Below are positions 1-49,686 of a stretch of 49,686 nt of DNA, in pieces. Within the stretch, counting starts at the first letter, position 1, and each line of letters opens with the position of its first letter. The notes under the pieces are model-generated. The model made no database searches. It was not told the DNA's origin and saw only the letters and a list, made by a program, of their open reading frames with translations. The DNA lies in NCBI GenBank assembly GCA_021821445.1, contig JAKACK010000006.1:1-49686 (forward strand), in the 5' to 3' direction. A program made the position numbers and the translations under genes. This stretch comes from Microcaldota archaeon (GTDB lineage Archaea; Micrarchaeota; Micrarchaeia; Micrarchaeales; Micrarchaeaceae).

Positions 1-146
1 GTATTTATCATTTTTATCAAATTATATAGGCATTTCTTTTATTTATACTTACTTTAAATTCTTTGATAAAATAATAAAATATCTGCAATTTTATCCCTAT
101 AAAAATTAGATATTAATAAATACTTTAAGGTAATATTTTATATTAC

Positions 147-158
147 TATTTATAAATA
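147..158 (+). promoter_or_regulatory. Candidate TATA box of the L10e gene
   Basis: TATTTATAAATA lies about 20-31 nt before the L10e ATG, in the AT-rich spacer at the left edge. It matches an archaeal box A by eye. A GGTG ribosome-binding motif lies between it and the ATG, so the leader must be very short. The transcript start is inferred only. Confidence 0.45.
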
Positions 159-177
159 GAATTTATTAGGTGTAAAA

Positions 178-705
178 ATGGCAAGAATTAGACCTGCAAG
201 GACGGTTAGAGATATACATTCCCAAGCATGGGCTAGGTATTCTCAGAAAAAACCGAAAAAAAATTATATAAGAGCATTACCTCATACTAGTTTATTGGTA
301 TTCAACATGGGTGTTGATAAGGATAACTACGATTTGAAAGCGACATTGAATACAACATATCCAATACAGCTGAGATCAAATGCATTAGAAGCTGCAAGAC
401 AAATAATAAACAAATATCTTGAAATAAAGATACCAGGTGGTTACTATTTTAAAGTATTAGTTTATCCCCATAATGTTATAAGAGAGCATAAAATGGCTAC
501 AGGTGCAGGAGCAGATAGGATTTCACAGGGAATGAGTCATGCATTTGGAAGACCTATTGGTTTAGCAGCAAGATTAATAAAGGATCAACCTGTATTTATG
601 GTGAAAACCAGTAAGCAAAATATACCTTTTGTAAGAGAAGCATTTAACAGGGCTAGATCAAAACTTTCAGGAAGTTACAAAGTAGTAACAAATATTGCTT
701 CCTGA
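178..705 (+). CDS. rpl10e: Large-subunit ribosomal protein L10e (uL16)
   Basis: Archaeal uL16, which sits near the A site and central protuberance and helps place tRNA in the peptidyl-transferase cavity. The 175-aa product is of normal family length and carries the N-terminal 'RPARTVRD' segment and the 'GADRISQGM' and 'AFGRP' blocks of archaeal/eukaryotic L10e. The ATG is preceded by AGGTGTAAAA, a clear ribosome-binding site. It stands alone, followed after about 85 nt by dph2 on the same strand, so co-transcription is possible but a T-rich stretch intervenes. Nothing looks truncated. Confidence 0.96.
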   Translation: MARIRPARTVRDIHSQAWARYSQKKPKKNYIRALPHTSLLVFNMGVDKDNYDLKATLNTTYPIQLRSNALEAARQIINKYLEIKIPGGYYFKVLVYPHNVIREHKMATGAGADRISQGMSHAFGRPIGLAARLIKDQPVFMVKTSKQNIPFVREAFNRARSKLSGSYKVVTNIAS

Positions 706-729
706 TTCTTATTTTTTATCTAATTTTTA
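706..729 (+). terminator. T-rich terminator-like stretch after L10e
   Basis: Immediately after the L10e stop the coding strand runs through T-rich clusters (TTATTTTTTATC, AATTTTTATC). Archaeal intrinsic termination uses oligo-U runs without an obligatory hairpin, so this is a plausible terminator between L10e and dph2. It is weak evidence in such an AT-rich genome. Confidence 0.35.
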
Positions 730-790
730 TCAATATTTACAATTATTATAAATATTTGATATTTTATATAGAACTTATTATGTGATATTT

Positions 791-1747
791 ATGAAGATTT
801 TAATACAGTTTCCAGAAGGTTTAAAGGATAAAGCATTCGATTACGCAAAACAATTAGAAAAAGAAGGAAATGAAGTTTATATAGATGCACATCCTACTTT
901 TGGAGCTTGTGATCTCGCTATAGATGAAGCTAAAACGCTTAAAGTTGATAAATTAATACATTTTGGGCACGCTGAATATGGTCATGACAGATTAAATAAT
1001 TTAGGTTTTGAAGTTGAATATAATGAATATAAGATAGATGCTCCTTTAACAATGCTGCCTAAATCCTTAGATTATTTAAAAGATTATAATACTTTAGGGT
1101 TGATAACAACTATACAGCATCAGCATCAGCTTAATTCTATTAAAAGCTTTTATGAAAAGAATGGAAAGAAAGTGCTTATAGGTAAACCTTATGGTCTTGC
1201 AAGAAAGGAAGGTCAAGTTTTAGGGTGTGATGTAGGAGCAGCAGCAACTATAGATAAAAATGTTGATGCTTTTGTTTATTTTGGAGGGGGCGTTTTTCAT
1301 CCACTTGGTGCAGTACTTGCAACTAAAAAACCATTTCTAGTTGTAGATCCTTTTAATTCAGAAGTTAAATTTATAGATGATATGAGAGTAACTTATGAAA
1401 AACAGAGAAGGGGTTTGATAATGTCATCTTTAAAAGCTAAGAAATTTGGTATATTGGTTAGCACGAAAAATGGGCAGTATAATAATAGACTTGCGGATAT
1501 ATTGAAAAAAAAGATAGATGAAGCTGGAATGCAAGCAGAAGTACTCATAACAAATACCTTTGATTTTAACTCGCTTGAAAACATGATTGATATAGATGCA
1601 TTTGTCAATACCGCTTGTCCTAGAATCGCGATTGACGATGTTGATAGGATCAGAAAACCTCTTTTAAATTCAAACGAACTTATGGAGGTATTGAAAATTA
1701 AAAAAGAGAGTGAAGAACTCAAACAAAAAGCTGAATCTGGAATTTAA
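791..1747 (+). CDS. dph2: Diphthamide biosynthesis enzyme Dph2 (radical-SAM-like ACP transferase)
   Basis: Catalyses the first step of diphthamide synthesis, transfer of the 3-amino-3-carboxypropyl group from SAM to the EF-2 histidine through a [4Fe-4S] cluster. The three family cysteines are visible at about residues 40 ('GACD'), 146 ('GCDVG') and 276 ('CPR'), one per repeat domain. Length (318 aa) is typical of archaeal Dph2. The ORF-track start at 782 is a GTG inside the SD motif GTGATA; ATG at 791 with spacer TTT is preferred. The substrate EF-2 is encoded about 1 kb downstream on the other strand and keeps the target histidine. Confidence 0.93.
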   Translation: MKILIQFPEGLKDKAFDYAKQLEKEGNEVYIDAHPTFGACDLAIDEAKTLKVDKLIHFGHAEYGHDRLNNLGFEVEYNEYKIDAPLTMLPKSLDYLKDYNTLGLITTIQHQHQLNSIKSFYEKNGKKVLIGKPYGLARKEGQVLGCDVGAAATIDKNVDAFVYFGGGVFHPLGAVLATKKPFLVVDPFNSEVKFIDDMRVTYEKQRRGLIMSSLKAKKFGILVSTKNGQYNNRLADILKKKIDEAGMQAEVLITNTFDFNSLENMIDIDAFVNTACPRIAIDDVDRIRKPLLNSNELMEVLKIKKESEELKQKAESGI

Positions 1748-1807
1748 TTCATTTTAAAATAAAATTAGAATCTTTAAAATTTTTCTAAAAATTAAAAAAT
1801 AAAAGCT

Positions 1808-2014
1808 TCAAGAAGAAGCTTCAGATGTTTCTGGTTTGATGATTCTTGATGTGTCCTGATACTGTCTTGTCTCTTTGCTATTTGCTTTTCTTCTTAATTT
1901 TATGTTGTTGACATAGCATCTATTTGAACAATAGTAGTTTGCTTTGCCGTTTTTGAAGATGTATACTAATCCAGTACCCTTCTTTATCTCTTTTGAACAA
2001 TATGAACACTTCAT
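1808..2014 (-). CDS. rpl24e: Large-subunit ribosomal protein L24e
   Basis: A 68-aa zinc-binding ribosomal protein with the L24e pattern 'CSYC' near the N terminus and 'CSNRC' about 24 residues later, which form the treble-clef zinc site. The rest is basic with a short acidic, disordered tail. The SD GTGATA precedes the ATG, and only 9 nt separate it from S28e. It is the last gene of the L30e-S12-S7-EF-2-L7Ae-S28e-L24e run; L7Ae-S28e-L24e is a conserved archaeal trio. Confidence 0.94.
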   Translation of the reverse strand: MKCSYCSKEIKKGTGLVYIFKNGKANYYCSNRCYVNNIKLRRKANSKETRQYQDTSRIIKPETSEASS

Positions 2015-2023
2015 TTTATCACG

Positions 2024-2260
2024 TTATCTTATTCTTATTTCTTTTGCTTCTCTGCTTGTATCTGGCAATCTTATTATATCTCCAGGCTTTGCTGGTCCGA
2101 TCATATTTCTCCTTATTATTCTTCCCTTATCTTTTCCTTCAAGTATCTTGCATGATACGAGGTACACTTCGCCGTACATACCGGTTTTGTGCTTCATATC
2201 AATATCAATGATTTCAGCAAGAAACCCTGAAAATTGGGGGATTGGAAATTCATCTGCCAT
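2024..2260 (-). CDS. rps28e: Small-subunit ribosomal protein S28e
   Basis: 78-aa OB-fold protein at the platform near the mRNA exit. It matches the family in length and in the C-terminal pattern 'GDIIRLPDTSREA', close to the usual GDILxLxExEREA. SD AGTGATTT lies just before the ATG. It sits 5 nt after L7Ae and 9 nt before L24e, so translation is probably coupled. The N-terminal 'MADEFPIPQFSGFLAEIID' is slightly longer than in many archaea. Confidence 0.92.
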   Translation of the reverse strand: MADEFPIPQFSGFLAEIIDIDMKHKTGMYGEVYLVSCKILEGKDKGRIIRRNMIGPAKPGDIIRLPDTSREAKEIRIR

Positions 2261-2265
2261 TTAAA

Positions 2266-2703
2266 TCACTCTTTTTCTTCAGCTTTTTCTTTCTTCTCCT
2301 CTACTTTTTTCTCTTCTGCCTTCTCTTCCTTCTTTGGCTCAGATTTCTTTTCTTCAGAGGATTTTCCCGTAATCTTTGAAATTACAGTCTTTAAGCTTGA
2401 TTCTGCACTTCCTGCATTTTCTACTGCAACTGCTGAGCATTGTACATTTAACCCAATTGCCTTTCCGAGATCTAATTTACTTGGAACTGCTATGAATGGA
2501 ACCTTCTTTTCTTCACATAATTTAGGGATATGTGCAACTATCTCTGCAGGTTCAACATCTGATGCATAAGCGACAAACATTGCTATTCCTCTTTCTATAC
2601 TTTTGGTTGTTTCATTAACACCCTTCTTTATCTTTCCAGACTGCTTTATCGCTTGTAAAGCTTCATATGTATTATCTAATACTTCTTTTGATACTTCTAC
2701 CAT
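2266..2703 (-). CDS. rpl7ae: Ribosomal protein L7Ae with charged C-terminal tail
   Basis: L7Ae binds kink-turns in 23S rRNA and, in archaea, also box C/D and H/ACA guide RNAs and RNase P. Residues 1 to about 112 form the complete domain, with 'KKGVNETTKSIERG' and 'ASDVEPAEIVAHIP' matching the family core. Residues about 113-145 are an added, almost pure K/E tail ('EEKKVEEKKEKAEEKE') not needed for the fold. A similar segment occurs in S7 three genes upstream. SD AGGTGAAATAA precedes the ATG. Usual archaeal length is about 120 aa. Confidence 0.95.
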   Translation of the reverse strand: MVEVSKEVLDNTYEALQAIKQSGKIKKGVNETTKSIERGIAMFVAYASDVEPAEIVAHIPKLCEEKKVPFIAVPSKLDLGKAIGLNVQCSAVAVENAGSAESSLKTVISKITGKSSEEKKSEPKKEEKAEEKKVEEKKEKAEEKE

Positions 2704-2774
2704 TTATTTCACCTTAGTTCAACCTTCATTGGTTAATATAATATTTCATAAAAATATTTAAACATATAATAAAA

Positions 2775-4967
2775 TCAAATCATGAAATCGTTTGCTGTTG
2801 GTGGTTCTGGTGGCTGACCCTTCCTCTGCCTGATTTCTCTTACAACTTGTGATTGTATGTTCGCTGGAAGTTTTTCAAATCCTGCAAACTCTGTATACCA
2901 TGTTGCTCTTCCTTGTGTAAGCCCTCTCAAATCATTTGAAAAACCCTTTAAGGTTTCAGCTACTGGAAGTCTGACCACGATTTTAACATCTTCGCCTTCT
3001 TGTCCTATCTCTTGAACCTGACCTCTCTTACTCTGTACAAAGGTTATCAAACCAGACATATAATCTTGAGGTGCTTCTATTGTATAAATTTGTATAGGTT
3101 CTAGTAAGAATACCCCTGCTGTCAACATAGATGCGTAAACACCATTTCTTGCTGCAGGTATTACCTGTGCAGGACCTCTGTGAACTGGATCTTCGTGTAT
3201 TGTTGCATCCACAATTGTTATTAAGATTCCAGAAGCTTTTTCTCTTGCTAAAGGTCCATCCTTTATGGCCTCCTCAAATCCATCGATTAAAAGCTCCATT
3301 ACCTCATTCATATATTGTACTCCATGAGTCATATCTGCCAGTATACATTTATTGTATATATCGACAGTATTCTTAGCTATTGCTCTATCTAATCCTGCTG
3401 CTACCATATCTTCTATAGCTGATTGTCCTTTTGGCTTTCCTTCTCTTATTACACCTTCATCTATTGCCTTTTGCACTGATTCAGGAAGTGGTTCTGCAAC
3501 CATGTAGAATCTAGAATGCCTATTTGGTGTTTTACTTTCAACTGGTCCTGCTTTCTTATCTATTGTTTCTTTGTAAATTACAATTGGTGGGCTGGAAATT
3601 ATAGGTATCTTAAAATTATCTCTTATTTTTGTCTCAATTATTTCAAGGTGAAGCTCACCCATACCACTTACAAGATGTTCTCCTGTTTCTTGGTTAATTT
3701 CGACTACTATCGTTGGATCTTCTTTTGAAAGTTCTCTTAATGCTTCTATTAATTTTGATGTGTCTCTTGAATCCTTGGCTTCTATAGCTTTTGTTACTAC
3801 TGGTTTTGAATAATGAGTTATCTGTTCAAATGGCTCCATATCGAAACCACTTATAGTATCTCCTATACTCACATCCTTTAAACCGATTATAGCTGCAATA
3901 TTACCTGCTGGTATCTCGTCGACTATAACTCTGTCTGGACCCATATATATACCTACCATCTGTATTCTTTGAGTTCCGGCTTGTCCAGATACCTGAACTT
4001 CAGTACCTTTTTTTGCAACTCCTGAAAATATCCTAGCAACAACAACCTCTCCGCTGTGCTGATCATAAGTTAAATTGAAAACCACTCCTGCCATTTTAGA
4101 GGATTCATCTACAGTTGTCATCGCTTTTCCTGCTTCACTGTTAAGATCTCCTTTCCATATATGGGGAATTCTATAGGGTTGTGCTACATCAGGGTTTGGC
4201 AAATGTTCAATTATCATAGCCAATACTGCTTCATCTATCGGTCCTACCTCTTGAAGCTTCTTCTCATCTCCTGCTGCTGTTAATGCGAATATATCTTTAA
4301 AGGTAGTATGATACTTTTCCATAATTAATTTTGAGATTGCCCACTTTTTGTAAGCTGAACCCATAGCAACATTTCCCTTTTCTACACTTACAGTCCATTT
4401 TCCTTTAAATTCTTCAGGTACATTTTTTTCTATCAATCTGTTTATATCATCAATCAATTTTGAGATTCTACTAAAAGTTTCTTCTGGAGTTAAACGTAAT
4501 TCTGTAAGTAATCTATCTACTTTATTTATAAATAGTACAGGTTTAGCTTTTTCTTTTAATGCCTGCTTTAAAACAGTTTCAGTCTGTGGCATTATACCTT
4601 CTACTGGATCCACAACTAATATAACACCATCTATCGCACGCATAGCTTTTGTGACTCCTCCACCAAAATCTACGTGACCAGGTGTATCAATTAAGTTTAT
4701 TATGTAATCCTTTCCGTTATAAGGAAAACCTAATGATATGTTTGCCGATTTGATTGTCATTCTCCTATCTTTTTCTATAGCTTCATAGTTCGTATATAAT
4801 GCATCTCCTGCTGCTGCTTTTGAAATTAATCCTGCACGAGCTAATAACGAATCAGTTAGTGTTGTTTTTCCATGGTGTACGTGCGCTATAATAGCTACAT
4901 TTCTTATCTGCTCTGTATTTTTAAGTATTTTAACAATTTCATCTACTATATATTCTTTTCTGACCAT
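2775..4967 (-). CDS. fusA: Translation elongation factor 2 (aEF-2)
   Basis: GTPase that drives translocation. The 730-aa product has all EF-2 domains: G domain with P-loop, 'DTPGHVDF' (G3) and 'NKVD' (G4), then domains II-V. The diphthamide loop 'HEDPVHRGPAQ' keeps its histidine. Two signature sites differ: the usual AH(V/I)DHGKT reads 'AHVHHGKT' (His31) and switch I 'RGITI' reads 'RRMTI' (68-72). The ORF-track start at 4976 is a GTG in the SD GTGATA; ATG at 4967 is used. It follows S7 by 13 nt as in other archaeal str operons. Confidence 0.97.
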   Translation of the reverse strand: MVRKEYIVDEIVKILKNTEQIRNVAIIAHVHHGKTTLTDSLLARAGLISKAAAGDALYTNYEAIEKDRRMTIKSANISLGFPYNGKDYIINLIDTPGHVDFGGGVTKAMRAIDGVILVVDPVEGIMPQTETVLKQALKEKAKPVLFINKVDRLLTELRLTPEETFSRISKLIDDINRLIEKNVPEEFKGKWTVSVEKGNVAMGSAYKKWAISKLIMEKYHTTFKDIFALTAAGDEKKLQEVGPIDEAVLAMIIEHLPNPDVAQPYRIPHIWKGDLNSEAGKAMTTVDESSKMAGVVFNLTYDQHSGEVVVARIFSGVAKKGTEVQVSGQAGTQRIQMVGIYMGPDRVIVDEIPAGNIAAIIGLKDVSIGDTISGFDMEPFEQITHYSKPVVTKAIEAKDSRDTSKLIEALRELSKEDPTIVVEINQETGEHLVSGMGELHLEIIETKIRDNFKIPIISSPPIVIYKETIDKKAGPVESKTPNRHSRFYMVAEPLPESVQKAIDEGVIREGKPKGQSAIEDMVAAGLDRAIAKNTVDIYNKCILADMTHGVQYMNEVMELLIDGFEEAIKDGPLAREKASGILITIVDATIHEDPVHRGPAQVIPAARNGVYASMLTAGVFLLEPIQIYTIEAPQDYMSGLITFVQSKRGQVQEIGQEGEDVKIVVRLPVAETLKGFSNDLRGLTQGRATWYTEFAGFEKLPANIQSQVVREIRQRKGQPPEPPTANDFMI

Positions 4968-4980
4968 TATTATCACTTAG

Positions 4981-5829
4981 TTATTTTGCACTTCTCGCCA
5001 TACGCTCTATTTCGTTCTTTCTCTTTATTGAATAACTGTTTATATCATTCTTTGCTGCTAATATTATTTCTGAAGCTAATGCATTTGATATTGTCCTTTT
5101 ATTATTAAAAGCACCTATTATTGATGCTGTTGCAATGTTCTTCAATGCTATGTCCATTCTACGACTTGCACTTACGTCTACTGATATATTAGATATTGTT
5201 CCTCCGTGTCTTACTCTAGTTGTATCTTCTATAGGAGCACTATTTTCTATTGCAATTATGAATACATTTAATGGATTTTGTTTTGTCTGTTTGTAAACTG
5301 AATCAAATGCCTCTTCAACAATATGAAGTACCTTTATTTTCTTTCCTTGAAGTCTGCCTTTTGTTCTTATAACATGTCCTCCAATTCTTTTTCCAGTACC
5401 TCCCCTCATAAGTGAATTCTCAAGCCTCTCTATAACATTTATATTGGCTTTTGAAAACATTTTATTGCTTCCTTTTCTGTATGTCAAAGGATTTACAATA
5501 GGTTTTAGATTAAGATAATTCTTAAGGCTAAGGTCATGTACCTCAACATCGTAATCATATTTGTTGAATAATTTTATTTTATTCATACTTGTTTTTGCTG
5601 ATGATTCTTCTTTTTTTAATTCCTTTTTCTCTTCAGCTTTTTCTTTCTTTTCTTCTTTTTCTTCTAATTTTTTCTCTTCTGCTCGTTCTTTTTTAGTCTC
5701 TTTCTCCCCCTTTTTTGTTTCTAACCCTTTTTTTGTTTCTGGCTCTTTAGCCTCATTTTCAACTTTTTTAGAGACTTCGAGCTTTCTTTTTTTATCTTTT
5801 TCAATTTTTGTATTTTTATCTGAAGACAT
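4981..5829 (-). CDS. rps7: Small-subunit ribosomal protein S7 (uS7) with long charged N-terminal extension
   Basis: uS7 nucleates the 30S head and contacts the E site. The canonical archaeal domain starts around residue 80 ('MNKIKLFNKYDYDVEVHDL') and includes 'LMRGGTGKRIGGHVIR' and the C-terminal 'KNEIERMARSAK'. Ahead of it lie roughly 80 residues of K/E repeats, including 'EEKKEKAEEKKELKKEE', absent from typical S7. I chose ATG at 5829; ATG at 5838 would overlap the S12 stop. The internal Met before NKIKLF could be an alternative start, but no obvious SD precedes it and the upstream frame is open. Confidence 0.94.
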   Translation of the reverse strand: MSSDKNTKIEKDKKRKLEVSKKVENEAKEPETKKGLETKKGEKETKKERAEEKKLEEKEEKKEKAEEKKELKKEESSAKTSMNKIKLFNKYDYDVEVHDLSLKNYLNLKPIVNPLTYRKGSNKMFSKANINVIERLENSLMRGGTGKRIGGHVIRTKGRLQGKKIKVLHIVEEAFDSVYKQTKQNPLNVFIIAIENSAPIEDTTRVRHGGTISNISVDVSASRRMDIALKNIATASIIGAFNNKRTISNALASEIILAAKNDINSYSIKRKNEIERMARSAK

Positions 5830-5834
5830 AAATA

Positions 5835-6263
5835 TCATCTCTTTGGTTTCTGCTTCTTACCGTTTGCAACCAATTTTAATCTTGCACCATTAACTTCGAC
5901 TACTTTATATTTCAGTCCAGGTATACATCCCATCTGTCCTCTCTGAGATCCACCCAATCCCTCTATTGTCACTTCGTCGTGTTCATCAATAAAGTTTATA
6001 GCATTATCATGTGGAACATAAGCACCCACAATCTTACCATTCTTTATCAATTGTACCTTTACGCACTTTATCTGACCGGAATGAGGCTGTTTTTGTTCTA
6101 CAGCATATTTCTGTAGTACTAAACCACTTGCTCTTGGATTTGTTCCAACTGGATCATATTTTGATTTGAGTTTGAACTTTCTCCTCTTTAACGGCTTCTT
6201 AAGCATCACCTGATGCTTCCTATCTTTTAATAATTTTCTAGCTGCGAATTGACCATTTGGCAA
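5835..6263 (-). CDS. rps12: Small-subunit ribosomal protein S12 (uS12), divergent decoding loop
   Basis: uS12 lines the decoding centre. The product matches archaeal S12 in 'NGQFAARKL', 'KCVKVQLIKNGK' and 'NAINFIDEHDEVTIEG'. The ORF track starts at a TTG (6296) inside L30e. A better start is the in-frame TTG at 6263, just after the L30e stop and 5 nt after GGTGTT, giving 142 aa beginning 'MPNGQFAARK', as archaeal S12 does. The loop normally reading KQPNSAIRK here reads 'KQPHSGQIK', and the usual GDIPGV reads 'GCIPGL', so the aspartate is replaced by Cys113. Confidence 0.94.
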   Translation of the reverse strand: MPNGQFAARKLLKDRKHQVMLKKPLKRRKFKLKSKYDPVGTNPRASGLVLQKYAVEQKQPHSGQIKCVKVQLIKNGKIVGAYVPHDNAINFIDEHDEVTIEGLGGSQRGQMGCIPGLKYKVVEVNGARLKLVANGKKQKPKR

Positions 6264-6273
6264 AATAACACCT

Positions 6274-6588
6274 TTATTTACTTGAAGTTTCTTCAAGTTT
6301 ATTTAAAATATCAGAAGTTCCTGGATCTATAATTGACAATGCTGAAACTGAAAAAGGTTTACCGCATGCGGAACCTAATTCCATAGAATTTCCTTCAAAG
6401 TACTGAATTTTTACATCTGCTACTTTTGATAAATGTTCTATATTTTGAATAGTATTTGGATCATTAATCTTTGCTAATACTATTAATTTTGAACTATTAT
6501 CTCTAAGAGACCTTATAACATCATTTAAACCTATTGCACTCTTACCTGTATCTACTGCAAGTCTGATACTATTTGTTGAATCTGCCAT
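6274..6588 (-). CDS. rpl30e: Ribosomal protein L30e
   Basis: 104-aa member of the L7Ae/L30e RNA-binding family. Features are 'SAIGLNDVIRSLRD' near the N terminus and 'LGSACGKPFSVSALSIID' near the C terminus, which is the L30e-specific ending. ATG with upstream AGGAGTG. It is the first gene of the str-type operon; in most archaea L30e and NusA precede S12, and here no nusA lies between. The 165-nt spacer upstream should hold the operon promoter. Confidence 0.92.
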   Translation of the reverse strand: MADSTNSIRLAVDTGKSAIGLNDVIRSLRDNSSKLIVLAKINDPNTIQNIEHLSKVADVKIQYFEGNSMELGSACGKPFSVSALSIIDPGTSDILNKLEETSSK

Positions 6589-6642
6589 AATTACACTCCT
6601 TTAATTTTAAAATATGTTTAGAACCGTCGAAATAATAGACAG

Positions 6643-6656
6643 TTAATATATATTTG
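6643..6656 (-). promoter_or_regulatory. Candidate TATA region for the L30e-S12-S7-EF-2 operon
   Basis: An uninterrupted A/T stretch containing ATATATATT lies about 55-68 nt upstream of the L30e start in the 165-nt spacer behind HisRS. Position and composition suit an archaeal box A, which would give a leader of about 30 nt. Other A/T runs in the same spacer could also serve. Confidence 0.3.
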
Positions 6657-6753
6657 AACGTAATAACATTTAAACTTAACGTTTTTACACTTAAAGATTA
6701 CTAGTAAATATATTTAATGCTTTATTTTTATTGGATATAATAAACTATTTGCT

Positions 6754-8025
6754 TTAACTTCTAACTCTGCTTTTTATTAGAGATATTACATCACTCAATT
6801 GCGTCGTTTCCTCAGCACCTGTTTCCATATTTCTTAATTTTACCATTTTTGATTCTTCTTCTGATGGTCCTACAAAAATAACATATTTAAAATGAAGGGA
6901 ATTTGCATAAGAAAGTTGATTTGATATATTCCTCTCTGAAGCATTTAGATCTGTATTTATCCCATTTGCCCTTAATTCATTCGCTACGCTTAAAGCATAA
7001 TTATAATTTTCTTTTTTTACATTCGCGATGAATACTTGTGATGGTGAGTATTCTTTTGAATTTTTAAAATTTAATATGTCTAAAAGTCTGTCTACACCAA
7101 TTGATGCTCCTACTGCATTTATCGATTTTCCACCATACATTTCTATTAAATGATCGTATCTCCCTCCTCCACCTAATGATGAATTTTCACCTTTTATCTT
7201 GAATTCAAATACGATGCTAGTGTAATAATCTATACCTCTAACCGTTGAAAAATCTAAAATTATGTTTTCTTTTATGTTATATATTTTTAAAAGTTTTAAA
7301 GTTTCATTAATCTCTCGCGTTGCATCTTCTCCAACTATTTTTGATATAAGATCTATTTTTTGTTCATTTGATCCTTCAAATGATATCAGTTCTATTATCT
7401 TGCTTGACTTTTCTTTACCTATTAATTCCTCTATTATTTTTCTGACCCCTTCAACACCTATTTTATCCATTTTGTCAATTGAACGCATCACTTTTATTTG
7501 ATCATTTCCAGTTACTTCTATTTTTTCAAAGAACTTATCAAGTAAACTTCTATCATTTACTGAAACTGAAAAATCAATATTGAATGATGTATATACCTTT
7601 GATAATACTGCTATGACCTCAGCATTTCCTTTTATGCTCTCTCCTCCTATTATATCTATATCAGCTTGAGTGAATTCTCTATATCTTAATCTCTGAGGTT
7701 CATCCATCCTCCACACTTCACCAATCGAGTATCTTTTAAATGGAAGGGGTAAATCTGAATGCATTATGAAATATCTTGCTAATGAAACTGTCTGGTCATA
7801 CCTCAAACCTAAATTCTCTTCCTTTAATTTAAATATTAATTTATTTTCTTCACCAATAGAATCTTTTGCCAATAAAATATCAAGTGACTCTAGCTTTGGT
7901 GTATTTATGCTTAAAAATCCGTATAGTTGAAATACAGATTCAATTTTTTTAATTACATTTAAACGAAAAAGAGATTCATTTGGAAGCATATCTCTAAAAC
8001 CTTTAGGAAAAGGAAGATCAGTCAT
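6754..8025 (-). CDS. hisS: Histidyl-tRNA synthetase
   Basis: Class II aminoacyl-tRNA synthetase charging tRNA-His. Residues 1 to about 320 form the catalytic domain: motif 1 region, motif 2 'GEVWRMDEPQRLRYREF', the HisRS-specific 'IDYYTSIVFEF', and motif 3 'VGASIGVDRLLDIL'. The last roughly 95 residues form the anticodon-binding domain. Length (423 aa) is normal. The start was moved from TTG 8037 to ATG 8025, giving 'MTDLPFPKGFRDMLP'; there is no strong SD. It lies 13 nt after thioredoxin, probably in one transcript. Confidence 0.96.
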   Translation of the reverse strand: MTDLPFPKGFRDMLPNESLFRLNVIKKIESVFQLYGFLSINTPKLESLDILLAKDSIGEENKLIFKLKEENLGLRYDQTVSLARYFIMHSDLPLPFKRYSIGEVWRMDEPQRLRYREFTQADIDIIGGESIKGNAEVIAVLSKVYTSFNIDFSVSVNDRSLLDKFFEKIEVTGNDQIKVMRSIDKMDKIGVEGVRKIIEELIGKEKSSKIIELISFEGSNEQKIDLISKIVGEDATREINETLKLLKIYNIKENIILDFSTVRGIDYYTSIVFEFKIKGENSSLGGGGRYDHLIEMYGGKSINAVGASIGVDRLLDILNFKNSKEYSPSQVFIANVKKENYNYALSVANELRANGINTDLNASERNISNQLSYANSLHFKYVIFVGPSEEESKMVKLRNMETGAEETTQLSDVISLIKSRVRS

Positions 8026-8038
8026 AAAAAAACCCAAA

Positions 8039-8359
8039 TTAAATATTTGAATCGATCCAACTTCTTAAACTTTCTGCGGGTATTGCACCTACACTTTGAG
8101 CTTTTACCTTGCCGTTTTCTATTAATAATGCTGTTGGTATGCTCATTATATTGTACTTTGCTGCAATATCCTCATTATCATCTGCATTCAATTTTACAAA
8201 TTTTACTTTTCCTTCATATGCTTGGGATACTTCGTCTACAACTGGGGAAAATATCCTACATGGACCACACCATTCTGCCCATATATCTACTACTACAGGT
8301 ATGTCTGATTCCAGAACTTCTGATTCAAAATTTGAAGAATTTACATCGGTTACACTCAT
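8039..8359 (-). CDS. trxA: Thioredoxin
   Basis: 106-aa thioredoxin-fold dithiol oxidoreductase with the active-site 'WAEWCGPCR' (Cys31 and Cys34) and the cis-proline segment 'MSIPTALL'. Cytoplasmic, with no signal peptide. SD AGTGATAAAA precedes the ATG. It is followed directly by hisS. No thioredoxin reductase is visible in the window. Confidence 0.95.
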   Translation of the reverse strand: MSVTDVNSSNFESEVLESDIPVVVDIWAEWCGPCRIFSPVVDEVSQAYEGKVKFVKLNADDNEDIAAKYNIMSIPTALLIENGKVKAQSVGAIPAESLRSWIDSNI

Positions 8360-8464
8360 TTTTTATCACTTATTTATTTTCGAAGTTAAAATTATTAAAT
8401 AATTGCTATTCAAAAAAGTTATTTTTTGTAAAAAATAATAAAAAAATTTATATAAATAATAACA

Positions 8465-8911
8465 TTAATTTCTAAAACCTGACCTTCTTCTTCCCCCTCT
8501 TTTTGTTTGCTTTTCTGTGTTTGCATTTACAAATTCAGTAGAAAGGTCTTCTTCATTATTCTGTGACATCCATGTTTTGATGTATTGTGTTATATTCTTA
8601 AATGGTTGGGTGTATCTATCGGTTAATTCATAGTATGTGTTTTCATGCTTCAGCAATCCAAGTTTGACTGCATAATCTAAATATCTTTTTGCAGTTGCTG
8701 TTGGTATGTCATCAGATATATCTTTAAGTTTTAACTTTCCTCTCTGCTTTACTCTAACTAATATTAGTGAAAATCTGTATGCTTCGGTTTCATTATCAAA
8801 AAATAGCTTTGCAATTTCACTTACTTTAGGATCCTTTATTTTTTCCTTAAAAGGAGCATCTTCAAACTCCCAATATTTTATTGACATATTAACACTGTAT
8901 ATTTGTCTCAT
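8465..8911 (-). CDS. Winged-helix protein with basic Arg/Gly tail
   Basis: I do not recognise the family. Residues about 50-105 ('GKLKLKDISDDIPTATAK' ... 'LGLLKHENTYYELTDR') read as a winged helix-turn-helix. The C-terminal tail is basic and Gly-rich ('KRGGRRRSGFRN'), suggesting nucleic-acid contact. The ATG at 8911 overlaps the stop of the upstream GTPase gene as ATGA, so the two are translationally coupled; an internal ATG at 8887 with GTGTTA before it is an alternative start. It could be a transcription regulator or an RNA-associated partner of the GTPase. Confidence 0.6.
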   Translation of the reverse strand: MRQIYSVNMSIKYWEFEDAPFKEKIKDPKVSEIAKLFFDNETEAYRFSLILVRVKQRGKLKLKDISDDIPTATAKRYLDYAVKLGLLKHENTYYELTDRYTQPFKNITQYIKTWMSQNNEEDLSTEFVNANTEKQTKRGGRRRSGFRN

Positions 8912-10002
8912 TTATCTTTAATAAATGTTATGATATCTCCGTCCTTTAAAACGTGCATAATGCCAACTCTTTGGTTTGGATATTTTACACTTGGTCCTGT
9001 TATATACGCATATTTTATCTCGTTAGCAAATTCGCTGTGTAATATTTTCGCAACAGAAAATGCTGTTGCCCCTTTTTTTAGCGTCATTGGTGATTTTTCA
9101 TCAGACAACCTTGGCTTTATATATATCCTAATTATACCTAAAGCGTTGTACATTGTACTTTTTAACTCTTCCATATTTATAGAATTTAAAGCACTTACAG
9201 GTATCACTTTTAATGAAAAATTACTCTTTAAGTAATCCAATTCCTTCTTGTAATCTTTTACTAAATCTATTTTGTTCAAAACTATTATTGCATTTAAATA
9301 TACAGAACTTCTTGAAACATAACCAATTAATTCGTCATCACTTAGGTCATCATAAATTCTTACATCCGCATTATATATGCCAAAACCGTTGAATATCTCT
9401 TTTACCTCTTCATTACGAAGTTTTGATTTATTTATCAGGTTTATACCATTGCTTTTATTCTCTATTACAACTATATCCGGTTTCCTTTTTATGTAAATAT
9501 GCAGTGAATTCAGTTCTTTCATTAAGAATTCTATTTGATTTACCTGTTTTACATCTATTACAAATGCAACTAAATCAGCTATTCTCATTTGAGCTATAAC
9601 ACTGAGACCATTACCTGCACCAAGATGTGCATCATTTATTATTCCCGGCATATCCAATATCTGTATATGGGCATCCCTATAATTCATTGTACCAGGTACA
9701 ATACCAATTGTTGTAAATGCATATTCTGCAGTTTTAGAGTTAGCTTTTGTTAAATCATTTAATATTGAAGATTTTCCAGTGCTGGGAAATCCCATCAAAA
9801 CTATAGTTGAATCTCCAGTTTTTTTTACAAAAAATCCTTTTTCATGTCTTCTTCTACTCGCTATTACAATGTCTTTTTTAACGGATGCAATTTTTGCCCT
9901 TAATTTTCCTACATATTTATTTGTCGCTTTGTTATCTTTAACTTTAGCGTACTCCTCTTTGAGTTCTTCTAAGCGTGTTTCTAGTTTATCCTTCGTTTCC
10001 AT
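8908..10002 (-). CDS. DRG/Rbg-type Obg-family GTPase with TGS domain
   Basis: 364-aa GTPase of the archaeal/eukaryotic DRG family. An N-terminal basic helical region is followed by P-loop 'GFPSTGKSS' (about residue 72), G3 'DMPG', G4 'NKID' and 'SAL' (G5). A C-terminal TGS domain (about 285-364) ends 'HVLKDGDIITFIKDK'. DRG proteins bind ribosomes and are thought to rescue or support translation. Its stop overlaps the next gene's ATG, linking it to the winged-helix protein. The fit in length and motif order is good. Confidence 0.93.
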   Translation of the reverse strand: METKDKLETRLEELKEEYAKVKDNKATNKYVGKLRAKIASVKKDIVIASRRRHEKGFFVKKTGDSTIVLMGFPSTGKSSILNDLTKANSKTAEYAFTTIGIVPGTMNYRDAHIQILDMPGIINDAHLGAGNGLSVIAQMRIADLVAFVIDVKQVNQIEFLMKELNSLHIYIKRKPDIVVIENKSNGINLINKSKLRNEEVKEIFNGFGIYNADVRIYDDLSDDELIGYVSRSSVYLNAIIVLNKIDLVKDYKKELDYLKSNFSLKVIPVSALNSINMEELKSTMYNALGIIRIYIKPRLSDEKSPMTLKKGATAFSVAKILHSEFANEIKYAYITGPSVKYPNQRVGIMHVLKDGDIITFIKDK

Positions 10003-10095
10003 TAAACAGACCTTTGTTTTATTCTTATCTTGGCAAAACTAATAACTATTTATATTCAAATAATTTATAACTAACTTGCATGATGAAATAATAAA

Positions 10096-11391
10096 TCAAT
10101 TGAATCCTGGAAACATTCTTTTCATATTTCTATCATTTTTAAGCATGTTGAATGATCTTTTCATTTTATTAAAATCAGATAATAATCCGCGTACATCTTT
10201 TTCTGTTGTTCCGCTACCTTTTGCAATCCTCATTATGCGGTTGTTATTATGCAGAAGTTTATCGTCATCTCTCTCCTCTTTAGTCATGGATGCTATGATA
10301 ACTTTATATTTTTTGAGTTTGTCCTCACTTTGTTCAACCATACCTTTTGGTACATCTGCAGCTCCAAACATCTTAAGTACACTGCTCAAAGGCCCCATTT
10401 TGTTCAGTGCTTTTAACTGATTATAAAATGTATTAAAGTTGAGTTTTTCCATGTTGGTATCTTCTGGCTCCAAATTCGCCTCTTTTATGGCATTTGTTAC
10501 CGTGTCTATTAATTTGGAGATATTTGGTATTCCAAGCAATCCTCCGATGTAATCATCGGGATTAAATGGTTCAATATTACCCAATTTCTCCCCATTTCCT
10601 ATGAATAAAACATTTACATTTGCAGCGTTAGTTGCACTCAACGCCCCTCCTCCTTTCGAGGATCCATCCATTTTTGTCAGTATAACCCCATTTATTCCTA
10701 TCGCATTATTAAATTGCTCAGCCTGCCTTCCAGCGACTTGACCTATATCTGCACTTATAACTAACATTTTTTTATCTGGATTGAACTCTTTTGTTATTAT
10801 CTTCAACTCGTTGGAAAGTTCATCGTCAAGTGCGCTTCTTCCTCCTGTATCACATATTATTATGGGTTTGTCTTTTAGTTCCTTTAATCCCTCTCTGACA
10901 ACTTTCTTTACATCTGTTTCATTTTTTATCCCAAAAAAAGAAACATTTGCTTGTTCGGCTAATGTTTTAAGCTGTTCATAAGCAGCAGGTCTTGTTGTAT
11001 CACAACATATTATACCGCTACCTAATCCTTTGTTTTGGTAAAATTTAGCTAATTTTGCTGATGTTGTTGTCTTTCCAGAACCATAAAGTCCTAATAATAA
11101 GATTCTTTGCTTTTTAAATTCAGGTTCGTATTTTTTTCCCACTAAATTTACAAGTTCATCATAAACTATATTTGTTATATAATCTTTTGATGATACACCT
11201 GCGGGTGGTTTACTCTTAAGTGCTTTTTCTTCTATTCTTTTTGTCAAACTTAAAACTAGTGTTACATCAACATCAGCCATTATGAGAGTTTTCTGTATCT
11301 CCTTATTGAACTCTCTTATGGTCTTTGCATCAATTATTGTTGTATGTGTTAATTTAGCTAAAGCTTTCCTAAGATTTTCCCCTAAATCCAT
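10096..11391 (-). CDS. srp54: Signal recognition particle protein SRP54
   Basis: GTPase and signal-sequence-binding subunit of SRP. N domain about 1-90; G domain with 'GLYGSGKTTT' (101-110), 'DTTRPAAYEQL', 'CDTGGR' (family: DTAGR) and 'TKMDGSSKGGGALSA'. The C-terminal M domain contains 'NRIMRIAKGSGT' (family usually SRxxRIAxGSG). ATG at 11391 after GGTAATA is preferred over 11400. In many archaea srp54 follows ftsY; here ftsY is about 34 kb away within the window. Confidence 0.96.
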   Translation of the reverse strand: MDLGENLRKALAKLTHTTIIDAKTIREFNKEIQKTLIMADVDVTLVLSLTKRIEEKALKSKPPAGVSSKDYITNIVYDELVNLVGKKYEPEFKKQRILLLGLYGSGKTTTSAKLAKFYQNKGLGSGIICCDTTRPAAYEQLKTLAEQANVSFFGIKNETDVKKVVREGLKELKDKPIIICDTGGRSALDDELSNELKIITKEFNPDKKMLVISADIGQVAGRQAEQFNNAIGINGVILTKMDGSSKGGGALSATNAANVNVLFIGNGEKLGNIEPFNPDDYIGGLLGIPNISKLIDTVTNAIKEANLEPEDTNMEKLNFNTFYNQLKALNKMGPLSSVLKMFGAADVPKGMVEQSEDKLKKYKVIIASMTKEERDDDKLLHNNNRIMRIAKGSGTTEKDVRGLLSDFNKMKRSFNMLKNDRNMKRMFPGFN

Positions 11392-11417
11392 TATTACCAT
11401 CTAATTAGATTGGATTA

Positions 11418-11660
11418 TTATTTCAAATGTTCCATTCCAACTATAATGCTTTCAGAAACACTCTTTACCCTACTATATTTAACAGTGTTTTTTCTAAGTT
11501 TTTCTCCTATGTTCTCTCCCTTTGATAGATCACTTAATTTTATAAGGGTAAGACTATCTATTGACCCCTCCTCCATATTAAATATCATATCTTCTACATA
11601 TCCAAGTTTATTTCCAGAGTTTGTTATTATTTCTTTTCCATACAAATCAGATGCAAGCAT
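11418..11660 (-). CDS. PRC-barrel domain protein
   Basis: 80-aa single-domain protein matching the small archaeal PRC-barrel type: 'ASDLYGKEIITNSGNKLGYVEDMIF' followed by four more beta segments. PRC barrels occur at the end of RimM and in photosynthetic reaction-centre H subunits; stand-alone archaeal copies have been proposed to act in RNA metabolism or cell division. It lies 26 nt upstream of srp54 on the same strand, so it probably shares that transcript. Function is not determined here. Confidence 0.8.
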   Translation of the reverse strand: MLASDLYGKEIITNSGNKLGYVEDMIFNMEEGSIDSLTLIKLSDLSKGENIGEKLRKNTVKYSRVKSVSESIIVGMEHLK

Positions 11661-11861
11661 TTTATCACTAACTAAATTTATAAAATTAAATCTTTAATAC
11701 CTATCGTTTATTTATTGCTGTGAAGGTTTCAACTTTTTAAGTTTTTAACAAAAAAATTAATTATTTAAATAAGGATAGATTTAGCAATTTATGGAAACTA
11801 ATTAGTAAAATTTAAGTTATTAATAGGTTAAAAAATATCTAACCGAAAATAGTAATATAGT

Positions 11862-12416
11862 TTACTTTATCCTATAAACCTTCTTTATTGCCATCACTCT
11901 GCTTATGTACTCCGCTATTTGATGTTTAAAATTCTCTTCATCATTATCTAGCTCTTTTATCTCTGAATCTTCAAAAAGATCCTTATGTTCCTTTATCAAT
12001 CTCTCTAAATATTCATCTGTAAGATAATAGCTTTTTGAATTACAATCCCCACATACATAAGTTGGTATTATAGGAATGTTATCCCTGCCGGAAATGGTCG
12101 AATATCTTATTAATTTGTTAGAATTGCACTTTGGGCATCTCTTTTGTAATTTAACTTCCTCAAAAACAGATTCTCTTACATCCTCTATATTATTTTTTTC
12201 TATAAATCGATCTGCCAAATCTCTAGGCCCATTAAAATCGCCTTTTATTAGATTCTGCTTTAAAATTCCTCCATTAAAATCAAATTCGGTCTCTAATACA
12301 ATACCTTTTTCAAAAGGTTCCCACAAAATTGTAAATACTTTGTTTTCTATTGTATACTCTAATTTTATTTTACCTTGTGGACTTACAGAAATAAATGCTT
12401 CAGTCTCTATTTTCAT
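11862..12416 (-). CDS. Zinc-ribbon protein of unknown function
   Basis: A beta-rich N-terminal half ('FISVSPQGKIKLEYTIENK') is followed by a zinc ribbon with 'CPKCNSNK' and 'CGDCNSK' about 25 residues apart (roughly residues 92-125), then a helical acidic tail. I do not recognise the family. The start is uncertain: ATG 12416 sits inside GGTGATG, while the ORF-track ATG at 12440 increases overlap with the histone gene to 41 bp. Even at 12416 it overlaps the histone 3' end by 17 bp, which suggests coupling. Confidence 0.65.
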   Translation of the reverse strand: MKIETEAFISVSPQGKIKLEYTIENKVFTILWEPFEKGIVLETEFDFNGGILKQNLIKGDFNGPRDLADRFIEKNNIEDVRESVFEEVKLQKRCPKCNSNKLIRYSTISGRDNIPIIPTYVCGDCNSKSYYLTDEYLERLIKEHKDLFEDSEIKELDNDEENFKHQIAEYISRVMAIKKVYRIK

Positions 12417-12639
12417 CACCCTCTTTACTGTTGACAGCATTGTGTATTATTGCCTCTTTTATATCAACAGGCATTATTGTCATATGCTTTTTCTTTTTAG
12501 CTGTTTTTACAGCCTCTTTTGCTATTGTCAATGCTTCATTATTAAGGAATTTAACCACAGCATCTATTGCATCATCATTTATTCTGATACCATACTTACT
12601 GTGAATATAATCCTTAATGGCTTTTTTTGACATTGACAT
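12400..12639 (-). CDS. Archaeal histone-fold protein
   Basis: A 79-aa single histone fold: alpha1 'AIKDYIHSKYG', then 'INDDAIDAVVKFLNNEALTIAKEAVKTAKKKK' (alpha2) and 'HMTIMPVDIKEAI' (alpha3), the latter matching the archaeal histone 'TIKAEDIELA' position. An acidic tail of about 15 residues follows, longer than in HMf-type histones, and the usual 'PxAPVxRI' start is absent. The start was moved from GTG 12663 to ATG 12639, 3 nt after GGTAAT. It packages DNA or acts as a TAF/CBF-like dimeric factor. Confidence 0.82.
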   Translation of the reverse strand: MSMSKKAIKDYIHSKYGIRINDDAIDAVVKFLNNEALTIAKEAVKTAKKKKHMTIMPVDIKEAIIHNAVNSKEGDENRD

Positions 12640-12822
12640 TTTATTACCTTTATTTTTCAGCACTCAAGATCCTCTTCATAGCAAAGCTCAGAAATGCAAT
12701 CTCATCATATAGAGATATAAGTTTAATATAAATAAATAAAAGTTTGCTTTTTATTTATGAAAATTTTGAAATTGTCAGCAAATCAAAATTTAAAACATTT
12801 AGGAATAGACTAAAATAAAAAA

Positions 12823-13470
12823 TCATACATCCATAGACATATCTATAGATGTTTCAGATGTGGGTTCCAATTTAAGCTCAAAATCACTTATGTTGTAATT
12901 GAATTCTTCATCAGAACTTATAATTCCCTTATTTTTAAGGTATTCTCTAGCTAATAGGAAATACGCAAATGCCAATGATTTTCTTCCTCTATTATTTGAA
13001 GGGATTATCAAATCTACATCTCTTGTTAAATTATCTGTATCGCACAATGCAATTATAGGTATTCCTGTTTCACTAGCTTCTCTTATAGCTTGTTTTTCAT
13101 TTCTTGTATCACTTGCAAATAATATCTGCGGTTCCATGAAATTTTCACTGTATGGATTTGTGAAAATACCAGGGGTTACTCTACCTTTTATAAAATTTGA
13201 ATGTATTATTTCTGCAAATTTTTGAGCAGCAGCAACTGCATATATTCTAGATGCAGTTACTACTATATCTTTTGGATCATATCTAGCTAACATTTGTCCT
13301 GCAACTTTTATTCTTTCGTCTATAGTTTTAAGATCTAATAGATATAACCCATCTTCACGTACTTTATACACAAACTTCTTCATTCCTGGTGTCTTAACCT
13401 TTGTTGCTATATGTATTCCTGATTCAAGATAATCATTTTGATTTGCTATATTAAATTCTTCTTCTGCCAT
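12823..13470 (-). CDS. rps2: Small-subunit ribosomal protein S2 (uS2)
   Basis: 215-aa archaeal uS2 (eukaryotic SA/p40 homologue), binding between head and body on the solvent side. Matches include 'SGIHIATKVKTPGM', 'KGRVTPGIFTNP' and 'IPIIALCDTDNLTRDVDLIIPSNN'. The C-terminal roughly 25 residues are acidic and low-complexity. It is the last gene of the rpoD-L18e-L13-S9-rpoN-S2 operon. It directly follows rpoN, whereas many archaea have rpoK between them. Confidence 0.96.
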   Translation of the reverse strand: MAEEEFNIANQNDYLESGIHIATKVKTPGMKKFVYKVREDGLYLLDLKTIDERIKVAGQMLARYDPKDIVVTASRIYAVAAAQKFAEIIHSNFIKGRVTPGIFTNPYSENFMEPQILFASDTRNEKQAIREASETGIPIIALCDTDNLTRDVDLIIPSNNRGRKSLAFAYFLLAREYLKNKGIISSDEEFNYNISDFELKLEPTSETSIDMSMDV

Positions 13471-13486
13471 TCATTCACCATTTTAA

Positions 13487-13687
13487 TTATTTCCTTGCAG
13501 TATTTATAAATTCATCTATTAAGTCAACATTGCTCAAAAACATACGCCTACAGCAGTACCTTTTAACTTCGAGCTCATCAAGGACCTTTCCAGCATCCTC
13601 ATGATTTACGTTCACTCTTTTATCATATTCTTCCCACTTGTCTGCCACTACGGCACCACATGTAAAACATCTTACGGGCATTAACAT
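13487..13687 (-). CDS. rpoN: DNA-directed RNA polymerase subunit N (Rpb10 homologue)
   Basis: 66-aa zinc-bundle subunit of archaeal RNA polymerase. The signature 'MPVRCFTCG' and 'RYCCRRM' provide the CxxC...CC zinc ligands. Start ATG 13687 lies 5 nt after GGTGAG; the in-frame ATG at 13681 would begin exactly MPVRC and is an alternative. It sits between S9 and S2 as in the conserved archaeal order. Confidence 0.96.
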
Positions 13688-13724
13688 TTTTACTCACCAA
13701 CTGCAATTTAAAAAAATTGCAAAA

Positions 13725-14195
13725 TCACCTGTATGAAGTCTGGAATCTGGCTCTTGCTTTTGGTCCAAGGAACTTTTTAGGTTCTACTCTTCTTGAATCA
13801 TCTATTATTAGATTTCTATTGTACGCCATATATTCTCTTTTAATCTCATTATTCCCTGAATATTCCACTATTGCTTTTGCAATTGCACTTGCACATGCTT
13901 GAGCTTGAGAACTTATACCTCCTCCATAAACATTGACTTTTATATCAAGTTTACTCGAAAGATCTTTTGTATAATCTGAAAAATTTATAGGTGTTAAAAT
14001 TTCCTCTTTTATAAATTCTGGTTGTATTGTATCTACCAAACGACTATTTATTCTGAATATACCAGTACCTTCCTTTATTGAAGCTCTAGCAACACTTCTT
14101 TTTCTTTTACTTTTTGATATTACAACCTTTGATTTAACTTTTTTTATCGTACTTTTCTTTCTTTTTGTTTTTGAAGCATTTTTATTTTCTACCAT
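13725..14195 (-). CDS. rps9: Small-subunit ribosomal protein S9 (uS9)
   Basis: uS9, whose C-terminal tail reaches the P-site tRNA. The core 'KRSVARASIKEGTGIFRINSR' and the ending 'KARARFQTSYR' match archaeal S9. About 30 basic Lys-rich residues precede the core and are an unusual extension. The start was moved to ATG 14195, preceded by GGTTGAT, which itself contains the stop of L13; translation is therefore closely coupled. Confidence 0.95.
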   Translation of the reverse strand: MVENKNASKTKRKKSTIKKVKSKVVISKSKRKRSVARASIKEGTGIFRINSRLVDTIQPEFIKEEILTPINFSDYTKDLSSKLDIKVNVYGGGISSQAQACASAIAKAIVEYSGNNEIKREYMAYNRNLIIDDSRRVEPKKFLGPKARARFQTSYR

Positions 14196-14200
14196 GATAA

Positions 14201-14638
14201 TCAACCTTTGTTATAACCTAATAAATTTGATAACTCCTTTATCGTTATAAATCCGGAGTACATACTTTTTGGATCTTTTATTTTTAATTCCTGTATTTCG
14301 TTATTTTTAAATTCTTCTGGAAGTCCTATATAAACTCTTAAATTCTTATATGCGGCACGTCCACTCGCTCTTCCATATGGTAGCATTCCTCTTATAACTC
14401 TTTTTACGAGCATATCTGATCTCCTTGACCAATAGGGTGAATGTTCAGGATTTGCGGAATCTTTAAGATTTAATCTTACCTTATATTTTTTAACTATGTC
14501 ATTTTTATGACCACTAATTATTGCATTTTCTGCATTAACAATTACCACTTTGTCTCCTGTTAAAAGCTGCTTAGCAACCATACTACTTAAGCGCCCCAAA
14601 GACAAATTTGATGCATTTATTACTTTATAATCTTCCAT
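14201..14638 (-). CDS. rpl13: Large-subunit ribosomal protein L13 (uL13)
   Basis: 145-aa uL13, an early assembly protein. Visible family blocks are 'LGRLSSMVAKQLL', 'VIVNAENAIISG' and 'MLPYGRASGRAAYKNLRVYIGLP'. ATG is preceded by GAGGTAATTTTA. It lies 17 nt after L18e and 5 nt before S9 in the conserved archaeal order L18e-L13-S9. Confidence 0.96.
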   Translation of the reverse strand: MEDYKVINASNLSLGRLSSMVAKQLLTGDKVVIVNAENAIISGHKNDIVKKYKVRLNLKDSANPEHSPYWSRRSDMLVKRVIRGMLPYGRASGRAAYKNLRVYIGLPEEFKNNEIQELKIKDPKSMYSGFITIKELSNLLGYNKG

Positions 14639-14655
14639 TAAAATTACCTCAATAT

Positions 14656-15000
14656 TTAACTAATAATATTTGCTCCTTTAAGCTTTTTAAATTCTTCTAA
14701 TTCATAGATCTTAGAACCGCCTTTTATTAATTCAGACTTTGCTTTATCTGAAAAATCTATTGCAGTTATATTTATTTTGTGATCTATCTTGCCAATGGAA
14801 AGAACTTTTCCAGGTACTATAACATTATCTCCTTCTTTTGTAAATTTATTTAATTTGTATAGATTTACAGTTATTCTTTTTCTCTTTGAAACGGATAATA
14901 TCTTAGCAACCTTTCCCCACATTTGTTCATGATCGCCTTTCTCATTCTTTGCAAACTCTATCCAATCTTTAATATCTTTTCTTTCAACATTAATTTTCAT
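14656..15000 (-). CDS. rpl18e: Large-subunit ribosomal protein L18e
   Basis: 114-aa archaeal/eukaryotic homologue of bacterial L15-type fold. Motifs are 'RKRITVNLYKLNKFTKEGDNVIVPGKVLSIGKIDHKINI' (quoted in part: 'VIVPGKVLSIGKI') and the C-terminal 'LKGANIIS', close to the usual GSNVRII. The ORF-track start at 15042 lies inside tRNA-Leu and is spurious. ATG 15000, four nt after GGTGAA, is preferred over ATG 15003. The gene follows tRNA-Leu by 17 nt. Confidence 0.94.
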   Translation of the reverse strand: MKINVERKDIKDWIEFAKNEKGDHEQMWGKVAKILSVSKRKRITVNLYKLNKFTKEGDNVIVPGKVLSIGKIDHKINITAIDFSDKAKSELIKGGSKIYELEEFKKLKGANIIS

Positions 15001-15017
15001 CATTTTCACCTTAAAAG

Positions 15018-15117
15018 TGCAGGGGGTGAGATTTGAACTCACGTAGCCCTAAGGCACAGAATTTCCAAACATGCATTCCTTAGTCCTGCGCATTTGACCA
15101 AACTCTGCCACCCCTGC
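15018..15117 (-). tRNA. tRNA-Leu, anticodon read as AAG, with a 15-nt intron
   Basis: The reverse strand folds as a class II tRNA: acceptor GCAGGGG/CCCCTGC with A73, Leu-type D arm ending CAAATGC, anticodon stem CAGGA/TTCTG, variable arm TGCCTTAGGGCTAC and T arm GTGAG-TTCAAAT-CTCAC. Acceptor and D-arm match archaeal tRNA-Leu. Removing 15 nt at position 37/38 leaves loop CTAAGGA, so the anticodon is AAG. Mature length would be 85 nt; CCA is not encoded. It lies between rpoD and L18e on the same strand, so it is probably cut from the operon mRNA. Confidence 0.88.
15063..15077 (-). other. 15-nt intron in tRNA-Leu at canonical position 37/38
   Basis: The intron AATGCATGTTTGGAA gives a complete bulge-helix-bulge: exon nucleotides 32-35 (CUAA) pair with intron UUGG through C-G, U.G, A-U and A-U. 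Three-nt bulges (GG/A and AA/A) carry the cut sites on either side, and a short inner hairpin closes the intron. This is the substrate shape of archaeal tRNA splicing endonuclease. The geometry supports both the boundaries and the AAG reading. Confidence 0.75.
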
Positions 15118-15122
15118 ATTAT

Positions 15123-15689
15123 TTATTTAGCAACCTTTGATAATTCTTTAATTTCTTCGCTTAATATATCTAATGATTTGCTTATTATTGCTTTTGATGA
15201 CATTTGGCCAAATGCTTCCACATAGAACTTAAATGAATTGTCATTTATCTGCTCATATGTTACCAGTCCTGGTTGGAATTTTACGTGCTTCAATGCAGAT
15301 CCTACAATGGCTTTGCCATCTAATCTGAGCTTTTCTTTTTCACCTAATTTCATTATAGGTATATTATCAATTGCGACTTTTATATTTTCATCAGTGCTTT
15401 TTAGGTCTTTAGAATAAACTGTTCCAGGCCCCGTTGCATCAAGTGTAAATAAAATTTCGTCGCTATCTATAATCTTATCTGGAGTTGCTAATGGTATAAG
15501 ACCTATCCTGTGTGCAATGTACTCATCGAAAAGTGCACTTGAATTTTCATAGACTGTCACACTGTCAATTGCAAAACATTTTACACTATTTATTGCGGTC
15601 CTTCTGATTGCATTCGCAAACGTAGTTGAAACTCCTGAAAGGGTGAACTCAAATACTTTATCATTAGATTGAATAATATCTACATCCAT
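15123..15689 (-). CDS. rpoD: DNA-directed RNA polymerase subunit D (Rpb3/alpha-like), short form
   Basis: Assembly-platform subunit of archaeal RNA polymerase. 'FANAIRRTAINSVKCFAIDSV' and 'HRIGLIPLATP' are the alpha/Rpb3 dimerisation signatures. At 188 aa it lacks the roughly 60-80-residue cysteine-rich insert that carries the Fe-S cluster(s) in many archaeal D subunits; only Cys38 is present. It leads the rpoD-tRNA-L18e-L13-S9-rpoN-S2 operon. Confidence 0.95.
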   Translation of the reverse strand: MDVDIIQSNDKVFEFTLSGVSTTFANAIRRTAINSVKCFAIDSVTVYENSSALFDEYIAHRIGLIPLATPDKIIDSDEILFTLDATGPGTVYSKDLKSTDENIKVAIDNIPIMKLGEKEKLRLDGKAIVGSALKHVKFQPGLVTYEQINDNSFKFYVEAFGQMSSKAIISKSLDILSEEIKELSKVAK

Positions 15690-15776
15690 ACATTCACTTT
15701 TTGATTATTGATAATAAAAAATAAAGATTATAATATTTATTAATTATTAAATTTTAAATACTTATGCTTTTAGCAA

Positions 15777-17354
15777 TCATCTTGAAAGTCTTAAAAATTT
15801 AAACTTTTCGTAATAATTTATTATAAATTTAAGCATACTATTTACTATAACTACGTTTTCAGATAGTCTATTTAAATTATTTATATCACTTTCATCCAAT
15901 GCATTTAAAATATTTAATGTGATTGGGTATATAAAAATAACTAGTATTATTCCTATTATTATTTGAAGGCTTGAATAATTTATATTTGATGCTAATAAAT
16001 AGGCAATTGCGACTGATATAATAGAAGCTATTATTAATTTTAAAATTTTGTTTATTTCTATTTTTAATTTTACATATTTTTTAAGAGTTGTTATAAATAA
16101 AAGACTACTTATTATAGGGGCTATGAAGAAGAGAAGTACAACTAAACCTAGACCACTAAACTCATATATTGCAAATGGCATAATTATTATCTCTATAATG
16201 GCTATCTTTATGTTGTTTTTCATCATATCTTTTACTTTTTTTATGCTAATAAGCAATGTAGATGCAAATGAGGGTAGAATTCCTATCATTATACCCAAAC
16301 TAATAATCTGTATATATAATGGAGCTAATTGATAGGTGTTACCAAATAAAAGGTATATAAGGGAGTGGGAGAATAATATTATAAATATGGCAATAGGTGT
16401 TGCAAACAACATTGCTAAGAAAACAGAGTAAGAGTAAATCTCACCTAACCGTGATTTAACCTTTTTTGAATTATATATGAGAGTAAATGTTGATATTAAG
16501 GATAGTGATATAGATCCTAAAAGGATATCATATATATAATTTATTTTAAAAGCAATTCCAAAATTACCTAATATAACAGCAGTCGTAAAAACGCCTAATA
16601 GAACTGTAGATAAATTACCTGAAAGTGAATAAAATATGTTTGATATTGCTATGGGTATAGTAAATTTAAATAGTTCTTTTAACCAAGCTATGCTTGGTAA
16701 TACAAAATGATATTTTTTAAGAGATATCAAGAATATTATTGTAATTACAAATGAGGATAAATATCCTGATAATAATCCAATTATTGGACCTAAAACTCCA
16801 AATCCTAATAAAATTAATGCTATACTTACAACACCTTGTACAATAGCTTGTGTAAATATTGATGTTGCTGCTTCCTTTCTTTTCCCTAATCCTATTAGTA
16901 TTGGATAGGATGCACCGAATAACATCGATGTTAATACTGCAAAAGAGATATAATGAAGTACATATTCATATTTTATTGTGTGCAATGTGTAAATTGATAA
17001 AGGCCCACTAAAAATAAATATTAAGGAGGATAGAATTAATCCTATAACTAAAAGTATTAAAAATCCATTAATTAACAGATGGTTAACTTTTTCGGGTTCA
17101 TCTCTGTATTCTGCAGAAAAACGATTGAATGCGCTTCCAATTCCAAAATTACCCATAGCGTCAAATAGTCCAATTATGGCGGTTGCCAATACATATATTC
17201 CATAATTAGTAGAACCTAATAATCTTGCAACAAATATAAAAGTTAATCCCAATATTATTACAGAGGTTATTTTACTTATCATTAAGCTTGACGCTGTACC
17301 AACAGCATTTTTGCCAAAATCTAAAGCAGAAAGGTCTTTATTTTCATTATTCAT
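15777..17354 (-). CDS. Polysaccharide flippase (MOP/Wzx-type membrane protein)
   Basis: 525 aa with about 12-14 hydrophobic segments. The start 'LDFGKNAVGTASSLMISKI' and 'VARLLGSTNYGIYVLATAI' is the hallmark of the polysaccharide_synt / RfbX family of the MOP superfamily. Such proteins flip lipid-linked oligosaccharides across the membrane for glycoprotein or surface-glycan assembly. It diverges from the large GT-C-like gene next door across a 94-nt promoter region, which fits a shared role in surface glycosylation. Substrate is unknown. Confidence 0.88.
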   Translation of the reverse strand: MNNENKDLSALDFGKNAVGTASSLMISKITSVIILGLTFIFVARLLGSTNYGIYVLATAIIGLFDAMGNFGIGSAFNRFSAEYRDEPEKVNHLLINGFLILLVIGLILSSLIFIFSGPLSIYTLHTIKYEYVLHYISFAVLTSMLFGASYPILIGLGKRKEAATSIFTQAIVQGVVSIALILLGFGVLGPIIGLLSGYLSSFVITIIFLISLKKYHFVLPSIAWLKELFKFTIPIAISNIFYSLSGNLSTVLLGVFTTAVILGNFGIAFKINYIYDILLGSISLSLISTFTLIYNSKKVKSRLGEIYSYSVFLAMLFATPIAIFIILFSHSLIYLLFGNTYQLAPLYIQIISLGIMIGILPSFASTLLISIKKVKDMMKNNIKIAIIEIIIMPFAIYEFSGLGLVVLLFFIAPIISSLLFITTLKKYVKLKIEINKILKLIIASIISVAIAYLLASNINYSSLQIIIGIILVIFIYPITLNILNALDESDINNLNRLSENVVIVNSMLKFIINYYEKFKFLRLSR

Positions 17355-17410
17355 ATTATACTGCCAAAATAAACAATTTATACATTATAGATATTATTAA
17401 ATAGATTAGG

Positions 17411-17433
17411 TTATTTATATTATATATATATTT
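17411..17433. promoter_or_regulatory. Divergent promoter region, flippase / GT-C-like gene
   Basis: The 94-nt spacer between two divergent start codons is nearly all A/T, with an alternating TA run (TTATATTATATATATAT) suited to a box A for either direction. On the plus side an AGAGGTAATT ribosome-binding motif follows. The two surface-glycan genes are probably co-regulated from here. Confidence 0.4.
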
Positions 17434-17448
17434 AAGAGGTAATTAATC

Positions 17449-19728
17449 TTGAAGTTTAATTATAAACAGATATCAGATAGGCTAAAATCACCAGCCGCTA
17501 TGGCTACCTTTGTATATTTAATTATAACATTGGTAATTTTTTATCCATTTGTAATTCATTCTACTACCTTAGTTTCAGGTACAGGGGGTGATAGTTATCA
17601 GAATCTTTGGGATTATTGGCATATTGGTTATTCTTTATTGAACTTAAAATCGATATTTTCTACAAAATTTTTATTTTGGCCTGTTGGATCTGATTTAGTA
17701 ACTCAAACTATGTCAATATTTATGGGTCTGATAACCTTACCTTTTCAATCAGTGAATTTAGTTTTTGCATATAATATTGGTCTTATAATAGCATTTACTT
17801 TTACAGGACTTGCTATGTTTATTTTAGCTAAATACTTTGTAAAAAATAATTATGCCGCATTTTTTGCAGGATTGATATATGCATTTAGTGCATTCCATTA
17901 TGCTCAAGGTTTGTCACATATTGATTACATAAATCTGGGTTTTATACCTCTTGCGCTTTACTTTTTATTTAGGATGATAGACAATCCTAATTATAAAGAG
18001 AGCGCATACTTTGGGATAACTCTATTGTTATTAATGCTAACAGAATTTGTGGAGCAGTTTATAATGTTTAGTCTGATAGCTCTGATAATACTAGTTTGGT
18101 ATGCTTTATCAAAAAATTATAATTATAAGATATTAAATAAAAGATTTATTTACTCTTTGATTGCAGGAGTTATCATATTCTTCATAATAGGGTCATTTAT
18201 AATATTACCAATTATAAGTTATATTAATTCAGAATCTAGTTCTAATGCATACAGCTTGGATAATATAGCACATAATGAATTGTGGAGTGATAATTTATTA
18301 GAATTTTTTGTTCCTAGCTACTATAATGGATTAGTAAACTTATCTGGAAAATATTTTCCTTCACTTTATTATTTTGATGAAACTGAACATTCTGCGTATA
18401 TAGGTTACACTGTGATATTTTTAAGTTTGTTCGCTATATACAAATATAGAAGAAAGTTATATCTTTGGACTTTTATAGCTATAATATTTGGATTGCTGTG
18501 CTTGGGTCCTTATATGCAAATAGGTACACATATAACTAATCCATCATTACCTGTACCAGGATTGACAGGAATACCAAGTTTATTCTTGATTTATCATTAT
18601 ATACCTTTGATAAATATTATAAGGGAACCTGACAGATTTTTTATAATTTTTAGTATTGCATTAGCTATATTATCCGCTTATGGAATATCAGCGTTATTAG
18701 AAAAAGATTATTTTAAAAATAGGAATACAAAGTTAATAGGGATTGCATTTATATCAATATTATTTTTAATTGGAAGTACTGGTTTACCTATAACTAATAA
18801 CTATTTAAATATAATCTCAACACCTATCCATAAATATGCTTTTTATTCAGATTTAAGAAATTATACAGGTAATTTCTCTGTTTTAATACTCCCAATATTA
18901 ACTAATTCTTTTAGTAGTGTACCTGCAGAATACCCTGGTTTAGCTACATATGAATCTGCTATAATGCAAAAACCTATAATAGGAGGTTATGTGACAAGGG
19001 AAAACAAAACACAGACTGATTCGGTTGATTCATTGCCATTAGCAGTTATGGCACAGGATCTAGAAGAAACAGGAAATTTTTCATATGTTTCGCCAATTGT
19101 AGAGAATTATACCAATCAAACGCTATTAACCTTATATAATTATAGAACCGAATTTGTAACAGTTAATAAAGCAGCTTACAATTCAACTGATCTATTATTT
19201 ATAGAAAAGTATCTTTATAATTTATTTGGCAGTAAAGAACTTGTCTATAATGGTAATACAACAGTTGCCTTTTATACTTTAGATAAATTAAATACCTCAA
19301 TTTATAGAAGCTATGTGTCATATCCAGTATTAGATAATTGGGAGGATTTCTTTGGAAAAGTAAATGATATTAATACCACATTATGGGATCCTGTTTTAAA
19401 TGGTGAAGTTATAATTTATGCTCCTTATAAAAATATTACAAATACAGAAAATGAGATAGATAGTAAAGTACCTTCGTATATAAACAGCACTATAAGTATA
19501 AATGCAATCTCTAATGTTAAAGGAGATGCCCCATTAAACGTAAGGATACTAAATCAAAATGGAAATATTGTTTATAACGATACATTCAATGTTACAGATA
19601 CAGAAAATATATACACATTAAATGCTTCATTAGTATCAGGACCTTACGGTAATATAATGTTAGTTAGTGAGGGAAAAACTGCTTCTGGAGAGCCTACTGT
19701 TGGTATAGTTAACATGAGTGTAAATTGA
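17449..19728 (+). CDS. Large multi-spanning GT-C-like membrane protein
   Basis: 759 aa. Residues 15 to about 450 contain roughly 11-12 membrane helices. An early extracytoplasmic loop carries an acidic motif ('GTGGDSYQNLWDYWHIG') where GT-C glycosyltransferases place the catalytic aspartate. The last roughly 300 residues are predicted outside and hold many N-x-S/T sequons ('NYTGNFS', 'NTTLWD'). It resembles YfhO/Pmt-like lipid-sugar glycosyltransferases, but I cannot name the family. TTG start, 5 nt after GGTAAT. The flippase is divergent next door. Confidence 0.7.
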   Translation: MKFNYKQISDRLKSPAAMATFVYLIITLVIFYPFVIHSTTLVSGTGGDSYQNLWDYWHIGYSLLNLKSIFSTKFLFWPVGSDLVTQTMSIFMGLITLPFQSVNLVFAYNIGLIIAFTFTGLAMFILAKYFVKNNYAAFFAGLIYAFSAFHYAQGLSHIDYINLGFIPLALYFLFRMIDNPNYKESAYFGITLLLLMLTEFVEQFIMFSLIALIILVWYALSKNYNYKILNKRFIYSLIAGVIIFFIIGSFIILPIISYINSESSSNAYSLDNIAHNELWSDNLLEFFVPSYYNGLVNLSGKYFPSLYYFDETEHSAYIGYTVIFLSLFAIYKYRRKLYLWTFIAIIFGLLCLGPYMQIGTHITNPSLPVPGLTGIPSLFLIYHYIPLINIIREPDRFFIIFSIALAILSAYGISALLEKDYFKNRNTKLIGIAFISILFLIGSTGLPITNNYLNIISTPIHKYAFYSDLRNYTGNFSVLILPILTNSFSSVPAEYPGLATYESAIMQKPIIGGYVTRENKTQTDSVDSLPLAVMAQDLEETGNFSYVSPIVENYTNQTLLTLYNYRTEFVTVNKAAYNSTDLLFIEKYLYNLFGSKELVYNGNTTVAFYTLDKLNTSIYRSYVSYPVLDNWEDFFGKVNDINTTLWDPVLNGEVIIYAPYKNITNTENEIDSKVPSYINSTISINAISNVKGDAPLNVRILNQNGNIVYNDTFNVTDTENIYTLNASLVSGPYGNIMLVSEGKTASGEPTVGIVNMSVN

Positions 19729-19756
19729 TATTTAAAATTTATAAATTTAAGATATT

Positions 19757-20227
19757 TCAAACAATTTTATTTGATGTAATTTTTGATAGCTTGTTTATTT
19801 CTTGTTCATTTAAAGGTTCTATCTTTATATTTCTAATTAATTTTATATTATTAGAAAAGGCTTTTTCTACATCAGTTATATTTGAGAATAATAGAAATGA
19901 TTTTTCGGATTTTACGCCTGATTTTTCTAAAGCTGCAGTTATTGAGTTTTCATTATTAAAGAAAAGTAAAGTCTCAAATGCTATTGATTTTGATTGATTA
20001 GTTTTATTTCTTAAAGATAAACCTGCGTTTAGATATGATATAATTAACTCTGGATAACTGGTTGCATACTTTGGATCAATGATTAATATAAATTCATAAT
20101 CTTTTGAATTCTTTAAATTGATCTTTTCAGATATTTTAATTATTTCAGATAAACTAACTTTAGATTCATATATATTAAATGTGAACTCTTTGTTTGTTAA
20201 AAAGTTTACGAATTCGTATTCTTCCAT
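19757..20227 (-). CDS. cgi121: KEOPS complex subunit Cgi121-like protein
   Basis: 156 aa. The central 'LRNKTNQSKSIAFETLLFF' and 'NSITAALEKSGVKSEKSFLLFSN' resemble the Cgi121/TPRKB core (R/K-rich segment, E-(I/L)LL, I-xx-A-(I/L)-xx-(F/S)G(I/V)). Cgi121 binds Bud32 and the tRNA CCA end in the complex that makes t6A37. The match is by pattern only. No Kae1, Bud32 or Pcc1 gene lies nearby, as is common in archaea. It converges with the GT-C-like gene, 28 nt from its stop. Confidence 0.6.
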   Translation of the reverse strand: MEEYEFVNFLTNKEFTFNIYESKVSLSEIIKISEKINLKNSKDYEFILIIDPKYATSYPELIISYLNAGLSLRNKTNQSKSIAFETLLFFNNENSITAALEKSGVKSEKSFLLFSNITDVEKAFSNNIKLIRNIKIEPLNEQEINKLSKITSNKIV

Positions 20228-20375
20228 TTAGAAACACCAATATCTAATATAAATTATAAATAAGAGCACATTTAAACTTTTGGTAGCTTTGTTATATTGT
20301 TAGTTTAAAATTAGATAGCTATAGCTATATTAAATTTAGTATATTATAAAAAAATGAAAAACCATTTATTTTGAA

Positions 20376-20392
20376 TAGAAGAATTTTGTCAA
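20376..20392. repeat. Right arm (3' side) of the 23S terminal/processing stem
   Basis: TAGAAGAATTTTGTCAA here is the exact reverse complement of 23242-23258, at the other end of the 23S gene. The 17-bp perfect stem brings the rRNA ends together and represents helix H1 plus its extension. Outside it the pairing continues imperfectly. Confidence 0.85.
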
Positions 20393-23254
20393 TTATGCGT
20401 TAGTAATGGAATGTTCACAGGTCGCCGAAGCTCCCTGCTTACGCACCCATCCTATCAAGGTCATCTATTGTGACCGCCCTAATGCTTCGTTTCGGGTCTG
20501 ACTTCGTCCTTAGATGCTTTCAGGACTTATTCATTTGGCGCGTAGCTACCCGGCGATGCAATCACAACCGGTACACCAGTGGCGCCGATCCCCTGTTCCT
20601 CTCGTACTAAGGAGATCTTACCCTCTAGCACTAACACCTTCAGTAGATCTTACCGTACTGTCTCGCGACGTACTGAACGCAGCTCATGTGAGTTTTTGAT
20701 GGGCGTACAGCCCAACCCTTGGCAGCTTGTGTACCACCAGGATAACTCAAGCCCATATCGAGGTATCAAACCGCCGGGTCGATGTGAACTCTCACCGGCG
20801 ACAAATCAGTTACCTCTAGAGTAACTTGTCTGACAGCTTGGAGCCCCATTAAAAGAGCTACCAACGTTCGTTAAGCCCCTGTTTCCAGTCTGCATGCCAC
20901 GCTTTTCGGTATACAGTCAGCCCTGCATTTGCCTTTTAGCTTACCAATGAGTTTCCAACTCATCTAAGCAGAGCATTGGCCACTTTCGTTTCCTTATCGA
21001 AAGCGACCGTCCAGTCTAACTATCCACCTGCAGATGTCCTATTTCTAGTTAGCTGTATGGCAAATTATAAGTGGTGTTACATTGACGCTCCGTTTGAGCC
21101 AGAGCTCAAACATCGACGCTCCCACTTACACTATGTATAACAAGACATGCAACAACTACAGGCTATAGTCAAGCTTCATAGAGTCTTCATTTCCCACTGA
21201 AGGATCGCGGCATGTTCACCGCGTAGTGAGTTCATTGGATCCCAGGTTGGGACAGTGGAACAATCGTTACGCCATTCATGCAAGTCACCTATTAAGTGAC
21301 GAGGTATTACGCTACCTTAAGAGAGTCAGTGTTACTCCCGCTCTTTACTAGCGCTTATTCCCCTTGAAAAGGGTGTTCACGTACTAGTGGTGAGCAGGCG
21401 TCACCCACTGTACTTAGCCTTTCGGCTTTGCGGTGAGTTGTGTTTTAGATAAACAGTCGTTGTTCCCTTGTAAATGATATCTGCGCTTACTAGGCGCAGA
21501 CATGGCTTATTGAAAACTTACGCCACTAACTTGCCGAATTCCCTAACCTGGGTTACATCCAACACGCCTTGGCTTTTTAAGCTAGCAACACTTGTACTAG
21601 TTCTAGGTACGGACTAACAGGATCGTTGCAGATTCCCTTTTCACGGGATCAAGAACTGGGTCCAACGATTCATTTAGCTGCTTCTCCTCATAACGAGACT
21701 CCACAGCCCTTTGCATCTTCTTGCGGACTTATCCTCAACCGTCAGAAATCTGCCTTGTGTTGCCACTCCTACCTGTTAGGGGCTGGAATATTAACCAGCT
21801 TCCCTTTTGTCTAATGGTTATTGGCCTTCGACTTAGGATCGCCTAACTCTCCGCTGACGAGCGTTGCGAAGAAAACCGTGTGCTTACGGCGTATGGGATT
21901 CTCACCCATATATGCTATTACTAACACCAAGATATTCTCTACGATACGATCCATATGTCCTTCCAAACATACTTCTCATCATACCGTACGCCTTCTTACC
22001 TATGCTTTCGCATACTAGGGTCTCGGTACCTAATTTAGCCCCGTATATTTTAGGAGAGGTATGTCTCGACTGGTACGCTATTACTCGTTTTTTAAAGGAT
22101 GGCTGCTTCTGAGCCTACCTCCCAGCTGTCTTAGACATTCCTTTCCTTTGATACACTTAATTAGGATTTGGGGACCTTAACCTTAGTCACTATCTTTGTA
22201 GTCTCACGACGCTAGCTTACCCAGCATCGTCGACTCCCAGGGTCTACGCAGCATATACATTCGGAGTTTGACGAAGCGGTGAGGCCTTTCGACCCCTTTC
22301 CTCTTAATCGGTGGCTCTACCGTATATGCAAACTCGCCTGGAGCTATCCTAAAGATACTTCAGAAGGGACCCGCTATTGCCATGTTCGAATGGTATATCG
22401 CCGCTATACGCACCTCACCTAACAAGACATGCTATGAGAAGTTGCAGGCCTCCACCAGGCGTTAACCTAGCTTCGCCTTGGGCGCGCATAGTTCACAATG
22501 GCTTCGGGTCGTATAAATGTGGCTCTGGCATTTTCATACCATGTACCTCGTATGCAAGCATACTGCGTACTATCGCTTTCGCTTCGCTTTTCAACTCGCC
22601 ACAAATATACACTCCTTGGCTCTTACTTCGAGAAGAATGACAAGACGCTGTTCCGTTACACTTCGCATAGTTCTCTCGGACATAGCTTCTGTGCACTTCA
22701 TTCCTTTCACGCCTTATCTTCGTGTAACCACCTAGTTTCAGATCTATTTCACTCCCGCACGCGCGGGTTCTTTTCAGCTTTCGCTCACGCTACTTGTTCG
22801 CTATCGGTCTACAATCAATATTTAGGGTTAGGGTTTAATGCCCCCATATTCACTCCGACTAATCAACCGGAATTACTCTTTTGTAGCAAGTCCATCATAC
22901 TTAACCTACGAGACTATCACTCTCTATGGTTACGCTTTTCAGTGTATTCGGCTCATACTTTGGATCAACGCTACCCCACATCTCTACTTTTTTACAAAAG
23001 CAGGTTCAGGATGCCCTTTGTGGCTTTTACTCGTGTTACTTACCACATCGCTTTCGCTTTCTCTTCCTGCAGGTACTAAGATATTTCAATTCCCTGCGTT
23101 TACATACCAGTTATTTTACTAACCGGTACTATTCAGCAATCTCTGGTTCAACGTCTGACTTGCGACTATCCAGAGCTTATCGCAGCTTGCCGCGGCCTTC
23201 TTCGAGATTGTAGCCAAGCCATCCTCTAGGTGGCGTATCTTTTGACAAAATTCT
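20381..23254 (-). rRNA. 23S ribosomal RNA, unlinked from 16S, divergent peptidyl-transferase loops
   Basis: Full-length large-subunit rRNA of about 2.87 kb; ends are approximate. The 5' end (GAGGATGGCTTGGC), GTPase centre (AGAAGCAGCCATCCTTTAAA), H69/H71 region (TTAAGGTAGCGTAAT), sarcin-ricin loop (AGTACGAGAGGAAC) and 3' end are recognisable and in order. No 16S, 5S or tRNA is adjacent, so the rRNA genes are dispersed. No homing-endonuclease ORF or large insertion is evident. Several normally invariant loops differ from the consensus as I recall it (see findings). Short ORFs here in the track are artefacts. Confidence 0.96.
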
Positions 23255-23258
23255 TCTA
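23242..23258. repeat. Left arm (5' side) of the 23S terminal/processing stem
   Basis: TTGACAAAATTCTTCTA pairs perfectly with 20376-20392. In archaeal pre-rRNA the stem joining the 23S ends is usually cut at a bulge-helix-bulge by the tRNA splicing endonuclease. Here I see single mismatches outside the 17 bp but no clear pair of three-nt bulges. Confidence 0.85.
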
Positions 23259-23502
23259 CTCTAATCGATTGTGAAAAACACAATTTCATTAAATGGTAAT
23301 TAAGAATAGACTTGTTTATTTTCTAAAATAGATAATCTTAGAATTAAAGGTCTATCTTAATTCATTTAAATATTATATCAAAAAAGTTTAAATACCTTCT
23401 TATTTTTTTGATGTATAAAATTGTTTTTTAAATATATCACATTTCTATCGAAAATTTTTAAAATTAGTTTTTAATTAAGGATTTGTGAAATTTTAGAAAA
23501 TG

Positions 23503-23515
23503 AATAAATAGGTTG
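23503..23515 (+). promoter_or_regulatory. Candidate promoter element AATAAATAGGTTG (HPP gene)
   Basis: This 13-mer ends 16 nt before the GTG start of the HPP gene and recurs exactly upstream of the orphan gene at 28067. Neither gene has a good GGTGAT site. The spacing (element start about 29-31 nt before the start codon) fits a box A driving a leaderless mRNA. Confidence 0.4.
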
Positions 23516-23531
23516 CATACAATAAATAATT

Positions 23532-24152
23532 GTGTCTAAAAAAATAATAAATAAAAAATCAGATGAAAATTATTCTCATATACATAGAGCTAGGTTTAGA
23601 AGATATTTTTTTAGAAATGTTATTTTGCCTGCAATATTAATAGGGGTAACTGTAACTATTATATTTTTAACTTTGCGGTATTTTGATTTTGATTTGCTTT
23701 ATGGATTAGGTTCTACCTATGTTATATTCACGTCGTTTGCATCTTCTGCATTTATTTTATTCATGCTTCCAAAATCAAAAGCAGCTCAAACAGACAAATT
23801 TCTTAAATCCTACTTTATAGCTGCGATATTTGGATTTATAGGTTCTTTGTTGCTGCTTTTCTCTAATATATATATAGCAATATTGATAATTTTACCATTA
23901 ACAAGTTTAGCCCTTGTTATATTCAAAGCTGAACACCCACCTGCAGTAGGTATTGCTTTTGCATTTATCGTTTTTCATATACATGTAAAAGGATTAATTT
24001 TGATAATCCTTATAGCTATTTTAATGGTTTTAATTAGGTATACATTAGATGATTTTGTATATGTAGTTAGGGATTTAGATAGAGATATAACAAAAGACCT
24101 GCGTAGTTTAAGACATAGAAGAATTAATAAAAGAGTTAGATATAATGATTAG
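23532..24152 (+). CDS. HPP-family integral membrane protein
   Basis: 206 aa with four to five hydrophobic helices. The family signature 'AEHPPAVG' is present, and 'FASSAFILFMLPKSKAAQ' corresponds to the HPP-family S(F)GASAVLLF...P.SPLAQ region. HPP proteins are four-helix membrane proteins; some plant/cyanobacterial members transport nitrite. A basic C-terminal tail of about 35 residues lies in the cytoplasm. GTG start without a clear SD. Its last 8 bp overlap truD, so the two are co-translated. Confidence 0.75.
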   Translation: MSKKIINKKSDENYSHIHRARFRRYFFRNVILPAILIGVTVTIIFLTLRYFDFDLLYGLGSTYVIFTSFASSAFILFMLPKSKAAQTDKFLKSYFIAAIFGFIGSLLLLFSNIYIAILIILPLTSLALVIFKAEHPPAVGIAFAFIVFHIHVKGLILIILIAILMVLIRYTLDDFVYVVRDLDRDITKDLRSLRHRRINKRVRYND

Positions 24153-25404
24153 CATAAATAATGATAAAGGAACTGGAAGGATTAAGGTAGAGCCAGAGGA
24201 TTTTATAGTTGAAGAAATTGAAAAAAATGGGATTGTTTTAGAAAAAGACCACATTTATGAAAATTTAGATAATGAGGAAAACAACAATATTGAAGTAAAA
24301 AAAGATTTTACTATTTTTGTACTTCAGAAAGAAAATTGGAATACAACACAGGCTCTTATTAAAATTGCTAAACTTTTTAGGAGAGGTAAAAAATCTGTTG
24401 GATTTGCAGGTACAAAAGATAGAAGAGCTATCTCTACACAATTATGTAGTATATATAAAGTAGATCCTTCTGAACTTTTGAAATTGCATATAAAAGATAT
24501 AAAAATAAATGGGGCGTGGTTATCCAATAAACAAGTAAGAATGGGCGACCTTTTAGGAAATAGATTTATAGTTAAAATTAAGGATTTAGATTCTTATGAA
24601 AAAATAGAGAAAACAAATAAATTGCTAAATGGGAGATTTCCAAATTATTATGGGGATCAGAGATTTGGTATGCATGGGGATAATGTTGAGATTGGACTTG
24701 ATATGCTGCACAATAATTTTGAAGACGCAGCAATAAAATTTTTAACAGATACAAAAAACGAAAAAAATGATGATGCTATAGCAGCTAGAGAAAGATTATT
24801 GAATGAATTAGACTTTAAGACCGCAATTGATTATTTTCCAAAATATCTTAAATATGAAAGAATGGTTATAGATTACTTATCAAAATATCCAGATAATTAT
24901 GCGAATGCGCTTAGAAAATTACCACGGTCTTTAGTTTTAATGTTTGTGCACTCTGTAGATTCATATATATACAACAAAGAATTAGAGGAAAGGATAAAAA
25001 ATAATTTAATTGAACCTACAGATGAAGATCTTGTCTGTAATTCTGATAAGTTTGGATTTCCAGATTTATCTAATATTTCAAATTATAATGATAGGTATAG
25101 CAGTGGTAATGATATAAATAATCAGTTTGTGGTTGGTAATATAGTTGGTTACAATACTAAAGATTTAACATCTTTTGAAAAAAAGATACTTTTAGATTTG
25201 GAATTGACAACAGATGATTTTAAAATGAGTAATATGCCGGAACTTTCTTGTAATGGAAATTATAGAGTTTTTTTTGCTCCATACAATAACTTTTACAGTG
25301 AATTTAATAGTGAAGAGAATTCAGCAATATTAAAATTTTCCCTTTTTACAGGATCTTACGCAACTGTATTGTTAAATGAATTTTTGGATTATGAGGAAGT
25401 GTGA
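24145..25404 (+). CDS. truD: tRNA pseudouridine synthase TruD
   Basis: 419-aa TruD/Pus7-family enzyme, which isomerises U13 in tRNA (and in eukaryotes other sites). The catalytic motif 'GFAGTKDRRA' holds Asp92. Other landmarks are 'NYYGDQRFGMHGDN' and the substrate-loop domain in the middle third. Length is typical of archaeal TruD. ATG lies within the HPP gene's 3' end. It is followed after 8 nt by the convergent tRNA-Ser. Confidence 0.95.
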   Translation: MISINNDKGTGRIKVEPEDFIVEEIEKNGIVLEKDHIYENLDNEENNNIEVKKDFTIFVLQKENWNTTQALIKIAKLFRRGKKSVGFAGTKDRRAISTQLCSIYKVDPSELLKLHIKDIKINGAWLSNKQVRMGDLLGNRFIVKIKDLDSYEKIEKTNKLLNGRFPNYYGDQRFGMHGDNVEIGLDMLHNNFEDAAIKFLTDTKNEKNDDAIAARERLLNELDFKTAIDYFPKYLKYERMVIDYLSKYPDNYANALRKLPRSLVLMFVHSVDSYIYNKELEERIKNNLIEPTDEDLVCNSDKFGFPDLSNISNYNDRYSSGNDINNQFVVGNIVGYNTKDLTSFEKKILLDLELTTDDFKMSNMPELSCNGNYRVFFAPYNNFYSEFNSEENSAILKFSLFTGSYATVLLNEFLDYEEV

Positions 25405-25412
25405 ATTAAAAA

Positions 25413-25510
25413 CGCCGGGGTTGGGATTTGAACCCAAACTGCCTTGCGGCAACCAGATCTCGAGTTTCGCCATAATTTTCTGGCGCGTTACCGGTTTCCG
25501 CCACCCCGGC
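25413..25510 (-). tRNA. tRNA-Ser (CGA) with an internal 14-nt intron
   Basis: Reverse-strand class II tRNA: acceptor GCCGGGG/CCCCGGC with discriminator G73 (archaeal serine identity), D arm GCGGAAACCGGTAACGC, anticodon stem CCAGA/TCTGG, long variable arm TTGCCGCAAGGCAG with a GCAA loop, T arm TTGGG-TTCAAAT-CCCAA. The 21 nt between the anticodon-stem strands are 14 too many. The 3' seven, CTCGAGA, form a normal loop with anticodon CGA. CCA is not encoded. Confidence 0.88.
25465..25478 (-). other. 14-nt tRNA-Ser intron at a non-canonical site near 31/32
   Basis: The extra sequence AAATTATGGCGAAA lies 5' of the anticodon loop, not at 37/38. Its TGGCG can pair with CGCCA just upstream in the exon, forming the central helix expected of a relaxed bulge-helix-bulge. 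A one-nt slide (30/31) gives the same mature product. Exact cut sites are not settled. Confidence 0.6.
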
Positions 25511-25629
25511 TTATTTACCTACATCCATACTATTCATTTTTTAAACTTTGTATTTATAATATTACTGAATTTATATTATTTATTTATAAATATTATAAGT
25601 TATATTTTTATATTACTCTAGGTTATATG

Positions 25630-27192
25630 ATGAACTATACAGATTATAGGCAAAGGCATTTTTCAATGAGAATATTTACAGTATTTTTATTTTTGATGCT
25701 CGCAGTCTCAGGTATAGGATTTTCTATATATTTATTTTATATCTCAAATAATATATACATGTATTTCATAGCTGTTATATTCCTTTTATTATCCTTAATA
25801 TCAGGATTTTTTAATTTTTCTGCTTCTATGCTGTATTACAGATCTTTTTTCTATAACACTTACTTTAAAAAGATAGCAAAACATACATATAAATTAAATA
25901 ATAACTTACCCACAGTTGCAATTGCTATACCTATATTCAATGAGGATATAAAAATAGTAAAAAGAACGGTTTCCAACATTGTAAAAATTAAGTACGATAC
26001 TAAAAAATTAAAATTTTATATGTTAGATGATTCTACAAAACCTGAAAAAAGAAAGGAATTGAAAAAATTGGCAGAAGATTATGGTTTTACTTATTTGTAT
26101 AGAAAGGATAGAAGAGGTTTTAAGGCAGGGGCACTTAATAACTTTATTAAATATTCAAAAGAAGAGTATATTGCAATATTTGATTACGATGAAAAATTAA
26201 TAAATAAAAACTTCTTATTAGATTTACTTCCTTATTTTGAAGATAAAAATTTGTCTTATTTACAAACAGAAAAGGCATATTTTAGAACAGGAAAACTTTT
26301 CCCGGATTCTGTTGCTTTGTTTGATTCATTCTTCTTTAATTTTATAGAGCCTGCTAGAGCTTTAGATAATACTGCAATCTTTGCAGGATCTTGCGGTTTA
26401 ATAAGAAGAAGTGCACTTGATTCAGTTGGTGGGTTTCCAGAATATGTTATTGAAGACACTTTTTTTAGTTTTGAATCAGACACCCATAAATTTAGAAGTT
26501 TATATGTACCAAAGGTATATGCATTAGGAGAGCCTATAAAAACATTTACAGCTTTAGCTAAACAGCAATGGAGATATAATTATGGAGATACCCAATTTTT
26601 AGGATATTTCTTTAAAAGAAATAAAGCAATAAAATCTCCAGTATCTAATGTTGATTACCTTACACACGGATTTGGTCTGAATTATATATCTTTAATGCTT
26701 ATTTTATTCACTATTATTTCAATTTTTATTGTGTTCTCTGCGGTTCCTTTTGAAAGTATAAACTTTTACAGGGTTCTTTTAGAAGGAGGCACGGTTAGTG
26801 TTTATGTTTATCTAGAATTATTTGGTATATTTGCATTGCTTTTATCCTTTATGGGTCCTGTTATAATGACAAAAGTTTATTTTGGATCTATAAAGAAAGG
26901 AGCTATGGTTTATCTTTTAAACTTTGCTCTAGCTATTGTTAGAACTAAAGCTGCTATAGCTGCATTATTACATAGAAATCCTGGAATATCTTGGAATAGA
27001 AATAGGGATGTTGTTATAAATAAATTAGCTTATTCCATATTAAATACTAAATTTGAGTTATCCTTTACCGCATTGATATTTGTATTTAGTTTAATAGCTT
27101 ATTTGACAAAACATGTTGGAGGAGGAGTTTGGTTGATGGCTTATGGATTTCTTTATTTAACAACTACAATTTTCATTTATAAATATAAATAA
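25630..27192 (+). CDS. Membrane glycosyltransferase family 2 (cellulose-synthase-like)
   Basis: 520 aa. Two N-terminal membrane helices (about 15-75), a GT2 domain with 'IPIFNED', 'MLDDST', 'DYDE' (DxD-type), 'IEDT' (TED position) and 'QQWRY' (QxxRW motif), then about four to five C-terminal helices. Such processive GT2s polymerise and export beta-linked glycans. The ORF-track start (25444) lies across the tRNA-Ser gene; ATG 25630, 3 nt after GGTTAT, is preferred. The polymer is unknown. Confidence 0.9.
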   Translation: MNYTDYRQRHFSMRIFTVFLFLMLAVSGIGFSIYLFYISNNIYMYFIAVIFLLLSLISGFFNFSASMLYYRSFFYNTYFKKIAKHTYKLNNNLPTVAIAIPIFNEDIKIVKRTVSNIVKIKYDTKKLKFYMLDDSTKPEKRKELKKLAEDYGFTYLYRKDRRGFKAGALNNFIKYSKEEYIAIFDYDEKLINKNFLLDLLPYFEDKNLSYLQTEKAYFRTGKLFPDSVALFDSFFFNFIEPARALDNTAIFAGSCGLIRRSALDSVGGFPEYVIEDTFFSFESDTHKFRSLYVPKVYALGEPIKTFTALAKQQWRYNYGDTQFLGYFFKRNKAIKSPVSNVDYLTHGFGLNYISLMLILFTIISIFIVFSAVPFESINFYRVLLEGGTVSVYVYLELFGIFALLLSFMGPVIMTKVYFGSIKKGAMVYLLNFALAIVRTKAAIAALLHRNPGISWNRNRDVVINKLAYSILNTKFELSFTALIFVFSLIAYLTKHVGGGVWLMAYGFLYLTTTIFIYKYK

Positions 27193-27200
27193 GTGTTATA

Positions 27201-27521
27201 GTGATTTATATAAAATTACATTTTACAGATGAGGGAAGCATCATTGCTATTTGTGATGAATCACTTATAGGTAAAGAACTTGAGGATGGTGAGATTTATA
27301 TTGATTTGAATAATTATTCAGATTTTTATATTGGGGATCTTGTAGACCCTTTAAATTATAAAAAAAGCTTTGAAATAAATGATTTGAATTCTGCTAATAT
27401 AGTTGGTGAAGAATCAGTTAAATTTGCAGTAGAAAAGGGACTTATACTGGAAGATAATATTAAATATGTGGATAAAGTACCTTATGCTCATACATACGTG
27501 ATAAAAACCAATAAAAAATAG
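27201..27521 (+). CDS. DUF424 family protein
   Basis: 106-aa archaeal protein of the DUF424 family: 'LHFTDEGSIIAICDESLIGK' at the start, 'SANIVGEESVKFAVEKGL' in the middle and 'VPYAHTYVIK' near the end are the conserved blocks. Function is not established; its phylogenetic spread suggests a link to translation or RNA. GTG start 2 nt after GTGTTA, only 8 nt after the GT2 gene. Confidence 0.8.
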   Translation: MIYIKLHFTDEGSIIAICDESLIGKELEDGEIYIDLNNYSDFYIGDLVDPLNYKKSFEINDLNSANIVGEESVKFAVEKGLILEDNIKYVDKVPYAHTYVIKTNKK

Positions 27522-27576
27522 CTAAACAATAACTTAATAGAATCAATAAAAATTATATAAGGATAAGGAAGTTGGA

Positions 27577-27937
27577 TTATTTTTCATCCCCTGACAATTT
27601 AAGTATTGCTTCTGCAATATCTCCATTAGTAGATTTTAAAGTATCCTTTATTAAATCCTGATCATTGATTCCTGTTTTTTGTGATACTAACATTATATCA
27701 TCTTCGGATATCTCTATATCCTCTGGATTCAATTTCTTTTCATGTTCCTCAACATCCCCCCCCAATTTGAAATGATACACTTCCTTGTGCTTCTATTCTT
27801 GTTACTTGTGGATTTGTTATTACTATCTCTTTATCACCACTTGATATCACTACTTTATCTGCGTCTATTTCTGAAGTCTTTATACCCATCTGTGACATCA
27901 TACTTTTCAATTTTCTTGGATCTACATTAGGAATCAT
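27577..27937 (-). CDS. nac: Nascent polypeptide-associated complex protein (NAC), frame broken at a G8 run
   Basis: Two overlapping ORFs together make one archaeal NAC. The first (27937 down to 27749) has 'NVDPRKLKSMMSQMGIK' and 'KEIVITNPQVTRIEAQGSVS', the NAC domain. The second (from 27780 to 27577) carries 'ISEDDIMLVSQKTG' and 'TNGDIAEAILKLS', the UBA domain. The frame changes at eight consecutive G (27756-27763 region); seven G would read 'FQIGGDVEEHEK' straight through, giving about 120 aa, the normal length. SD GGTGTTAAA precedes the ATG. Either a sequencing indel or slippage at the G run. Confidence 0.85.
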
Positions 27938-28035
27938 TTTAACACCTGTATTTATTTTAACCTTAATACTTAATAAAATTTCGTGATGTTGAAGATATAG
28001 ACCAAATAAATTGACATTACAAATTATACAAAATC

Positions 28036-28048
28036 AATAAATAGGTTG
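28036..28048 (+). promoter_or_regulatory. Candidate promoter element AATAAATAGGTTG (orphan helical gene)
   Basis: This is an exact second copy of the 13-mer found before the HPP gene, here 31 nt upstream of ATG 28067. It is AT-rich with a box-A-like core. Like the first copy it precedes a gene lacking a GGTGAT site. Confidence 0.4.
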
Positions 28049-28066
28049 GGTTTATTTATCTTACTG

Positions 28067-29047
28067 ATGGATATGGATAAAGTAGTGGATAAGAAGCAAG
28101 TAGATAACCAAAGTTTAGAACTTAAAAGATTAAAAGAAAAAATAGATAACAATCTTAATTATAAGGTTGCGGATAAGATTATAGACGTTAACAAAATGTT
28201 AAACTATTATGATGGAGTAGAACGGATAAAAAGTTTTTTCTATTTTACAGATAATTTACTTGATAAAATAAAACCGGAAAATTCAATAGATTATAATAAC
28301 AGAAAAGAAAAATTTGATATGGAAATTAATAATTATGTAGATACTTACAGTAAATTTTTACTAAATTTTTTTGATAAAATATTTAAAAAATCAGGAAATG
28401 GGGGGAACTTAGAGGAGATACATAAAAAATATATTGAGTTAATAGATAATTTTGAAAAAAGTGTAAAACCTTTTGAAGAGGATATGAAAAAGAAAATAAA
28501 TATTGATGTTTATAAAGAATTCTTATCAAAATTAAAAAATTATCCAAATGCGAATATTGCTTTAACAAATACTTTAAAATATGTAGATACGTTTGATAAA
28601 GCAAAAGTTAATGATTTAATTAATACTATCAAAAATCCAAAAACAAATTATATTGATATTTCGGTACTGCTTTATGCGTTATATAAGTCATCTGAGGCAA
28701 AGTATAATGCTATTGAAAATAATAAATCTGAGGGAAAGAATGAAAATAAGAATTTAGATGAATATATCAATAAATGGAAAGGAAAAAGTTTAGAGGAGAT
28801 AAAAGAAGGCATTATTAATGATTTAAAGGAATTGAGTAAAATGCTTTATTCAAAGAAATTTATAGAGGCGGATTATTATTCAAATATGGGAAACGGATCT
28901 ATTTTGATAGACTTTCTTTACTCTGTTAAATTTCCAATACTAAAAGAGGATAAGGAGATAGATAAAAAATATACATTAGAAGATCTTGCAATTGACTATC
29001 ATGAATATGAAAAAAAGAAAGATGAAAATTCAGACATGTTTGGATAA
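28067..29047 (+). CDS. Orphan all-helical protein
   Basis: 326 aa with no recognised family. It is strongly charged (Lys, Glu, Asp, Asn) and alpha-helical throughout, with segments such as 'DKVNDLINTIKNPKTNYIDI'-like helices separated by short turns and a Lys/Asn-rich linker near residues 220-235. No signal peptide, membrane helix or cysteine motif is visible. The ORF-track TTG start at 28046 falls in the putative promoter; ATG 28067 or 28073 is more likely. Probably a lineage-specific cytoplasmic protein. Confidence 0.6.
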   Translation: MDMDKVVDKKQVDNQSLELKRLKEKIDNNLNYKVADKIIDVNKMLNYYDGVERIKSFFYFTDNLLDKIKPENSIDYNNRKEKFDMEINNYVDTYSKFLLNFFDKIFKKSGNGGNLEEIHKKYIELIDNFEKSVKPFEEDMKKKINIDVYKEFLSKLKNYPNANIALTNTLKYVDTFDKAKVNDLINTIKNPKTNYIDISVLLYALYKSSEAKYNAIENNKSEGKNENKNLDEYINKWKGKSLEEIKEGIINDLKELSKMLYSKKFIEADYYSNMGNGSILIDFLYSVKFPILKEDKEIDKKYTLEDLAIDYHEYEKKKDENSDMFG

Positions 29048-29078
29048 ATTTTTGTTTAAAAAAATAAAAAATAATAAA

Positions 29079-30305
29079 TTATTTTCCAGTTTTTGCTGTT
29101 GTTGGTTTTTTACCATTATCTTTTACTTCAGGCATTTCGGGTTCTGTCTTTAAGAAGAATGACAGAACGAACGCTATAAATAATAGTACAGAGGATATTG
29201 CTACAGCCACTGCTGCATAATGTCCTGCATTTTCACTGAAAAGTGGACCAACTAAAGCAGGTATTATGAATACACCAAAGTTACCAGCAACTTGCATCAA
29301 TGATGTAGCGAATCCTGCTTGTGCAGGGTTATCTACATAATTTGTAACTCCTTCTAATGACATCGACCAATAAGTATCCGCAAATATTCCATATAAGAAG
29401 AATGATGCTGCTAATACTGCTATATCTGCTGTATAAGCTACAAAGTATGCCATAGATAACATTGCGGCAAATGCTAAGAATGATATCCCTATGTACCCAA
29501 CTTTAACTTTTCCATACTTTTCAAATAATCCTGGAAGTATTATTGTTCCTAATGCAGATCCAATAAATGCAAGAGATCCAAATAATCCACCATAGTATAT
29601 AGATAATGCACCGAATTTATGGAATTCTAACATTCCAACTGCTATACCTCCAAACATTACAGTTAATGCAGGTACTACAAAACCAACATACCAATTCTTT
29701 ACCATACCTGGTTTAAATACTCCACGTAATGAACGTTGTGAGTATTTTGATGGATAACTACCTATTCCTAATAATATTACTATCAATGCTATTAAGCCAA
29801 GAATTGCAGTTACTAAGAATGTATTTGTAAGTCCAACCGCTTTTAATATGAATGGATTTAACAAAGACCCTGCTGCCATACCTACAAAGAAACCTCCTAA
29901 TGATATACCTGTTACTGCTTGTCTCTTTGTTTTATCTATTGATACTGCAACTGCTCCTATGGGTGCCATTGCAATTGGATATGCTAATGCTGCTATTACG
30001 CTAGCCACCAAGAATATTGCATAATCAGGAGATATTACCCTTATTGCTAATCCTACAACGGATAGAACTGCTGCTAAATAAATAGTACCCTTAAGAGATA
30101 CCTTTGCAGATAACCATCCAGATAATAGCCCAACTACTATGAAAGCACCACCATATGCGGATGATAGTATTACTAATACAGCTGCTTCTGATACATTGAA
30201 TAAGTGCATCAAACTAGGCACTAACGGTGCTAATCCAAACCAACCAAATCCAACCGTAAACAATAGAAATGCATACGGTAATGTCTTTGCTAACCAATTA
30301 CTCAT
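29079..30305 (-). CDS. Major facilitator superfamily transporter
   Basis: 408 aa with 12 hydrophobic helices arranged as 6+6. 'GWLSAKVSLKGTIYLAA' is the MFS motif A region between helices 2 and 3. Substrate cannot be read from the sequence. The protein is Ala/Gly-rich and poor in Lys/Asn compared with neighbours. SD GTGGTAAT lies directly before the ATG. It converges with the orphan gene at 28067 and stands alone, with 258 nt of AT-rich sequence before tRNA-Ala. Confidence 0.88.
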   Translation of the reverse strand: MSNWLAKTLPYAFLLFTVGFGWFGLAPLVPSLMHLFNVSEAAVLVILSSAYGGAFIVVGLLSGWLSAKVSLKGTIYLAAVLSVVGLAIRVISPDYAIFLVASVIAALAYPIAMAPIGAVAVSIDKTKRQAVTGISLGGFFVGMAAGSLLNPFILKAVGLTNTFLVTAILGLIALIVILLGIGSYPSKYSQRSLRGVFKPGMVKNWYVGFVVPALTVMFGGIAVGMLEFHKFGALSIYYGGLFGSLAFIGSALGTIILPGLFEKYGKVKVGYIGISFLAFAAMLSMAYFVAYTADIAVLAASFFLYGIFADTYWSMSLEGVTNYVDNPAQAGFATSLMQVAGNFGVFIIPALVGPLFSENAGHYAAVAVAISSVLLFIAFVLSFFLKTEPEMPEVKDNGKKPTTAKTGK

Positions 30306-30563
30306 ATTACCACACTTTTTTATACGCTATTTATATCTGTAATGTTGCTTAAAAATAAATTTGTTAGGTTAGACAAGAAATGTATATTATGGATATTAAT
30401 AAATATAAATTTACTATAGTAAGAAATTATATATATTAATATAAACTAGTATTTTTATTGACTTTTTATATAATTTTAATAGGTTTTTAACTAAAATAAA
30501 TAAATAGTAATCCTTGATAATTAGTTAATAAAACTTTGATTATTAGTATATTTTATTTAACAA

Positions 30564-30635
30564 TGGACTCTGCGGGGATCGCACCCGCGACCTTCCGCTT
30601 GCAAAGCGGACGCTCTACTACTGAGCCAAGAGCCC
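30564..30635 (-). tRNA. tRNA-Ala (UGC)
   Basis: A 72-nt class I tRNA without intron. Acceptor GGGCTCT/AGAGTCC includes the G3.U70 pair that identifies alanine, with A73. Anticodon stem TCCGC/GCGGA encloses TTTGCAA, giving anticodon UGC. T arm GCGGG-TGCGATC-CCCGC. CCA is not encoded. It lies in a spacer between the MFS gene and a lysine-rich gene, all on the minus strand. Confidence 0.95.
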
Positions 30636-30738
30636 AAGTGTAATATTTTATTTTTAATAACAATATTTAATTGTTTTGATAATTATAAGTTGCTTAACCA
30701 TTACAATTTAAAAAATTTAAGTTTTATTGATTAAAATA

Positions 30739-31083
30739 TTAATTTTTTTTAACTTTTTTAGATTTAACTTTTTGTTTAGTAACTTTTGTTTGATTTTTCT
30801 TTATCTGTTTTTTGCTAGTATCTTTTTTTATGGATTTTTTCTTTGAGGGTTTTTTCGATGAATCTGTGGGTTCATCCTTTTTTTCAAGAAATTTATCTCC
30901 TAGTAAATTACTTTCTAAGGCATCAGTTGCAGATTCTTCACCCTCTGATGGATTTGGGAGTAGTGCATTTTCTATACTTGTTCTATTGAGTTTCTCATCA
31001 AGATCCCTCAATTTTCTAATAGCTTCTATCTCTTTATTATTATCTTTTTTTATGGATTTTTTCTTTGAGGGTTTTTTAGACAT
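30739..31083 (-). CDS. Lysine-rich low-complexity protein with internal duplication
   Basis: 114 aa, unrecognised. Both ends carry the same basic segment 'SKKPSKKKSIKKD' (about residues 2-14 and 75-88), and the C terminus is almost all Lys/Gln/Thr. The middle is helical and acidic ('EAIRKLRDLDEKLNRTS', 'EGEESATDALESN'). The repeat is a 37-bp exact duplication at DNA level. A DNA- or RNA-binding role like small basic chromatin proteins is possible, but nothing proves it. It lies 83 nt downstream of the coiled-coil gene on the same strand. Confidence 0.6.
   Translation of the reverse strand: MSKKPSKKKSIKKDNNKEIEAIRKLRDLDEKLNRTSIENALLPNPSEGEESATDALESNLLGDKFLEKKDEPTDSSKKPSKKKSIKKDTSKKQIKKNQTKVTKQKVKSKKVKKN
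30819..30855 (-). repeat. 37-bp direct repeat, copy at 3' end of the lysine-rich gene
   Basis: Identical over 37 bp to 31041-31077. It encodes the second 'KKPSKKKSIKKD' segment in the same reading frame (186-nt offset to the 3' side; 222 nt between copy starts, a multiple of three). A recent in-frame tandem-type duplication is the simplest reading. Confidence 0.85.
31041..31077 (-). repeat. 37-bp direct repeat, copy at 5' end of the lysine-rich gene
   Basis: Matches 30819-30855 exactly, encoding the first 'KKPSKKKSIKKD'. Conservation of the DNA, not just the peptide, points to recent duplication or gene conversion. Confidence 0.85.
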
Positions 31084-31166
31084 TTTATATCACCTGCTAA
31101 AATACCCTTATAATTATAAATAATCTATATAAATATTGGTTTTAAAAAAAAGGAAAGAAGTAAAAA

Positions 31167-32006
31167 TTACTTCTTTTTTATTACAGCAATATCCTCCAGA
31201 TTTATCTCTTGCTGTGGTGGAGGTTGCTTGTTAAATTTCCTCTTCTGTCCAATTGATGGCCCATTCTTGTAATCTTCGGATTTTTCTCTATCTATGTGCC
31301 TTGTTATTCCTAATATTTTTCTTATATTATCGTACATTGAATCTAATTGATTATCCATTTCATTAATTTTGTTATTTATCTCAGTTATTTTGGTTTTTAA
31401 TTCTTCTATATCTGTTTTTATCAATTCTGATTTCTTCTTTAATCTTTGGAATTTGTATAAATCATTAAGTTGATTGCTTATTATGTTGATTTTTCTTATT
31501 ATATCTTTTTCTTCATACAAGCTAATTCTTGCCTGAGTTGAAAGCTTAAATTCTAATCTATTTTTTAATTTTTTAAGGTATATTAATTTCTTTGTATCGA
31601 TTTGGTTATTCCCATTTTCTACAAAATTAGATATTGCTTCTCCTTCTGCAATTTTATAATTATACCTTCTTCTAAGGCTTTTTATTTCATAAATAAGGTT
31701 GGATTTATCTTTTTTAAGTGCATCTATTTTATCTTTTATAGCTAAAGCTTCTGCATTATTTGATTCTTTAATTAAATCATTAATTGATTTTATAGGTTTT
31801 CTTTGCTCTTTGGTATTTGATGCTTTTGGTTTATCTTCCTTTGAATCTTTAGATTCCTCTTTTGATTCTTTGGTTGGTGCTTCCTTTTCTGATTTTTTGG
31901 ATTCTTCTTCTAATACTTCACTTTTTTTATTAGTATTAGTTTTCTTTACTACTTCTTTTTTTTCTTCTGTTGAGGTTTCTGCCTCTTCTTTTTTTATGTC
32001 TGACAC
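31167..32006 (-). CDS. Coiled-coil protein with charged disordered N terminus
   Basis: 279 aa. Residues 1 to about 70 are K/E/S-rich and disordered ('EESKKSEKEAPTKESKEESK'). Residues about 75-235 form long heptad-like helices ('LKKDKSNLIYEIKSLRRR', 'ELKTKITEINNKINEMDNQL'), and a Pro/Gln-rich end ('KQPPPQQEINLEDIAVIKKK') follows. It recalls archaeal COG1340-like coiled-coil proteins but I cannot assign it. No membrane segment. It is preceded by a spacer after the GT4 gene and followed by the lysine-rich gene. Confidence 0.6.
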   Translation of the reverse strand: MSDIKKEEAETSTEEKKEVVKKTNTNKKSEVLEEESKKSEKEAPTKESKEESKDSKEDKPKASNTKEQRKPIKSINDLIKESNNAEALAIKDKIDALKKDKSNLIYEIKSLRRRYNYKIAEGEAISNFVENGNNQIDTKKLIYLKKLKNRLEFKLSTQARISLYEEKDIIRKINIISNQLNDLYKFQRLKKKSELIKTDIEELKTKITEINNKINEMDNQLDSMYDNIRKILGITRHIDREKSEDYKNGPSIGQKRKFNKQPPPQQEINLEDIAVIKKK

Positions 32007-32109
32007 TTTATCTTCACCTTTCAGTTAATCGCCTTAATAAAAGTTCACTTAATTAAAATTGAAATCTGATAGATCAATATAATTTAAATCACAAATTATA
32101 AATAATAGA

Positions 32110-33273
32110 TTATATCTGTTCATTTAATACAGACTTATATAAATTTAATAATTTATCGGTCATTTTGTTTATAGAATACTTCTTTGCTGTTTGTACTGTT
32201 TTTTTATAAGAGCTTCTATTATTTATTACTTTCTCTAATTTTATAGCACAGTCTTTTGAATTTCCAGGCTTGAATAATTCTCCATTTTTTCCATTTTCTA
32301 TAATATTTTTTAATGCTAAGTAATCTGCACCTACGACAGGAGTTCCACTTGCTAGTGCTTCTAAAGATACTATACCTTGAGTTTCAAAGGTTGAAGGAAG
32401 GCATAATGCATCGGCAGTAGCGTAGTACTTTGGTAAATCTTCATTGCTTATGAAACCTTGAAATTTTACAGTATCGTTTAAATTATATTTATTAACTAAA
32501 TTTTTATATTCATTCAGCATAGGTCCTGTTCCACCGATTATGAATTTTGTGTTATTTTCTTTCAGGTATTTTGCTGCCTTTATTAATATATCTATATTTT
32601 TTTCTTTGCTTATTCTGCCTAAATAAAGTATCATGTTTGAATTTTCTCCAACTAACTGATTTTTAAGCTTTTGATCATAGTTATTTTTATTAAATCTTTC
32701 TGTATCTATACCGTTTGGAATAACAGAGATATTTTTTATTTTCTTTTTGGATAAATACTTTTTTATCGCTTCACTTGGAGTTATTGTTGCATCACATTTA
32801 TTATAAAAGTAAGTTAAGTATTCCCAAGAATATTTTATTAAAAATTTTCTTAAGCGAGGATTTTTCGTTAGGTATTGATTAATTATATCCTTGCTATTGA
32901 ACATCGTATGAAATGATCCAACTATGGGGTATTTATTTACTCTAGAATACATCAATCCATAAAGCCCTACTGTGAATGGTGTCTGTAAGTGTACTATATC
33001 CGGATTTAATTTACGTAATTTTAAAGATACGATAAAAGGAGTTACAGCAAATTTATATTGTGGGTATCTTCTAAATTTAAGCCCCCTTACAACAAATATG
33101 TCTTTTCTACCTTTGATAATTCTCTTAGTTTCTTTATCTCCAACTGCTACTATATAAACTTCGTGTCCTCTATCTTCAAGCTCTTTTTTAAAAGCAGTTA
33201 TTGATGTAACAACGCCATCAACTGCGGGAAGAAAAGAATCTGTATAAAATATTATCTGCAGTGTTTCCGACAT
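32110..33273 (-). CDS. Glycosyltransferase family 4 (GT-B fold)
   Basis: 387 aa. The N-terminal domain begins 'IIFYTDSFLPAVDGVVTSI', typical of GT4 enzymes that glucosylate diacylglycerol or make mannosyl-lipids. The C-terminal domain has 'LYLGRISKEKNIDILIKA' and 'PSTFETQGIVSLEALASGTPVVG', the E-x7-E nucleotide-sugar site. It is soluble and probably acts at the membrane face. It follows L15 by 18 nt on the same strand, apparently in the L30-L15 transcript. Acceptor unknown. Confidence 0.93.
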   Translation of the reverse strand: MSETLQIIFYTDSFLPAVDGVVTSITAFKKELEDRGHEVYIVAVGDKETKRIIKGRKDIFVVRGLKFRRYPQYKFAVTPFIVSLKLRKLNPDIVHLQTPFTVGLYGLMYSRVNKYPIVGSFHTMFNSKDIINQYLTKNPRLRKFLIKYSWEYLTYFYNKCDATITPSEAIKKYLSKKKIKNISVIPNGIDTERFNKNNYDQKLKNQLVGENSNMILYLGRISKEKNIDILIKAAKYLKENNTKFIIGGTGPMLNEYKNLVNKYNLNDTVKFQGFISNEDLPKYYATADALCLPSTFETQGIVSLEALASGTPVVGADYLALKNIIENGKNGELFKPGNSKDCAIKLEKVINNRSSYKKTVQTAKKYSINKMTDKLLNLYKSVLNEQI

Positions 33274-33291
33274 GTATATACCGGATTAAAA

Positions 33292-33684
33292 TTATTTTAA
33301 TACCTCTGCCTTTCCATCAGCAGCCTGTATTTTTTCAATTGCTTTCTTGGAAAAACTAGACGCTTTTATTGTTACTTTGTAATCAAGATTACCATTACTT
33401 AAAACTTTATAATTGTTAAGTTCTAAAGTATCCTTATTTTCCCTATAAAGCATATTATTTATTTCATTTAAAGTTATCCACTTCATCTTTTTTTGACCCC
33501 ATGGGTGGAATCCTTTGTGACCTATTAATTCAGGATGTTTTACGGTCCAAGTCCATCTTGGCTTTCTTGAACCTTTTCCAACTCCCCCTCTATCTCCTGA
33601 TCCTCTTCCATTTTTAATGTTACCTAATCCCCAGTGTCTACTCCCAAGATATTTTCTATTTCTTTTTTCTTTCCTTACTACCAT
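33292..33684 (-). CDS. rpl15: Large-subunit ribosomal protein L15 (uL15)
   Basis: 130-aa archaeal uL15. Features are the Gly/Arg-rich N terminus ('KYLGSRHWGLGNIKNGRGSG'), 'GHKGFHPWG' and the C-terminal 'VTIKASSFSKKAIEKIQAAD' (quoted to 20). Its ATG immediately follows the L30 stop (adjacent nucleotides). In most archaea L30-L15 is followed by secY at the end of the spc operon; here GT4 follows instead. Confidence 0.95.
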   Translation of the reverse strand: MVVRKEKRNRKYLGSRHWGLGNIKNGRGSGDRGGVGKGSRKPRWTWTVKHPELIGHKGFHPWGQKKMKWITLNEINNMLYRENKDTLELNNYKVLSNGNLDYKVTIKASSFSKKAIEKIQAADGKAEVLK

Positions 33685-34104
33685 TTAAATCATCCTAGAA
33701 ATGAGATTGTTTATATAATCTCCCATATAACCTAATGAACCTCCTTGATTAAATCCTAATTTAGTACTTTTATATCCATGTCTTGGAGGATGTAATCTTA
33801 TAGGTAATTTTTCCCTGAGTTCTTTTACCTTTTCTTTATCTGAAAGTTCTTCAGGCTTTATTGATAATTCTGTTTTATCTAGAAGCTTTGATAATACCTC
33901 ATCGTTTACCTCCCCATACGCTATATAACTATTGCATTTTTTTAACATTCCAGTATAAGATTCGTCAACTTTTATAAGTACACAATTATTAACTCTCTTC
34001 AATTTAAGTCTATTCAAAGTCTCTGTAATATCTCCCCTTACGTTGACTCTCCCTCTTACCCTTATAGCTGCAATTATTTTATCATTCAACTTATTATCTT
34101 TCAT
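33685..34104 (-). CDS. rpl30: Large-subunit ribosomal protein L30 (uL30), archaeal type
   Basis: 139 aa, the long archaeal/eukaryotic L7-like form. 'AAIRVRGRVNVRGDITETLN' and 'RLHPPRHGYKSTKLGFNQGG' are family blocks. The start was moved from GTG 34113 to ATG 34104, three nt after GTGTTT. It forms a two-gene remnant of the spc operon with L15; no S5 precedes it. Confidence 0.93.
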   Translation of the reverse strand: MKDNKLNDKIIAAIRVRGRVNVRGDITETLNRLKLKRVNNCVLIKVDESYTGMLKKCNSYIAYGEVNDEVLSKLLDKTELSIKPEELSDKEKVKELREKLPIRLHPPRHGYKSTKLGFNQGGSLGYMGDYINNLISRMI

Positions 34105-34295
34105 AAAAAACACGCTTTAAGTTTTAAAAACATCTTTATTTTAATTATTCATTATTAAAGTATTTAAAATTATTGAATATTGATACGTGTAAATATATTA
34201 AGTATACATTTAAATTATTTCCTATTTTTTGTATCCTTTTTATATCTATTTTATTTTTGATATAAATATTTATCTATTAATTTTTCATAATATGC

Positions 34296-34619
34296 TTATA
34301 TTAATGTTTTCAACTCGTCCTCAATATCTCTTGTGATTTCATTTATACCATTGCGAGTATTTTTATTTATACTTGGGTCATCGATTAAAATTTCATAAAC
34401 TCTATGAATTTCCTTTAAAATTTTATCGTAAAATTTCTTTTTTGCGTCCGAATCTAAATTTTTTATTTGATCGTTAAAATTTATTTTTATAGATTGAATA
34501 TAATAAGTAGAGAAGTAAACCTTATTTTTTTCGTATAATTCTGGTGCATCATATATCATTGTACCATATATTTTACCAATATCTGATTTGTTGTTATCTT
34601 TAGGTTTTTTTGCTTCCAT
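34296..34619 (-). CDS. Orphan small helical protein
   Basis: 107 aa, not recognised. The N terminus is a charged linker ('EAKKPKDNNKSDIGK'); the rest is predicted helical and mixed charge ('KKFYDKILKEIHRVYEILID', 'GINEITRDIEDELKTLI'). No cysteines or membrane helix. The gene is 50 nt from the divergent flavin reductase start and 182 nt from L30. Coding status rests on open frame and codon-like composition. Confidence 0.5.
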   Translation of the reverse strand: MEAKKPKDNNKSDIGKIYGTMIYDAPELYEKNKVYFSTYYIQSIKINFNDQIKNLDSDAKKKFYDKILKEIHRVYEILIDDPSINKNTRNGINEITRDIEDELKTLI

Positions 34620-34668
34620 CTAATCATTATATTTTATAATATTTAAGATTTATAATTATGTGATAAAC

Positions 34669-35229
34669 ATGGAAAAAAATATTACTATACTAGGAATATG
34701 CGGTAGTTTGAGAAGGGACTCTTTTAATAGAGCTTTGCTAAATTATGCTGCAACACTTGAAATTGAAGGAATAAAAATTAAGATTGCGGATATTTCTAAT
34801 ATACCAAATTTTAATCAGGATATGGAGAAGCAAATGCCAGAATCAGTAAAGGTTTTAAAGGACGAGATTAAAAATGCTGATGCTGTGCTCATATCTACAC
34901 CTGAATATAATAGGTCTATTCCAGGAGTATTGAAAAATGCAATTGACTGGGCATCATGTCCTTATGGAGAAAATGTATTTGATGAAAAACCCGTTGCAAC
35001 TATGGGTGCTACTGTAGGTGCTTTTGTTGGTACTGCTATTGTCCAATATCATTTAAGAGAGATATTTTCATCCTTAAATGCACATCCACTTGAAAAACCA
35101 CAATTGTTTGTAGCTAATGCTCCTTTGAAAATAAAAGATGGAAAGGTCATTGATGATGATACAAAAGAATTGATAAAAGAGGTTGTGGTAAAACTGGCAG
35201 AATGGGCAAAACGTATTAACCAAAATTGA
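34669..35229 (+). CDS. NAD(P)H-dependent FMN reductase family protein
   Basis: 186-aa flavodoxin-fold protein. 'GICGSLRRDSFNRALL' is the FMN phosphate-binding loop, and 'TPEYNRSIPGVLKNAIDWAS' is the conserved active-site segment of the NADPH-dependent FMN/azo/quinone reductase family. It reduces flavin or quinone-like acceptors using NAD(P)H. ATG 34669 lies after GTGATAA; the ORF-track GTG at 34660 is that SD. Physiological electron acceptor unknown. Confidence 0.93.
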   Translation: MEKNITILGICGSLRRDSFNRALLNYAATLEIEGIKIKIADISNIPNFNQDMEKQMPESVKVLKDEIKNADAVLISTPEYNRSIPGVLKNAIDWASCPYGENVFDEKPVATMGATVGAFVGTAIVQYHLREIFSSLNAHPLEKPQLFVANAPLKIKDGKVIDDDTKELIKEVVVKLAEWAKRINQN

Positions 35230-35259
35230 ATTTATTTTATAAATTTTGATTTTTATTAT

Positions 35260-36129
35260 TTATAGGATTATTGGAAATAAAGGAGCGATTAGGTATATTA
35301 ATATTGCAAAGGTCATAGCAGCTAAACTTATATTTCTAGTTTTTATAAAAGTTGGATCGGATATATTTTTGCGGAGATATACTATAGATACGTAAAATAA
35401 TGTTATATCTATTATTATAATTGGTATTAAATAAGTTAGATTCAAGTAAAATGGAAACTTGAAAAAGAAAAGGAATATACTAAGTATAATTGAATAAAGA
35501 TACAAATTTGCAGCAACTATCCCCGATTTATATGTACCGATATAAAATATGAGATTCTTTGAATGCCTCTCGGTTACATCTCCTTTATAATCTCTGATCA
35601 TACCATGAATTTCTCTTGCTAAACCGCTTAATAATATAATCAAACTTATCAATAAAATATTTGTATTTAGTGCATTTGACACTACGTAATCTCCATATAT
35701 GAACGGAATTGCCATTGCAAATGCGATATAAATATTACCGATTAAGAACATCTCTTTTAATTTATAACTGTATAAGAAAGCTAAAATTGCGAATATTAAA
35801 GAGATTATGAATGCATATATGTTGATAAAAGCACTTAGAGCAACACCTATAACGAACATTAATAAGGATAGATTAAATGCAGATTTTGGACTTATTTTAC
35901 CAGATACTAAAGGCCTATCATTTTTCTTATTCTTTTTATCAACATTTATATCAAAATAATCGTTTATAGCAAAAGATGCCATACCTATCAATATTGGTGG
36001 TATAAGTGCTAATATAAATATGAATAAATTCGGGAATTTTCCTGTTATTATTTCTCCTGCAATAACCGCAATTGCGAGCATAAAGCTGTGTTCTGCACGT
36101 GTGAGTTTTAAATAATTTTTGATTCCCAT
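35260..36129 (-). CDS. UbiA-family prenyltransferase, probable DGGGP synthase
   Basis: 289 aa with about eight to nine membrane helices. First Asp-rich motif 'NDYFDINVDKKNKKNDRPL' and second motif 'DYKGD' bind Mg-prenyl diphosphate. In archaea such proteins commonly are digeranylgeranylglyceryl-phosphate synthase, the second ether-bond enzyme of membrane-lipid synthesis; the gene assignment to that reaction is inference. Start ATG 36129, after GGGTTTATTT. It converges with the flavin reductase. Confidence 0.85.
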   Translation of the reverse strand: MGIKNYLKLTRAEHSFMLAIAVIAGEIITGKFPNLFIFILALIPPILIGMASFAINDYFDINVDKKNKKNDRPLVSGKISPKSAFNLSLLMFVIGVALSAFINIYAFIISLIFAILAFLYSYKLKEMFLIGNIYIAFAMAIPFIYGDYVVSNALNTNILLISLIILLSGLAREIHGMIRDYKGDVTERHSKNLIFYIGTYKSGIVAANLYLYSIILSIFLFFFKFPFYLNLTYLIPIIIIDITLFYVSIVYLRKNISDPTFIKTRNISLAAMTFAILIYLIAPLFPIIL

Positions 36130-36244
36130 AAATAAACCCTTTTTCAAACATTTTAAGTTGATTGATAAATATTTATAAATGTATATATGTTATTAGTATT
36201 GCTAATTATATAGATTATTAGTTTTATTCATAAAAGGTGTAAGT

Positions 36245-37258
36245 ATGAAAGATGAAAAATTAGCTAAAAAAGTTAATAATGAAGAGAAGGAAATTGACAG
36301 TGAAGAAAAGAAAAAAATAGTAGAAGAGTTAGTAAAAACCGGTGTTAAAGATATAAAATTAAAGGAGGATATGAAAGTATCTGAATTGATTAAAGAAATG
36401 GAATACATGGGAGGATTTTCAGCACAGCACATGGTAAATGGTATACACATAATGGAAGATATGTTTAAAGATAAAGATTCTTACAATTTTTTGTCATTTC
36501 CTGCGGATATAGTATCAACAGGATTAAGAGGCGTACTTGCAAGTTCAGTAAAATACTTTAATGCGATTATAACTACTGGAGGTACTCTTGATCATGATCT
36601 CGCAAGAGCTTATGGAGGTAAATATTCCTTAGGTACATTTAATGCAGATGACTCCGTAATGCATGAATTGGGGATATACAGATTGGGGAATGTTTTCATA
36701 AAAAATGAGGAGTATGGATTAAAGGTAGAAGATGAATTCAATAGGATAATGATGGATATATATAATTCACCTGATTACAAAAAAGAGTACAGCCCTAGTG
36801 AACTTATATATGAATTCGGTAAAAGAATGACCGATGAAGGATCCATTATAAGGCAAGCGTATTTGCACAATGTAAAGATCTTTGATCCTGGTATAGTTGA
36901 TGGTGCATTTGGTACTCAACTCACCATATTCTCTCAGGATCATGATTTCAAGTTAAATGTTTTGAAAGACGAACTTGAATTGAGTAATATATCATTTGAT
37001 CATAAAGTTACAGGAGCTCTGATGATAGGAGGAGGTATAAGCAAACATCATGTTATATGGTGGAACCAGTTTAAAGGAGGATTGGATTATGCTGTATACA
37101 TAACTACTGCAACACAATTTGATGGTAGTCTTTCAGGTGCAAGATTATCCGAAGCTGTATCTTGGGGTAAGATAAGAGAAGAGGCAAAATACATCACAAT
37201 AGATGGTGATGCAACAATTATATTGCCATTTATGATGGCTGCCCTTAATGTAAAGTAA
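36245..37258 (+). CDS. dys: Deoxyhypusine synthase
   Basis: 337-aa NAD-dependent enzyme transferring an aminobutyl group from spermidine to a lysine of aIF5A. The catalytic segment 'EAVSWGKIREEAK' contains the active-site Lys309; 'TTGGTLDHDLAR' and 'VTGALMIGGGISKHH' are NAD/spermidine-site blocks. About 20 charged residues precede the usual start of the fold. SD AGGTGTAAGT lies before the ATG. aIF5A itself is not in the window. Confidence 0.95.
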   Translation: MKDEKLAKKVNNEEKEIDSEEKKKIVEELVKTGVKDIKLKEDMKVSELIKEMEYMGGFSAQHMVNGIHIMEDMFKDKDSYNFLSFPADIVSTGLRGVLASSVKYFNAIITTGGTLDHDLARAYGGKYSLGTFNADDSVMHELGIYRLGNVFIKNEEYGLKVEDEFNRIMMDIYNSPDYKKEYSPSELIYEFGKRMTDEGSIIRQAYLHNVKIFDPGIVDGAFGTQLTIFSQDHDFKLNVLKDELELSNISFDHKVTGALMIGGGISKHHVIWWNQFKGGLDYAVYITTATQFDGSLSGARLSEAVSWGKIREEAKYITIDGDATIILPFMMAALNVK

Positions 37259-37415
37259 TTTTGATTGCTTGTTTTTTATAGCCTATTTTTTTATAAAATT
37301 CGAATTAAAAATTGTATTATTCTATTATAATTATTAAGAATATAATAAATTCAAAAAACTAAAGACAACTTCTGCACTTTTTATATTTTATAAAAATATT
37401 TAAATAAAGGATTTT

Positions 37416-38675
37416 TCAATCCTTTATCTCTATTTTGTCACCCACTTTTGGTGCGTATGCATCAAATCCTTCTCCACGTAATGTTTCAGCGAATAATTTT
37501 GTATTCTCCTCACTTCCATGTACGCAGATAACTGTGTTAGGTGCACTCTCTCTTACGTACTTGTATAGATCCTCTTTTCCACTGTGTGCTGAGAAATCGT
37601 AGGTTTCTACAGGGAATTTTATGTCTGTTAATTGTTCATCGATCATCATTTTCTTTTGCTCGATTAGCATTCTTCCATTTGTTCCCTCTACCTGGTATCC
37701 CGTTAAGAATATCTTTGATTTCTTGTTCAGTTTCTTTATATAATCTAATACAGGTCCACCATTTAGCATTCCTGCTGTTGTGAGTATTATAGATGGAGTT
37801 GTCAATGCTGCTTCTCTGTCGTCTCTTGATTCTATCCAATTAGATTTTGCAATTGATTTATCTAGAGATGCTGCATTTCTTATACGCTCTTCTCCTTCTG
37901 TTATTGCATGAGTTGCTTTTCTTATCATACCATCTACATAAGTACGATCTGCAAGTCCTCTTTCATAAAGAAGGGTTAATAGCTCTTGCCCTCTACCTAT
38001 TGCGAATGCAGGAACTAAAGCTGTACCGCCATTATCTAAAGTTTCTTTCACATCTTCTATAAATTTGTTTGATAATGTCTCTCTATCTGGGTGGTCTCTA
38101 TCTGCATAAGTTGATTCAATTATCAGTATATCACTTTTAACCATCTCTGCACCATAATGAAGTATCTGAGGTTCTACCTTAAAATCTCCAGTATAAACTA
38201 TCTTATTGAAAGACTTTGCCTTTGGTCTCTCTATTTGCGTTATGGCACTTCCACTTATGTGCCCTGCATCGAATAGTTTCAATTTCCATCCTCCAAAATC
38301 CGCTGATCTATGATAAGGCATATTTATATAGTTATTTATAAATGCTCTTATGTGCCTCTTTTGAAACTTTGGTGGCAAATGCTCCTTCTTAGCTATTTTT
38401 ATAGAATCCTCTAATAATAGATTCACCAATGATAGAGTTGATGAGGTACCAAATGTTGGCATTCTCATATTCTTGTATAACAATGGTATTGAACCACTGT
38501 GATCCAAATGTGCATGGCTTATAACCAATGCATCTATCTTTGGCATAGCGACCGGATACTCCGGTGTATTTCCTTCCAGCTTGACTCCATAGTCAAGCAT
38601 CACTTTCTTTTCTGCGTCAAGCATTATTGCTGACCTGCCGACTTCTTGTCCGGCACCGAATATTCTTATATTCAT
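37416..38675 (-). CDS. Beta-CASP metallo-beta-lactamase ribonuclease (aCPSF2-like)
   Basis: 419 aa. The MBL core has 'SHAHLDHSG' (motif 2), 'DAGHISGSA' (motif 3) and 'YTGDF' (motif 4); the beta-CASP insert includes 'ALVPAFAIGRGQELL', then 'DFSAHSGKEDL' and 'VHGSEENTKLFAE'. No KH domains precede it, so it resembles aCPSF2 rather than the longer aCPSF1, and could also be called RNase J/CPSF-like. It cleaves or trims RNA. Start ATG 38675 follows GATGTGAAC. Single gene, convergent with deoxyhypusine synthase. Confidence 0.9.
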   Translation of the reverse strand: MNIRIFGAGQEVGRSAIMLDAEKKVMLDYGVKLEGNTPEYPVAMPKIDALVISHAHLDHSGSIPLLYKNMRMPTFGTSSTLSLVNLLLEDSIKIAKKEHLPPKFQKRHIRAFINNYINMPYHRSADFGGWKLKLFDAGHISGSAITQIERPKAKSFNKIVYTGDFKVEPQILHYGAEMVKSDILIIESTYADRDHPDRETLSNKFIEDVKETLDNGGTALVPAFAIGRGQELLTLLYERGLADRTYVDGMIRKATHAITEGEERIRNAASLDKSIAKSNWIESRDDREAALTTPSIILTTAGMLNGGPVLDYIKKLNKKSKIFLTGYQVEGTNGRMLIEQKKMMIDEQLTDIKFPVETYDFSAHSGKEDLYKYVRESAPNTVICVHGSEENTKLFAETLRGEGFDAYAPKVGDKIEIKD

Positions 38676-38784
38676 GTTCACATCTTTATTTTTTTAAATA
38701 AAATATTAAAATGGTGGTAATTGTTTAAATAGGTTTAGTTTATTATTTTTCAATTAAGGAGAATACGTAAGAAAAACTAAAGTT

Positions 38785-39165
38785 TTATATAACATCAGAT
38801 TGATTTTTAAATTTTATAACCTTTTTATCCTTCCGTTCGAACAGAAGTGTACTGGATTCCTTTTCAAATTCCAATTCTAAATTAGATATTTTTTTATCAA
38901 TATTCTCCGATATAGAATTTAAATTTTTTTTGGTATCTTTTCTATTTAAATGGTTATTTTCAATATTACTATATTCTTTATATATATCGTTTTCTAAAGT
39001 TTTAATTTTTTCTCCTACTTTTAAATAATCATCATCGCCAGTCAGTAATGACAACTGATAATTTAATTTATTACCATACTTTAATAATTTTGATAAATCT
39101 TTTAAAGATTCTTGCCTTTGATGATGTATCATTAATAATTTAAGATAATTTTTTGTTTCACTCAT
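38785..39165 (-). CDS. Orphan coiled-coil protein
   Basis: 126 aa, unrecognised. Predicted as long helices: 'NYLKLLMIHHQRQESLKDLS' near the start and a heptad-rich second half ('ISENIDKKISNLELEFEKES'). It has a two-helix, prefoldin-like look, but no conserved motif supports that. Start ATG 39165 follows GGTGCAATTA; the ORF-track start 39195 includes upstream sequence. Monocistronic. Confidence 0.5.
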   Translation of the reverse strand: MSETKNYLKLLMIHHQRQESLKDLSKLLKYGNKLNYQLSLLTGDDDYLKVGEKIKTLENDIYKEYSNIENNHLNRKDTKKNLNSISENIDKKISNLELEFEKESSTLLFERKDKKVIKFKNQSDVI

Positions 39166-39351
39166 TAATTGCACCATAAATAAATATCTTATCACACTTA
39201 ATGAATATTATTAAATATTTATATTTATCGTTTAGGTCTGCGTTTATTGCGAAATCTCCATCTATATTTATCAAGTTTATAATTTTACATTAGTAATAAT
39301 TTATATAGTTATTTATGCCTAATATATATTATTACTTATGAGTTGTTTTGT

Positions 39352-40224
39352 ATGGTAGAAAATATTACTTTTTCGGATTTACTTGCTTTGGAGAAGATAA
39401 CTCCAAATACGATTGTTGAAAAATTTGGATCTTTAATAAACTCATCTTTTTTTGATGCTGCTAACATATTAGGTTCGCTTAAGATAAAAGGACTTGTTGA
39501 TTATGGTACATCAGCTCCTGGACAAAATGTAATTCAAATAACTGAATTGGGTAAAAAAGTTTTGGATGACGCAAAATCTAAAAGTGCAATGGAAATTGAT
39601 AAATTAGATATCGAAATCATACATCAGTTATCTTCAGGAAAAAGAAACCTTGTAGATATAAGTAATTCCATAAATGTAGGTCAAACTGATTTGGCTATGC
39701 ATCTTTCTAAGTTACAGGACAAAGGATATGTTGAATCAGGATTTAGAAATGGAATTGTTAACTTAAATTTGACAGATAAGGGCTTTAATTTTAAAGTGGA
39801 TGATGTTCCCACACAATCAAACAATGAGGTAAACGAAGAAAAACCAGAATCAAGCATTCCAAATGATGAATCCATAATGCCTGCAGAAAGTTCTGCGATA
39901 ATGGAAGAGAAAACAATAGAAGAGGATAAACCCTCAATAGAAAAACAACAAGCAGACAATACAGAAAGTAGCAAGGAAGCAAATACTGAAAAAATTGAAA
40001 ATAATAAAGCTAAAGATATATCTAATACAGATAATATTGATGAATCAGATACAACACATGAAATAGAGGATTTAAGAAAAATATCTGAAACCATGAAACC
40101 TAGTGATGAGGAGCTTAGTCAAGAGTTGAAAGCAAAACATAAAGGTTCAGGAGGTAAAAAAATTATTATCGGATTAATAATAGTCATCATCGTTGTTATT
40201 ATTTTAGTATTGAAATTCAGATAA
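39352..40224 (+). CDS. Membrane-anchored double winged-helix protein
   Basis: 290 aa. Residues about 1-70 and 77-145 are two winged helix-turn-helix domains ('FFDAANILGSLKIKGLVDYG'; 'TDLAMHLSKLQDKGYVESG'). A long acidic, disordered linker of about 115 residues follows, rich in Glu/Ser/Asn. The last roughly 22 residues are one hydrophobic helix ('IIIGLIIVIIVVIILVLKFR') flanked by Lys. This is a tail-anchored DNA-binding or chromatin-tethering design. It precedes the acdB-acdA pair by 29 nt on the same strand. Confidence 0.7.
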   Translation: MVENITFSDLLALEKITPNTIVEKFGSLINSSFFDAANILGSLKIKGLVDYGTSAPGQNVIQITELGKKVLDDAKSKSAMEIDKLDIEIIHQLSSGKRNLVDISNSINVGQTDLAMHLSKLQDKGYVESGFRNGIVNLNLTDKGFNFKVDDVPTQSNNEVNEEKPESSIPNDESIMPAESSAIMEEKTIEEDKPSIEKQQADNTESSKEANTEKIENNKAKDISNTDNIDESDTTHEIEDLRKISETMKPSDEELSQELKAKHKGSGGKKIIIGLIIVIIVVIILVLKFR

Positions 40225-40253
40225 CTTTATCAAACATATTAAAAGGTGGATAT

Positions 40254-40895
40254 ATGTCAGATGAGAATGCAAATATGATGGATTATATAGAAGCAGCGAA
40301 TCTGCTTAAAAAGTATAGCATTAGAGTAGTTGACTCTAAGTACATTGAAAGTGAAGACGATGCAGTTTCTTTTTCTAATGGAGATACAATTGTTATGAAA
40401 GTATTATCTGATAAGGCTTTACACAAAACAAAGAGTGGCGTTATAAAATTGGATTTATCAAAAGAAGATGATATAAGAACTGCTTATAAGGATTTAATAG
40501 AAAAATCTGCTGATTTAAAACCCTACAAAATATTAGCTCAAAAAATGATAAAAGGAGGTATAGAAATTATAATTGGAGGTAATACCGATCCATCTTTTGG
40601 TAAAGTGTTATTGCTGGGTTTTGGAGGTATATATGTAGAGACTTTCAAAGATGTTTCAATGAGGGTATGCCCAATCAATGAATTTGACGCTGGAAATATG
40701 ATAAGTGAATTGAAATCAAAGAGAATAATAGCCCCTGATGAGAAATCAGAGAACATGATAAAGGATCTTCTGATGAAAGTTTCCAAGTTATTGGTTGAAA
40801 ATGATAATATATCTGAGCTTGATCTTAATCCGTTAATATTACATGATGGAACTTATGATGCTGTAGATTTAAGATTTATTTTAAAGGGTGAATGA
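40254..40895 (+). CDS. acdB: ADP-forming acyl-CoA synthetase, beta (ATP-grasp) subunit
   Basis: 213-aa ATP-grasp_5 subunit. 'GGIEIIIGGNTDPSFGKVLLLG' (first 20 shown in part: 'GIEIIIGGNTDPSFG') and 'GGIYVETFKDV' are family motifs; 'ELDLNPLILHDG' supplies Mg-ATP ligands. With the alpha subunit it converts acetyl-CoA (or another acyl-CoA), ADP and Pi to acid, CoA and ATP. SD AGGTGGATAT precedes the ATG. Its stop abuts the acdA start. Confidence 0.93.
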   Translation: MSDENANMMDYIEAANLLKKYSIRVVDSKYIESEDDAVSFSNGDTIVMKVLSDKALHKTKSGVIKLDLSKEDDIRTAYKDLIEKSADLKPYKILAQKMIKGGIEIIIGGNTDPSFGKVLLLGFGGIYVETFKDVSMRVCPINEFDAGNMISELKSKRIIAPDEKSENMIKDLLMKVSKLLVENDNISELDLNPLILHDGTYDAVDLRFILKGE

Positions 40896-40896
40896 T

Positions 40897-42297
40897 ATGG
40901 AAGATATGTCTAGTAGTATAAAAATTATGATGAATCCGAAAAATGTTGCGATTGTTGGCGCATCATCAAATCCTGATAAGGTTGGTTATTCAATACTAAA
41001 GAATTATTTGGATTTAGGTTATAAAGGTAAAATATATCCAGTAAATATAAAAGAAGAATCTATTTTAGGCTTGAAGGTTTATAAGAGTGTTTTGGATATA
41101 CCTGAACCTGTAGATGTTGTAGTAGTCGCTGTTCCTGCTCCTTTAGTGCCTAATATAATAGATGAATGTGGTAGAGCAAAAAGTAAAACAGTCGTTGTAG
41201 TTACTGCAGGATTTGCTGAAGTTGGAGAGGTTGAACTTGAAAAGAAGTTAGTAGAAACAGCAAATAAATACAATTTACCTGTATTAGGTCCTAATTGTGT
41301 AGGTGTTATGGATTTAGGTTCTGGTGTTGATACTCTATTCTTACCAGCTTATAAATTTGATAGGCCAGGAATAGGAACATTAGGATTCGCATCTCAGAGT
41401 GGATCTGTAGCTGGAAACATACTTGATGTAATAGGAGGTGAAAATTTAGGATTGTCAAAATTCATTTCTTATGGAAATGCATCAATTATAAATGAAACAG
41501 ATATACTGAATTATTTCGCAGATGATGAGGATACAAAGGTATTGGTGTTTTATTTAGAGGGTGCTAAAAGGGGCAAGGAATTTATAGAAGCTGTAAAAAG
41601 AATAGGTGTTAAAAAACCTGTCATAATAGCTAAGGGAGGAGAAACAGAAGCAGGGGCACAAGCAGCACATTCACACACAGCATCTTTAACTGGTAATTAT
41701 CAAGTATATGATGCAATATTCAAACAGTATGGTTTCATCCACTCCAATAATTTAGATGAGATTATAAGCTTAGCTAAAATATTTGACAAACAGCCCTTAG
41801 TTACTGGTAATAGGGTTGGTTTAATAACGAATGGAGGAGGAACTGGTGTATTAGCAACAGATGCACTTTATAACAATGGATTGGTACTTGCAGATTTAAC
41901 ACAGGAATCAAAGGATTATTTGAGAAAAGTTATGCCACCTATTGTGAATATAAGAACACCTCTTGATATAGGAGGAGATGCGGATTATGCAAGATTTAAT
42001 GACGCGATAAAAACAGTATTGAATGACGATAACGTCGATGTACTTGCTATAATCGCATTATTCCAAACTCCAGGTGCGGATTCAAAAGTAGCGCAGGCAA
42101 TATGCAATTACAGTGTAGATTCTAAGAAACCTATAGTTGTTATAAGTGATGGAGGTAGTTATACACAGACACATAAAAAGATAATAGAATCTTCAGGTAT
42201 ACCAGTTTATAGTTCACCTGAAATGGCGGCAAAATCAATATCTGCTTTGATAAATTACGCAAAGTACAAAGAAGCTGCATCAAAATTATATGAATAA
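40897..42297 (+). CDS. acdA: ADP-forming acyl-CoA synthetase, alpha subunit
   Basis: 466 aa: CoA-binding Rossmann domain ('VAIVGASSNPDKVGYSILKN'), two CoA-ligase domains, and the phosphohistidine segment 'AAHSHTASLTG' with His260 at the position that shuttles phosphate between subunits. It releases acetate and conserves energy as ATP in fermentative archaea. Start ATG 40897, after GGTGAATG, is preferred to GTG 40888, which is in the SD. It overlaps nothing but directly follows acdB, forming a tight operon. Confidence 0.94.
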   Translation: MEDMSSSIKIMMNPKNVAIVGASSNPDKVGYSILKNYLDLGYKGKIYPVNIKEESILGLKVYKSVLDIPEPVDVVVVAVPAPLVPNIIDECGRAKSKTVVVVTAGFAEVGEVELEKKLVETANKYNLPVLGPNCVGVMDLGSGVDTLFLPAYKFDRPGIGTLGFASQSGSVAGNILDVIGGENLGLSKFISYGNASIINETDILNYFADDEDTKVLVFYLEGAKRGKEFIEAVKRIGVKKPVIIAKGGETEAGAQAAHSHTASLTGNYQVYDAIFKQYGFIHSNNLDEIISLAKIFDKQPLVTGNRVGLITNGGGTGVLATDALYNNGLVLADLTQESKDYLRKVMPPIVNIRTPLDIGGDADYARFNDAIKTVLNDDNVDVLAIIALFQTPGADSKVAQAICNYSVDSKKPIVVISDGGSYTQTHKKIIESSGIPVYSSPEMAAKSISALINYAKYKEAASKLYE

Positions 42298-42397
42298 TTT
42301 TGTTTTTTAGATTTTTTATTTATTTCTAAATTCACGAAAGGATTAAATAGTTTTCATAAACAATAAATTTATATCAGCTTATTTCTTAAGTGGTAAT

Positions 42398-42805
42398 ATG
42401 ACTAATTTAAACGATGTTAAACCAGAACAATTGGTGGCAGCAGCCTCAATTAAGTTAAAAGATGTGATGACAAAGCCAGATTACATTAATTTTGTAAAGT
42501 CAGGAGCAGGTAAGGAGAGGCCTCCTATAAGTCCAGACTTTTGGTTCATGAGATCTGCTTCGATATTGCGTCAGGTGTACATAAACGGACCTATAGGTGT
42601 CTCTAAATTGAGAACTAAATATGGAAACAGCAAAGGTCACACAGTACATAGAAAACATAGTGTTAGAGCAGGTGGAAGTATAATAAGAGATATATTCCAA
42701 CAGCTTGAAAAAGCGGAATTGGTGAAAAATACACCTTCAGGAAGAATTATAACTCCAAAAGGTATGTCTTTCTTAGATAAAGTTAGTAGAGAGATAAAAA
42801 GTTGA
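42398..42805 (+). CDS. rps19e: Small-subunit ribosomal protein S19e
   Basis: 135-aa winged-helix-like S19e of the 30S head. Family blocks are 'DFWFMRSASILRQVYINGPI' and 'GVSKLRTKYG', 'HRKHSVRAGGSIIRDIFQQL'. SD AAGTGGTAAT before the ATG. It opens the conserved archaeal cluster S19e-PDCD5-L39e-L31e-aIF6-L18a-pfdA-ftsY. The downstream PDCD5 start is 5 nt after its stop. Confidence 0.95.
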   Translation: MTNLNDVKPEQLVAAASIKLKDVMTKPDYINFVKSGAGKERPPISPDFWFMRSASILRQVYINGPIGVSKLRTKYGNSKGHTVHRKHSVRAGGSIIRDIFQQLEKAELVKNTPSGRIITPKGMSFLDKVSREIKS

Positions 42806-42810
42806 TTAAA

Positions 42811-43122
42811 ATGCCCAATGTTAACTCTGATGATGAAGAAAACAGAAGTTACAAAAAAGCATTGGATAAAATGTATCGTAAGATGGAGGAGGAGGAAAAG
42901 ATAAAAAGCCTTATGAGGCAGCTCTTAGATCCCGATGCATATGAAAGAATGATGAACATAAAGGCATCAAATGAGGATTTGTATATGCAGTTTGCAAGTC
43001 TTCTGGTTCAATTGGTGCAGTCAAATCAGATAAGAGGCAGAATTACAGATGAACAGTTAAAAGGTCTATTATCTAGATTTACAGCTAGACATGAACCTAC
43101 CATAAATATAAAGCACAAGTGA
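42811..43122 (+). CDS. PDCD5/TFAR19-family DNA-binding protein
   Basis: 103-aa three-helix-bundle protein. 'KIKSLMRQLLDPDAYERMMN' is nearly diagnostic, followed by 'QIRGRITDEQLKGLLSRF'. Archaeal members bind nucleic acid; precise role unresolved. Start ATG 42811 follows GTTGATTAAA; ORF-track TTG 42802 is in the S19e end. The next gene L39e begins 4 nt after its stop. Confidence 0.92.
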   Translation: MPNVNSDDEENRSYKKALDKMYRKMEEEEKIKSLMRQLLDPDAYERMMNIKASNEDLYMQFASLLVQLVQSNQIRGRITDEQLKGLLSRFTARHEPTINIKHK

Positions 43123-43126
43123 TATT

Positions 43127-43300
43127 ATGTCAAAAAAGGATGAAATAAAAAAGAAAAGACTTGGAAAATTTATAAAACAGAATAGGAGACTTCCAGTTCT
43201 AGCTTCTATAAGGACAAAAAGAAGGCTTGAAACAAATAAGTTTACAAGAGACTGGAGACATGTTAGAATAAGGAAAAAGGTCGATATAAATGGCAAGTAG
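43127..43300 (+). CDS. rpl39e: Large-subunit ribosomal protein L39e (missed by ORF track)
   Basis: 57-aa basic protein translated by hand from ATG 43127: it begins 'MSKKDEIKKKRLGKFIKQNR', has 'RRLPVLASIRTKRR', and then 'KFTRDWRHVRIRKK'. The RRxP and TRDWR(H)xR pattern, size and gene order between PDCD5 and L31e identify L39e, which lines the exit tunnel. SD GTGATA lies 2 nt before the ATG. Its last 11 bp overlap the L31e start. Confidence 0.93.
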   Translation: MSKKDEIKKKRLGKFIKQNRRLPVLASIRTKRRLETNKFTRDWRHVRIRKKVDINGK

Positions 43301-43691
43301 ATTGTTAACAGTTAGTATTAGAAATTACGTAAATAGGCAACCTCGTGGTAAAAGGAGAAATAGAACAGTCAGATACATCAGGGAGCAGATTGCACATTAT
43401 ACAGGTATGGAAGTAGAACAGGTAAAACTAGATAAAAAACTAAATGAAAAAATTGTAAAATTTTATTCTAAGTCTGCAGTACCAGTAAAGATGAAATTGG
43501 AAATAGATAAGGATAAAGTTATTGCAGCACCATTTTTAGCAGAAAATACTGAAATTCCAAAACCAAAGGAACTTACAAAAGATTCAAAAGAAAACAATAA
43601 AGACAATAAAAATCTAAAGGAGACAAACAAAAAAGTTGAAGAGAAAAAAGAAACTGAAAAAGATTCAAAGAATGATCACTCCAAGGAGTAA
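43290..43691 (+). CDS. rpl31e: Large-subunit ribosomal protein L31e with charged tail
   Basis: Residues 1 to about 85 are the L31e domain ('LLTVSIRNYVNRQPRGKRRN', 'VKLDKKLNEKIVKF'), located at the tunnel exit. A 48-residue Lys/Glu/Asn-rich tail follows ('KKVEEKKETEKDSKNDHSKE'), absent from standard L31e (about 85-95 aa). SD AGGTCGATATAA before ATG 43290, inside the end of L39e. The tail resembles those on L7Ae and S7 here. Confidence 0.93.
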   Translation: MASRLLTVSIRNYVNRQPRGKRRNRTVRYIREQIAHYTGMEVEQVKLDKKLNEKIVKFYSKSAVPVKMKLEIDKDKVIAAPFLAENTEIPKPKELTKDSKENNKDNKNLKETNKKVEEKKETEKDSKNDHSKE

Positions 43692-43747
43692 TCAGCTTAT
43701 TTTATTTTATTACATTTAAAATATCTTTTTATTCATAAGGTATAGTG

Positions 43748-44422
43748 ATGTCAGCCATAAAATATATAATTAGGGGAAGTGATTACATAGGTGCATTTGC
43801 CAGTGTGACTGATAAGTATGCATTTATAGGATTTGGACTGACAAAGAGTAATGAGGAAGTTATAGAAGATACATTAAAGGTTAAAATTGTAAATACCTCA
43901 ATGATGGGATCGGATTTAATTGGAATATTTTCAAAGGCTAATTCAAAAGGGATTCTGTTTCCTAGTATGATTTCAAATTATGAGATTGATGCATTAAAAA
44001 AACTTAAACTTGATTTTAACATAGGTATATTGGATACGGATCTGAATGCAATTGGAAATAATATATTACTAAATGATAATATAGCATTTATAAATCCGGA
44101 TTATAGTATACCTAATGCAAAGATAATAGAGGATGTATTTGATGTAGAGGTTGTTAGACTTTCAACAGGAGAGTTTAAAACAGTTGGAGCTAATAATTTA
44201 CTAACAAATAAAGGATTAATAGTAAATAATGATATAAGCGATGAAGATAAAGATAAGGTTGATTCTATAACCGGATTTAATTCAATAAGATCTACAGCAA
44301 ATTATGGTTCTTTAAGTGTTGGTTTATCTGCAATCGCCAATTCAAATGGTATTATAGCAGGAGAAGCAACCACAGGATTTGAATTAGAGAGGTTAAGGCA
44401 AGGTTTAGATATTGAAGATTAG
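43748..44422 (+). CDS. eif6: Translation initiation factor aIF6
   Basis: 224-aa ribosome anti-association factor of the pentein-fold family; it binds the 50S at L14/L24e and blocks premature joining. Fivefold repeat elements are visible ('GSDYIGAFASVTDKYAFIG', 'NTSMMGSDLIGIFSKANSKG', 'IANSNGIIAGEATTGFELER'). ATG 43748 after GGTATA is preferred to GTG 43745. Part of the L31e-aIF6-L18a block. Confidence 0.95.
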   Translation: MSAIKYIIRGSDYIGAFASVTDKYAFIGFGLTKSNEEVIEDTLKVKIVNTSMMGSDLIGIFSKANSKGILFPSMISNYEIDALKKLKLDFNIGILDTDLNAIGNNILLNDNIAFINPDYSIPNAKIIEDVFDVEVVRLSTGEFKTVGANNLLTNKGLIVNNDISDEDKDKVDSITGFNSIRSTANYGSLSVGLSAIANSNGIIAGEATTGFELERLRQGLDIED

Positions 44423-44430
44423 GTGATAAA

Positions 44431-44628
44431 ATGATGTATGAAGTTAGTGGATCAATAAGAAAAGCAAAAGGAAAACATATAAATTTTAAATTCAGTGTAG
44501 ATGCGAAGAGTGAAAAGCATGCGAAGGATATCGCTATGGTACGCATAGGTGCAAAGCAGGGCATAAACGCTGAAAAGATAAATATCGAAAAGGTAGAAGT
44601 CTTAAAGGAAGAGAAAATAGAAAAATAA
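44431..44628 (+). CDS. rpl18a: Large-subunit ribosomal protein L18a/LX
   Basis: 65-aa archaeal LX (L20a) protein. 'GSIRKAKGKHINFKFSVDAK' and 'RIGAKQGINAEKINIEKVEV' match the family. A strong SD, GGTGATAAA, precedes two consecutive ATGs (44431 and 44434); either may start. It lies 8 nt after aIF6 and 11 nt before prefoldin alpha. Confidence 0.92.
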   Translation: MMYEVSGSIRKAKGKHINFKFSVDAKSEKHAKDIAMVRIGAKQGINAEKINIEKVEVLKEEKIEK

Positions 44629-44639
44629 TTGGTGTAAAC

Positions 44640-45053
44640 ATGGAGGATAAAGCAGATTATGATGAGGCCTCCTTAAATTATATGAGGCAGGTTTACCAAG
44701 AGAGATATGAGGAGTTATCTCGATCTTTAGACTTAGAGGTTAAAAAGATAGAGAGCTATAATAAGGTATTAGAATCTGTAAACAAGCTTGATGAATTAAA
44801 AGATAAGAACACCCTTTCATCTTTTGGACAGGGTTTTTATATAAAATCTAAGATTGAATCCACTGAAAATTTAATTGTATATGTAGGTGGTGGATATTAT
44901 GTTGAAAAGAATGGGGAGGATACAAAAACCTTCATAAATTTAATGATTAATAAAGAGAGAGGAATCATTTCCAATATAATTAAAGCAAAAGATGAGGTTG
45001 AAGAAGGGCTTATAAAACTTGAATATGGATCTTTAGAGTCTTATAATCGTTGA
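44640..45053 (+). CDS. pfdA: Prefoldin alpha subunit
   Basis: 137 aa with two long coiled-coil helices flanking a beta-hairpin pair: helix 'YQERYEELSRSLDLEVKKIE', hairpin 'SFGQGFYIKSKIESTENLIV' and 'YVGGGYYVEKNGED', helix 'INKERGIISNIIKAKDEVEE'. Prefoldin holds unfolded chains for the chaperonin. Located between L18a and ftsY as in many archaea; the ftsY SD lies in its 3' end. Confidence 0.9.
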   Translation: MEDKADYDEASLNYMRQVYQERYEELSRSLDLEVKKIESYNKVLESVNKLDELKDKNTLSSFGQGFYIKSKIESTENLIVYVGGGYYVEKNGEDTKTFINLMINKERGIISNIIKAKDEVEEGLIKLEYGSLESYNR

Positions 45054-45058
45054 TATCT

Positions 45059-46201
45059 ATGTTTGATTCTTTAAAAAAGAAACTCTCGGATGCTATAAAA
45101 TCTTTTTCTGAAAAAGAAATAACTGAAAGTAGGGAATCAAAAGAAGAAAGTTCTGAAAATTTAGAGAATGTTGAAAAGGATAATAATCAAGAGGAATCAG
45201 AAATTGAAGATATTGATAAGGAACAAAATTTAGATAAAAAATCTGGATTAAATAATAATTTAAATAAAAATAACATAGAGGCTAATGAAACCGAGAAAAC
45301 AAAGGTAAAGATTTCTAAGTCTACAAAGATAAAATCTGTTTTCTCCGGAAAAATAAAACTAAATGATTCAGACATCTATAATTTTCTTGAGAATATAAGG
45401 ATGATATTATTACAATCTGATGTTTCTTTCGATACAACTGAAAAGTTGATGGAATTATTGGATAAAGAATTACATGAAGGCAAATTTAATAAAAAGGATT
45501 TAAGTGATGAATTAATTAATTCAGTTAGGAATTCAATAGGAGATGTAATAGATAAAAAATCTTTTAATTTATTTGATTATATAAATGAACAGCTTAAGCT
45601 CAATAATAAACCATTTAAAATTATGTTTTTAGGTTTCAATGGGACTGGAAAGACCACTACAATAGCAAAGATAGCTTATAATCTTAAGAATAATGGTAAA
45701 AGTGTTGTATTGTCTGCTAGTGATACATTTAGAGCCGCAGCTATAGAACAGTTGAATTATCACGCAAAAAAGATTGGTGTACCTATAATAAAAGGTACTT
45801 ATGGTGCAGACCCTGCTAGCATTGCTTTTGATGGTATAGCTTATGCAAAATCGCATTCAATTGATGTTGTTTTAATAGATACATCAGGTAGGCAGGAAAC
45901 AAATAAAAATTTAATGGGAGAACTTGAAAAGATTTCTAGGATATCAAAACCTGATTTAACTATATTTGTTGGGGAAAGTATATCAGGTGGGGATTTATCT
46001 GAGAGAATTAAAGAATTTAGCCAACATCTGAAAATAGATGGGGTAATATTGACAAAATTGGACTGCGATGTTAAAGGAGGCAGTGCTATATCTATATCAA
46101 TGGAGACGGGAATTCCTATATATATGTTTGGAACTGGAGAGGGTTATTCGGATTTTATTAATTATGATTCTTCTTATATTTTAAAATCTTTAATTCCCTA
46201 A
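45059..46201 (+). CDS. ftsY: Signal recognition particle receptor FtsY
   Basis: 380-aa SRP receptor GTPase. An acidic, disordered N-terminal A domain (about 15-95) is followed by the N domain and the G domain with 'GFNGTGKTTTIAKIAY' (from about 192), 'SASDTFRAAAIEQL', 'DTSGR' (family: DTAGR) and 'TKLDCDVKGGSAIS'. Start ATG 45059 after GTTGATATCT; ORF-track TTG 45050 lies in the pfdA end. Partner SRP54 is encoded at 10-11 kb. It closes the S19e cluster. Confidence 0.95.
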   Translation: MFDSLKKKLSDAIKSFSEKEITESRESKEESSENLENVEKDNNQEESEIEDIDKEQNLDKKSGLNNNLNKNNIEANETEKTKVKISKSTKIKSVFSGKIKLNDSDIYNFLENIRMILLQSDVSFDTTEKLMELLDKELHEGKFNKKDLSDELINSVRNSIGDVIDKKSFNLFDYINEQLKLNNKPFKIMFLGFNGTGKTTTIAKIAYNLKNNGKSVVLSASDTFRAAAIEQLNYHAKKIGVPIIKGTYGADPASIAFDGIAYAKSHSIDVVLIDTSGRQETNKNLMGELEKISRISKPDLTIFVGESISGGDLSERIKEFSQHLKIDGVILTKLDCDVKGGSAISISMETGIPIYMFGTGEGYSDFINYDSSYILKSLIP

Positions 46202-46257
46202 TTTTACATCATCTTTTTATAATTTAAATTCGTAATAATCTTGATATGGTGTTTTAG

Positions 46258-47745
46258 ATGGATCCTGAAGATAATCAGAGTTATAACGAAAATTTAAATG
46301 AAGATCAGGGTAATGTAGATTACAATCAACAAGATATGGATAATAATCTGAATAACCAAAACGATGATAATCAGAATCAGAGTGATAATAATCAAGAAAT
46401 TAATAAAAGAGATGCTATAGTAACTAATTTAAATGAGCAAGAATTGAATTTAGAAGATAAAATATTAGATAAACTTAATGGGGGATTTGCAGCTCTTGAA
46501 CTTGAAAGAGAAAAAAAGGATTTAATGGTTAGAACAGCAAAAGAAATAGATTCTAATCTAAGTGATGATATTATAGATAAAATTTATGAGGATATAAATA
46601 ATTTAGGAATGATAGAAGAACTTGTCACAAATGAAGACATAGAAGATATAGCAATAAATAATACATCTAGTATATTCGCTTATTTTGGTGGAGGTAAAAC
46701 AGTAAACATGGATTTTAAATTCAATAAACGTATAGATTTAGTAAGATTTGTAAAAAAATTAATGCTTTATTCTACTAATTCTGAAGATAATAACAATATA
46801 GTTGACGTTCATATGAAAAATGGAAGCAGAGCTAATATTATAAATTCGCCGAGAGGATATGATGTAACTATAAGAAATTTTAAGAAAAATGCTTTAAGTG
46901 TTTTGGATTTAATAAATTTTGGGGAATTTGATTATAATGTTGCTGCAAGATTGTGGCTTTATATGGACGGATTTAATGTGAGACCTGCTAACATATTGAT
47001 AGCAGGTATGCCATCAGCTGGTAAAACAAGCCTTCTTAATTCCCTATTCTCATTTATAAGACCAGATGAAAGAGTTATAACTATGGAGGAAACTTACGAA
47101 CTTGACACTAGTATGTCAGAAAATGTGGTTAATCTTGAGACTAACAACTATTTGCCCATGGTTGAATTAGTAAAGAATTCACTTAGAATGAGACCTGATA
47201 TGCTCATTATAGGAGAAGTTAGAGGTCCTGAAGCTAATGATATGATAACTGCTATGAATGTTGGTAATATTTGCCTTGGAACAATTCATGCAACTTCATC
47301 TAGGGATATAATAAATAGGCTTGAAAATTCACCTATGAATGTACCTATGGGTGTAATTCCTGCTATCGATGCTTTAATAGTTTTATCAAAGGTATATATA
47401 GATGGAAAACCCATAAGAAAAATAATTCAGATATCGGAGATTTCAGGAATTGAAACACAGATACTTCTCTCTGATTTATATAAATTTGATTATAAAACCC
47501 ATAGAGCTGCAGCTATCTTACCGAGCGTTACATATAGAGATAGATTATCCCAAGCTATAGGAGTACCTCCTCCTGATATATTAGCTGAAGAATCAGTTAG
47601 GGTACAAATTTTAATGAGATTGAATCAGTTAGGTATAAGAGATATAAAAAGGATAAGCCAAGTTGTTCAAGAATATTACAGTAATCCAGATCAGTTATTA
47701 GTAAAACTTGGATTGAATAATCTACACCCAATAATTAGAATTTAA
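46258..47745 (+). CDS. Type II/IV secretion-pilus ATPase (CpaF/TadA-archaellum FlaI superfamily)
   Basis: 495 aa. Residues 1-50 are Asn/Gln/Asp-rich and disordered ('NNLNNQNDDNQNQSDNNQE'). An N-terminal domain is followed by the RecA-like motor with Walker A 'AGMPSAGKTSLL' (249-260), Asp box 'ITMEETYELD', Walker B 'MLIIGEVRG' and His box 'GTIHATSSRDI'. Such ATPases power archaeal pili, archaella or DNA transfer. No membrane partner (TadC/FlaJ), prepilin or prepilin peptidase is adjacent. Probably hexameric at the membrane. Confidence 0.92.
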   Translation: MDPEDNQSYNENLNEDQGNVDYNQQDMDNNLNNQNDDNQNQSDNNQEINKRDAIVTNLNEQELNLEDKILDKLNGGFAALELEREKKDLMVRTAKEIDSNLSDDIIDKIYEDINNLGMIEELVTNEDIEDIAINNTSSIFAYFGGGKTVNMDFKFNKRIDLVRFVKKLMLYSTNSEDNNNIVDVHMKNGSRANIINSPRGYDVTIRNFKKNALSVLDLINFGEFDYNVAARLWLYMDGFNVRPANILIAGMPSAGKTSLLNSLFSFIRPDERVITMEETYELDTSMSENVVNLETNNYLPMVELVKNSLRMRPDMLIIGEVRGPEANDMITAMNVGNICLGTIHATSSRDIINRLENSPMNVPMGVIPAIDALIVLSKVYIDGKPIRKIIQISEISGIETQILLSDLYKFDYKTHRAAAILPSVTYRDRLSQAIGVPPPDILAEESVRVQILMRLNQLGIRDIKRISQVVQEYYSNPDQLLVKLGLNNLHPIIRI

Positions 47746-47782
47746 TTAAGTTTTTTAAATTTAAAAATAAAAAAGAGAATAT

Positions 47783-48070
47783 TTATTTGTTGTTAGTTTC
47801 AAAGCCCATAACATTGTAAATATTAGATATTGAATCTACAACCTTTTTACCTTTTTCTGTCAACCTTACTATTTTGTTTTTACCGTGCTTTTCACGTGAC
47901 ACCAAATCTTGCCTTTCACATTCTAATATAAAATTGCAAGTGTGCACATAGGTTGTGTTAGATTCCTTTGATAATGCATCTACATTCCATTCCTTCTGCT
48001 CGTTCTTCAACAATAATAGTATACGAGATTGTTTGTCTTTCAATAATAACGTATTTTGGTCGCCTTCCAT
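47783..48070 (-). CDS. Small winged-helix transcription regulator
   Basis: 95 aa with a winged helix-turn-helix: 'QSRILLLLKNEQKEWNVDAL' then recognition region 'TTYVHTCNFILECERQDLVS' and wing 'HGKNKIVRLTEKGKKVV'. It is like archaeal MarR/ArsR-type single-domain regulators; ligand unknown. SD AGGTGTATTT before ATG. It converges with the secretion ATPase and diverges from the surface-protein gene, 190 nt away, so it may control that gene. Confidence 0.7.
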   Translation of the reverse strand: MEGDQNTLLLKDKQSRILLLLKNEQKEWNVDALSKESNTTYVHTCNFILECERQDLVSREKHGKNKIVRLTEKGKKVVDSISNIYNVMGFETNNK

Positions 48071-48240
48071 AAATACACCTCTATATTTATTATATTATTA
48101 ATTTATGTTAAAAACTTAATAACTATTCCTTAATTTTGTAATATATTATTACAAATCAAATAAAGGTTATTTATATAATTATTTCAGATAAAACGAATAA
48201 TTATCTTGTAGTTTTTTGATAAAATATATATATATTTATT

Positions 48241-48250
48241 AATAAATAGA
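48241..48250 (+). promoter_or_regulatory. A/T promoter region of the surface-protein gene
   Basis: AATAAATAGA, preceded by ATATATATATTTATT, lies 11-20 nt and more before the ATG at 48261. There is no GGTGAT motif, so the message is probably leaderless, with box A in the A/T run about 25 nt upstream. It resembles the AATAAATAGG elements at 23503 and 28036. Confidence 0.35.
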
Positions 48251-48260
48251 TATTGTTTGT

Positions 48261-49686
48261 ATGAACTTTAATAAATTAAGTACATTTGTTTTAGTAGCCT
48301 TTATTTTTGCAGTGTTTTTGCTTATAAATATTGATGGTGCAGTAAGTCTATCAATAAGCCCAAAATCTATTTCTTATGGAAATTCAAGCAATATAGCTGC
48401 AGCAGTGAGCAATCCAAAGAATTATTCAGAAATAGCAATTAATAATATTATAGTATCTAAAGCAGCAGCACCTGGTATACCTAATTATTATACCTTTTAT
48501 GGTTATGGAGAAGATGATTGTAACCAAACTATATCAGCAGGGAAATATAATGTATCTGCAGTAAGTATATCTGCAAAAAATATACTTCCGTTATGTTCTA
48601 GAGTAAGTTATAAAGCAGATTTAAATTCGAGTTATATTTATGTAAAAAAAGCATTTCCAAATTTAATTGCACATGTAAATAAAGTATATAATTATAGTAG
48701 CAGCGGATTAATATTCAATTATAGTTCTAACGAATTTTTAAATCCTTTAAAAGTTAATATTTATATAAATGGAAATTTAGTTAACTCTAGTTATGTGAGC
48801 AAGATTATCAATACAATAAATGTTGCAAATGGTACTTTAGGTATGGCTATTTTAGATAACAAAAGTTTGTATGTCGCGGGTTATTATTCTTCTATATCAA
48901 AAATTAATTTAAGTAACGTAAGTGATATAACCCCTATAACTAAATTCTATGGTAGTTCAGATGTAGCTTTAATAAATAATTCATATGCATATGTTACAAA
49001 TTCCTACAATAATACCTTAGCTCTTTTAGATTTGAATAACGATAAGGTTGTTAATGTAATAAAAGGATTTGATTATCCTGTTTATGTTGCTATATCTCCA
49101 AATGGAAAATTAGCTTATGTGAGTAATATAGGAATTGGAAATTCTAAAATTTATATCTTGAATATAAGTGATAGTAAGATAGTTGGATCAATTTCAAAAG
49201 ATTTAAATGGCCCATTTGGTATAGCATTTTCACCAAATGGCAAATATATTTATGTTGTTAATGGGGATACATCTACATTGGAGGTATTTAATTCAAGTAC
49301 ATATGATTATGTAACAGATGTTCCTTTGATAAGTGGGTCAGAAAGTGTTTCTGTAGCAAAAAATGGAGATATATTTATAGCGGGGGGAAACAATTTTGTA
49401 GAAGTTCTAAATCCCTCATTAAAAATTTTATCATTAATAAAAGCGTATAATAAAACAAATGATGTTGTTATAGACAATAATCTCGCTTATATATCTACTG
49501 TAAATAAATCTATAGATGTATTTAAGTTAGGAAATTATTCTTATACCGCTATAATAAATAAGCAAGGTAATAATTCTATAGTATTTAACACATTAGGTAA
49601 TGAGAATTATACAAATGAAAGTTTGAAATTTAATTTTACAGTTAAGCATGTACCTGTGAATGTTACAAAAAAGGTAAATGTTACAA
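48261..49686 (+). CDS. Secreted surface protein with YVTN-type beta-propeller (partial, runs off window)
   Basis: Open from ATG 48261 to the window edge (about 475 residues, no stop), so absent from the ORF track. A signal peptide/anchor opens it ('LSTFVLVAFIFAVFLLINI'). A beta-rich domain follows, then propeller blades with the repeated pattern 'YPVYVAISPNGKLAYVSN' and 'GPFGIAFSPNGKYIYVVN', and at the end an Ig-like segment with many N-x-S/T sequons. This is a typical archaeal extracellular, probably glycosylated protein. Ligand unknown. Confidence 0.85.
   Translation, partial: MNFNKLSTFVLVAFIFAVFLLINIDGAVSLSISPKSISYGNSSNIAAAVSNPKNYSEIAINNIIVSKAAAPGIPNYYTFYGYGEDDCNQTISAGKYNVSAVSISAKNILPLCSRVSYKADLNSSYIYVKKAFPNLIAHVNKVYNYSSSGLIFNYSSNEFLNPLKVNIYINGNLVNSSYVSKIINTINVANGTLGMAILDNKSLYVAGYYSSISKINLSNVSDITPITKFYGSSDVALINNSYAYVTNSYNNTLALLDLNNDKVVNVIKGFDYPVYVAISPNGKLAYVSNIGIGNSKIYILNISDSKIVGSISKDLNGPFGIAFSPNGKYIYVVNGDTSTLEVFNSSTYDYVTDVPLISGSESVSVAKNGDIFIAGGNNFVEVLNPSLKILSLIKAYNKTNDVVIDNNLAYISTVNKSIDVFKLGNYSYTAIINKQGNNSIVFNTLGNENYTNESLKFNFTVKHVPVNVTKKVNVT

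Follow-up and report, generated by a model that had tools for sequence, protein, structure and literature searches.

A tRNA-Leu with an AAG anticodon in the rpo3-rpl18e operon of a micrarchaeal genus, and its recurrence in other small-genome archaea

Introduction

A tRNA-Leu gene in an archaeal operon appears to carry A at the first anticodon position, and this raises two questions: whether position 34 is A once the intron is removed, and how such a tRNA would read CUU and CUC. Reviews describe archaea as being without any ANN anticodon (PMC8007984, PMC8072771, PMC11066159), and the few departures from this have been interpreted as gains of single species (PMC6000648). Bacteria and eukaryotes nearly always modify A34 to inosine, I34 (PMC8072771). 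The gene lies in a window of 49,686 nucleotides, the whole stretch of DNA that was analyzed, from a Microcaldota archaeon of the family Micrarchaeaceae. The initial annotation, made from the letters of this window, stated that archaea avoid A34, which matches the reviews but overlooks a published leucine exception (PMC6000648).

The tRNA-Leu Gene and Its Splice Register

The gene sits inside an operon, between two reading frames that we take to be rpl18e, named from resemblance by eye and operon order, and rpo3, named from the order of the archaeal S9 operon (Table 1). The Rfam tRNA model RF00005 aligned completely (model positions 1-71) to 15117-15018 of the minus strand, with 44.4 bits and an E-value of 2.7e-6; ARAGORN did not call a tRNA-Leu(AAG) gene at 15018-15117. 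Read directly, the acceptor stem is GCAGGGG/CCCCUGC followed by A73, the D stem is GCA/UGC, the anticodon stem is CAGGA/UUCUG, the T arm is GUGAG/CUCAC, and the variable arm is long. The full tRNA fold, A73 and the long variable arm, together with orthology to the tRNA-Leu(GAG) gene that adjoins rpo3 in relatives, place it among archaeal tRNA-Leu genes.

Table 1. Coordinates, strands and supporting evidence for the operon, the tRNA-Leu gene parts and related loci.
Feature	Position	Strand	Basis
tRNA-Leu(AAG) gene with intron	15018..15117	-	Rfam RF00005; arms read directly
5' exon, tRNA positions 1-37	15078..15117	-	Sequence; boundary shared by congeners and GAG relatives
Anticodon A34 (15081), A35, G36	15079..15081	-	Sequence; pattern match ...GGACTAAG at 15079-15099
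15-nt intron AAUGCAUGUUUGGAA, in which UUGG pairs with CUAA (32-35)	15063..15077	-	Sequence; relatives have orthologous introns there
3' exon, first base A38	15018..15062	-	Sequence; A38 comparison
rpo3 (RNA polymerase subunit D, presumed), directly upstream	15123..15689	-	Synteny and species-tree marker; 80/85 family genomes
rpl18e (ribosomal protein L18e, presumed), directly downstream	14656..15003	-	ORF; resemblance by eye and operon order
Candidate deaminase of the genus	L072:1228-1764	-	PF00383; below TadA profile cut-off, fold nearest dCMP deaminases
Other tRNA-Pro(AGG) copies (congeners, G030, G031)	L151, L153, L155, L105		

Between the halves of the anticodon stem lie 22 nt, CUAAGGAAUGCAUGUUUGGAAA, equal to a 7-nt loop plus 15 nt. 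The precursor reads CUAAGG, then the intron, then A. Pairing of CUAA with UUGG (C-G, U-G, A34-U and A35-U) forms the central helix of a bulge-helix-bulge (BHB) motif with 3-nt bulges GGA and AAA, and a cut at 37/38 therefore leaves the exon loop CUAAGGA with the anticodon AAG. The gene can be classed as a BHB-intron tRNA by its 4-bp central helix and two 3-nt bulges at 37/38, with a weak inner helix. The helix, bulges and register of the initial description all stand, but its words "perfect" and "textbook" were too strong because the inner helix has only about 2 bp. Free-energy folding of the naked RNA gave -19.3 kcal/mol for the cloverleaf versus -39.9 kcal/mol for the favored fold; since the naked precursor favors another fold, minimum-energy folding was not counted as support.

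The predicted splice register is instead fixed by comparison with relatives. Both congeners have an orthologous intron of 13 nt with the same site and central helix, and many GAG relatives carry an intron at the identical 37/38 site with an identical central helix. Opposite position 34, the intron carries U where the genus has A34, U or C where relatives have G34 and, by eye, U where G030, a species of another genus, has A34; the automated parse was wrong for G028, G029, G030 and G031. The central helix is less regular in a Woesearchaeota AAG gene. Elsewhere, many AAG genes lack an intron at 37/38, and in these CUAAGGA is read directly. Other registers, such as those giving a GGA (Ser) or AAA (Phe) anticodon, were ruled out by the congeners and the intronless homologues, and the earlier concern that other splice sites might yield a different anticodon was checked: no other register fits the congeners. 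A tRNA-Leu with A34, a 15-nt intron at 37/38 and the exon loop CUAAGGA, as first proposed, is thus borne out by Rfam, the congeners and the intronless homologues.

An error of sequencing or assembly, or another register with a different anticodon, might still be suspected, since the genomes are mostly drafts and ARAGORN missed the gene. However, three congeners assembled independently of one another share A34, as do 18 archaeal records, many of which lack an intron at this site, and Pro-AGG likewise appears in independent genomes. We regard such an artifact as extremely improbable and, given these independent genomes, as excluded in practice.

Probable Replacement of G34 in the Leucine and Proline Boxes

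We compared the operon across the 85-genome family; the genomes analyzed are largely metagenome assemblies. In the genus, G000, G071 and G072, three species about 70% identical in Rpo3, all have AAG in the operon Leu gene, as does G030, whose three congeners have GAG; about 67 further genomes, nearly all of the remaining family members with a readable gene, have GAG. A search of the phylum (301 genomes) gave no further AAG gene among the matches listed, and 29 class genomes lie outside those.

The genome containing the window encodes Leu tRNAs with UAG, CAG, UAA, CAA and AAG anticodons and Pro tRNAs with UGG, CGG and AGG; neither tRNA-Leu(GAG) nor tRNA-Pro(GGG) was found in it. Because this genome is 84.8% complete, the congener G071 (one contig, 96% complete) was chosen as the test set. 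Its 44 tRNA genes hold Leu UAG, CAG, UAA, CAA and AAG and Pro UGG, CGG and AGG, again with neither GAG nor GGG, and ordinary G34 readers serve its other boxes (Arg GCG, Thr GGU, Val GAC, Ala GGC, Gly GCC and Ile GAU). G071 yielded neither a Ser GGA nor a Cys tRNA, which shows that tRNA detection is imperfect. A pattern that does find GAG in G028, G031, G059 and G073 gave no match to it in the Leu-A34 genomes. On the G071 set, the pattern search and the gene list of the 84.8%-complete genome, A34 replaces G34 rather than adding to it, and the GAG gene that the initial annotation had asked about was indeed not found in either of these two genus genomes.

An A34 tRNA-Pro in the genus had been overlooked by the earlier reader. 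tRNA-Pro(AGG), with the loop UUAGGGA, occurs in five family genomes: that of the window (L026, C6:8393-8465), both congeners, G030 and G031. The first of these copies shares 97% identity with the Pro CGG tRNA; the genus gene may therefore stem from duplication of a CGG gene and not from GGG. The tRNA-Pro(AGG) of G307 and G314 sits some 3 kb away from the Leu gene, close to the GGG site of relatives, which suggests an in-place GGG to AGG change in those genomes.

Position 38 differs along with the anticodon. Every AAG gene has A38, that of G030 once its intron is removed, whereas 45 sampled GAG genes of the family have C, U or G38; both independent A34 switches inside the family show A38. From these alignments, the change to A may be a tuning of the 32-38 pair, and its accompaniment of A34 suggests that the anticodon loop was retuned. 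GC content around the gene is 0.27-0.38 in family A34 genomes versus a median of 0.48, in a comparison that ignores kinship and counts some genomes twice.

Several other tRNA genes in the genus are unusual. An intron-bearing tRNA-Ile(UAU), reported only from Nanoarchaeum and Korarchaeum (PMC6000648), is present in the genome of the window (L013, C37:31942-32029) and in G071 (L251). No third CAU tRNA able to serve AUA was found in G071; in the genome of the window, a 5.8-kb contig has a third CAU tRNA (L001, C25:5550-5621) that was not seen in G071 and is possibly contamination or an Ile2 tRNA. Many tRNA genes in this genome have T-loop or D-loop introns rather than introns at 37/38 (L030, L032, L033, L034, L035, L036, L038 and L039), and the elongator Met, Trp and Ser(UGA) tRNAs (L016, L023 and L031) have long introns with C/D-box-like sequences by eye. 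A weak tRNA-like match of 19 bits, with an AUC-like loop and without an acceptor stem (L037, C11:37897-37954), is likely a fragment or chance match.

Recurrence in Other Small-Genome Archaea

A pattern scan of GTDB species genomes returned 19 Leu-AAG records, 18 of them archaeal; a Dinoroseobacter match (L177) was set aside as a chance bacterial match. The archaeal records comprise four of Micrarchaeota type (two of them family members, one labeled Marsarchaeota), seven of Parvarchaeota type (one labeled Parvarchaeota, six Nanoarchaeota), six from Aenigmatarchaeota and one from Woesearchaeota. No GAG copy was found by the same pattern in any Leu-AAG genome of the scan. Several of these records also have Pro-AGG, and one Aenigmatarchaeota genome has Pro-GGG; beyond the family, Pro-AGG turned up in three MAGs of Parvarchaeota type and two additional micrarchaeal ones. 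In an Rpo3 tree of 54 rows, with the Parvarchaeota and Aenigmatarchaeota cases outside it, Leu A34 has at least four origins, each forced by well-supported branches. The same G34 to A34 change in tRNA-Leu has arisen several times in small-genome archaea.

Two further observations concern these records. Several Aenigmatarchaeota AAG genes contain a long T-loop insertion of uncertain extent. The recurrence across DPANN archaea had also been overlooked by the earlier reader.

Deaminases and the Inosine Question

If an unrecognized archaeal enzyme converted A34 to inosine, these tRNAs would read U, C and A like their bacterial and eukaryotic counterparts, for which this is the usual fate of A34. 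In favor of this reading, all three genus genomes encode a deaminase of the CDA superfamily (178 aa, HAE and PYCTRC motifs; PF00383, 44.5 bits), the sole deaminase found there, and the loop bases C32 and A38 recall those of TadA substrates. The TadA profile, however, scored no higher than 17.5 bits in any A34 genome, with controls positive in 12 of 14, so the TadA/ADAT enzyme that would mark an I34 tRNA was not detected. The genus deaminase itself reaches 16 bits with this profile against a cut-off of 150, and the nearest structures to its AlphaFold model (pLDDT 86.6) are phage and human dCMP deaminases, with TadA ranked lower. Its homologues are scattered through many GAG genomes, and it was not found in the A34 species G030 and G031. 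A whole-genome PF00383 search came back empty despite the 44.5-bit direct score, and that negative was not counted.

Judged by its model and distribution, the genus deaminase appears to resemble dCMP deaminases and does not track A34; by profile, distribution and fold it was rejected as a TadA-like A34 modifier. The inosine hint of the initial annotation, with its suggested TadA-like deaminase, thus found no support. Both the Leu(AAG) and Pro(AGG) loops here have G37, a base that prevented E. coli TadA from acting on AAG (PMC11066159). Nor do these archaea show any apparent sign of the rise in CUU and CUC that accompanies I34 in Lactobacillales (PMC13249217), in a comparison confounded by GC. 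We consider inosine formation unlikely.

Separately, the GAG genome G059 encodes a 158-aa nucleoside deaminase (L210:1480-1956) with HAE and CEPCSMC motifs and 80.6 bits to the TadA profile; it was rejected as an A34 modifier, its genome being a GAG one.

Codon Usage and Proposed Decoding

CUU is the commonest CUN codon in our sample (680/1,194). Relative CUC usage did not differ between seven A34 and ten G34 genomes (Mann-Whitney p 0.41), so codon usage was dropped as a discriminator of A34 from I34; CUC is apparently depleted in G071, G307 and G312. The absence of a codon-usage footprint could also mean that the AAG gene is drifting or little used, with U34 tRNAs reading CUU/CUC and CCU/CCC by superwobble, as unmodified UNN tRNAs are able to read whole boxes in mitochondria (PMC8879553). 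Against this, the gene is intact in every arm across the three genus species, despite only about 70% identity in Rpo3, the intron helix is kept, position 38 co-varies and AAG is the only Watson-Crick candidate for CUU. Superwobble seems to us quite improbable.

Experiments with an archaeal tRNA body in E. coli indicate what an A34 tRNA can do. With AAG and G37, inosine was undetectable and CUU and CUC were read at 87:13; unmodified AGG without inosine read CCU and CCC at 56:44 (PMC11066159). We favor a one-for-one replacement of G34 by A34 in the leucine and proline boxes, read mostly as unmodified A34, as the likely explanation. Under this proposal, tRNA-Leu(AAG) would have arisen in place from the ancestral archaeal GAG form in the rpo3-rpl18e operon, and the tRNA-Pro(GGG) of the genus would have been replaced by tRNA-Pro(AGG). 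The precursor would be cleaved at the BHB after position 37 and ligated to give CUAAGGA, and the mature tRNA, if expressed, would be charged with leucine via A73 and the long variable arm and serve as the dedicated CUU/CUC reader. Unmodified A34 would pair in Watson-Crick fashion with U3 and by a weaker A-C wobble with C3, and the AGG tRNA would read CCU and CCC more evenly. The exchange of G34 for A34 was probably tolerable because low genomic GC makes CUC and CCC rare.

More broadly, it is probable that DPANN archaea repeatedly evolved A34 in the Leu and Pro boxes in place of G34, either unmodified with a retuned 32-38 loop or as inosine made by a deaminase unrelated to TadA. Either reading, if true, would end the rule that archaea decode U- and C-ending codons with G34 only. 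A34 kept for two amino acids with TadA undetected would be a natural, stable case of authentic-A34 translation, which is very rare, and the independent lineages would serve as evolutionary replicates for asking when G34 is exchangeable for A34 and what makes inosine necessary elsewhere.

Comparison with Known Systems

We found no report of archaeal Pro-AGG or of clade-wide A34 in the open-licence literature; both the clade-wide recurrence and archaeal Pro-AGG appear to be new, a novelty that is uncertain because the search covered open-licence papers only. Among bacteria, tRNA-Leu(AAG) of Lactobacillales and Leuconostocaceae likewise replaces GAG, the two never occurring together, but it carries I34 in Streptococcus (PMC13249217, PMC8007984), whereas the genes here are archaeal and TadA was undetected. 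Mycoplasma tRNA-Thr(AGU), with unmodified A34, and a Salmonella mutant tRNA-Pro with A34, both cited in PMC11066159, read C3 and U3 without inosine and differ in being bacterial, the first from another box and the second a laboratory mutant. The nearest archaeal parallel is tRNA-Leu(AAG) of Ferroplasma acidarmanus fer1, which also arose from GAG by a G to A change, with GAG absent and codon usage unchanged; it was found in one species of 167, treated as species-specific, has no intron and came with no report of Pro-AGG (PMC6000648). Unlike that case, the A34 tRNA-Leu described here is genus-wide, recurs in several DPANN lineages, is paired with Pro-AGG and always has A38.
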